In this document: in pieces, positions 1-30,874 of the stretch | Numbering within the stretch: position 1 is the first letter of the stretch | Layout of the letters: the number at the start of each line of letters is the position of its first letter | Virus record (IMG/VR): IMGVR_UViG_3300023242_000538 | Location: 1 to 30,874 of that record | Direction: 5' to 3' (one strand) | DNA length: 30,874 bases | From: a virus | Translations under genes and position numbers: made by a program | The notes under the pieces: generated by a model | Database searches by the model: none | Seen by the model: the letters and a program-made list of their open reading frames with translations, nothing else | Told to the model about the DNA's origin: nothing

Positions 1-51
1 GAATTTGTACATTACGATATTCGTGGAACAAAAGCAAGGTGGACGAAATGA
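1..51 (+). CDS. C-terminal end of an endolysin-like peptidase (partial)
   Basis: The frame is open from the window edge and encodes 16 residues (EFVHYDIRGTKARWTK) before TGA at 49-51. The VHYDIRG-KARW ending resembles the C-terminus of M15-type D-Ala-D-Ala carboxypeptidase/endolysin proteins of Bacteroidota phages, where the His of the 'VH' is a metal ligand; this is recognition from memory. The stop overlaps the ATG of the next gene (ATGA), so the two are translationally coupled, and a lysis role fits the spanin-like neighbour. With so few residues the family assignment is tentative, but that a real gene ends here is likely. Confidence 0.5.
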   Translation, partial: EFVHYDIRGTKARWTK

Positions 52-563
52 AAAATATACTAATAATTACACTATCACTTTTGCTGTTTAGTTGTGGTGC
101 CAGAAAGTCTAGCAAGTCTAAAATTGAGACGGTCAAACAGTCAGAAGCTGCAATCTCATCAGTTTTAAAAGTAGAAACGGTAAAAGATGTTAATACGGTA
201 AAACAAGCCCTTACAGAGGTTAATTTTAGCAATGAAAAGTTAGAACCTATTGACGTTTTAAAGCCTATAATTAAGACCCAAAACACAAAGGACGGGACAA
301 CTATTACAACTTGGCAAAACGCAAAAGTTGAACGCTCAAGCACTTTAAAAAAAGAGGTAGTAAAAGAAATTAAGAGAGATAAAAGTAAAATATTGCAGCA
401 TTCCAAAAGTAAGGCCTTGTTAAAAAGCAAAGAAAATAACGAAAATATTAAAAGAGATACCAAACGGGAAAGCTATTCGCCTTGGTGGCTTTTACCTTTA
501 ATTATTCCAATTTCTTGGATTTATATTAAATTTCGCGAAAAAAAGCAACAAAGGCAACAATAA
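48..563 (+). CDS. Candidate unimolecular spanin (lipoprotein with C-terminal TM)
   Basis: The product has 171 residues. It starts with a lipoprotein signal: MKN, a hydrophobic core, then LLFSC with Cys16 as the lipidated residue. A long, Lys/Glu-rich, mostly polar middle follows, and a C-terminal membrane segment (WWLLPLIIPISWIYIKF, about residues 144-161) ends in a basic tail. An N-terminal outer-membrane lipid anchor plus a C-terminal inner-membrane helix is the topology of u-spanins such as phage T1 gp11, which fuse the two membranes after endolysin action. The ATG at 48 overlaps the upstream endolysin-like stop and places the signal peptide at the very N-terminus; a GTG at 39 would only add three residues. 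A terminator follows 22 nt downstream. No sequence homology to known spanins can be claimed; the call rests on topology and context. Confidence 0.6.
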   Translation: MKNILIITLSLLLFSCGARKSSKSKIETVKQSEAAISSVLKVETVKDVNTVKQALTEVNFSNEKLEPIDVLKPIIKTQNTKDGTTITTWQNAKVERSSTLKKEVVKEIKRDKSKILQHSKSKALLKSKENNENIKRDTKRESYSPWWLLPLIIPISWIYIKFREKKQQRQQ

Positions 564-584
564 CATACACTTATTAGATACGCT

Positions 585-612
585 AAAGCCCCAATGATAT
601 GGGGCTTTTTCT
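585..612 (+). terminator. Rho-independent terminator after the lysis genes
   Basis: AAAGCCCC (585-592) pairs with GGGGCTTT (601-608) around an 8-nt loop and is followed by a T run. It lies 22 nt after the spanin stop and separates the lysis/late unit from control region 1. Confidence 0.85.
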
Positions 613-690
613 ATGAAGTAAACAATATAAACAATAAATATTAAAATAATATATAATTAATAATATAGTACTATATAAGGCTATATGGGC

Positions 691-722
691 TTATAGGCTT
701 ATAGGCTTATAGGCTTATAGGC
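691..722. repeat. Four tandem copies of TTATAGGC
   Basis: The 8-bp unit TTATAGGC occurs four times head to tail (691, 699, 707, 715), preceded by a related CTATATGGGC and followed by CTATAG. It lies in the AT-rich middle of control region 1. The period (8 bp) is too short for CRISPR, and no spacers exist. Confidence 0.9.
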
Positions 723-854
723 CTATAGTATATTACGCTATATAAAGAGTTTGCCATTGTTTACGCGTTTATTGTTTACTTCGGCTTGTAAGTCCCGTAA
801 ACAGTAGTAAAAACCGTAAACAATAAATAAATTTTAAAACTTTATTAGAATTTA

Positions 855-887
855 TTTGCTTTTTAGTTTTTAAAGGTTTTATCTTTG
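855..887 (+). promoter_or_regulatory. Bacteroidota-type promoter for the early region
   Basis: TTTG at 855-858 and TATCTTTG at 880-887 are separated by 21 bp, matching the Bacteroidota -33/-7 consensus. The ATG of the HTH-like gene is at 904, so the untranslated leader would be about 10 nt. The block AATTTATTTG at the -33 position is also found in the late promoter at 15147. Confidence 0.8.
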
Positions 888-903
888 TAAAAAATATTTA
901 CGA

Positions 904-1326
904 ATGGAAACCCTTAAAAAAATAATTCAACTAAAAAAGCTAGGCAAGCGAGAACTTGCCGAGGCACTCTTCCCGGACGCAAAGCACCCGCTTATGACGC
1001 TTAACCGCGTTTTATCGGACGAGAGACCGCTAAGCGTGGAGGAGTTTAAAATACTCGAAGAGATCACTGATATTCCTATCGGTTTTTTAATTACTGAAAC
1101 TTGGGATATTAGAGCCGACTGCATCGACTTTATTAACTTTAGTAAAGGCGACATCACTTGTGAAGCCGATACCTCTAGCTGGGTTGTACGGGTTTATGAA
1201 TTTGCTGGAGGAGGGCGTAACTTACTTTACAAAGTTCAAGCGCAAAATGCCCCGCTAAAAGTGTTTCTGTCGGACATCACGGAATTAATAATCACAAAAA
1301 CCAGTAATAACTTAAAATCAATTTAA
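904..1326 (+). CDS. Putative HTH DNA-binding protein, first early gene
   Basis: The product has 140 residues. The N-terminal half (about 1-65) reads as a helical Xre/Cro-like fold: GKRELAEALFP, then a turn and a second helix before LSVEEFKILEEITDIPIGFL, a pattern typical of small phage regulators that include a 'next-helix' dimer segment. The C-terminal half is probably beta-rich and is not recognised. It is the first gene after control region 1 and its promoter, and is followed with 1 nt spacing by the next gene. A role as regulator of its own promoter, perhaps via the GTAAACAAT boxes, is inference from position. The ATG at 904 follows the promoter -7 box by 16 nt, which supports this start. 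Confidence 0.7.
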   Translation: METLKKIIQLKKLGKRELAEALFPDAKHPLMTLNRVLSDERPLSVEEFKILEEITDIPIGFLITETWDIRADCIDFINFSKGDITCEADTSSWVVRVYEFAGGGRNLLYKVQAQNAPLKVFLSDITELIITKTSNNLKSI

Positions 1327-1327
1327 A

Positions 1328-1915
1328 ATGAGTAAATTAAATTTAAAAGTCAATTTGTCAGAGTTGGGAACGGCCCAACGTGCAGCATTAAGCGCGTTTA
1401 TCTTAGCCCCGCTAAAGTATGAGGAGCAGGACACTTTCACAACGCAGGACTTCGGAAAAGTAGAATACGAATTGCCCCAAGCCTCTGGCTTTTTAGCGCC
1501 CCCTCCTGCAAGCGAAACCGCAGAAACTGCAGAACCAGCAAAGCGTACACGGGCTAAACGCGGCACGGCTACAACTAGCGAAGCTTTTGCAGACAGAAAG
1601 CGCGCCGAGTCAGAAGTTGACAAGTACATCGCTGCAAAAGCAGAGGAGGCGGCTAAATACTTAGCGGACGCAGTAGAACCTGAGGCACCAGAAGCACCAG
1701 AATCACCAGAAGCACCAGAAGCACCAGAAGCACCAGAACCCGAGGCAGTAGAGGTAACGCTTGACGACTTAAGAGCGTTAGTGACGCCTACAGTACTTGA
1801 CAACCACAGAGCGGTTTTAAAAGCTAAGATAGTAGAGCTAGGAGGCTCTAAGCTAGCAGATATGCCTGTTAAGAATTACGGGGCATTTAAGACTTGGTTA
1901 CAAGGGTTGAAGTAA
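1328..1915 (+). CDS. Unknown phage protein with Pro-Glu-Ala repeat linker
   Basis: The product has 195 residues in three parts. The N-terminal ~60 residues are a compact-looking domain. A charged region with KRTRAKRG (basic) and an Ala/Glu-rich helix follows, then an EAPEAPESPEAP-type linker at about residues 119-137. The C-terminal ~50 residues (VTLDDLRALVTPTVLDN... to KTWLQGLK) resemble the short helical C-terminal module found in several phage accessory proteins (LDDLR...K..IVELGG.KLADMP...Y..F). The function is unknown. The stop overlaps the start of the DUF2800 gene (TAATG), so co-expression and possibly interaction with the exonuclease/SSB group are likely. Confidence 0.75.
   Translation: MSKLNLKVNLSELGTAQRAALSAFILAPLKYEEQDTFTTQDFGKVEYELPQASGFLAPPPASETAETAEPAKRTRAKRGTATTSEAFADRKRAESEVDKYIAAKAEEAAKYLADAVEPEAPEAPESPEAPEAPEAPEPEAVEVTLDDLRALVTPTVLDNHRAVLKAKIVELGGSKLADMPVKNYGAFKTWLQGLK
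1682..1735 (+). repeat. Six 9-bp repeats (GAAGCACCA type) inside the coding region
   Basis: Six in-frame 9-bp units (GAGGCACCA, GAAGCACCA, GAATCACCA, then GAAGCACCA three times) encode an E-A/S-P tripeptide repeat. The near identity at DNA level suggests recent slippage expansion of a flexible linker. Confidence 0.9.
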
Positions 1916-3279
1916 TGCAAGCCGAGCCTAAAGCGTTAATTAGGGCTTACCTTAAAAGTTTTAACGGCAAAAGTAAAGCAGTGCAGCAGCAGGACATTTT
2001 AAACGCTGCTGCACGAATTACGGACTACCAAATCAACACTCACGGGCTTACACCCCACTACCAACTAGCTGGGTTAATTTATCAGAAATTAATAAGTAAA
2101 ATGAAAAAAATCGAGCACACCACACGGGCACACGCTCTACTATCGGCCTCGGGAGCGGATCGCTGGCTTAACTGCACACCTTCACCCCGCTTGGAGGAGA
2201 ATTTTAAGAACGAGAGCAGCGCGTTTGCGCAGGAGGGAACACTAGCGCACGAGTTCGCGGAGCTGCTATTAAAAAAGTACCTAAACAGGATTGACGCTAA
2301 GGCCTACAAGGATCAATTTACCGCGCTAAGTAAGGCGGAGTACTACAGCGATGAAATGCTGGACTACGTCAACGTACACGTTACTTATGCCCTCGAGCAG
2401 TTCGCAGCGGCGCAGAAGTCTGACAAGCACGCGGTACTGCTAATTGAAGAGCGCGTCGACATTACGCACCTAATAGAGGGCGGGTTTGGAACTTGCGATG
2501 TAATTATAATTGCTTGCGGCGTTATGGAGGTTATAGACTTGAAGTATGGCCTTGGGGTTCGCGTATCACCCGAGAATAACTCACAGCTCAAGCTATACGC
2601 CGCTGGAGCACTCGACAAATACGACGTTAAGTATGACATCAATAGCGTAATTTTAACCGTAACGCAGCCCCGCATGGATTCTATAAGCTCTTGGGAGCTT
2701 AAGGCAAGTGATTTAATTAAATGGGGCGAACAAGTTGTCAAGCCAACGGCGTTAATTGCTTACCAGGGCGAAGGAGATCAGAAAACAGGCGAATGGTGCA
2801 AGTTTTGCAAAGCCTCCCCTAAGTGTGCAGCACAGCAGGCCCTAGCGCTTGAGGCCGCGCGGGAGGCATTTGCAGATCCTCAACTCTTAACAGATAACCA
2901 ACTTACCGACGTATACGCTAAGATAGAAGCAGTAAGTAAGTGGTTCTCTAGTGTGCAGGCGTATATGTACTCTGAAGCAATGGGCGGTAAGAAGTGGGAC
3001 GGGCTTAAACTTGTTGACGGTCAAAACCGTCGCGGCTGGAGCGACGAGCAGGCAGCGCGTGAACTTCTAGCAGGCAATTACAAGACCGAGGACTTTACCA
3101 ATGTGAAAATGAAGGGCATAGGAGAGATAGAAAAATTAGTAGGTAAAAAGAATTTTCCTATTATGTTTTCCGAGGTACTCGAGAGCAAGAGGACTTCACC
3201 TACTTTAGTAGATGAGAGCGACAAACGCCCCGAAATGGTCAAGGAGGACTACTTCGAGGATTTAGACGAAGAAATATAA
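1915..3279 (+). CDS. DUF2800 Cas4-like PD-(D/E)XK exonuclease with N-terminal extension
   Basis: The product has 454 residues from the ATG at 1915, which overlaps the previous stop. The Cas4/RecB-type nuclease signature is visible: LAHEF (His112), CD (Asp195), then EVIDLKYG with Asp208 and Lys210. Four cysteines, C87 early and C295/C298/C304 late, fit the Fe-S cluster arrangement of Cas4/AddB nucleases. DUF2800 proteins usually begin like the segment at internal Met63 (ATG at 2101, MKKIEHTTRAHALLSASGADRW), so about 62 residues are an extra N-terminal domain. The likely job is DNA end processing for recombination, together with the SSB encoded downstream. The alternative start at 2101 would give a 392-residue protein of normal family length. 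Confidence 0.85.
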   Translation: MQAEPKALIRAYLKSFNGKSKAVQQQDILNAAARITDYQINTHGLTPHYQLAGLIYQKLISKMKKIEHTTRAHALLSASGADRWLNCTPSPRLEENFKNESSAFAQEGTLAHEFAELLLKKYLNRIDAKAYKDQFTALSKAEYYSDEMLDYVNVHVTYALEQFAAAQKSDKHAVLLIEERVDITHLIEGGFGTCDVIIIACGVMEVIDLKYGLGVRVSPENNSQLKLYAAGALDKYDVKYDINSVILTVTQPRMDSISSWELKASDLIKWGEQVVKPTALIAYQGEGDQKTGEWCKFCKASPKCAAQQALALEAAREAFADPQLLTDNQLTDVYAKIEAVSKWFSSVQAYMYSEAMGGKKWDGLKLVDGQNRRGWSDEQAARELLAGNYKTEDFTNVKMKGIGEIEKLVGKKNFPIMFSEVLESKRTSPTLVDESDKRPEMVKEDYFEDLDEEI

Positions 3280-3298
3280 ACAATTAATACTTTAGATT

Positions 3299-3547
3299 AT
3301 GGGAAATTGCACACAAAACCCGTTCACTTCTTTAAAAACTGAACAGCAACCAACTAACGAGGTTAGTGAGTTTGCAATTAAAGCAGCGGAAGATTTATTT
3401 AACCGCTACACAAATAGCGAAATTAGGGAATTTTTAGAAGAGTTAAAACAGCACTGCCTCGACAGGTTGCACAAGCAACTAGAGCAAGCTAGAGACGAGC
3501 ACCAGAGGCTTGACGACGACTTTGGTAATTTGCAAAGAGAAATATAA
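3299..3547 (+). CDS. Small acidic coiled-coil protein, unknown
   Basis: The product has 82 residues. The N-terminal third is polar, and the rest is strongly helical with a coiled-coil look (about residues 35-75, rich in E, Q, L and R), ending in LQREI. It lies between the exonuclease and the SSB-like gene with short gaps, and a new promoter follows. No family recognised. Confidence 0.65.
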   Translation: MGNCTQNPFTSLKTEQQPTNEVSEFAIKAAEDLFNRYTNSEIREFLEELKQHCLDRLHKQLEQARDEHQRLDDDFGNLQREI

Positions 3548-3552
3548 AATAA

Positions 3553-3584
3553 ATTTGCATATAACATAAATTAATTTTATCTTT
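3553..3584 (+). promoter_or_regulatory. Promoter for the SSB-like gene
   Basis: TTTG at 3553-3556 and TATCTTTA at 3577-3584 are separated by 20 bp. The last base of the -7 box deviates from consensus (A instead of G). The start codon is 36 nt downstream. Confidence 0.65.
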
Positions 3585-3620
3585 ACAGAAAATTATTAAT
3601 AACGATTAAATTTTGAAATT

Positions 3621-4154
3621 ATGGCTTTAAGAGAAAACCAAGTGGTTACAGGAGAGGTAAGATTGTCTTACGCAAATTTGTTTAAGGCGCGAGCGATGAA
3701 CGAGGGAGAGACCCCGAAGTACGGCAGCATGATCTTAATTCCTAAGAAGGATAAGGCGACTGTAGAACGCTTTAACGAGGCGCAAGAGTTCGCTAAACAA
3801 GCGGGTAAGCTTAAGTTTGGCGGTAAAGTACCCGCTAATTTGAAAACTCCTTTAAGAGACGGTGACGAGGAATATCCAGACGACCCAACGTTTGCGGGTA
3901 TGTGGTTTTTTAACGCTTCAAACCAAAGACGCCCTATAGTGGTAGACCGTTCAAAGTCTCCGCTTACAGAGGACGACGACGAGATTTACAGCGGCGTTTA
4001 TGGTAAAGTAGTGGTTAACTTGTTTGCTTACTCTGGTAAGTCAAAAGGAATTGCTGCAGGTTTTGAGGCCTTCCAGAAAACACGAGACGGTGAACGCTTA
4101 GGCGGTGGAGGTATCGACATTGACGACGCGTTCGGCGACGAGGACGAGATTTAG
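3621..4154 (+). CDS. DUF2815 single-stranded DNA-binding protein
   Basis: The product has 177 residues. The pattern LSYANLFKA at the N-terminus, PKKDKATVERF, DDPTFAGMWFFNASNQRRP, YSGVYGKVVVNLFAY and AAGFEAFQKTRDGERLGGG is characteristic of DUF2815, the Enc34-like phage SSB family with an OB fold. The C-terminus is a strongly acidic tail (DIDDAFGDEDEI), the usual protein-docking tail of SSBs. It follows its own promoter and pairs functionally with the upstream DUF2800 exonuclease, a common phage arrangement. It ends in TAG, which shows that TAG is a normal stop in this genome. Confidence 0.9.
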   Translation: MALRENQVVTGEVRLSYANLFKARAMNEGETPKYGSMILIPKKDKATVERFNEAQEFAKQAGKLKFGGKVPANLKTPLRDGDEEYPDDPTFAGMWFFNASNQRRPIVVDRSKSPLTEDDDEIYSGVYGKVVVNLFAYSGKSKGIAAGFEAFQKTRDGERLGGGGIDIDDAFGDEDEI

Positions 4155-4160
4155 ATTAAA

Positions 4161-4470
4161 AAGAGGTTGAGGTTTTGCGGGTTCGACCCCCGCAACCTCT
4201 CTACAAGTTTGTATTTGTTTAAGCCGGAGCAACTCTTTAAGACCATTCTCCCGCACTTCGGAAGTTACGAAGTAAAATAATAAAGTTCGTGCATACGCAA
4301 AACCGCAGCGTTACGGGAGTTTTGCAATTAAAAATTTTTTGGTTTAAAAAAGTTAATCTTAGACCCGCGTACTCTGGCGTTATTAGAGTAAAAGATTACG
4401 CTAAGGGCTAAGGGCAGAACCTCTTAATCAGTAGCACTAAAGCCCTGATAATTAAATCGGGGCTTTTTTT
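4161..4470 (+). ncRNA. Candidate large structured non-coding RNA
   Basis: The gap 4155-4485 contains no ATG on the plus strand and no open frame, yet has several complementary segments. They are: 4161-4168 with 4418-4425 (8 bp, enclosing the whole domain); 4169-4174 plus 4177-4181 with 4189-4193 plus 4194-4199 (11 bp with a 2-nt bulge and loop TTCGACC); 4267-4271 with 4286-4290; 4297-4303 with 4319-4325 (7 bp); 4354-4360 with 4392-4398 (7 bp), enclosing 4370-4375 with 4385-4390 (6 bp). A terminator hairpin at 4439-4470 would form the 3' end. The first hairpin has a perfect tRNA T-arm appearance. No transcript-specific promoter is visible, so it would be made by readthrough from the SSB promoter. 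It could be a free RNA or a leader controlling the polymerase. All helices were found by eye. Confidence 0.5.
4439..4470 (+). terminator. Strong intrinsic terminator just before the polymerase gene
   Basis: AGCCCTGAT (4441-4449) pairs with ATCGGGGCT (4456-4464), nine pairs including one G-T, with a 6-nt loop, followed by a run of seven T. It ends 15 nt before the polymerase ATG. An upstream AGGGCT (4404-4409) is fully complementary to the left arm AGCCCT and could act as an anti-terminator. Confidence 0.85.
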
Positions 4471-4485
4471 AATAAATTTATCGCT

Positions 4486-6447
4486 ATGCAAAAACTACAC
4501 ATAGACATCGAAACTTACAGCAGCGTTGACCTTATCACGTGCGGGGCTTATAAATACTTCGAGAGCCCCGATTTTGAAATACTAATTATTGCTTATGCCT
4601 TCGATAAAGGAGGTGTCAAAGTGTTTGATAGGACTGATTTACACCAACCCTACCCCTTGGAGCTTGCCAAGGCTCTAGTTGACCCCAACATCGAGAAACA
4701 CGCCCACAACGCAAACTTCGAGCGTAAAGCGTTCGAGGCTTACGGCATAAACACACCTATTGAACAGTGGCACTGCTCAGCGGTTAAAGCGGGGTACTGC
4801 GGCCTGCCTCTGTCTCTGGACGGCGTAAGTAAAGCCTTGGAGCTTGGAGAGGGTGGGAAGTCAACCGAGGGTAAGGCTTTAATTAAGTACTTCTCCTGCC
4901 CTGTTAAGCCTACCAAGGTAAACGGCGGGCGAACTCGAAACCTACCACACCACGACCCACATAAGTGGGATGCCTTCAAGGACTACTGCAAGCAGGACGT
5001 TAACGCCGAGCGTAACGTAGGCGCTAGGTTGCTAGAGTACAAAATTCCACAAATGGAACGGCAGCACTACATTTTAGATCAACAGATAAACGACCGCGGT
5101 ATTTTAATAGATACCGACTTTGCGCTGCAAGCTACCGTGATGGACGACCTATTCAGCGCAGAACTATTCCTAGAGCTCCAGCACTTAACGCGGCTAGACA
5201 ACCCCAACAGCCCGGCGCAATTAAAGAAGTGGTTAAGCGCTCAAACAGGGCTACAAGTCAACAGCGTGGCAAAAGCGAACGTTTTAGAACTGCTCGAGGG
5301 TAAAACTATTCCAATAGTGGAGGAGGTATTAAAACTTCGACAAATGGGCGCTAAGACTTCAACAAAGAAATATGTATCTATGATCAACTGCCACGGCGAC
5401 GACAACCGCGCCCGAGGGCTGTTGCAGTTTTACGGGGCTAACCGTACGGGCCGCTGGGCGGGTCGATTGATCCAAATGCAAAACCTGCCTCAAAACCACT
5501 TGCAGCACTTGGAGCAAGCCCGCGCGGCTGTTGCTAGTGGAGACTACGACCTTACTAAGATGCTTTACGACGACATTGCAAGTCTGCTATCCCAACTCAT
5601 AAGAACGGCCTTCATAGCTAAGCCCAAGCACACCTTCGCTGTTGCAGATTTTAGCGCGATTGAGGCCCGAGTTATAGCGTGGCTATCGGGGGAGACTTGG
5701 AGGCTTAAAGTTTTCAATACACACGGCAAAATATATGAGGCGTCCGCGTCTAAAATGTTTAACGTTCCAATAGAGCAAGTAACCAAGGGCTCGGACTATC
5801 GGGCTAAGGGTAAAGTAGCGGAGTTAGCACTTGGATATCAGGGCAGCGTTGGAGCACTTAAGACAATGGGAGGGGAGAAAATGGGACTGACTGAGGTTGA
5901 AATGAAGTTAATCGTTACTAAGTGGCGCAAGGCTAACCCTGCAATAGTGCAACTTTGGTACGACTTGGAGCAGTGCGCTGTGCAGGCGCTTAAAACCCGC
6001 AAGGCCGTAACCTCGCAGCATAAAGGGCTGGTGTTCGACTACAACGGTGAATTGCTTACAATACGTCTGCCCTCTGGACGCAAGCTATTTTACCAGTCCC
6101 CGAGCTTTTCAAAAAATCAATGGGACAACCTCTCAATCCGTTATAAAGGAATGGATCAGACCACAAAGCAGTGGGGCTGGGTTGACACGTACGGCGGCAA
6201 GTTGACCGAGAACATAGTACAGGCGATAGCGAGAGACTTACTCGCAGAAGCTATGCAGCGCGTTGACAAGTCGGGCTACGACATCGTGCTGCACGTTCAC
6301 GATGAGGCGGTGTGTGAAGTTCCTGTAATTGGTAGCGAGAAGGCGCTAGAGCAAATTTGTGATTTAATGGGGCAAACGTCGGACGTTTACAACGGTGTGC
6401 CGTTTCCAGCAGAGGGGTACTTGACCCCGTTTTATAAGAAGGATTAA
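4486..6447 (+). CDS. Family A DNA polymerase with 3'-5' exonuclease domain
   Basis: The product has 653 residues. The N-terminal proofreading exonuclease begins at once (DIE at residues 7-9; NANFERKAF is its second motif), as in phage-type Pol I enzymes lacking the 5' nuclease. The polymerase half shows RTGRWAGRLIQMQNLPQ, motif A DFSAIEAR (388-395), motif B-like YRAKGKVAELALGYQG, and motif C HVHDEA with catalytic Asp606. All key residues are present, so it should be an active replicative polymerase. Transcription must pass the terminator 15 nt upstream of the start or use an unseen promoter. The operator/promoter module for the next genes starts at its stop codon. Confidence 0.95.
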   Translation: MQKLHIDIETYSSVDLITCGAYKYFESPDFEILIIAYAFDKGGVKVFDRTDLHQPYPLELAKALVDPNIEKHAHNANFERKAFEAYGINTPIEQWHCSAVKAGYCGLPLSLDGVSKALELGEGGKSTEGKALIKYFSCPVKPTKVNGGRTRNLPHHDPHKWDAFKDYCKQDVNAERNVGARLLEYKIPQMERQHYILDQQINDRGILIDTDFALQATVMDDLFSAELFLELQHLTRLDNPNSPAQLKKWLSAQTGLQVNSVAKANVLELLEGKTIPIVEEVLKLRQMGAKTSTKKYVSMINCHGDDNRARGLLQFYGANRTGRWAGRLIQMQNLPQNHLQHLEQARAAVASGDYDLTKMLYDDIASLLSQLIRTAFIAKPKHTFAVADFSAIEARVIAWLSGETWRLKVFNTHGKIYEASASKMFNVPIEQVTKGSDYRAKGKVAELALGYQGSVGALKTMGGEKMGLTEVEMKLIVTKWRKANPAIVQLWYDLEQCAVQALKTRKAVTSQHKGLVFDYNGELLTIRLPSGRKLFYQSPSFSKNQWDNLSIRYKGMDQTTKQWGWVDTYGGKLTENIVQAIARDLLAEAMQRVDKSGYDIVLHVHDEAVCEVPVIGSEKALEQICDLMGQTSDVYNGVPFPAEGYLTPFYKKD

Positions 6448-6538
6448 AAAGTTAAATTATTGTTAACATAGTAAAAGTGTAATACACTTTAGGTGTATAT
6501 TTGTACCAGCAATAAAGCTAAAGCAAATTACAGGAATT
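6446..6538 (+). promoter_or_regulatory. Promoter/operator/leader module, copy 1
   Basis: The module contains three parts. First, a conserved block at 6446-6466 centred on GTTAAATTATTGTTAA. Second, a perfect odd-centred inverted repeat AAAGTGTA-A-TACACTTT (6474-6490). Third, a -7 box TATATTTG (6496-6503) followed by a 35-nt leader up to the ATG at 6539. No TTTG sits at the normal -33 spacing; the inverted repeat occupies that place, so it is a plausible operator or activator site. The same elements recur at 12609-12700, with a 43-nt box-plus-leader differing at only two positions. Confidence 0.75.
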
Positions 6539-6796
6539 ATGGAAAATAGTAGTAATATTTTAATCCAACTTGGCGGAATTGCCTATGATGCAACGCAATT
6601 AAAAGAAAAATTAAACGCATTAATTGAAACGCCCAAAAACCGCCAGCAAGTTTTAGACGGAGGGCATAAAGACGATTATAAAAAATGGTACAATACCGCA
6701 TCTAATGACATGCAAAACAAAACAAATGAGCAGTTTTTACTTGCTAAAAAAGACTTTATTGCTAACATTAAAGAAATTTTATTAATCCTTGAATAA
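6539..6796 (+). CDS. Small helical protein, unknown
   Basis: The product has 85 residues, largely helical and polar, with a hydrophobic C-terminal end (IKEILLILE). It is the first gene behind promoter/leader module 1 and starts a block of five small genes before the primase-helicase. Not recognised; a host-takeover or replication accessory role is possible only by position. Confidence 0.65.
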   Translation: MENSSNILIQLGGIAYDATQLKEKLNALIETPKNRQQVLDGGHKDDYKKWYNTASNDMQNKTNEQFLLAKKDFIANIKEILLILE

Positions 6797-6821
6797 CATG
6801 ACCTCTTAAATTACAGAACTT

Positions 6822-7046
6822 ATGAAAAAAACCACTAAAAAAATGTTCACGCACCGACTGGAGCAGGAGCAGCACGACACACTCAAAACCATTGCAACGC
6901 GGTTAAATAAAACCAAAGGGTACAAGTTCCCTATTGCAACGCGTGAGCAGTTAGACGAGATTGAACTAATTGAGTTCAGCACTGGGTTACTATTTACAGG
7001 GTTCTCGAAAGTCGAGGCCGCGGCATTCATTAATAAAATAGAGTAA
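6822..7046 (+). CDS. Small protein, unknown
   Basis: The product has 74 residues: a basic N-terminus (MKKTTKKMFTHRLEQ), an N-terminal helix and a C-terminal half with IATREQLDEIELIEF...GFSKVEAAAFINKIE. Its start is preceded by AAATTACAGAACTT, a close variant of the leader end of module 1 (AAATTACAGGAATT). One nucleotide separates its stop from the next start. No family recognised. A shadow frame of similar length on the opposite strand was rejected because this frame continues the tight gene array. Confidence 0.65.
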   Translation: MKKTTKKMFTHRLEQEQHDTLKTIATRLNKTKGYKFPIATREQLDEIELIEFSTGLLFTGFSKVEAAAFINKIE

Positions 7047-7047
7047 T

Positions 7048-7269
7048 ATGAAAACAGTAAAAGAGTGGTATGATTTACTGCCCGAGGATATTAGAATTAA
7101 AGCTTACGCAAACACCCACTTAAATCACTTGCAGCACTCAGAAAATACGCTTAATCGCGCTTTATGGGGATCTTTTATTTTTAGCCAAACACCAGAAGGG
7201 CAGGAGTACTGGCTTAACGCGGCTTATTTAAAAGTAAATACAGAAACAATCACCAATAAAATAGAGTAG
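7048..7269 (+). CDS. Small 'VK-W-LP' family protein, paralogue 1
   Basis: The product has 73 residues (MKTVKEWYDLLPEDIRIKAYANT... SFIFSQTPEGQEYW). It aligns over its length with the gene at 7485-7679: both have MK-x-VK-x-W, LP, A--NT, AL--SF and PE---YW. Small proteins of this pattern are frequent in Bacteroidota phages; their function is unknown to me. One-nucleotide spacing on both sides indicates a translationally coupled array. It ends in TAG. Confidence 0.75.
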   Translation: MKTVKEWYDLLPEDIRIKAYANTHLNHLQHSENTLNRALWGSFIFSQTPEGQEYWLNAAYLKVNTETITNKIE

Positions 7270-7270
7270 T

Positions 7271-7474
7271 ATGAAAAACTTAGATTTAAAAATTGACAAT
7301 TTAGATTTAAAAACTTTGTATTTAATAACAGAAGCGGCTTATGTTTTTAATATTAGTTTCAACTCTTGGTGCTTAACAGTTGAAGAGGACTATTTAGAGT
7401 ATGCCGCAAAGAAAGAATCACCTAAAACATTTTCGCAATGGGTAAATGGTCAAATAATTGCCTTAACTTCTTAA
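7271..7474 (+). CDS. Small acidic protein, unknown
   Basis: The product has 67 residues and begins with a short internal repeat (NLDLKIDNLDLKTL). Aromatic and acidic residues dominate the rest (FNSWCLTVEEDYLEYAAKKE). It lies between the two paralogous VK-W-LP proteins. No family recognised. Confidence 0.6.
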   Translation: MKNLDLKIDNLDLKTLYLITEAAYVFNISFNSWCLTVEEDYLEYAAKKESPKTFSQWVNGQIIALTS

Positions 7475-7484
7475 TTAAAACCTT

Positions 7485-7679
7485 ATGAAAAAAGTAAAAG
7501 ATTGGTTCAAAATGCTGCCTAAAGAAGAGAGCCGCCGCGCTATTTCTAACACCTCGAAGAAGCAGCTAGAGAGCGAAGCCCCCGACTTATGGCACGCGCT
7601 TACTACGTCCTTCGTTTGGAGCGATAGCCCAGAAAAAGTGCTTTACTGGGTACGGGTATCTGATAACATAGTGAAATAA
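7485..7679 (+). CDS. Small 'VK-W-LP' family protein, paralogue 2
   Basis: The product has 64 residues (MKKVKDWFKMLPKEESRRAISNT... SFVWSDSPEKVLYW). It is homologous to the product of 7048-7269 and nine residues shorter. The conserved W, LP, NT, AL, SF and YW positions suggest a small folded helical domain. The stop codon overlaps the start of the primase-helicase (TAATG), linking their expression. Confidence 0.75.
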   Translation: MKKVKDWFKMLPKEESRRAISNTSKKQLESEAPDLWHALTTSFVWSDSPEKVLYWVRVSDNIVK

Positions 7680-10045
7680 TGGATCAGAAACTCAACATAG
7701 CTACTGCCCTCGGCGCTAAGTCGAAGGTATGGAAAAACAAGGCTTGGAAGTGGTCGGACTTCGCCGCAAAACTGCGCGAAGGTCAAAAGACAAACGAGAC
7801 CTATAAGGAGTTCATTAACGCCTCTAAGGAGGAGCAGAGCAAAATAAAGGACGTAGGCGGGTATGTAGGCGGGTATTTGCGCGGTGGTAAGCGCAGCCCC
7901 TCAACGGTTGTAAGCCGTCAACTAGCAACGCTAGACATCGACTTCGCCCACCTAGAGTTCTGGGAGGATTTCACAATGCTTTTCAACTGTGCCGCAATTA
8001 TACACGGTACTCACAAGCATTCAGACCTAACACCTCGTTACCGCTTACTTATCCCACTTAGCCGCGAGGCAACGCCTGACGAGTACGTGGCGGTAAGTCG
8101 TAAGATAGCGGGAGTGCTTGGGATCGAGCTATTTGATAATACGACCTTCGAGACTAACCGCCTTATGTTTTGGCCCTCGAGCCCTAAAGACGTGGAGTAC
8201 TACTTCGAGAAGCAGGACGGGCCTTGGCTGGACGTTGACCAAACGCTTGATTCCTACATCGATTGGAGGGACACAAGCCTCTGGCCAACGGCTGACAGGA
8301 AGATCCGTGAACTTGGGGAGGCTTCAAAGAAGCAGGAAGATCCCACAGAGAAAAAAGGAATAATAGGAGCGTTTTGCCGTACTTACACTATCTCGCAAGC
8401 TATTGAGGCGTTCTTAAGTGATGAGTACCTTGCTACAGCAGACGACAAGCGGTACACCTACACCAAGGGCAGCACGGCTGCGGGGCTTATGGTTTACGAA
8501 GACACTTTCGCCTACTCGCACCACGGGACAGACCCTTGCGGCGGTAAGCTATCCAACGCGTTTGACCTTGTAAGACTGCATAAGTTCGGACATTTCGATA
8601 ACGAGACCAACACGTCCGCTCGGCCTAAGTCGTTCGTAGCTATGGAGGACTTCTCCCGTGAAGACGCGGGGGTCAAGGCTACACTTATAGCTGAGATGTT
8701 TGAGACCTCGGACTACGACTACGCGGACGACGCCCCAAACGTTGAAGGCGACCAAGAGGACACGACTTGGGCAGAAGCTCTGGAGGTTGACGGCAAAGGG
8801 AAGCCGCTTTCAAGTGCTCGAAATATAACCGTAATTTTTGCAAACGACCCACGGCTTAAAGATACCTTTAAAAGGAATCAATTTGATACAAAACGGTACG
8901 TATTTAGGACGCTCCCGTGGCGTAAAATCTCAACCCCCGAACCTATTAAGGACGTGGACTACTCGGGCGTTAGGAATTACATTGAGACTATCTATGGCAT
9001 AAGCGGCTCGTTAAAGATTGACGACTCCCTCGCTATCGAGTTTGAAAAACAGAGCTTTCATCCGATTAAAGACTACCTCAACTCGTTGGAGTGGGACGGT
9101 ACAAAAAGAATTGATAACTTACTTGCTGACTACTTCGGAGCACTAGAGAGCCTCTATACGCAGGAGGCGGTACGAAAATTTATGGTTGCCTCGGTTAAAC
9201 GTGTATTCGTTCCGGGCTGCAAGTACGACAACGTGCTGACGCTCGTAGGTGCAGAAGGTACTAAGAAATCTAGCTTTTTCAAGATACTTGGTAAAGTGTG
9301 GTTTTCTGATACGTTCATGACGGTGCAAGGTAAAGAGGCTCTTGAGCAAATACAAGGCGCGTGGATCATCGAAATGGCAGAGCTCGCAGGACTGCGCAAG
9401 GCCGAGGTTGAGGCAGTAAAGCACTTCATCACCAAACAAGAGGACAGCTTTAGACCCGCATACGCTCGAACGTCCGAGACTTATAAGCGTCAATGCGTTT
9501 TCGTAGGGTCAACAAACGAGCGGAACTTCCTAACGGGGGCGAATGGTAACAGACGTTTCCTTCCTATCGAAGTAATACCAGAGCGCGTAAAGAAGGACGT
9601 TTGGACTGATCTAGTGCCTGAGGTTGACCAACTCTGGGCGGAGGCCGTGCAGCTCTTCAAAGCTGGAGAAACGCTCTTCCTATCTAGCGAAGCCGAGGCC
9701 TTGGCTAAACGTAAGCAGCTCGAACACTCAGAGAGCGACGAGCGTAAGGGCTTACTTGAGCAGTACCTTGAGGCAAGGCTGCCGAGCAAATGGGCTGAGA
9801 TGGATATTTACGAACGTAGAATGTACCTAGAGGGTAAGACAGACAAAGGCGACGCGCGGCAGGTAGTCTGTATTGCGGAGGTGTGGGCCGAGTGTTTCGG
9901 TAAGAACAGGGAGGATATGGATAGGTACAAAACCCGCGACATCAACGACCTTATGAAGTCCGTTGAAGGTTGGGAGTATAAAGCAACGACTAAGAATTTC
10001 GGAACTTATGGCAAACAGAAATACTACGCAAGAGAGGAACTCTAA
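7679..10045 (+). CDS. Primase-VapE-type helicase fusion protein
   Basis: The product has 788 residues. The N-terminal ~200 residues look like an archaeo-eukaryotic-type primase domain: LDID with Asp86 and Asp88, then HGTHKH and RYRLLIPLSR, and FETNRLMFWPS. The C-terminal half is a VapE-like superfamily 3-type ATPase, with Walker A GAEGTKKSS at 524-532, an acidic WIIEMAEL Walker B, and FVGSTNERNFL followed by GNRRFLPIEV (sensor and arginine region). This primase-helicase would prime and unwind for the family A polymerase upstream. The ATG at 7679 overlaps the preceding stop. 'Virulence-associated E' is only a historical family name; the role is replication. Confidence 0.9.
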   Translation: MDQKLNIATALGAKSKVWKNKAWKWSDFAAKLREGQKTNETYKEFINASKEEQSKIKDVGGYVGGYLRGGKRSPSTVVSRQLATLDIDFAHLEFWEDFTMLFNCAAIIHGTHKHSDLTPRYRLLIPLSREATPDEYVAVSRKIAGVLGIELFDNTTFETNRLMFWPSSPKDVEYYFEKQDGPWLDVDQTLDSYIDWRDTSLWPTADRKIRELGEASKKQEDPTEKKGIIGAFCRTYTISQAIEAFLSDEYLATADDKRYTYTKGSTAAGLMVYEDTFAYSHHGTDPCGGKLSNAFDLVRLHKFGHFDNETNTSARPKSFVAMEDFSREDAGVKATLIAEMFETSDYDYADDAPNVEGDQEDTTWAEALEVDGKGKPLSSARNITVIFANDPRLKDTFKRNQFDTKRYVFRTLPWRKISTPEPIKDVDYSGVRNYIETIYGISGSLKIDDSLAIEFEKQSFHPIKDYLNSLEWDGTKRIDNLLADYFGALESLYTQEAVRKFMVASVKRVFVPGCKYDNVLTLVGAEGTKKSSFFKILGKVWFSDTFMTVQGKEALEQIQGAWIIEMAELAGLRKAEVEAVKHFITKQEDSFRPAYARTSETYKRQCVFVGSTNERNFLTGANGNRRFLPIEVIPERVKKDVWTDLVPEVDQLWAEAVQLFKAGETLFLSSEAEALAKRKQLEHSESDERKGLLEQYLEARLPSKWAEMDIYERRMYLEGKTDKGDARQVVCIAEVWAECFGKNREDMDRYKTRDINDLMKSVEGWEYKATTKNFGTYGKQKYYAREEL

Positions 10046-10214
10046 ACGGATTGCACTTGTGCAGCTAGTGCTAAACGGAATAAGCTACTACGACGCTGCA
10101 AGGAGGCTTAGAATGGCACACGTAACCGCCCGCTTTATAATGGAGGACTTCCACGACGCGGGCGGCTACTTAATAGTTGAATCAAAAATAAATAAACATG
10201 AAAATAATATCTGA
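10008..10214 (+). CDS. Small HTH-like protein
   Basis: The product has 68 residues from the ATG at 10008, starting inside the last 38 bases of the primase-helicase gene. Residues about 12-45 (RIALVQLVLNGISYYDAARRLRMAHVTARFIMEDF) read as a homeodomain/Fis-like helix-turn-helix: 'NGISYYDAARRLRMAHVTAR' has the turn spacing expected. An upstream start at 9963 exists in frame but would overlap the helicase gene further and lacks a better context. The next gene overlaps its 3' end. A DNA-binding role is likely; the target is unknown. Confidence 0.7.
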   Translation: MANRNTTQERNSKRIALVQLVLNGISYYDAARRLRMAHVTARFIMEDFHDAGGYLIVESKINKHENNI

Positions 10215-10485
10215 AAAGCGCATTGAGCAGAAGCTCTTGCAGTCGATTAAAAAAGTAGGGGGCTACACTATTAAGTTACTCCCTACGTTCGTTTCGGGAC
10301 TGCCTGACAGGTTAGTAATGCTACAGGGCCGCTCGTATTTCGTGGAGCTTAAAGCCTCGGGAAAACGTGCAAGGCCCGACCAAGTACTAGTTCATAAACG
10401 GCTGGAGAAATTAGGCTTTGTAGTTGCTGTAATTGACAGCGTAGAAGGGATTGACGCGTTTGTTGAAAATATAACGGATGTTTAA
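10198..10485 (+). CDS. VRR-NUC domain nuclease
   Basis: The product has 95 residues and consists of a single VRR-NUC (PD-(D/E)XK) domain: Glu10 in the first helix, GLPDR with Asp37, YFVELKASG with Glu50 and Lys52, and the RPDQ glutamine near residue 62, followed by HKRLEKLGF and VVAVIDS. Stand-alone VRR-NUC proteins of this size are common in phage replication clusters next to VapE and SNF2 genes. They are thought to be structure-specific nucleases, such as Holliday junction resolvases. It overlaps both neighbours by a few bases. Confidence 0.9.
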   Translation: MKIISEKRIEQKLLQSIKKVGGYTIKLLPTFVSGLPDRLVMLQGRSYFVELKASGKRARPDQVLVHKRLEKLGFVVAVIDSVEGIDAFVENITDV

Positions 10486-11224
10486 GTTAATGCAGGGCGA
10501 CTGCCTCGAACTTATGGACTACGTGCCTAGTGGTAGCGTTGACGCTATTATAACAGACCCCCCGTATGGTACGACCGCCTGCAAGTGGGATAGTGTTATA
10601 CCGTTTGACTTGATGTGGGAGCAGTTGAATAGAATTATAAAGCCTAACGGTGCTATTGTTTTGTTTGGTAGTGAGCCGTTTAGTTCGGCTCTACGAATGA
10701 GTAATATTAAGAATTATAAGTATGATTGGGTTTGGGATAAAAAAAGAGTTACTGGTTTTTTAAACGCAAAAAAACAACCTCTTAGAAATATTGAAATAAT
10801 AACTGTTTTTTATGAGAACCAAGTTACCTACAACCCACAACCTTATAAAAAAAGTACAGTAGGTAATATGGGAGTTAGTGCTAAAAACCGTTCAACTCAG
10901 GTTTACGGTAAATCTAAAGTAACGCAGACCGACAACTTAAACGAATACGGATATCCCCGCACGTTGATAACAGAAATAGGAGTAATCAATAATTTAAGTA
11001 AGGATAAAAGCGGGCACCACCCAACTCAAAAACCAGTAGCCTTAATGGAATATTTAATTAAAACCTACACCAACGAAGGCGAGACCGTTCTGGACTTCAC
11101 AATGGGCAGCGGCACAACAGGCGTTTCGTGTGGCAATCTCTCGCGTAAGTTCATAGGGATTGAACGAGATGAAAAGTACTTCGAGATAGCCTCGAAGCGA
11201 ATAACAGAAGCTTATCAAATATAA
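10478..11224 (+). CDS. DNA methyltransferase (DPPY motif, beta-like order)
   Basis: The product has 248 residues. Motif IV DPPYG (27-31) comes first, the target-recognition segment follows (about 75-175), and the AdoMet-binding motif DFTMGSGTTG (206-215) is near the C-terminus. This is the order of beta-group amino methyltransferases, and DPPY suggests N6-adenine or N4-cytosine methylation. The segment 'HHPTQKPVALMEYLI' before motif I is typical of the family. No restriction partner is visible, so it is an orphan enzyme, perhaps protecting phage DNA from host restriction or marking replicated DNA. From about 10730 to 11050 the DNA is AT-richer than its neighbours, hinting that the recognition domain was exchanged. 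Confidence 0.93.
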   Translation: MFKLMQGDCLELMDYVPSGSVDAIITDPPYGTTACKWDSVIPFDLMWEQLNRIIKPNGAIVLFGSEPFSSALRMSNIKNYKYDWVWDKKRVTGFLNAKKQPLRNIEIITVFYENQVTYNPQPYKKSTVGNMGVSAKNRSTQVYGKSKVTQTDNLNEYGYPRTLITEIGVINNLSKDKSGHHPTQKPVALMEYLIKTYTNEGETVLDFTMGSGTTGVSCGNLSRKFIGIERDEKYFEIASKRITEAYQI

Positions 11225-12618
11225 TGAACGAGTTAAACTTACATAACTACCAGAAGGGAAGCATTGAGCATTTGCTAAAGTACTCACACTCAGGTCTCTT
11301 CCAAGAAATGGGTTTAGGCAAAACAGTATCAACGCTCACAGCTATTAAGCGGCTTAAGTTCGAGGAGTTTGAGATTGACGCTGCGCTAGTCATCGCTCCT
11401 AAGCGGGTCGCTGAATCGGTGTGGTCGGCAGAAGTGGAGAAGTGGGCGCACCTAAAGGGTTTGCGCATATCTAAGATTATAGGTACCGAGCGGCAGCGTA
11501 AGGATGCGGTACGGGTCAAGGCTGACATCTATATGTTAGGCCGCGACAACGTGGTTTGGTTCCAGTCTATGTACCAAAGCCTTAAAGTTCTAGGGGAGGA
11601 CGTTATGCTTGTGATCGACGAATCTAGTTCGTTCAAAAACCCAAAGAGCCAACGCTTCAAGGCCCTGAAGCACTTGCAGCCCTACTTCACTAGAATATGC
11701 ATCTTAACAGGTACGCCCGCGCCTAACGGCCTTATCGACTTATGGTCGCAGATATGGCTGCTGGATCGGGGGGAGCGGCTCGGTAAAACGCTGACGGGTT
11801 TCAGGGACAAGTACTTTAGCCCTGGTAAGCGTAACGGACATATCGTGTTTAACTATAACCCTCAGGAGGGCAGCGATACCCTCATACACGCCGCTATAGG
11901 AGACATCTGTATATCTATGAAAGCGGAGGACTACCTCGATATGCCTCCCGCTATTTACAACGATATAAGCCTTGACCTGGGGGCCGCGGTTATGAAGCGG
12001 TACACCGACTTCGAGCGCGACAAAGTACTAGAGCTCGTTAGCGGGGTAGACGACAGCGGCGAGGTTTCCGCGCTTAATGCGGCAGCCCTATCAAACAAGC
12101 TGCTGCAATTCGCTGGAGGGGCGGTGTATGATGAGGAGCGCACCGTTCACACTATACACGCGGTTAAACTCGAAGCCGCGGAGGAGGTTATCGAAGCGGC
12201 AAACGGTAAGCCCGTGCTGCTTGCTTACACGTACAAGCACGAGCTGGATAGGTTGCTGGTAAAACTTAAGAAGTACGGCCCGGTAAAGCTCGAGACCAAC
12301 CAACATATCAAAGAATGGAACGCGGGTAAAATACCTATACTACTCATGCACCCCGCCTCTGGTGGGCACGGGCTGAACTTGCAAGAGGGCTCCAATATTG
12401 CGCTGTGGTATTCCTGCAACTGGTCGCTCGAGCTTTACCAACAGTTCAACAAGAGACTAGACCGACAAGGACAACAGGAACGTGTTACAATTAATCGACT
12501 GGTCGCCGTTGGCACGGAGGACGAGAGAGTGATTGCAGCGCTGGATAGTAAAGCTAATACACAGGAGAGCCTTATGCAGTCAATCAAAGCGAAGATTGAC
12601 AAGTATTTAAAAAGTTAA
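11224..12618 (+). CDS. SNF2-family DNA-dependent ATPase/helicase
   Basis: The product has 464 residues. Superfamily 2 motifs run in order: EMGLGKT Walker A (28-34), LVIAPKRV motif Ia, IDESSSFKN motif II with Asp132-Glu133, LTGTPAPNGLIDLWSQ motif III, LLAYTYK motif IV region, and QQFNKRLDRQGQ motif VI (406-417). It is a compact phage SNF2 protein; such proteins occur next to VRR-NUC, VapE and polymerase genes and are thought to remodel replication or recombination intermediates. The ATG is immediately downstream of the methyltransferase stop (overlapping A). The second promoter/operator module begins at its stop codon. Confidence 0.93.
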   Translation: MNELNLHNYQKGSIEHLLKYSHSGLFQEMGLGKTVSTLTAIKRLKFEEFEIDAALVIAPKRVAESVWSAEVEKWAHLKGLRISKIIGTERQRKDAVRVKADIYMLGRDNVVWFQSMYQSLKVLGEDVMLVIDESSSFKNPKSQRFKALKHLQPYFTRICILTGTPAPNGLIDLWSQIWLLDRGERLGKTLTGFRDKYFSPGKRNGHIVFNYNPQEGSDTLIHAAIGDICISMKAEDYLDMPPAIYNDISLDLGAAVMKRYTDFERDKVLELVSGVDDSGEVSALNAAALSNKLLQFAGGAVYDEERTVHTIHAVKLEAAEEVIEAANGKPVLLAYTYKHELDRLLVKLKKYGPVKLETNQHIKEWNAGKIPILLMHPASGGHGLNLQEGSNIALWYSCNWSLELYQQFNKRLDRQGQQERVTINRLVAVGTEDERVIAALDSKANTQESLMQSIKAKIDKYLKS

Positions 12619-12700
12619 ATAATTGTTAAAGCGTATTACACTTTTAAGGCGCGGGCTTATATTTGTACCAGCAATAACGCTAAAGCAAATTACAGGAACT
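12609..12700 (+). promoter_or_regulatory. Promoter/operator/leader module, copy 2
   Basis: The module has the same parts as at 6446-6538: the block with GTTAAATAATTGTTAA (12609-12629), an inverted repeat AAAGCGTA-T-TACACTTT (12628-12644, one mismatch), a -7 box TATATTTG (12658-12665) and a leader to the ATG at 12701. Box-plus-leader is 43 nt in both copies with two differences. The inverted repeat is 13 nt from the -7 box here against 5 nt in copy 1, so repression or activation strength may differ. Confidence 0.75.
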
Positions 12701-12910
12701 ATGAAGGTATTTAAAATAACGACAGTAAATTTATCTCTCGATAATAGCGAAGTATTAATTTACGGAAAAGCTCCTTTTGTTGTAGTGTATAAAAAGTATA
12801 ATCAAATTTTAAAATACTTAACGCACGAAGACGTCCAGTTTTTGCTGAAAACAAAGAAAGCTATCAAAAAGGCCAGTCAAAAAAACATTTTGAAAATACT
12901 TAACCCTTAG
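12701..12910 (+). CDS. Small basic protein, unknown
   Basis: The product has 69 residues from the ATG at 12701. A longer frame begins with TTG at 12623, but the promoter and the leader shared with copy 1 place the true start at 12701. The N-terminal half is beta-like (MKVFKITTVNLSLDNSEVLI), and the C-terminal half is a lysine-rich helix (KTKKAIKKASQKNILKI). It could bind nucleic acid; no family recognised. It ends in TAG. Confidence 0.7.
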   Translation: MKVFKITTVNLSLDNSEVLIYGKAPFVVVYKKYNQILKYLTHEDVQFLLKTKKAIKKASQKNILKILNP

Positions 12911-12915
12911 AAATT

Positions 12916-13215
12916 ATGAAATCAACTACATCAAAAACACTAGCTTCCAAAATCGAGAAGCTTGTAGCCGACAAGCATCTGAACCGCAACTCTACTGTAT
13001 TCGACTGGCTTATGCGGGTCTCTAGGGGTTCGGATAGAATACGCCCCGTAAACGTGCAGGGTAGAGGTAATTACCGCACTACGTCCGACAGGACGCGCGA
13101 GATAACCTCAGCCCTAATCGGGTTAGGTATTGAGTTCAGACTTACCAACGATGCGCCTCAAGGCGGTAAAACGGGGGCGTTAATAACTATAACTACTAAA
13201 GTAAAACAGGTATGA
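12916..13215 (+). CDS. Small basic protein, unknown
   Basis: The product has 99 residues and is rich in Arg, Lys and Thr. It has a helical N-terminal half (ASKIEKLVADKHLNRNSTVFDWLMRV) and a probable beta C-terminal half (IEFRLTNDAPQGGKTGALITITTK). It lies 5 nt after the previous gene and overlaps the next by 4 nt (ATGA). A small winged or beta-hairpin nucleic-acid binder is possible, but no family is recognised. Confidence 0.65.
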   Translation: MKSTTSKTLASKIEKLVADKHLNRNSTVFDWLMRVSRGSDRIRPVNVQGRGNYRTTSDRTREITSALIGLGIEFRLTNDAPQGGKTGALITITTKVKQV

Positions 13216-13616
13216 GTTTCCAGAAACGAATGCAGGATCTAAGGAACTTCCTAGACATAGAGGACGCCTTGAGCACTAAGACCGAGCAACTACTGCAAGC
13301 GGTTGAGCTGGAGCACGCTAAGGCTCTCCCTAAGAAGCGGGCCGCGGTTAAGAATGTTGTACCGCAGCAGCGGATCAGCGTAGAGATTATAGAGCGCGGG
13401 ACTACTAGTGTGGTCGAATTTGAGAACGAGAAGAGCCTTAACGCGTTTCTAGTGCTCAAGCAGAAAACAAGGGCTAAATACGTTTATGAGGCGGTAGGAG
13501 CTCCTCCTCGGTTTCCTTATGTAAATGGACTCCCTGCTAGGGAGGAGGAGCTGCGCTGGATGCGGAAAGTCGATGAAAAATGTGGGGCGTTTAACGTTAA
13601 AATTGGCAGGGTATGA
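13212..13616 (+). CDS. Unknown early protein
   Basis: The product has 134 residues. The N-terminal 40 residues form a predicted helix (FQKRMQDLRNFLDIEDALSTKTEQLLQAVELEHAKAL). A basic stretch (PKKRAAVKNVV) and a probable alpha/beta C-terminal part follow. It overlaps both neighbours by 4 nt (ATGA), so it belongs to the same coupled array. No family recognised. Confidence 0.65.
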   Translation: MSFQKRMQDLRNFLDIEDALSTKTEQLLQAVELEHAKALPKKRAAVKNVVPQQRISVEIIERGTTSVVEFENEKSLNAFLVLKQKTRAKYVYEAVGAPPRFPYVNGLPAREEELRWMRKVDEKCGAFNVKIGRV

Positions 13617-13786
13617 AAAAAGCAGAGAATTTTTACAAGTGGCTGCTGCGCTGTAAAAATGTGCATTTGGCCGACAATGAGGCAATGCTTAAGGCATTCG
13701 AGCGGGTAGAAAAAGGGAACGATTTAGAGGGAGTAATACTGCCTAAACTTAAACTTAAGACTATAAAATTATGCCAGTTAAAATAA
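13613..13786 (+). CDS. Small ORF of 57 residues overlapping the exonuclease start
   Basis: ATG at 13613 overlaps the previous TGA. The product is 57 residues, with a helical N-terminal part (MKKAENFYKWLLRCKNVHLADNEAMLKAFERVEKGND) that looks coding. The last ~13 residues are encoded by the start region of the exonuclease gene, including the duplicated leader at 13751-13773. The frame stops with TAA at 13784-13786. The short coupled gene is plausible; its function is unknown. Confidence 0.6.
   Translation: MKKAENFYKWLLRCKNVHLADNEAMLKAFERVEKGNDLEGVILPKLKLKTIKLCQLK
13751..13773 (+). repeat. 23-bp duplicated start region, copy 1
   Basis: The 23 bases beginning AAACTTAAGACTATAAAATT and ending in ATG are identical at 13751-13773 and 14354-14376. 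Each copy carries the start codon of the following gene. This supports 13771 rather than the second ATG at 13786 as the exonuclease start. Confidence 0.9.
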
Positions 13787-14355
13787 TGTACTATGACCTT
13801 GAAACGACAGGTCTGGATGAACGCAAACACGGGATACATCAATTCTCTTGGTTGCTGGAGATTGACGGTGAAATAGCCGAGGAGCACGATTATAAAGTTA
13901 GACCGAACCCGAAAGCCCTACTCGATGAAACAGCCTTAGCAATAGGCCACGTAACAGCGGAGCAGGTGCAGGCTTACGAACCAATGGAAAAGGTTTATAG
14001 GCGGTTCGTGGCCACAGTGCAGAAGTACGTCGATAAGTACGATACAAAAGATAAAATATATCTTTGCGGCTACAACTCCGCGGACTTTGATAACCGATTC
14101 CTAAGGGCTTGGTTTAAGCAAAACGGAGACAACTACTTCGGGTCTCTGTTCTACGGGGAGGATTTAGATGTTAGGATTTTGGCCGCTCAATACTTGCTTA
14201 ACCGACGGGTAAAAATGCCTGCGTTTAAACTTATAAACGTCGCCAAAGAGTTAGGTATCGAGGTGTTCGAGGAGAAGCTACACGACGCGGTCTATGACCT
14301 CTATTTGACAAGAGAGATTTATAAAATAGTAACGGGGCGAGAGTACGAAATTTAA
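13771..14355 (+). CDS. DEDDh 3'-5' exonuclease
   Basis: The product has 194 residues with the four DEDDh motifs: YYDLETTG with Asp9 and Glu11, CGYNSADFD with Asp105 and Asp107, and HDAVYD with His171 and Asp176. This is the DnaQ/epsilon-like fold. It may proofread, trim DNA ends or degrade RNA; the polymerase already has its own exonuclease, so a repair or recombination role is more likely. The start at 13771 is chosen because it directly follows the duplicated 23-bp leader. Confidence 0.9.
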   Translation: MPVKIMYYDLETTGLDERKHGIHQFSWLLEIDGEIAEEHDYKVRPNPKALLDETALAIGHVTAEQVQAYEPMEKVYRRFVATVQKYVDKYDTKDKIYLCGYNSADFDNRFLRAWFKQNGDNYFGSLFYGEDLDVRILAAQYLLNRRVKMPAFKLINVAKELGIEVFEEKLHDAVYDLYLTREIYKIVTGREYEI

Positions 14356-14376
14356 ACTTAAGACTATAAAATTATG
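14354..14376 (+). repeat. 23-bp duplicated start region, copy 2
   Basis: This copy is identical to 13751-13773. It follows the exonuclease stop and carries the ATG (14374) of the interrupted gene. Confidence 0.9.
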
Positions 14377-14622
14377 ACAGAAAATAAGTATTACTATGCA
14401 AGGGAGGCCTCGGCAGCTAGTTCAAACGAGGACTTTCTGGAGGTAGGGAGGGAGTATTTCTTGGACGAATACAAAGATGAAACGGGCTTTTTTGTGGCAG
14501 CGGACAGCTAGGCTATTCTCTTTAAACGTGGCAAGGGAAGCTTTTATGAACTCGACTTGCAGGGCTTTATTAGCTTTTATAGGGGTAAAATAAGATACGT
14601 AAGCGTAAACAATAAAAAATAG
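14374..14622 (+). pseudogene. Small gene interrupted by an in-frame TAG
   Basis: From the ATG at 14374 the frame gives 45 residues (MTENKYYYAREASAASSNED... ETGFFVAADS), then TAG at 14509-14511. The same frame continues with 36 protein-like residues (AILFKRGKGSFYELDLQGFI... VSVNNKK) to TAG at 14620-14622. The second part has no ATG of its own and looks coding (alternating hydrophobic residues, acidic/basic balance). The simplest reading is one ~82-residue protein with a recent nonsense mutation or programmed/suppressed readthrough. TAG is an ordinary stop elsewhere here (for example 4152-4154 and 7267-7269). The 45-residue product alone may be functional. Confidence 0.6.
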
Positions 14623-14679
14623 CATTGTTTACAAAAGCAACAATAAGCAACAACACATTACTTTATTGTTTACGCTTAC
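14599..14679. repeat. Perfect 18-bp inverted repeat with GTAAACAAT cores
   Basis: GTAAGCGTAAACAATAAA (14599-14616) is the exact reverse complement of 14662-14679, with 45 nt between the arms. Each arm contains a GTAAACAAT box, and another box (reverse, 14624-14632) lies between them. The left arm overlaps the last codons of the interrupted gene. Confidence 0.9.
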
Positions 14680-14763
14680 CAAGTCAATAGCGGCGGCGGT
14701 TCGCAGGATTGTAAACAATGTAAACAATGATTTAGTTAAAACATTCAAGAAGGTAAAAACTAG

Positions 14764-14800
14764 AAAACGGCACTTTTTAATAAGTAGCCGTTTTTATTTT
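14764..14800. terminator. Probable bidirectional terminator
   Basis: AAAACGGC (14764-14771) pairs with GCCGTTTT (14787-14794), and the ACT/AGT next to it may extend the stem with a bulge. It is followed by T-rich sequence on the plus strand and preceded by A-rich sequence, so it could end the early transcripts. Confidence 0.65.
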
Positions 14801-14954
14801 GCGAAAAAATGAAAGTTTTTAGTTTTTTCTTAAATACTGTTAAAAACTGTTAAAATAAGCAACTAAGGCAACAATAAGCAACAATCATTGTTTACGCATC
14901 AAGCCCAACAACGGCGGGGGCTAACTTACTAAGTAAACAATATAAACAATAATA

Positions 14955-14978
14955 ATTAATATTAATATTAATATTAAT
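14955..14978. repeat. Four tandem ATTAAT units in AT-rich DNA
   Basis: ATTAAT occurs four times in tandem (14955, 14961, 14967, 14973), directly after a GTAAACAAT/TATAAACAAT pair. The following ~40 bases are almost pure AT (TATAGCTATATAGG and similar). It could serve as a DNA-unwinding element if this is an origin. Confidence 0.85.
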
Positions 14979-15146
14979 AATATAGTATTATATAGCTATA
15001 TAGGATTATAGTATATTATAGAAATATTGAATAATACACTATAGCCCTGTAGAGTTCATTGTTTCTTTGTTTACATTGTTGCTTTGAGACTTAAAACCAA
15101 CAACGGCGCGGGTTAACAGCGTAAACAATAACTTTTTTGCAATTTA

Positions 15147-15179
15147 TTTGTTTTTTATTTGAAAAGTGCTGTATCTTTG
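15147..15179 (+). promoter_or_regulatory. Promoter of the packaging/tail region
   Basis: TTTG at 15147-15150 and TATCTTTG at 15172-15179 are separated by 21 bp, the same spacing and flanking AATTTATTTG as the promoter at 855-887. A GTAAACAAT box at 15121-15129 lies 17 bp upstream. The -7 box ends only 5 nt before the ATG at 15185, which predicts a leaderless or nearly leaderless mRNA. Confidence 0.8.
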
Positions 15180-15184
15180 CTTTT

Positions 15185-15664
15185 ATGAAACCGAACCGTG
15201 ACGCCCTCATAAACGAAATGATTTCCGATATTGACTTCGGCATGGATCGCGGTGAAGTAATGGCGCGCTTCGTCGCTGAGTGGCATTTGAGTACTAGAAC
15301 TTTTGACAGGTATTGGCAAGCTGCCAAAAAACAGTTTGAAGAGGAGCAAAACCAGATAAAACTAGAGAGGCAGGACATCAAAGTTGCCGTTATTTCAGAG
15401 CGCACGGAGTACCGCGTTATGAGCAAAGCCGAGCGAATGAATGTACTCTCGCAAATGGCTGACGGCACGCTACAGGTGCAGCGTAACGTGGTGACTAAAG
15501 ACGGCGTTATGGTTATTCTAGCTCTGCCCGACTACAACGACCGCAAGGCCGCTATTGCGGAGCTGAACAAAATGGACGGTGAGTATGCACCGATTCGCAA
15601 GGACTTGACCAGCGGCGGAGAGAAGCTGCCCCCTGTTAACTTTCAAATCGTTCTGGATGAGTAG
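15185..15664 (+). CDS. Putative terminase small subunit
   Basis: The product has 159 residues. The N-terminal part (about 1-55) looks like a helix-turn-helix DNA-recognition domain (DRGEVMARFVAEWHLSTRTFDRYWQAAKK), followed by a helical region and a C-terminal tail (NFQIVLDE) of the kind that contacts the large subunit. It lies directly before, and overlaps, the terminase large gene. The ATG at 15185 is preferred to the TTG at 15137, because that one lies upstream of the promoter -7 box. Confidence 0.8.
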   Translation: MKPNRDALINEMISDIDFGMDRGEVMARFVAEWHLSTRTFDRYWQAAKKQFEEEQNQIKLERQDIKVAVISERTEYRVMSKAERMNVLSQMADGTLQVQRNVVTKDGVMVILALPDYNDRKAAIAELNKMDGEYAPIRKDLTSGGEKLPPVNFQIVLDE

Positions 15665-16985
15665 CGGAGCTGTGAAGCTCTCGAAAAAACAAACTAAGGC
15701 TTGGAAGCTGCTAACCGACAAAGCAACGCTCTTCATAGGCTACGGAGGTGGGGCGTTCTCTGGAAAGTCTTACCTCATGTGCTACTGGCTTACTTTTATG
15801 GCTTGTGAGTACTCTGGTACAGCGTGGGGCCTTGGCCGTAAGGAGTTGATAACCTTGAAAAAGACAACCCTAGTAACGCTATTCAAAGTATTTGCAGAGA
15901 TTGGACTGCTGAACGAAAAACACTACACCTACAACCAGCAACTTAACAAGCTTATTTTTTGGAACGGTTCCGTAATTTACCTAATCGATACCGCATATAA
16001 GCCATCAGACCCGCTCTACGAACGTTTCGGAGGACTAGAACTAACCGGGGCGGCTATCGACGAGAGCAGCGAGACCGATCCAAAGGCAATAGACATACTT
16101 TTCACCCGTTTAGGCCGCTGCTTAAACGAAAAATACAAACTTACTAAGAAGTTACTTGAGACCTTTAACCCTGCTAAAACGCACGTCTACAACCGCTATT
16201 ACAAGCCGTGGAAGGACAACGCCGAGCCCGATCATAAGAAGTTTATACAAGCTTTACCCACCGACAACCCGAGCCCCGAAGTAGCTAGCTATGTCGAAGG
16301 AATACTTTTAACGGGGGAGGATTCCACTATTCAGCGCCTTATTTACGGGAACTTTGAGTATGATGACAACGTTTTGGCCCTCATCCCTTCCTACGATGAC
16401 ATTTGTGACATTTTCACAAACACTTTTGTAAAAGGTACGCCGCAAAGGTATTTAAGCGCGGATATCGCCTACATGGGCGCGGACGTGTTCGTAATTACAA
16501 TCTGGAGCGGGTTTGTAGTGGAGAAGGTTATCGCTATAGATAAAATTGATGAGACCGCAATAGGCAATAAATTAATTCTATTAGCGCAAGAGTACAACGT
16601 GCCGCACTCGAATATTGTGTACGATGCGGACGGGCTGCGCCGCTTCACCGCTAACAGCCTTAAGAAGCTAACCGCGGCCAAGCCATTCACGAACAACGCT
16701 GCACCGATTAAAGATAAGCAGTTCGCAAACCTAAAGACCGAATGCGCGTTTAAGCTAAAGGAATTGATCGAGAAAAAAACGCTGCACGTAGCCTGTAAAG
16801 ACTATTTCAAGCAAATAATGGCAGACCTGGAGAGCGTCAGACGCGAACCAATGGACGACGAGATGAAAATAAAACTAGAAAAGAAAAGCAAGCATAAGGA
16901 GCGCACGGGCAAGTCCCCCGACTTTTTCGATTCTCTACTGATGCGAATGTATTTCGAGGTCAAAAATACGGGAGGTTGGGTATAA
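15657..16985 (+). CDS. Terminase large subunit
   Basis: The product has 442 residues. The ATPase domain shows Walker A GGGAFSGKS (30-38), an adjacent GRKELITLKKTT arginine-region segment, and Walker B AAIDESSE (Asp135-Glu136). The C-terminal RNase H-like nuclease has its metal-binding acids in SADIAYMGAD (Asp269), YDADG (Asp323/Asp325) and SPDFFDSL (Asp422/Asp425). It drives DNA into the prohead through the portal encoded at 28846. The start ATG overlaps the small subunit's end. All catalytic residues are present. Confidence 0.95.
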   Translation: MSSGAVKLSKKQTKAWKLLTDKATLFIGYGGGAFSGKSYLMCYWLTFMACEYSGTAWGLGRKELITLKKTTLVTLFKVFAEIGLLNEKHYTYNQQLNKLIFWNGSVIYLIDTAYKPSDPLYERFGGLELTGAAIDESSETDPKAIDILFTRLGRCLNEKYKLTKKLLETFNPAKTHVYNRYYKPWKDNAEPDHKKFIQALPTDNPSPEVASYVEGILLTGEDSTIQRLIYGNFEYDDNVLALIPSYDDICDIFTNTFVKGTPQRYLSADIAYMGADVFVITIWSGFVVEKVIAIDKIDETAIGNKLILLAQEYNVPHSNIVYDADGLRRFTANSLKKLTAAKPFTNNAAPIKDKQFANLKTECAFKLKELIEKKTLHVACKDYFKQIMADLESVRREPMDDEMKIKLEKKSKHKERTGKSPDFFDSLLMRMYFEVKNTGGWV

Positions 16986-17007
16986 TTAAAAACTAAAAAA
17001 ATACAAT

Positions 17008-17145
17008 ATGTTAGCATTTTTAAAAATAATATTCGCAATTATAGCGGGTTCGGCAGTCTTAACGCTCCTAGCGTGGTTTATTTTAGCGCTGTTCCACTTC
17101 ATCAAAATTTACTACGATGCGTACCAAGTTAACAAAAAACGATAG
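17008..17145 (+). CDS. 45-residue single-span membrane protein
   Basis: This short gene overlaps the start of the next gene by 29 bases. The sequence MLAFLKIIFAIIAGSAVLTL continues as a hydrophobic helix to about residue 32 and ends with a basic tail (YQVNKKR). The start has an A-rich leader typical of this genome. One transmembrane helix with a basic C-terminus would fit a small holin, antiholin or other membrane factor, but its place between packaging and neck genes gives no proof. Confidence 0.55.
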   Translation: MLAFLKIIFAIIAGSAVLTLLAWFILALFHFIKIYYDAYQVNKKR

Positions 17146-17596
17146 TTTCATTGCTAGAGCACTAGTTATTGGGGTAACTGTGGACGATATCATGGCCGAG
17201 TTCAACGCTTATGACTGGTTGCAGATTAAAGACGCAAACGAAACGGAATTGTTAAACGATTTTAAACGCCGCACGGGCTTTAAGTCCGACGGCAGCACTT
17301 TACGCAACCTAGCGTTTAGATTTAAGTTCGAGCAAGCGCTGAAGAACCTCTCCGCTCTAGTGGAGGAGGTACACGCGTCTTACAACATTCCTGCGCCTAA
17401 AGGAGTGAATAACGCTGAAATAAACAGGTACTACTACCTCAAACTTTGGGCAGATAAGAAGGGCATAGCTTTAAACTATAACGAAACAGAACATAATAAA
17501 AGAAAGCTATTCAACTTTTATACGATATTATTTGATATATTTGCAGATAAGTTAACGCACTTCAACGCGTTCAACGCTCAAAAAGCAAAGAAATGA
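17117..17596 (+). CDS. Unknown protein in the packaging/neck region
   Basis: The product has 159 residues, mostly helical, basic at the C-terminus (NAQKAKK) and rich in aromatic residues (YYYLKLWADKKG). It lies between the terminase/membrane genes and the neck genes, with a 4-nt overlap to the next gene. It could be a neck or head-completion protein. No family recognised. Confidence 0.65.
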   Translation: MRTKLTKNDSFIARALVIGVTVDDIMAEFNAYDWLQIKDANETELLNDFKRRTGFKSDGSTLRNLAFRFKFEQALKNLSALVEEVHASYNIPAPKGVNNAEINRYYYLKLWADKKGIALNYNETEHNKRKLFNFYTILFDIFADKLTHFNAFNAQKAKK

Positions 17597-18072
17597 TACT
17601 AAAACCCATAAATGAAACTTGGACGTGTCCTGCTGCAAATGCGGACGTTAACGACGTGCTTAAAAGCATTTTCGAGTATAACAGTATTAATTTCATCCAG
17701 ACCGATGCAGCGGGAGCATCTATGGACGCCGACCCTTACGCATTTTTTGCGGTCAACCGAGTGCTGCTGGTTAGACCTGTAGTCTTAAACGGGGTCAACC
17801 GCTACAGCTCGGCACGTTACGACTGCTTACTTACAATAGCGCGCGCGGTTAGCCCTTCACTTGAAGTGGAGACGGGCAGTGTAGACGGTCAATTCGACAC
17901 AATCACAAAGGAATTTTTAAATATAACGTTTCTGAATACGCTACGATCTTATTTCAGATGCTGCGATCAAACGGTTATAATTTCACAAGTACGCCCTATA
18001 TGGAATAGCACGGTTGCCCTAAAGAGGGTCAACCATAGCGGGGTAGAAATTACGTTAACTATTGAGATATGA
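17593..18072 (+). CDS. Possible tail-terminator/neck protein
   Basis: The product has 159 residues, alpha/beta in appearance, with the pattern of a short tail-terminator protein: an early helix, several strands around residues 50-85 (FAVNRVLLVRP, SARYDCLLTIAR) and a C-terminal HSGVEITLTIEI strand. It sits directly before the HK97 gp10-like gene, where tail-terminator proteins are usually found. The homology call is by pattern only. Confidence 0.45.
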   Translation: MILKPINETWTCPAANADVNDVLKSIFEYNSINFIQTDAAGASMDADPYAFFAVNRVLLVRPVVLNGVNRYSSARYDCLLTIARAVSPSLEVETGSVDGQFDTITKEFLNITFLNTLRSYFRCCDQTVIISQVRPIWNSTVALKRVNHSGVEITLTIEI

Positions 18073-18512
18073 CAACCGACGAGGCGGTGCAGACCGTTAT
18101 AATTGACAAGCTTAAAGGGCTAATTATCGAAAATGATATGGTAGCCACCAGAGCACTGCTCAACTCGGTTAGGTACGAAAAGAACGAGAGCTTTAACCAG
18201 CTAAGCTACGACATTATAGCACTAGATTACATAGTAGGCTTGAACGACGGTATTGCTCCAGATGAGAGGCCTTACCCAAGTATTGAAAATTTACAGAAAT
18301 GGATAGATGCAAAAGGGCTTGACCTCAACCCGTATGCGGTACAAAATTCGATTATAAACAACGGTACATCATGGTATCAGATAGGGGGCTCTGACATTGT
18401 AACGGAATCGATTAACGCGGAGAAGTTTAACGAGGTTATACGGCTAGCAATGCCAGACATCAAAAATAAAATAAAAGAATCATGGCAATTACTTTTCAAA
18501 AACAACCGTTAA
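18069..18512 (+). CDS. HK97 gp10-like neck/tail-completion protein (putative)
   Basis: The product has 147 residues. The layout ALLNSVRYEK, then YDIIALDYIVGLNDG, then PSIENLQKWIDAKGL and AVQNSIINNGTSWYQ, matches the typical order of gp10-like virion proteins (LxxSIxx, YAxxxDxG, PPVxxIxxWIxxKGI, AxxIxxKIxxxGT). These proteins join head and tail. It overlaps the next gene by 31 bp and the previous one by 4 bp. Medium confidence because only pattern similarity is seen. Confidence 0.6.
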   Translation: MTTDEAVQTVIIDKLKGLIIENDMVATRALLNSVRYEKNESFNQLSYDIIALDYIVGLNDGIAPDERPYPSIENLQKWIDAKGLDLNPYAVQNSIINNGTSWYQIGGSDIVTESINAEKFNEVIRLAMPDIKNKIKESWQLLFKNNR

Positions 18513-19612
18513 ACTTTTTCAACGTTAACGAACCCGCAATATTTGAGTTTACATCTGATGCGGACTTAGGCGTGAACCCTAACGACAGAGTAGCCGACTT
18601 AGAACTTAAGAGCCTCTGGACGCAGCGTCGCTATGTTATTAAAAACATACTGCCGAACTTCTACACGGGCATTTTCCGCGTAGACGTGCAGGGCTTTCTT
18701 AAAAGTTTAATGCTAGATAATTTTGAGTATCGCTTCGAGAACCCTAACCAAGCATTCACTATTGAGGCTTTTAGTATAGGCGTTGACGTTCGGCCCGAAA
18801 ACGCGACAGATACGAACGATGCGGCTTTTGTTTTTGACAGCGGCTACGTTTTTGATGAGAGCTTTATTTTCGCCAACACCGTGCCGAGCGATGTAAACGT
18901 TAACACGGGATATTTTCCACAGTTAGGAATTTCGCAGCTCTCCGAGCAGGTGCAAGCTCAAAAAGACCCTACAAAAATGACTATATTAGGCCCTACTTAC
19001 CTAGAGTTCGCTGAGGGCTTCAACCAAACCGTTAGCGTTTTTTCAGCAGGGCTCGGGGCATCTGATAAGTTCTTAACCGTTAACGGAAGTAACAGCCCTA
19101 TCGCAATAGGAGACGGTGTACGTTTGGCAGCGATTACGCAAGACCAACTCGACCAGATGTACTTGCCCGTGCTTATGACTACGTCTTTTAACAATCCACA
19201 GATACCCGTTTACGGCGTAAGCTATAAAGCGGCTGAGTGTGAAGACACGCTGCAATTTAGATTTTATACGTCCTATGCGGGGTACTGCTACTTTTACACC
19301 CCTAAAGAGGCGTTGACCGCGGGGCGCAATAAATCCGATGCAATAAATAACGCCTTCTACAACCAGCAGGACGGCCGCAGTTCAGAGGTGCAGAGTTCGG
19401 TTGACTATGCTGAAGGTCTAGCATTAACCGGAACTAAGCCGCTAGAATTGCAGGAACTTTTTAGAGAGCTTCTACGCTCTCCAAAAATAGAATTGCTACT
19501 GCCTCGAGGCTTTACTGAGTGTAAAGTTACGGGACAGTTAAACGTGCGAAAATTAGACTTTGAGTACACGCTAAACGTGAATATTGCTAACGTAGATCAA
19601 ATGGGCTTGTAA
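18482..19612 (+). CDS. Putative tail structural protein
   Basis: The product has 376 residues, is beta-rich and has many Asn, Phe and Tyr residues. It has the look of the Bacteroidota phage tail protein that precedes the large baseplate-like protein (conserved start ITFQKQPLNFFNVNEPAIFEF, then repeated strands). There are no transmembrane segments or signal. The stop overlaps the start of the next gene (TAATGA). The exact role in tail tube, baseplate hub or fibre base is not established. Confidence 0.65.
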   Translation: MAITFQKQPLNFFNVNEPAIFEFTSDADLGVNPNDRVADLELKSLWTQRRYVIKNILPNFYTGIFRVDVQGFLKSLMLDNFEYRFENPNQAFTIEAFSIGVDVRPENATDTNDAAFVFDSGYVFDESFIFANTVPSDVNVNTGYFPQLGISQLSEQVQAQKDPTKMTILGPTYLEFAEGFNQTVSVFSAGLGASDKFLTVNGSNSPIAIGDGVRLAAITQDQLDQMYLPVLMTTSFNNPQIPVYGVSYKAAECEDTLQFRFYTSYAGYCYFYTPKEALTAGRNKSDAINNAFYNQQDGRSSEVQSSVDYAEGLALTGTKPLELQELFRELLRSPKIELLLPRGFTECKVTGQLNVRKLDFEYTLNVNIANVDQMGL

Positions 19613-21936
19613 TGATAGAACTATTTAGAAAAGGATTTAGGCTGGACGTTGCTAGCACTCAAATAGTAACATTCAAAAAAGCGATTAACTTAAACGGAAT
19701 ACAGGGCAGCTACAGCTACTCTAACACGTTCCCTATTGAACTCACAGCGAACAACAGGAAACTGTTAGACCTGCCGAGCTTGCCAAGCGGGAAGCTTAAC
19801 ACGCTACGAAACGGGTACGAGTTTGACATAGTTTTAAACGGATCAATCCAATTAAAAAACCAAACCGTTAAAGTAACTAAAGAAAGCAAGACAAAGGCAG
19901 ATATTTACGTGCTATACTCGGATAGCTCAATAGTTTCTAAACTGAAAAACCTACTAATAAATACGGTTGTAGCCGACAGGCTTTACCGCAAGACCTACTC
20001 GGAATTTGTCGGCAGGTCAACAGCTATATCAGTACAAAATAACCCCAACTACGCCGTGGCTTACGTGGAGACGCAGTCCCCGACAGGGCAGTATGTAATT
20101 GAGGAGATGCCAGAGCTGGTACGTTTGCAGTTCTTAATCTCAAAAATGCTTGCGGACGCAGGATATACGCTATACGGCGACTTTGTGGAGGTCGGCAGCC
20201 CTATTGAGAAGTACTACATCTCCCCCAATGCGGGGCTTTACCAAATCAATGTAGGCGGGGCAACAGTTCCAGGCTTTGCACCGAATTTTGAAAAGAGTTT
20301 GAACGCGTTTGACCTGCTTAATCAGACCTTAGCATATTTCAACTGCTACGCGTCAATAGACGACACGCTCAAAACAGTAATTATAAACCGCTGGACTAAC
20401 CTAGGGCGGTATAAAACTAACTTCAAGGACTACTCAAAATATTTCATAGACTACCAAGACTTCACATTTCAAAGTAGATTAGCTAAAACGAACGAGCTGA
20501 CCTACGCCGAAAGCGAAAATACCTTCAATTCGTTTTTCACGAACCCACTAAGCAGCGAAACAAGCGCTACTTACTTAGCTAGTAAGTTCGGCTCTGGTGG
20601 CGCGAAGCTATTTGACGACAGCGACATACTAGAGGACGGCACGATTGCGCTAAGGGAGGCGAACGAGGTAGGGGAGACCTCCGCTATTCGTATTTACAAG
20701 CTCGGAACGTTTGGGCTAGTAAACTCCGTAATATTTGAGAAGGGAATAAGTCGTAACCCCGCCTCAGCATTCAAGGCGCAGAGCGTACCTATGCGAGTTG
20801 TCTATGATGAATTTCATAAAGCGTACACTGATTTCATTTTAACCCCTTTGATTCAAAATTTAGAGTTCAAGTATGACGCTATCCTAGCGGCTGAATTTGA
20901 TTTAACTCAAGTGTTCTACATAGAGCAGCAAGCCGCATATTGGATTCCGCTTGAAGTAAGTTTCTCCACTAAAAAAGACAAAATAAACATTCGAGCGATG
21001 TTAATTAAAGGGCGTAAAGTTCTAAGCCCAACTTTAAATAACTTCAACTCGGTGCTGCTGGACTTTAAAGAAAAGGTAATTTTTAGCAAGTCCTTCCTGC
21101 TATCTATGTACCCTTTTCCTTCACCGAACGAGTACCCTTGGGAAGTTGTGATATTCAAGAGCTACAACCAAAACCGCAACCGTTTAATCATTAACGACGT
21201 TCTGATACCTGCTGCCGCACTGCCTCAAGCGTTCAGCGTAGCTGCGCTACTTGAGAGCTCAATAGCGATACTAGCAAACGCCGACAGCGACGTTTTCCCA
21301 GATAATTTGACAGATTCGCTTATAATTCAAGCGAGTGACACAAACGGCGGGCTATCAAACGAGGCCTACATCACACTTAAACACACGGGAGTAGCAAAAC
21401 TAGAAAGTAACTTTTTACAGGTTACTGATTTTGAATTTACTAAAAACGGGCTCTTACCAAGTACGCTCCAAGCTATGCCGTTTAACTATGTTGTAGGGCC
21501 TCGGCCAAACTTAAATAACACAATCACAAGCGCAGCCCCCGTGGAGTTCGCAAGCAACGGGGCAGTCCCTTCTAGTTTTAATCTTATAGACGCTACACAG
21601 ATCTACACTTCGATAAGGTTAGATATTACGGCGTTTAATTTAAAAATACAGCAGTCTATAAGCACCCAACAGACGCCACGGACAGACTACAAGCTTTTGC
21701 TTTTAGTAAATAATTCGCTCACCACGTTAGCAAGTGGAACGGTAAACGGCCAAGGCCTTGCGACAGTAGCAATACCCGCTATATTTAGATTTTTAAATAA
21801 CATTCAGCCGAACACAAAAATTAAAGTATTTTTCAGATTCGACTTTACCGGCGCGGGCATCACTGGCACGCGAACATCAAAAATAAATTTCAAAGATATA
21901 GCTGTAAAATTCACAACAACGATAACAACCCCGTAA
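19612..21936 (+). CDS. Large putative tail-tip/baseplate protein
   Basis: The product has 774 residues. The N-terminal region (VTFKKAINLNGIQGSYSYSNTFPIELT followed by NNRKLLDLP) is the pattern I associate with the large tail proteins of Bacteroidota phages that combine a distal-tail-like domain with hub-like parts. The middle has GFAPNFEKSLNAFDLLNQTLAYFNCY and other long strands, and the C-terminal ~250 residues are beta-sandwich-like. It lies next to the tape measure gene, as expected for a tail-tip component. The tape measure gene starts 2 nt after its stop. Confidence 0.65.
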   Translation: MIELFRKGFRLDVASTQIVTFKKAINLNGIQGSYSYSNTFPIELTANNRKLLDLPSLPSGKLNTLRNGYEFDIVLNGSIQLKNQTVKVTKESKTKADIYVLYSDSSIVSKLKNLLINTVVADRLYRKTYSEFVGRSTAISVQNNPNYAVAYVETQSPTGQYVIEEMPELVRLQFLISKMLADAGYTLYGDFVEVGSPIEKYYISPNAGLYQINVGGATVPGFAPNFEKSLNAFDLLNQTLAYFNCYASIDDTLKTVIINRWTNLGRYKTNFKDYSKYFIDYQDFTFQSRLAKTNELTYAESENTFNSFFTNPLSSETSATYLASKFGSGGAKLFDDSDILEDGTIALREANEVGETSAIRIYKLGTFGLVNSVIFEKGISRNPASAFKAQSVPMRVVYDEFHKAYTDFILTPLIQNLEFKYDAILAAEFDLTQVFYIEQQAAYWIPLEVSFSTKKDKINIRAMLIKGRKVLSPTLNNFNSVLLDFKEKVIFSKSFLLSMYPFPSPNEYPWEVVIFKSYNQNRNRLIINDVLIPAAALPQAFSVAALLESSIAILANADSDVFPDNLTDSLIIQASDTNGGLSNEAYITLKHTGVAKLESNFLQVTDFEFTKNGLLPSTLQAMPFNYVVGPRPNLNNTITSAAPVEFASNGAVPSSFNLIDATQIYTSIRLDITAFNLKIQQSISTQQTPRTDYKLLLLVNNSLTTLASGTVNGQGLATVAIPAIFRFLNNIQPNTKIKVFFRFDFTGAGITGTRTSKINFKDIAVKFTTTITTP

Positions 21937-21937
21937 C

Positions 21938-24772
21938 ATGGCTGAAGAGATAGTAATAGGAAAATTAATAATCGATAACTCCGACCTTGACCGAGCGCTG
22001 CTGGATTCAAAGAAAGCGGTCATTGATTTGGAAAACGAGCAAAAGAAGCTAAAAAAGGAAACCGATAACCTCTCGGGGGCAAACGAGGAGCAGCTTAAGA
22101 CCTTCGTAGCAAACGAGGGCCAACTTAAGAAAGCCCGCGCGGAATATTCAGCTAATCAAAAAACAGTACTCGAGCTTACCAAGGCGCAAACGGGGCTAGA
22201 TGCGTCTTTAGTTCAAAATATCAAAACGCAGGAGCAAGCGGCAACGAACACAAAGGAGTTAATTGCAGCGCGTCGCCTAATTGACACGACCACGGTTGAG
22301 GGCGCAAAAGCGATAACCGACATAAACGCTAAAATTGATTCAAATAATAAGCTAATAAAGGACAGCAGCTCGGCCCTAGAGCAGCAGAAAAGCAACGTAG
22401 GTAACTACCCGCAGCTCTTAGGCGCGGTGAGTTCATCCTTTAGCGGGGCAACTACTCAAATAGTGGGATTTGCGCAGCAGGGCAAGGCCGTAATTGGTGA
22501 GTTGACGGGCACAATTAGCAATTTCAGAGTAGCGCAGGAGGCAAGTAAAACCGCGTCCCAAACCTTAGCAACCGCGCAAGCCGCGCAGAACGTGGCAACG
22601 CAAGCCGCGACAGTAGCGGAAACACAAAGAACGGCTGCAGGGTTCCAATATGCTGCTGGTAAGGCTACACAAACAGAGGTAGAGGCGGCTAATACGGCGG
22701 CAACCGCGGCAAATGCAGCGGCAACAGCGGCGCAAGCCACAACGCAGACCGCGGCAACAGCGGCAACCGTAACCTCGACAGTAGCAACCAAGGCGTTAAA
22801 CATAGCCCTTCTAGCTATTCCGCTGGTGGCTATCTTAGCGGTGCTCGTTCCCTTTATTAGTTTCTTATCGTCCACCCAAGAAGGACTAGATAAGATTACA
22901 GCGGTAACACGTCCGCTCGTAGCAATATTCCAGTCCTTTATTGGAGTATTGCAAAACGCGGGTAAGTCCCTATTTGATACCTTTACCAATCCAAAGCAGG
23001 CACTCGAGGACTTGACAGAATTTGTCAAGACGAATTTAATTAATCGCTTTAAAGCGTTTGCGGTTATACTCGACGGAATTGTTAATTTAGATTTCGCAAA
23101 AGTTGGTAACGGTATAGCTCAAGCCACAACGGGAGTTGAAAACTTAGGCGGTAAAATAGCAGGGGCGGCCAAGGAAACGGCTAAGTTTCTAGCGGACGCT
23201 GCCGCCCGAGGTACGCAAATTGACAAGCTAACCAAAAGTATCGAGGTCGCAGAAATTAATTTAAACAAGCAGACCCAGGAGAACATAACAAAACGTAAAG
23301 AGCTGGATAGGATCGTAAAGGACACCTCCCAATCCATTGAGGCGCGAGTAAAAGCGAACGAGCAGCAAAACGAACTAGCGCGGGAGCAGGCAAAACTTGA
23401 AAGCGGCATCCTGCAGCAAAAAATAAAACGCTTAATAATCGAGCAGCAGCTGAACGATACAAATAGAAAAGGTAACAAAGAACTTGCAGACTTGGAAGCG
23501 CAGCAGGCCAAAATAAACCAAGGCGTAATAGACGAGGAGCTCGCAGGTTCGCGCGTAGTAGCAACGGCTAATAAAGAGAAACGAGCGCAAGAGTTAACCG
23601 CTGCCAAGGCCGCCGTTGACTTTGCAAACAAGGAAGCCCGCAACAGGATTGACCTCATCAAAGCCGAGGCCGCAGCAAGCAACTTAACCGCCGACCAACG
23701 GATTGAAAACGCTCAAAAAGTATTCAACCTTGAGAACGCGCTAGCTCTTAAGACGACAACGGGCAGCGACCGAACTAAGGCACAGCTCCAAATAAGACAA
23801 GAGCTATCTAGCCAAATTTTGGCCATTGCAGCCGAGCAAATAGATAAGGAATTGCAAGCGCAAAAGAAAGCGTTTGCAGAAAATAAAAAGCTAAACCAAG
23901 AGCAGCTAGACGCGCTAGTGTTAAGCGCAAACGACCTAGCAACGGCTCAAGTGCTGCTACTTGACAAGCGACTGTTAAGCGAGCGAGCCTACGCCGAGGA
24001 GGTGCTAAAGATTAACGCGGGTAAGAACGAGAGCATAGCTATAGCGACCGCTGCATTTGACGAGGGGGAGAAAGTACGGCTACAGGTTAAAGCGTCTAAC
24101 GATAGAGCGCTGGAGGAGGTTGCCTTTCAGATTAGACTGCAAGACATTACAGACCGCGACGCTACAGAGCAAGAGATTAAAACCGAACTACTAGCGGCCA
24201 ACTACGCTAGAGACCTAGAACTGTTAGACGCGGCCCTAGCTTCACAAACAATTAGCGAGGACGTTTTTAGAGCGAAAAAAGAACTAGCCGAAAAGAAATT
24301 TAACAGCGATAGTCTCAAAAACGATAGAATTTTAGCGGCGCAGAAGCGGGCTAATACAGCAGGGGTGGTGCAGGACGGCATTGCAGCTCTCGCGAGCCTG
24401 TTTGGCGAAAGCAAAGCCCTATCTGTAGCCTCGGCACTCGTGAATACTTATCTAGGAATTACGGCGGCACTTGCAGCACCTACGCTATCGCAGCGAATTA
24501 TAGGGATCACACTTGCAACAGCTACAGGATTCGCAGCGGTTAAGAACATTTTAAAAACGAACCGAACAAGCAGCTCCATAGACAGCGGTTCAGCGGCTCC
24601 CGTAACTACATCAGGCTCTGGTTCGTTCGTGAACAATTCGCAGACCTCAACAATAGCAACGGTAAGCACTGCCCCCGTTGAGAGTAACACGATTGTAACG
24701 CCGCCCGTTCTAGTGCTGGAGAGCTTCTTAGAGGTGCAGAACCAAGTAGCTATTAAAGTGAAGAGCGAGTAA
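21938..24772 (+). CDS. Tape measure protein
   Basis: The product has 944 residues. Long Ala/Gln/Glu/Lys-rich coiled-coil stretches make up residues about 20-280 and 420-800, with Ala-Ala-Thr repeats around 200-275, and a hydrophobic segment about 287-312 (LNIALLAIPLVAILAVLVPF) is typical of tape measures that enter the cell membrane. A low-complexity Ser/Thr/Gly tail is near the end. At roughly 0.15 nm per residue it would specify a tail of about 140 nm. It is the last gene of its unit; the next gene, on the opposite strand, ends 1 bp away. Confidence 0.9.
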   Translation: MAEEIVIGKLIIDNSDLDRALLDSKKAVIDLENEQKKLKKETDNLSGANEEQLKTFVANEGQLKKARAEYSANQKTVLELTKAQTGLDASLVQNIKTQEQAATNTKELIAARRLIDTTTVEGAKAITDINAKIDSNNKLIKDSSSALEQQKSNVGNYPQLLGAVSSSFSGATTQIVGFAQQGKAVIGELTGTISNFRVAQEASKTASQTLATAQAAQNVATQAATVAETQRTAAGFQYAAGKATQTEVEAANTAATAANAAATAAQATTQTAATAATVTSTVATKALNIALLAIPLVAILAVLVPFISFLSSTQEGLDKITAVTRPLVAIFQSFIGVLQNAGKSLFDTFTNPKQALEDLTEFVKTNLINRFKAFAVILDGIVNLDFAKVGNGIAQATTGVENLGGKIAGAAKETAKFLADAAARGTQIDKLTKSIEVAEINLNKQTQENITKRKELDRIVKDTSQSIEARVKANEQQNELAREQAKLESGILQQKIKRLIIEQQLNDTNRKGNKELADLEAQQAKINQGVIDEELAGSRVVATANKEKRAQELTAAKAAVDFANKEARNRIDLIKAEAAASNLTADQRIENAQKVFNLENALALKTTTGSDRTKAQLQIRQELSSQILAIAAEQIDKELQAQKKAFAENKKLNQEQLDALVLSANDLATAQVLLLDKRLLSERAYAEEVLKINAGKNESIAIATAAFDEGEKVRLQVKASNDRALEEVAFQIRLQDITDRDATEQEIKTELLAANYARDLELLDAALASQTISEDVFRAKKELAEKKFNSDSLKNDRILAAQKRANTAGVVQDGIAALASLFGESKALSVASALVNTYLGITAALAAPTLSQRIIGITLATATGFAAVKNILKTNRTSSSIDSGSAAPVTTSGSGSFVNNSQTSTIATVSTAPVESNTIVTPPVLVLESFLEVQNQVAIKVKSE

Positions 24773-24773
24773 A

Positions 24774-25013
24774 CTAAAGCAGTGCTGTAATTAAGTAATA
24801 CCCCGTAACCGCCCCTAAGCCCGCGCCTAACGCGTAGATTAGTTTGTCCTTGAACTCCGACAGAGCGACTTTTGAGACGTTATAGCTCCAGAGTAGGCTA
24901 ATTGTAAAACTCGCTAAAAAAATACCTAGAACGAAACCTTTAGCAATTAAAACGGTGTTAACCGCGACTAGTCCAATTTGCACGTATGCAGTTATAAAAA
25001 TTTTGTATTTCAT
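24774..25013 (-). CDS. Small multi-span membrane protein
   Basis: The product has 79 residues with two or three membrane helices (about 5-24, 26-44, 58-79) and a short polar loop (NVSKVALSEFKDK). A similar NV-x-K-V-A ... D+LIYA-G-A-x-G pattern occurs in small unknown membrane proteins of other phages. It is convergent with the tape measure gene, with 1 bp between stops. Its start is preceded by an A-rich leader similar to that of the other minus-strand gene. Holin or superinfection-exclusion roles are possible but unproven. Confidence 0.75.
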   Translation of the reverse strand: MKYKIFITAYVQIGLVAVNTVLIAKGFVLGIFLASFTISLLWSYNVSKVALSEFKDKLIYALGAGLGAVTGYYLITALL

Positions 25014-25031
25014 ATTTTTGTTTTTAAAATT

Positions 25032-25060
25032 AAGCCCCTACATAGTGCAGGGGCTTTTTA
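25032..25060. terminator. Bidirectional-type terminator within the minus-strand island
   Basis: AAGCCCCT (25032-25039) pairs with AGGGGCTT (25049-25056) around a 9-nt loop. A T run follows on the plus strand, and T-rich sequence (TTAATTTT) follows on the minus strand. On the plus strand it would stop late transcripts coming from the tape measure gene. On the minus strand it lies upstream of the membrane protein gene, so that gene may be expressed by readthrough or from a separate, unseen promoter. Confidence 0.7.
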
Positions 25061-25198
25061 TCTTCGTCTTTCCGAAGCGTCAGTCTCGCCTTAATTTGGC
25101 CGTATGAAATTTTACACCCCGAAGCTTCGGCCAACGCATTAAGACTAGCGACCTTACCGACAAGTAAAGATTCAAATGAAAGCTTGGGTATTAGACTA

Positions 25199-25390
25199 TT
25201 ATTTATTAAACGCCTTAAGCACAACTCGGCCCAGAAAAAATTTATTTCTAAAGTTATCCCAAACCGTAAAAACCGAAGTTTTAAAGAAGTTAGGCCGAGC
25301 GTTTACATAAGGGGCGTCCTTTGTTATTGGGTTGGTTAAAACTCCGTTTTTGAAAATTTTAACATAAGGCTTGTTTTTAATAGTATTCAT
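25199..25390 (-). CDS. Small basic protein on minus strand, unknown
   Basis: The product has 63 residues (MNTIKNKPYVKIFKNGVLTN... KAFNK), with many aromatic and basic residues. The start PYVKIFKNGVLTNPITKDAPYVN resembles short proteins seen in other Bacteroidota phages whose function is unknown. It has a clear promoter of its own on the minus strand 27 nt upstream. After its stop, another reading frame continues with protein-like sequence to 25030, but lacks an ATG start. Confidence 0.65.
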   Translation of the reverse strand: MNTIKNKPYVKIFKNGVLTNPITKDAPYVNARPNFFKTSVFTVWDNFRNKFFLGRVVLKAFNK

Positions 25391-25417
25391 AATATTTGGT
25401 TTTAAAAATTTATTTCA

Positions 25418-25449
25418 CAAAAATATAAAAGTTTTTTATCTTATGCAAA
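25418..25449 (-). promoter_or_regulatory. Minus-strand promoter
   Basis: Read on the minus strand, TTTG (25446-25449) and TATTTTTG (25418-25425) are separated by 20 bp, followed by a 27-nt leader to the ATG at 25390. It fits the Bacteroidota consensus well. Confidence 0.75.
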
Positions 25450-25510
25450 TATTATTTATCTATTGAAATAAAAAAGCTATAACTGTTATCTATTATTGAA
25501 AAAGTTTATT

Positions 25511-25518
25511 TACATTTG
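25511..25518 (+). promoter_or_regulatory. Promoter -7 box of the head-gene unit
   Basis: TACATTTG at 25511-25518 lies 4 nt before the ATG at 25523. No TTTG is at the proper -33 distance. Two related segments, TTATCTATTGAAA (25456-25468) and TTATCTATTATTGAAA (25486-25501), lie upstream and could bind a regulator shared with the divergent minus-strand promoter. Confidence 0.55.
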
Positions 25519-25522
25519 CTTT

Positions 25523-25762
25523 ATGATAGATTTTATCAATGCGTTAACGAGCAGCATAACTTCCAAACATACAGACGAATCTCTACGCCGCTCAACTATT
25601 TGCGCGGGTTGTCCAGAGAAAAGTGAAAAGTTTTACGCTGCTTTTGTTAATGCTGAAATAAAAGACGTTCAAGGCTACGTTTGCGACAGGTGCGCTTGTC
25701 CTATTGCCACTAAAGTATTTGCTAAAGATAAAAGTAACATTTGCGAAAAATGGTTGAAATAA
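25523..25762 (+). CDS. Small Cys-rich zinc-ribbon-like protein
   Basis: The product has 79 residues from the ATG at 25523; an in-frame TTG at 25496 lies upstream of the promoter box and is rejected. Cysteines are arranged as C27-x2-C30 and C54-x2-C57-x-C59 with C74 near the end, the spacing of a small zinc-binding fold. It is the first gene of the head unit and overlaps the protease gene by 13 nt. The function is unknown; similar small Cys proteins occur in Bacteroidota phages. Confidence 0.7.
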   Translation: MIDFINALTSSITSKHTDESLRRSTICAGCPEKSEKFYAAFVNAEIKDVQGYVCDRCACPIATKVFAKDKSNICEKWLK

Positions 25763-26241
25763 ACATAGTAGGGGCGTTTGAGGCCGCAATGGAAAATAAG
25801 TTTAACCGCGACATCGTAGACCTAAAGAAGGGCGATGTAGTTGTTTTCAACATCACTTCACACGGTGGAGAGGTTGAAACCCTTAAACGAATGGCAGCGA
25901 AGGTTTACGCTCTTAAGGAGCGCGGGGTGCAGGTTGTTACGTTTGTCCCCGATTACGCAGAGAGCGCGGGCTTTTTCTTTTTTCTATTGGGAGACCACAG
26001 AGAAATGGCAGAGAATGCCTCAGTCCACTACCACAGCCCGAGAGTATTACTAGAGCAGGGCTTTACGGCAACCAAGAGCAGCCTTACGGGACTACTTACC
26101 GATATAACCGCTTACCAAGACTTTACAAGTAACCTATTCCGCTCTAGCTGCGACATAAGCGAGGATATTTTTGCGCTGCTAGAAAACAGCGAGCTCCCGA
26201 TGAATAGGTCAAATTTACTAACCTTAGGAATTATTAACTAA
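25750..26241 (+). CDS. ClpP-like prohead protease
   Basis: The product has 163 residues from the ATG at 25750. It follows the Clp/S14 pattern: the substrate-binding loop SHGGE (37-41), the nucleophile Ser72 in YAESAGFFF, and the catalytic His95 in VHYHSPR, with the expected spacing of about 23 residues. Its place directly before the scaffold-like and capsid genes makes it the prohead maturation protease. It is shorter than host ClpP (about 195 residues), as is usual for phage versions. Confidence 0.85.
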   Translation: MVEINIVGAFEAAMENKFNRDIVDLKKGDVVVFNITSHGGEVETLKRMAAKVYALKERGVQVVTFVPDYAESAGFFFFLLGDHREMAENASVHYHSPRVLLEQGFTATKSSLTGLLTDITAYQDFTSNLFRSSCDISEDIFALLENSELPMNRSNLLTLGIIN

Positions 26242-26254
26242 ACATAATTTACCA

Positions 26255-26710
26255 ATGAAAATTAAAAATCCAATTTTGGCCAGCATGCTCGCCAAGTTAG
26301 GCGTCGAAGTGAAAGCCGAGCTAATCGTGGACGACACGAACGGCCTATCTATTACTTTCCCCGATATTTCGGACGTCGTAGAAATTGCAGAAGGTGTGGC
26401 GGTGAACGCTCCAGACGGTACTTATACAGTAGCTGACGGTGAGAACACAATCACGATGACTGTGTTAGGCGGTATTGTAACGGCTTACGAGCTTACTACT
26501 CCCGCCGCTCCAGACGCGCCAGTAGAGGCAAACGCGGAAGTACTTGCAGTGCTTGAGGCCGTTGTAGAGGCAAACGTTAAGGCTAACGGCTTAATCGTAG
26601 CACTACAGGCAGAAATGAAGGCCTTAAAAGTTTCTTTGAAACACGAGGGCCAACAAGCTCCAGCGGCTGCTGCTGGTAAAACGAATCCACAATTTAAAAT
26701 TCTAGGATAA
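26255..26710 (+). CDS. Scaffold-like/head protein
   Basis: The product has 151 residues. A small domain (about 1-85) with the pattern DGTYTVADGENTITMTVLGG is followed by an Ala/Glu-rich helix (PVEANAEVLAVLEAVVEANVKANGLIVALQAEMKALK) of coiled-coil character. The combination and the place between protease and major capsid protein fit the internal scaffold or a core protein cleaved by the protease. No direct homology can be proven from memory. Confidence 0.65.
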   Translation: MKIKNPILASMLAKLGVEVKAELIVDDTNGLSITFPDISDVVEIAEGVAVNAPDGTYTVADGENTITMTVLGGIVTAYELTTPAAPDAPVEANAEVLAVLEAVVEANVKANGLIVALQAEMKALKVSLKHEGQQAPAAAAGKTNPQFKILG

Positions 26711-26711
26711 A

Positions 26712-27746
26712 ATGGCTACATTGAATCAAGTATGCATCCCTGCGGGGAGAGTTATAGAGGGTGTTTTTGAGCTAAGCTCAATCGAGGAGGCGTTATCAAT
26801 CTCATCTTTAAAGTACAACACTACTTTACAAGTAGATGCTGACAGCCTGTTTTTATCACCAGAGGCCATAGCGGACGCTGTAGCTATGGTAGGCTGCGAA
26901 ATTACGGAATCGTGCGACCTTCCTGCTGTTTTGGAATCAAAGCAGTATAATTTTATGGCGAGTTGTAACCTATGTTTGAACGAGTTGACCTTGAACGAGC
27001 GAAAGGCGTTCGGAATTAACACATCAAAACCAGAGCCAACTGCGTCACTCTCAACACGTTACGAAACGCGTTTCATCGCTAACATTTTGAACTCAACGCG
27101 AAAAATCAACTGGTTAGGCTCAAAGGCTTATGTAGCGGCTAACTTAGCCAACGCGGCCCTGTTACCGAACTACACTAAAGTGGACGGTATCTGGACTAAG
27201 ATAGTAGCACTGTCTCCAGCAGCCCCACGTTACACTATCGAAAAGAACGCAGAGCTAACCAAGGTTTTACAAACTACTTGGACGGGCGATGAGGTTTTAG
27301 ATGTGATTGAGGATATGAGACTATTGCAGTCCGCTACAATGGCGACAGTTGTAGATACTCTTAAATTTGTGCAAATTACGGCAGAAATGTACGACGCTCT
27401 TATTCGCTCTATGCGATTGAAAGATTTCGACTTATGCTGCGTAGGTTCTTTAGCTTCACAGGTATCTGGAGGGGTTGAAATTCCTGTAATTTTGTACGGT
27501 GATTTAACCATTGTTAAATACACTGAATTGTCGGCTGCAATCCGTGACTTGGCCCTTGTAGGCAACGCGTGGAACTTGCCTAACCGAGTAGTGATGTCGT
27601 TAGGCTTGCCTATCGTTAACTACACACAAGCGGGATCCTTTGAGGAGGACTTTACAGCGGTGAACGGAAAATATCTAGCTTCTTACAGTCTAACGACTGC
27701 AATAGTTGACCCTTTTCCTGCGGATTTCTACGTATTAGGCTACTAA
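26712..27746 (+). CDS. Major capsid protein (putative)
   Basis: The product has 344 residues and lies directly after the protease and scaffold-like genes (1 nt gap). It has an HK97-fold-like pattern: a variable N-terminal arm, VDGIWTKIVALSP and a long helix-turn region (EVLDVIEDMRLLQSATMATVVDTLKFVQITAEMYDALIRSM) like the spine helix and P-domain. Codon choice is clean and biased, as expected for a highly expressed gene. It contains an unusual number of cysteines near residues 60-95 (GCEITESC... CNLCLNE). Confidence 0.75.
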   Translation: MATLNQVCIPAGRVIEGVFELSSIEEALSISSLKYNTTLQVDADSLFLSPEAIADAVAMVGCEITESCDLPAVLESKQYNFMASCNLCLNELTLNERKAFGINTSKPEPTASLSTRYETRFIANILNSTRKINWLGSKAYVAANLANAALLPNYTKVDGIWTKIVALSPAAPRYTIEKNAELTKVLQTTWTGDEVLDVIEDMRLLQSATMATVVDTLKFVQITAEMYDALIRSMRLKDFDLCCVGSLASQVSGGVEIPVILYGDLTIVKYTELSAAIRDLALVGNAWNLPNRVVMSLGLPIVNYTQAGSFEEDFTAVNGKYLASYSLTTAIVDPFPADFYVLGY

Positions 27747-27763
27747 TTTAAAACCGAAACACT

Positions 27764-28378
27764 ATGGCACTATGTTACAAGCCAGCGGACGTCTTAAAGG
27801 CGTGCGATTCGGCAGACTTAAACGCCCTCTCAGGGGGGCTTTTAATCAATTTAAAAGCGTTCAAGGCGGTAAAGGCTACTGGTAAGAAATTTACCTACGA
27901 CGAAATCACTGTAGTTGATCCAACTACCAACGCTTACCCTGTTGTAGGTAGCGACTTCTACCCCGTTCTAGTTGAGTGGGAGAAAAACGCCGTCAAGCCT
28001 AACTATGAGGTTGTATCTAGCGACGTTAAGAAGGACACATACGTACAAGTAGCTAGCGGGCTAATCATTGCAAACAGCGAAAGCGATGCAGGAAAAGAGG
28101 CGGTTATGTCTTTAGCAACGGAAAAGTACGTTTTGGTTTACGCACTCTCTGGAGTAGCTGACGAGGTAGATACTTACCAAGTGTTAGGCTCAAAAAACGG
28201 CTTACAGTTCGTCGTAGAGCCGACTAGCGATGAAGTAGGCGGCCGCGTTACGGGAACATTGCGAAGCCTTAACGGTGGAGCAGAGGGTAACCCAAACGGG
28301 TACAACTTCTTACTTGACGGCGGACTAGCTGCAACTGACACGCTATTCAATAACCGTTTTAATACTGTAATTGTATAA
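27764..28378 (+). CDS. Virion-associated protein, unknown (possible tail tube or decoration)
   Basis: The product has 204 residues, is mixed alpha/beta and has a Gly/Asn-rich C-terminal part (YQVLGSKNGLQF... GGRVTGTLRSLNGGAEGNPNGYNF). Its start context and gene order put it in the structural block right after the capsid gene. The C-terminal pattern reminds me of tail tube-like or decoration proteins, but I cannot decide between them. The stop overlaps the start of the next gene (TAATGA). Confidence 0.55.
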   Translation: MALCYKPADVLKACDSADLNALSGGLLINLKAFKAVKATGKKFTYDEITVVDPTTNAYPVVGSDFYPVLVEWEKNAVKPNYEVVSSDVKKDTYVQVASGLIIANSESDAGKEAVMSLATEKYVLVYALSGVADEVDTYQVLGSKNGLQFVVEPTSDEVGGRVTGTLRSLNGGAEGNPNGYNFLLDGGLAATDTLFNNRFNTVIV

Positions 28379-28833
28379 TGACTTCCCAAGAGTTCAACGC
28401 CTTACCTGTAGAGGTAAGGCGTTTTATAACGGCCCACGCGGGATGCTTAGGATGCGGAGGCAACGCAGCGCAGAAATTAACTAAGGCTTACGGGCTTTAT
28501 AAAGCACATAAAAAGATGAAAGCTTACCAATTACACGGCGGCGGTATCAACTACCTAAAAGACGGCCAAAAAGGAGTGCTCTATCCAATAGACACAAACG
28601 ACACAGCGGAGGCTATCCGTAAAAAAATAGAAATTGCAAAAGCAATACACGCGGCAAGTCCGCACGTATTCACTATCTTTGACGAGGCCGCTATAGCTGA
28701 ACTGCTTGAGGGCCTAGAGCCTGCGAAAGTGGTCAACTTAGACAAGCCCTTCGTAAAACACCAGTCACCAAAACGGGCGGGTAACGGAAAATTTCAAAAG
28801 AAGGAGCCGACTGTAGATGAGGACGAAATTTAA
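28378..28833 (+). CDS. Unknown protein between capsid and portal genes
   Basis: The product has 151 residues. The N-terminal part carries HAGCLGCGG (a Cys-x2-Cys) and basic helices (KAHKKMKAYQLHGGG), and the C-terminal part is acidic (KKEPTVDEDEI). The short acidic DEDEI tail is the same as in the SSB-like protein at 3621-4154. Its function is unknown; it could be a head-completion or assembly factor. Confidence 0.55.
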   Translation: MTSQEFNALPVEVRRFITAHAGCLGCGGNAAQKLTKAYGLYKAHKKMKAYQLHGGGINYLKDGQKGVLYPIDTNDTAEAIRKKIEIAKAIHAASPHVFTIFDEAAIAELLEGLEPAKVVNLDKPFVKHQSPKRAGNGKFQKKEPTVDEDEI

Positions 28834-28845
28834 AACATAATAATT

Positions 28846-29880
28846 ATGTACACCGACTTTTTTAAAGTCAAAGGCAAAAAGAAAAGAAAAGCCGTCGATA
28901 CTAAAGGATACGTCCAATTAGACGGCGGCTTATTTTTTACAAGCCTTGACCAAGCCTACCTCAACAGCCCTACAGCGACTATGGCACTTTTAAAGTTCCA
29001 CGAGTACGCCGTGCCTACTAATCTATTGCAGAAGTATCAGGAGTTGTGGAAAAAGATTGAGAGCGACTACATCCGGTACGGGTATTACATGATATTGGTA
29101 TCTTATAACGTCGATGCAGAGGCTATACAGTGGGACTATTTGAACCCTAAGAAGTTCTTAGTTAAAGATTTCGACGACAACGACAACGCCTCTACTTTTA
29201 TAAATATTGTTTCTGACAAAGAGTACCCAACTTTTAACAGTTCAAAAAAAGTAGTGTTATCGCAATTTGAAAAAGAGGGTTTTAGTAAATTTGCGGGTCA
29301 AATTTATATGTATAACGATAGCTCACTACCTTACCGCGTTACTCCAATGTACAGCGTTATAAAGTGGATGCGTACCGAGGCAGACGCCTCAACCTATATA
29401 GATAAGGCCTGCGATAACGCAATGTTTGGAAACAATATTTTTATAGTTAAGAAGTCCAGCGCGGCAACCGAAACCGAAATAGCGGTACTAGATAGCGTTA
29501 AAGAGGCAATTAGTTCGACTAAGGGCGTTGACGAAGCAGGTCAAAACTTATTAATTGAATACAGCGGGGACATTGACGACGTATCAAAATTACTCTCTAA
29601 AGTCTCAATATCCAACGATTTTGAAGTAGATTTGCTGAACGCTGCCGACGCTAAAGCTAGCGAAAAAATAGCTATGGCTTGCTATGGCTTCCCTCTAATT
29701 TTGGTTAAGCAAAGCGAAGGTGTGTTCGGAAACAGTGGCGAGGCTATAGCAGTAGCGACTGCCGAGTGGGCTAAGACGTGCCAAAAAGAAGCGATTAACA
29801 TTTTGGACGGATTTAAAAAAATAGGATTTAAAATAACACAAGATGACACCACTATCGATCCCAACAACGCAGGAGCTTAG
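28846..29880 (+). CDS. Portal protein (putative)
   Basis: The product has 344 residues. It carries the general pattern of short HK97-type portals: PYRVTPMYSVIKWMRTEADASTYIDKAC with a following helical stem (about residues 155-200), and a C-terminal SNDFEVDLLNAADAKASEKIAMACYGFPLIL segment, with conserved tail residues near the end. It lies after the capsid block and overlaps the connector gene by 38 bp. It is shorter than most portals (about 400-500 residues), and the position after rather than before the capsid gene is unusual. The stop is TAG. Confidence 0.7.
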   Translation: MYTDFFKVKGKKKRKAVDTKGYVQLDGGLFFTSLDQAYLNSPTATMALLKFHEYAVPTNLLQKYQELWKKIESDYIRYGYYMILVSYNVDAEAIQWDYLNPKKFLVKDFDDNDNASTFINIVSDKEYPTFNSSKKVVLSQFEKEGFSKFAGQIYMYNDSSLPYRVTPMYSVIKWMRTEADASTYIDKACDNAMFGNNIFIVKKSSAATETEIAVLDSVKEAISSTKGVDEAGQNLLIEYSGDIDDVSKLLSKVSISNDFEVDLLNAADAKASEKIAMACYGFPLILVKQSEGVFGNSGEAIAVATAEWAKTCQKEAINILDGFKKIGFKITQDDTTIDPNNAGA

Positions 29881-30298
29881 AGCCTTTTACCCTGTTTCGT
29901 CGTCAATTACAGACGAGAAAAGACAGCAGCTGTTCGACTACGTTAAGAATCACATTTTAATTAAGATGTTCGGCTTTGAAGCTGCCTCAGGAATAGTGGC
30001 GGGCAGTATTGCAGGAGCTCCAAGCGCTACTTTTATTGGGTTCCAGAAATTCGTAGCCTTGCTCTGCGCTTACCAGGAGATTAAAGACCCTTTGGTATCT
30101 ACGAACTTCGGAGCTAAAATAATGGATAGAACGGGCGCAATTAACCCGACTAACGGGCAGAAGAGCATCACTCTCATAGATATTGAGAATACAATATCGA
30201 TACACTACAAAACAGCTCTAGTATTAATTAATGAAGGGAAGTACCAGGACGTACCTAATTGGGGCGGGTACTTCTCCTATAAAATATCTCGATTATGA
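29843..30298 (+). CDS. Head-tail connector-like protein
   Basis: The product has 151 residues, mostly helical in the first half (TDEKRQQLFDYVKNHILIKMFGF) and with the pattern of the small Bacteroidota phage connector/adaptor proteins (DUF6712-like) that follow the portal gene. It overlaps the portal by 38 bp and the next gene by 4 bp (ATGA), so expression is coupled. Confidence 0.6.
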   Translation: MTPLSIPTTQELRAFYPVSSSITDEKRQQLFDYVKNHILIKMFGFEAASGIVAGSIAGAPSATFIGFQKFVALLCAYQEIKDPLVSTNFGAKIMDRTGAINPTNGQKSITLIDIENTISIHYKTALVLINEGKYQDVPNWGGYFSYKISRL

Positions 30299-30874
30299 TT
30301 GATCCTTATGAGTTCAACAATGCAAACGCCGAGGGCGACAAAGAGGCCGTTATACTGCCTAACTTACCTACTTTAGTAAATAAGCTAAGTGCGGACGAGA
30401 CCAACGGTATAAAGGACAAAATTAACGAGATAGCGCAGGTAGTGAACGTCATAGACCCTGACAACGTAACGCTGCAACAAGCCACAGCAGGAGCAAACAA
30501 GAATTTAGTTGATGGAATATTTCAAGCGGGCACGGGTGCAGGAGATGGTCAAACAGGAGTAAATGTTAATCAATTTGGAGAGTTTGCTGGACAAAATAAT
30601 ACGGGAGATAATCAAAACGCATCAGGGGCAGATGCAGGCGGAAATAATACGGGCGAAAATCAAAACGCTAGCGGAAACGGTGCGGGATTTGGTAACACGG
30701 GAGATAATCAAAATGCGTTTGGCCAAATCGCAGGATTAAACAATAAATTCAACGATGTAAACTTATTTGGTAGAGAAACCCAAGCAGACGAAGACGGTCA
30801 AACAGTTTTCAGAAGTGCGGGCGGTTTTATGGCTAGAATTTCTACTTTACTTTTAACAGCAACTAGAAAATATA
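30295..30874 (+). CDS. Fibre/adhesin-like repeat protein (5' part, runs off window)
   Basis: The frame from the ATG at 30295 stays open to the window end (193 codons so far). Residues about 1-82 form an N-terminal part. From about residue 87 four 16-residue repeats follow with consensus TGxNxNxxGxxAGxNN (start points near 87, 103, 119 and 135), and a further acidic region follows. Repeats of this kind form beta-rolls or spirals in phage fibres and in trimeric adhesin head domains, so a receptor-binding or tail fibre role is likely. The true length cannot be seen. Confidence 0.7.
   Translation, partial: MIDPYEFNNANAEGDKEAVILPNLPTLVNKLSADETNGIKDKINEIAQVVNVIDPDNVTLQQATAGANKNLVDGIFQAGTGAGDGQTGVNVNQFGEFAGQNNTGDNQNASGADAGGNNTGENQNASGNGAGFGNTGDNQNAFGQIAGLNNKFNDVNLFGRETQADEDGQTVFRSAGGFMARISTLLLTATRKY

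What the first reader, a model, noticed from the sequence alone, without database searches (positions are those of the whole stretch)
48..563. Candidate unimolecular spanin in a Bacteroidota phage
The protein has a lipobox Cys near the N-terminus and one C-terminal membrane helix, with a long polar middle, directly after an endolysin-like gene. This is the u-spanin topology. Spanins of Bacteroidota phages are poorly described, and the sequence does not resemble the T1 type.
Basis: partly seen in the sequence, partly recalled or inferred. Interest (0 to 1): 0.5.

Follow-up and report, generated by a model that had tools for sequence, protein, structure and literature searches.

The report
Phage membrane-fusion lysis protein (u-spanin)
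The gene most likely encodes a one-piece spanin, a protein tied to both bacterial membranes that helps a virus of Flavobacterium-like bacteria burst its host; it is a good new example of a kind that is already known.

Summary
Window 48-563 (+) encodes 171 aa: lipobox (LFS-C16), a polar middle of about 127 residues without cysteine, one C-terminal membrane segment, a basic tail. Its ATG overlaps the stop of a gene of which 16 codons lie in the window; in 5 of 5 relatives that gene is an M15 endolysin and this lipoprotein follows it. That is the T1 layout (holin, endolysin, u-spanin), without sequence likeness to T1 gp11. The protein is distantly related to lipoproteins of Flavobacterium phage FCL-2 (best supported), the hemulen group and, less surely, 11b and Cellulophaga phi12:1; a 2018 survey lists FCL-2, 11b and phi12:1 among phages with u-spanins. 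So: a new member of a known kind; function untested, and the membrane segment is weak on one hydropathy scale. Two by-products: 43 of 43 candidates (mostly presumed Bacteroidota phages) carry a basic residue within five positions after the lipid cysteine, opposite to the acidic signal that sends Bacteroidota lipoproteins to the surface; and some other candidates have a periplasmic cysteine, which the survey found in none of its 58 u-spanins.

The parts
1..51 (+). Last 16 codons and stop of the upstream M15-family endolysin gene (most of it lies outside the window)
   Evidence: Reading frame; 15 of 16 residues end the 126-aa M15 protein of L003, L005, L006, L007. For the L004 copy: Peptidase_M15_3 E 1.5e-18, phrog_894 endolysin E 7.5e-33
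48..563 (+). u-spanin candidate gene, 171 aa; ATG overlaps the endolysin stop (ATGA)
48..95 (+). Lipoprotein signal peptide and Cys16 (lipobox LFSC)
   Evidence: sequence; C16 and G17 invariant in 6 of 6 and 8 of 8 aligned proteins; pN/pS 0.12 for residues 1-20
96..107 (+). Residues 17-20, G-A-R-K: basic box directly behind the lipid Cys, no acidic residue
228..335 (+). Most conserved periplasmic stretch, residues 61-96 (LEPIDVLKPI...TTWQNAKV), predicted beta hairpin at 74-91
   Evidence: pN/pS 0.13; AlphaFold2 strands 74-81 and 84-91 (low confidence); extended motif in 14 of 45 lipobox+TM proteins outside the clade and 0 of 2240 other ORFs (pattern drawn up after seeing the sequences)
339..470 (+). 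Predicted long charged helix, residues 98-141
   Evidence: AlphaFold2 model, ten-residue block means 57-72 pLDDT for 101-140
477..533 (+). C-terminal membrane segment, residues 144-162 (SPWWLLPLIIPISWIYIKF)
534..560 (+). Basic C-terminal tail REKKQQRQQ, expected in the cytoplasm (positive-inside rule, recalled)
   Evidence: sequence; 5 K/R and 1 D/E after residue 160
585..608 (+). Hairpin followed by T residues just past the gene, likely transcription terminator
   Evidence: fold of 560-620: -18.3 kcal/mol, z -4.3, 0 of 200 shuffles as good; the consensus scanner did not list it

Best explanation
The gene encodes a unimolecular spanin. [quoted passage not shown] One chain thus spans the periplasm through the peptidoglycan mesh. 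When a holin has let the M15 endolysin out and the wall is cut, the tethers are freed to cluster and fold back, bringing the two membranes together so that they fuse and the outer membrane opens. Shown here: gene, topology signals, place in the cassette (from relatives), conservation, distant kinship with lipoproteins of phages listed as carrying u-spanins. Inferred: lipidation, membrane locations, identity of the holin, fusion.
For: Lipobox + polar middle + C-terminal segment. Order tail fibre, small protein(s), one-TM protein, M15 endolysin, this gene in 5 of 5 relatives L003-L007; T1 has holin, endolysin, gp11 with overlapping gene ends. Survey with an M15-endolysin profile: of 79 loci (window clade, phage records, L017/L018 and loci with under 700 nt downstream left out) 21 have a lipobox + single C-terminal TM ORF directly after the endolysin and 35 have one within 5 kb; among 649 other genes of 70-300 aa 15 pass, 14 of them such a candidate further downstream, 1 an antisense ORF (loci are not independent). 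Kinship: hhalign of the clade (6 rows) with 11b, FCL-2, hemulen and L017 proteins: probability 97.3, E 2.3e-11 over residues 1-97, signal peptide included; periplasmic part alone against FCL-2: 0 of 1000 shuffles as good. Putative members lie after M15_3 (window clade), M15_4 (L034), Amidase_3 (phi12:1) and GH19 (11b) endolysins. No periplasmic Cys, as in all 58 u-spanins of PMC6139136. No same-strand lipobox ORF of 20 aa or more in another frame of 1-900.
Against: No experiment. The window's own membrane segment is weak on the Kyte-Doolittle scale and TM/tail evolves fast (pN/pS 0.92). Part of the kinship signal is the signal peptide: with the periplasmic part only, the first-round hit to FCL-2 has E 0.007, close to an ORF of L125 with no lipobox at 0.013, and L102/L107 drop out of the list; shuffles as good as real are 46 of 1000 for phi12:1, 41 for 11b, 11 for hemulen and 797 for RAP44. 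44 of 79 loci had no candidate by the detector; L102 and L107 among them are missed members, others have different neighbours. In hemulen-type contigs the candidate lies 0.9-1.5 kb past the endolysin, and in L017/L018 on the other strand. No Pfam family at E 10. The AlphaFold2 model is poor (pLDDT 62, pTM 0.20).
Confidence: 0.87

Rival explanations
1. It is the outer-membrane half (o-spanin-like) of a two-component pair whose inner-membrane partner is the 89-aa one-TM coiled-coil-like protein encoded just before the endolysin in relatives.
For: The 89-aa protein has one N-terminal hydrophobic stretch and a charged rest; its weak PHROG matches include holin (0.067) and Rz-like spanin (0.1); PMC6139136 lists Bacteroides phage B40-8 as two-component.
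Against: The lipoprotein has its own C-terminal membrane segment in 9 of 9 clade members, which an o-spanin does not need; charges after the TM of the 89-aa protein (GGKKMR) suggest a cytoplasmic C-terminus (inference); its gene stands before the endolysin like a holin gene.
Confidence: 0.05
2. A lipoprotein with another job late in infection, for example blocking superinfection at the envelope.
For: Phage lipoproteins with such roles exist (recalled, no call); in hemulen-type phages the gene is 0.9-1.5 kb from the endolysin, beside other genes.
Against: Such lipoproteins are not known to need a C-terminal TM (recalled); position behind different endolysins in several phages; 21 of 79 versus 15 of 649 in the survey.
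Confidence: 0.05
3. Both ends sit in the inner membrane (lipid end not moved to the outer membrane), so the protein is a membrane-bound helper of holin or endolysin rather than a tether.
For: Nothing here shows where the lipid end goes; the basic box is unusual for host lipoproteins (5 of 26 host lipobox ORFs have more basic than acidic residues at +2 to +6).
Against: The topology is that of T1 gp11, which complements Rz/Rz1 (PMC6139136, passages and section 13); a protein with a TM would not need lipidation for inner-membrane anchoring.
Confidence: 0.03

Closest known systems
Lipoprotein of Flavobacterium phage FCL-2 (AIX11874; the phage is in the u-spanin Table 5 of PMC6139136, the gene is my reading)
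   Same: Lipobox, CGSRK, LEPVD..KPI...YNTKV motif, C-terminal TM, no periplasmic Cys; blastp E 2e-7 for the pair; periplasmic part 0 of 1000 shuffles as good
   Different: 127 aa, shorter; 28% identity over 123 columns, below the 40% family rule of that paper; the 80-aa gene before it has no Pfam match at E 0.1, so a place beside an endolysin was not shown here
gp64 of Cellulophaga phage phi12:1 and PHG11b_49 of Flavobacterium phage 11b
   Same: Directly behind the endolysin gene; CGTRK / CGSRK, EAVDSSKPI..YENAKV / EPIDNKSEF..YKNVHI; blastp E 4e-4 and 1e-3 with the window protein
   Different: Other endolysin families (Amidase_3, GH19); kinship of the periplasmic parts only suggestive by shuffles; listed as separate families in the survey
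T1 gp11, the prototype u-spanin
   Same: Gene order, overlap with the endolysin gene, lipobox, C-terminal TM with basic tail
   Different: No sequence likeness beyond the TM; no basic box after Cys (CSTASA); gp11 is described as mostly beta strands (PMC6139136), here a small predicted hairpin between predicted helices
hemulen9-1 gp003 of the Flavobacterium phages hemulen, lillamy, tooticki and others
   Same: Lipobox, CGSVKK, LEPVN..KPI...YNTRV, C-terminal TM; M15 endolysin of hemulen 64% identical to that of L004
   Different: Not adjacent to the endolysin: in similar contigs 0.9-1.5 kb apart, in hemulen9-1 across the ends of the record; annotated hypothetical

Membership tests
u-spanin (definition of PMC6139136) | N-terminal outer-membrane lipoprotein signal | tested here: met
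   LFSC lipobox by rule and eye; F at -2 lies outside the consensus [LVI][ASTVI][GAS]C quoted in that paper, and other candidates deviate too. No SignalP run, no biochemistry.
u-spanin (definition of PMC6139136) | Single C-terminal transmembrane domain | tested here: met
   Octanol sum -15.2 and AlphaFold2 helix 145-170; Kyte-Doolittle fails a 1.6 cut-off; 9 of 9 clade members have the segment by the octanol scale
u-spanin (definition of PMC6139136) | Gene in a lysis cassette beside the endolysin | tested here: met
   5 of 5 relatives; in the window only 16 codons of the endolysin are present
u-spanin (definition of PMC6139136) | No periplasmic cysteine (observed in all 58 of that survey) | tested here: met
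u-spanin (definition of PMC6139136) | Complements loss of Rz/Rz1, disrupts the outer membrane | not testable with these tools
   needs an experiment
T1 gp11 family | At least 40% identity over 40% of the length (family rule of PMC6139136) | tested here: not met
   27% over 41 columns, TM region; hhalign probability 10%
T1 gp11 family | Periplasmic domain of a short helix and four or more beta strands | tested here: inconclusive
   Model has two strands and long helices, but pLDDT 62
FCL-2 / hemulen / 11b / phi12:1 group of Flavobacteriia-phage lipoproteins (a grouping made here) | CGxxK box, [EA][PV]xD..KP-like motif and [WY]xNxxV in the periplasmic part | tested here: met
   supported for FCL-2 and hemulen, suggestive for 11b and phi12:1; the 40%/40% rule of the survey was not met with FCL-2 (28%)
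two-component spanin (Rz/Rz1 type) | Embedded, overlapping or separate o-spanin gene paired with an N-terminal-TM i-spanin | tested here: not met
   No same-strand lipobox ORF in other frames of 1-900; no second sense lipobox ORF of 60-300 aa in the window; the upstream part of the cassette lies outside the window

The most novel reading that the evidence does not exclude
Bacteroidota-phage u-spanins carry their own sorting code: a basic box at +2 to +6 behind the lipid cysteine, the charge opposite of the acidic signal that sends host lipoproteins to the cell surface, which keeps the lipid end on the inner leaflet where a tether must be; and the window protein belongs to a superfamily with a shared hairpin motif that joins several u-spanin families now listed apart. 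For: 43 of 43 distinct candidates have a basic residue there, 40 of 43 more basic than acidic, 0 of 43 two or more acidic (for L017 Cys17 was used in place of the Cys14 picked by the rule). Controls: of 26 lipobox ORFs in 400 kb of a Flavobacterium genome 10 have two or more acidic and 5 more basic than acidic; 20 of 23 distinct hexamers versus 5 of 26, Fisher p 2e-6; of 8 lipobox ORFs without TM in the same loci 3 have two or more acidic and 1 a basic residue. T1 gp11 has no such box. Against: in PMC5080379 the periplasm-facing lipoproteins of C. canimorsus showed no conserved residues, so lack of acidic residues may be enough; the basic residues may serve membrane fusion; hosts of most contigs are presumed (L048 is titled Alphaproteobacteria).
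Probability: 0.3. Interest if true: 0.5.

Novelty: new member of a known kind. Interest (0 to 1): 0.3.

Why it matters
Spanins complete lysis of Gram-negative cells, and how one-piece spanins act has not been worked out (PMC6139136, section 13). This group gives a compact, conserved motif and a range of natural variants, several in phages isolated on Flavobacterium and Cellulophaga, in which the tether model can be tested. The charge pattern behind the lipid cysteine, if it is a sorting code, would tell how Bacteroidota decide which lipoproteins stay inside.

Tried and rejected
Direct tblastn of the window protein against 50,697 phage records: no match at E 1; Pfam: none at E 10; PHROGs: only weak unknown families, best phrog_5885 E 0.0076. 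Profile search of PDB sequences: 7 weak matches, best E 0.02, unconvincing. Foldseek against viral models: none at E 0.001, as expected for a poor model. Profile search of 296 genomes of the phylum of G001: only G001 itself at E 1e-5; 150 genomes of its genus: 23 at E 1e-4, of which 9 (G001, G306, G337, G351, G353, G369, G378, G385, G423; the G337 frame holds a stop) match nearly the whole profile and the rest only its first part; 7 of these 9 genomes gave a locus with the topology besides G001, none came from G337. Iterated HMM over all ORFs drew in at least one doubtful lipoprotein (L050), so I rely on first-round and periplasm-only scores. Cellulophaga phage phi10:1, listed as a u-spanin phage, gave no convincing candidate in the 50.0 of 53.7 kb scanned. 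The consensus terminator scan missed the hairpin behind the gene; the fold supports it. Nonlabens phages P12024S/L have an M15 endolysin followed by a protein with two hydrophobic stretches (by eye), not a lipoprotein.

Rows dropped before counts: the window clade (L054-L058), phage records, L017/L018 and loci with under 700 nt downstream; 98 of 102 loci had an endolysin ORF. In one search candidates under 120 aa (under 150 aa on the minus strand) and near-duplicates were left out, and L034, L102, L107 and the genome loci L132-L170 were not counted. One of the 26 host lipobox ORFs is the prophage-like L136 protein. The extended motif was drawn up after seeing the sequences, and five truncated or lipobox-missed relatives (L034, L092, L094, L102, L107) were put into its positive set by hand. 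Genes were called by a simple greedy rule; hydropathy scales are recalled.

Full report
What is there. Window 48-563 (+) is an open frame of 171 codons. It begins MKNILIITLSLLLFSCGARK, a lipoprotein signal with Cys16, and ends SPWWLLPLIIPISWIYIKF-REKKQQRQQ, a membrane segment with a basic tail. Between lie about 127 polar residues without cysteine. The best C-terminal 19-mer has an octanol sum of -15.2 but a mean Kyte-Doolittle value of only 1.18; with 17-residue windows and a cut-off of 1.6 the window protein and L026 fail while L003-L007, L024 and L030 pass. AlphaFold2 gives its best scores to helix 145-170. Lipidation was judged by rule, not by SignalP.

Surroundings. The window is the whole of a virus record of 30,874 bases that starts inside the preceding gene. 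Its first 51 bases read EFVHYDIRGTKARWTK-stop, with the stop TGA overlapping the ATG of our gene. Five relatives fetched with the protein (71-79% identical) show what is missing: a tail-fibre gene, an 82- or 86-aa gene, in two of five a 95-aa membrane protein, an 89-aa protein with one hydrophobic stretch, a 126-aa M15 protein (for the L004 copy Peptidase_M15_3 E 1.5e-18 and PHROG endolysin E 7.5e-33) and then our gene. Behind the gene in the window lies a stable hairpin with T residues (-18.3 kcal/mol, z -4.3), not listed by the consensus scanner, and then a stretch without a listed gene up to 904. No same-strand lipobox ORF of 20 aa or more lies in another frame of 1-900, and no second sense ORF of 60-300 aa in the window has a lipobox. 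Phage T1 shows holin, endolysin and gp11 in the same order with overlapping gene ends; a terminator is annotated at the end of gp11, on the other strand.

Is the topology meaningful? My detector (lipobox plus a single C-terminal membrane segment), tried on 18.8 of 48.8 kb of T1, found gp11 alone. I took loci found with an M15-endolysin profile in bacterial genomes (16 loci) and viral contigs (the best 80 of 385). Leaving out the window clade, phage records, L017/L018 and loci with under 700 nt behind the endolysin, 79 remain; 21 have such an ORF directly behind the endolysin and 35 have one within 5 kb, against 15 of 649 other genes of 70-300 aa, 14 of which are themselves a candidate further downstream and 1 an antisense ORF. 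The loci are related to one another, so the Fisher value of 6e-13 is only a guide. In 400 kb of a Flavobacterium genome (G001, in which L040, Flavobacterium cerinum, lies) 2 of 377 called genes pass: one of 65 aa, and one that looks like a prophage u-spanin of the L042 type.

Kinship. A profile of nine clade members against 2382 ORFs finds at E below 1e-3, with a best shuffled decoy at 0.48, L034, L102, L107, the L091 group with L092, L017, phage 11b PHG11b_49 (6e-7), L039, FCL-2 (5e-4) and L094; RAP44 follows at 1e-3. Because lipoprotein signals look alike I repeated this without signal peptide and TM: L034 stays at 3e-13, FCL-2 comes next at only 0.007, close to an ORF of L125 with no lipobox at 0.013, and L102/L107 drop out. 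By shuffling each target's own periplasmic part, 0 of 1000 shuffles reach FCL-2, 11 hemulen, 4 L163, 46 phi12:1, 41 11b, 797 RAP44 and 651 T1 gp11. Profile-profile comparison of the clade with 11b, FCL-2, hemulen and L017 gives 97.3% and E 2.3e-11 over residues 1-97, signal peptide included. The shared parts are the box CGxRK and a stretch LEPID..KPI....WQNAKV, which is also where the clade is most constrained (pN/pS 0.12 and 0.13 against 0.44 overall). Both AlphaFold2 models, of the window protein (pLDDT 62) and of a hemulen-type protein (pLDDT 63), put beta strands there; confidence is low. Putative members follow four endolysin families: two M15 peptidases (M15_3; M15_4 in L034), an amidase (phi12:1) and a GH19 enzyme (11b), which argues for a role in lysis that does not depend on the enzyme.

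How it probably works. As a u-spanin: lipid end in the outer membrane, helix in the inner membrane, the chain crossing the wall until the endolysin frees it, then membrane fusion. Topology signals and gene order are shown; lipidation, locations and fusion are inferred from T1 gp11, which complements Rz/Rz1 (passages and section 13 of PMC6139136; that section says there is not yet physiological or biochemical data on how u-spanins function).

What is known. PMC6139136 (2018; passages and sections 8 and 13 seen) found 58 u-spanins in 13 families; its Table 5 includes the Bacteroidota phages phi12:1, phi13:2, phi10:1, FCL-2, 11b and RAP44. It names phages, not genes; that the genes I compare are the ones meant is my inference from topology and, for 11b, phi12:1 and RAP44, from their place beside the endolysin. 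PMC8776804 annotates two more (passages), PMC10136315 and PMC10367356 mention spanins of crAss-like and Porphyromonas phages (passages), and PMC12596118 says Bacteroidetes phages exclusively use the unimolecular type (passage), though the 2018 paper lists Bacteroides phage B40-8 as two-component and B124-14 as spanin-less. So the kind is known and this is a new member with a distant link to listed families.

By-products. First, all 43 distinct candidates have a basic residue at +2 to +6 after the lipid Cys (40 more basic than acidic, none with two or more acidic), while of 26 lipobox ORFs of the host stretch 20 have an acidic residue, 10 two or more, and 5 are more basic than acidic; of 8 other lipobox ORFs in the phage loci 3 have two or more acidic residues and 1 a basic one. 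For L017 I took Cys17, not the Cys14 that the rule picked. Hosts of the contigs are mostly presumed. In Bacteroidota acidic residues there form the surface-export signal, and in the same paper periplasm-facing lipoproteins showed no conserved residues (PMC5080379, passages), so a positive retention code is a guess. A search for papers holding both 'spanin' and 'lipoprotein export signal' found none in the held library. Second, 14 of 49 distinct lipobox+TM ORFs have a periplasmic Cys; two are short reverse-strand ORFs and probably spurious, and in 11 of the other 12 the Cys follows D, E or N, unlike the 58 of the survey.

Noticed in passing
L038, L086, L042, L048, L070, L074, L093, L097, L124, L105, L131 (positions): u-spanin-like lipoproteins of other subgroups carry a periplasmic Cys after D, E or N, mostly near residues 86-99, against the statement that u-spanins have none; they might form disulfide-linked dimers.
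   Followed up: partly
L034:2297-2880: A family member behind an M15_4-type endolysin whose C-terminal membrane part lies in another frame after a run of A; sequencing error, decay or slippage cannot be told apart here.
   Followed up: partly
window 600-900 and 14590-15140: Two AT-rich non-coding stretches share repeated units like GTAAACAATATAAACAATAA, perhaps binding sites for replication or regulation.
   Followed up: no
window 6496-6541 and 12658-12703: Two 46-nt copies, 96% identical, directly before ATG codons, each with TATATTTG and a nearby palindrome-like AAAG(T/C)GTA(A/T)TACACTTT: perhaps a pair of co-regulated promoters.
   Followed up: partly
window 24774-25013 (-): Minus-strand gene of 79 hydrophobic aa directly behind the tape-measure gene of the plus strand; phrog_6764 E 1.5e-16, weak holin match 0.12.
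   Followed up: no
L003-L007, 89-aa gene before the endolysin; similar 107-aa gene in L120, L129 and others: One N-terminal hydrophobic stretch followed by a charged coiled-coil-like part; probable holin or antiholin with no convincing Pfam match.
   Followed up: partly
L136 (Flavobacterium genome G001, contig 12): A 161-aa lipoprotein with C-terminal TM resembles the L042 type, which suggests a prophage lysis gene in the host chromosome.
   Followed up: no

Follow-up and report, generated by a model that had tools for sequence, protein, structure and literature searches.

Phages of Bacteroidota recurrently carry tRNA-like elements in the gap between the gene for the single-stranded DNA-binding protein (SSB) and that for the DNA polymerase. 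The DNA analyzed here (the window, meaning the whole 30,874-nt stretch of the IMG/VR record IMGVR_UViG_3300023242_000538) holds one of these elements, which is the most reduced form among its relatives. The gap covers positions 4155 to 4485 (331 nt) and is flanked upstream by the SSB gene (3621 to 4154, plus strand), taken from the ORF list and coding for a DUF2815/Gp2.5-like ssDNA-binding and annealing protein (phrog_112, E value of 5.9e-60), and downstream by polA, the gene for a family A DNA polymerase (4486 to 6447, plus strand; phrog_17, E value of 8.3e-138). Nearly all genes run in the same direction in the window, as they do in the Croceibacter phage P2559Y, and GC skew accordingly pointed to no replication origin in either. 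Matches to the Bacteroidota-type promoter (TTG-N-TAnnTTTG) were seen in the window at 3530 to 3560, 856 to 884, and 15148 to 15176, lying 5' of the SSB gene, a repressor-like gene, and packaging genes, and their type suggests a Bacteroidota host.

Judging from its pairing, the element at 4162 to 4200 (plus strand, as are all features of the gap given below) appears to be a reduced tRNA-like minihelix, an acceptor stem set on a T-arm in which an 8-nt linker stands in for the D-arm and the anticodon arm. The acceptor 5' strand AGAGGTT (4162 to 4168) pairs at 7 of 7 positions with the 3' strand AACCTCT (4194 to 4200), and between them lie the linker GAGGTTTT (4169 to 4176) and the T-arm GCGGG TTCGACC CCCGC (4177 to 4193), with a 5-bp stem and a canonical 7-nt T-loop. 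The 7-bp acceptor stem and the 5-bp T-stem with a TTCRANN loop are those of the tRNA family (RF00005), and neither a D-arm nor an anticodon arm is found in the only 8 nt from acceptor to T-arm. The minihelix begins about 7 to 8 nt past the SSB stop codon and has the 3' end CTACAA, without CCA. When this gap was dinucleotide-shuffled 20,000 times, an acceptor plus T-arm element arose in 3 of the shuffles, and the pattern scan, in which the acceptor 5' strand was allowed within 110 nt, gave zero matches on both strands of three shuffles of 722 kb.

The initial annotation had placed a hairpin with a T-loop at 4169 to 4199. This hairpin is real, with 11 bp interrupted by a 2-nt bulge (6+5), but its identity as a tRNA acceptor and T-arm had been missed. 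RNAfold favors this slipped register (4169 to 4174 with 4194 to 4199) at -16.9 kcal/mol, compared with -14.8 kcal/mol for the tRNA register; both are acceptor-on-T-arm minihelices with an identical 3' strand. Two phages that are near-identical to the window (L002 and L003) share 37/39 and 39/39 positions of the minihelix, respectively (95 to 100%), and keep all 12 acceptor and T-stem pairs. In the tRNA register, both changes fall at unpaired positions, and one of them breaks the outermost pair of the 11-bp register. Directly downstream, a hypervariable spacer of 54 nt (4201 to 4254) has an identity of 40 to 56% between the same phages. Among viral contigs, the 24-nt T-arm/acceptor sequence was found only in L002 and L003, and it was found in 0 of 395 Bacteroidota genomes. 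ARAGORN called no gene in the window, and the search against Rfam 15 at gathering and permissive thresholds gave nothing (best subthreshold E value of 1.3). A tmRNA, permuted form included, was also considered and rejected: no 5' domain was found, and neither ARAGORN nor Rfam detected in the window the combination of tRNA-like domain, tag reading frame, and pseudoknots.

The relatives were gathered by polymerase homology, SSB homology, and a conserved block, without regard to tRNA content. Among them, SSB-polymerase gaps repeatedly contain one to three tRNA-like elements, with sequences differing from phage to phage. Across 186 loci identified through homology to the SSB or the polymerase (1,314,588 bases, or 1.31 Mb, of which the gaps account for 67,581 bases, about 5%), ARAGORN made 20 tRNA calls, and all 20 lie between the two genes. 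Nineteen were assigned to the gap automatically and the 20th (L206) by inspection, as it had been scored outside because the polymerase start had automatically been placed too far upstream (element at 3070 to 3143, polymerase match at 3171). With the Rfam tRNA model, 13 of 13 matches fell inside the gap in 20 loci (111 kb) partly chosen for having an element, and four matches were obtained in 17 further loci. Cultured phages are included: P2559Y (NC_023614) has a tRNA-like element at 26696 to 26781, the sole one in its genome, within an unannotated SSB-polymerase gap of 719 nt, and the Bacteroides phages BF486P2 and BF503P1 have such elements in the same gap. The element is absent from some Bacteroidota phages with both genes (L187, L205, BO668P2, and SJC22), and none was seen in the seven Bacteroides, Phocaeicola, and Parabacteroides phages with distant SSBs that were checked. 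We found no description of tRNA-like elements at this site in the open-access literature searched.

The elements form a graded series that goes from ordinary tRNAs to those with an abnormal anticodon arm, those with none, and finally the minihelix. Ordinary-looking tRNAs are found in L195 (Cys GCA), L024 (Ser GCT), and L254 (Gln TTG). Others keep the acceptor, D-arm, and T-arm with an abnormal anticodon arm, the loop of which has 8 nt in L192, 12 nt in L222/L234, 3 nt in L015, and 4 nt in L018, while L207 has a long extended stem. The anticodon arm is missing in L198, L093, L020/L021, L027/L029, and the window, and 8 of the 20 ARAGORN calls lack a usable anticodon (4-base, 2-base, or stop). 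The acceptor and T-stems covary: over 34 elements, a set partly selected for pairing, the 12 pairs are formed in 96.6% of cases, 11 of the 12 are changed on both sides, and the covariation score is 0.946, versus 0.214 when shuffled. As the set was partly chosen for pairing, the shuffle test serves as the neutral test. When T-arms were picked first, most had an upstream 7-bp acceptor match, with a chance probability of 0.002 to 0.03 each.

The elements lie close to one or the other gene. Some are close behind the SSB stop, at 7 nt in the window and at 10 to 29 nt in L016, L023, L217, L027, and L029, and others are located about 4 to 32 nt 5' of the polymerase start (L182, L193, L195, L197, L198, L207, L226, and L018). 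In many relatives, SSB and the element have a terminator-like hairpin between them, and the stretch from the element to the start codon is short and A-rich. Other structures were seen in these gaps. A conserved motif, CACAAATAGC-NAGG-NGAGATAAGCTAAAAGACTCC, which occurs in otherwise unlike phages, stands directly 3' of the tRNA-like element (L017:1541, L021:2816, L194:3208, and L214:3301) and is likely an H-type pseudoknot (TAGC/GCTA and GGGAG/CTCC, with GAGG/CCTC in others). Between two tRNA-like elements in L016 (2487 to 2625) and L018 (2750 to 2880) there is likely a further structured RNA, closed by GTAAGAT/ATCTTAC, whose inner stems differ compensatorily between both phages. Directly 3' of the SSB stop, L017/L018/L020/L021 have perfect hairpins, AAACTAAAGAGG-CTCGATA-CCTCTTTAGTTT, which resemble a linker-less minihelix with a T-like loop.

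Our preferred reading, held tentatively and somewhat short of probable, is that the tRNA-like shape at 4162 to 4200 marks a specific site, between two replication genes, for RNA processing by RNase P and RNase Z. Once transcribed and folded, the element would have its 5' end, at 4162, cut free by the host RNase P and its 3' end, past about 4200, by RNase Z (or by exonucleases); both cuts would free a small RNA and part the SSB message from the downstream RNA. In the relatives with the element just 5' of polA, the polymerase mRNA produced by the same cuts would start with a short leader rich in A. Model hairpins that consist of nothing but the acceptor stem, T-stem, and T-loop are cleaved by bacterial RNase P RNA (PMC11143913), and the pairing in the window predicts the arrangement of such a substrate, an acceptor stacked on a T-arm behind a 5' leader. 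The enzymes would require only the acceptor and T-arm (plus elbow), and we propose this as the reason why anticodon arms can change or be lost. A processing mark would explain most simply where the elements lie, which arms they keep, and why the anticodon arm is unconstrained. Against it stand the lack of an encoded CCA, the preference of about 2 kcal/mol for the slipped register, and the fact that the element is not universal. Moreover, the window element is separated from polA by a terminator and a conserved block and thus cannot on its own provide the 5' end of the polA mRNA. For the Bacteroidota phages as a whole, we would suggest, with equal reserve, that non-decoding tRNA mimics, from near-whole tRNAs to bare minihelices, are fixed between the SSB and polymerase genes and serve to punctuate the operon or to decoy host enzymes directed at tRNAs.

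The rival that we consider the most interesting, albeit unlikely, is that of a decoy or counter-defense tRNA mimic, in which the small RNA is itself the product, retains the portions to which tRNA-acting enzymes bind, and either lacks the anticodon loop that anticodon nucleases would attack or ties up a host factor that binds tRNA. Several features would suit a decoy: the acceptor, the T-arm, and often the D-arm persist where anticodon loops have been deleted, enlarged, or given odd sizes; the sequences are highly divergent from one phage to another, which recalls an arms race; and there are as many as three elements per gap (L016 and L023). However, a decoy predicts neither the fixed SSB-polA site nor ordinary tRNAs there, and the window element has lost its D-arm. 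Since some elements resemble ordinary tRNAs, decay from tRNA genes also has to be weighed, and we rate it slightly below the decoy: the gaps would be an insertion hot spot with phage tRNA genes in decay and with no present function. tRNA genes are common in phages, and the graded series from the ordinary tRNAs of L195 and L254 to the minihelix of the window is what decay would leave. Yet decay should spare the acceptor and T-arm no more than it spares the anticodon arm, and instead the 12 pairs covary among relatives and are kept in L002 and L003 right beside the 54-nt spacer.

An improbable alternative is a regulatory RNA switch, in which 4162 to 4168 pairs either with 4194 to 4200, forming the minihelix, or with 4418 to 4425, forming the helix (4161 to 4168 with 4418 to 4425) that the initial annotation had described as closing a large domain. 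This closing helix is present, with 8 of 8 pairs, and as it shares its 5' strand with the acceptor stem, the two are mutually exclusive. Both partners contain AACCTCT, each pairing is free of mismatches and is shared by the three near-identical phages, and the minimum free energy fold combines the slipped minihelix with the closing helix. On the other hand, the closing helix never varies, being invariant in the window, L002, and L003, relatives differ in sequence after the block, there is no ligand and no expression platform, and by a rough estimate an 8-bp match is expected about once by chance in 331 nt.

The initial annotation had interpreted the gap as a single multibranched RNA of about 300 nt, which now seems very improbable. 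Its ingredients are there: the gap has no ATG, it folds better than its dinucleotide shuffles (z score of -3.3, or -3.1 without the terminator), an intrinsic terminator stands at its 3' end (4439 to 4466), and the hairpin at 4297 to 4303/4319 to 4325 (7/7 pairs) and the two layers of the stem at 4354 to 4360/4392 to 4398 (7/7) and 4370 to 4375/4385 to 4390 (6/6) can all be formed. The folding advantage is nevertheless confined to the two ends, namely the 5'-most ~48 nt and the terminator; with both removed (4203 to 4437), the z score is -1.0 and 30 of 200 shuffles fold equally well, so the sequence gives no support for one large folded domain. L003 keeps the 7-bp hairpin and breaks one pair of the outer two-layer stem. 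Distant relatives do not conserve the downstream half, and the parts of the gap are replaced separately, as modules. What stands of the earlier proposal is a structured, conserved noncoding RNA that is absent from Rfam.

The gap looks rather like a row of separate modules: the minihelix, the hypervariable spacer, a covarying hairpin, an AT-rich block, a short conserved stretch, and the terminator. The hairpin (4297 to 4325; stem GCAAAAC/GTTTTGC, loop CGCAGCGTTACGGGA) retains 7 of 7 pairs in L003 through two A-U to G-U changes. Compared by position, since MAFFT/RNAalifold misaligned it, its counterparts in L016, L020/L021, L026, and L093 have different stems that end 8 to 10 nt 5' of the TTTTTTGG block. 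That block (ATTTTTTGGTTTAAAAAAGTTAATCTTAGACCCG, 4334 to 4367) is AT rich with an inverted repeat inside, nearly invariant, and present in one copy per phage, and it may serve as a promoter for polA or as a replication origin. The single-copy TTTTTTGG-N11-TTAATCTTAGACCCG does not match the standard Bacteroidota promoter (TTG...TAnnTTTG). The following stretch (4362 to 4436), in which AACCTCTT (4418 to 4425) carries the second copy of the acceptor 3' strand, is conserved at 95 to 97% in the two nearest phages and folds no better than shuffles (z score of -0.5 for the 76 nt at 4362 to 4437 alone). The terminator (4439 to 4472), an 11-bp stem followed by a T run, is well supported, its pairs being kept in L002 and L003 mostly via G-U changes. 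Lastly, we give almost no credence to an attP site, at which an integrating phage would carry the 3' end of a host tRNA gene: such sites carry the T-arm plus the acceptor 3' strand, both present in the window, but the acceptor 5' strand is present too, the 24-nt sequence is missing from the 395 Bacteroidota genomes searched, no integrase was found among 30 window ORFs scanned against PHROGs (small ORFs only in part), and relatives hold different tRNA-like sequences at the same place.

Among known systems, the pseudo-tRNA tRNA-Other of Bacillus cereus (PMC3399842) is likewise a tRNA-like RNA outside translation, although it has a Trp anticodon, is chromosomal, and is unconnected to SSB-polymerase gaps. 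RNase P model substrates such as pAT1 (PMC11143913) have the same two arms, of 7 and 5 bp, with a T-loop TTCGANN, but they are synthetic, whereas the window element is a natural one in a phage gap, with an 8-nt linker and no encoded CCA. If the processing reading is true, these phages would cut their own replication transcripts with host tRNA-maturation enzymes, using tRNA shapes worn down to the part that those enzymes need. As the cultured P2559Y and BF486P2 carry unannotated elements, a direct test is possible. Phage tRNA genes, such as the T4 tRNA cluster, are also phage encoded and tRNA-like, and some relatives' elements resemble ordinary tRNAs; in contrast, the elements described here are fixed to one intergenic site, many are without a usable anticodon, and that of the window is without D and anticodon arms. 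A confirmed processing role would mean that "odd" phage tRNAs need not serve translation. In mitochondrial tRNA punctuation, tRNAs are excised from between coding genes. The likeness lies in tRNA shapes that are flush with the flanking genes and would set mRNA ends, while here they belong to a bacterial phage and in the window are reduced below a tRNA. A processing mark of this kind would be the bacterial-virus counterpart of the mitochondrial system.
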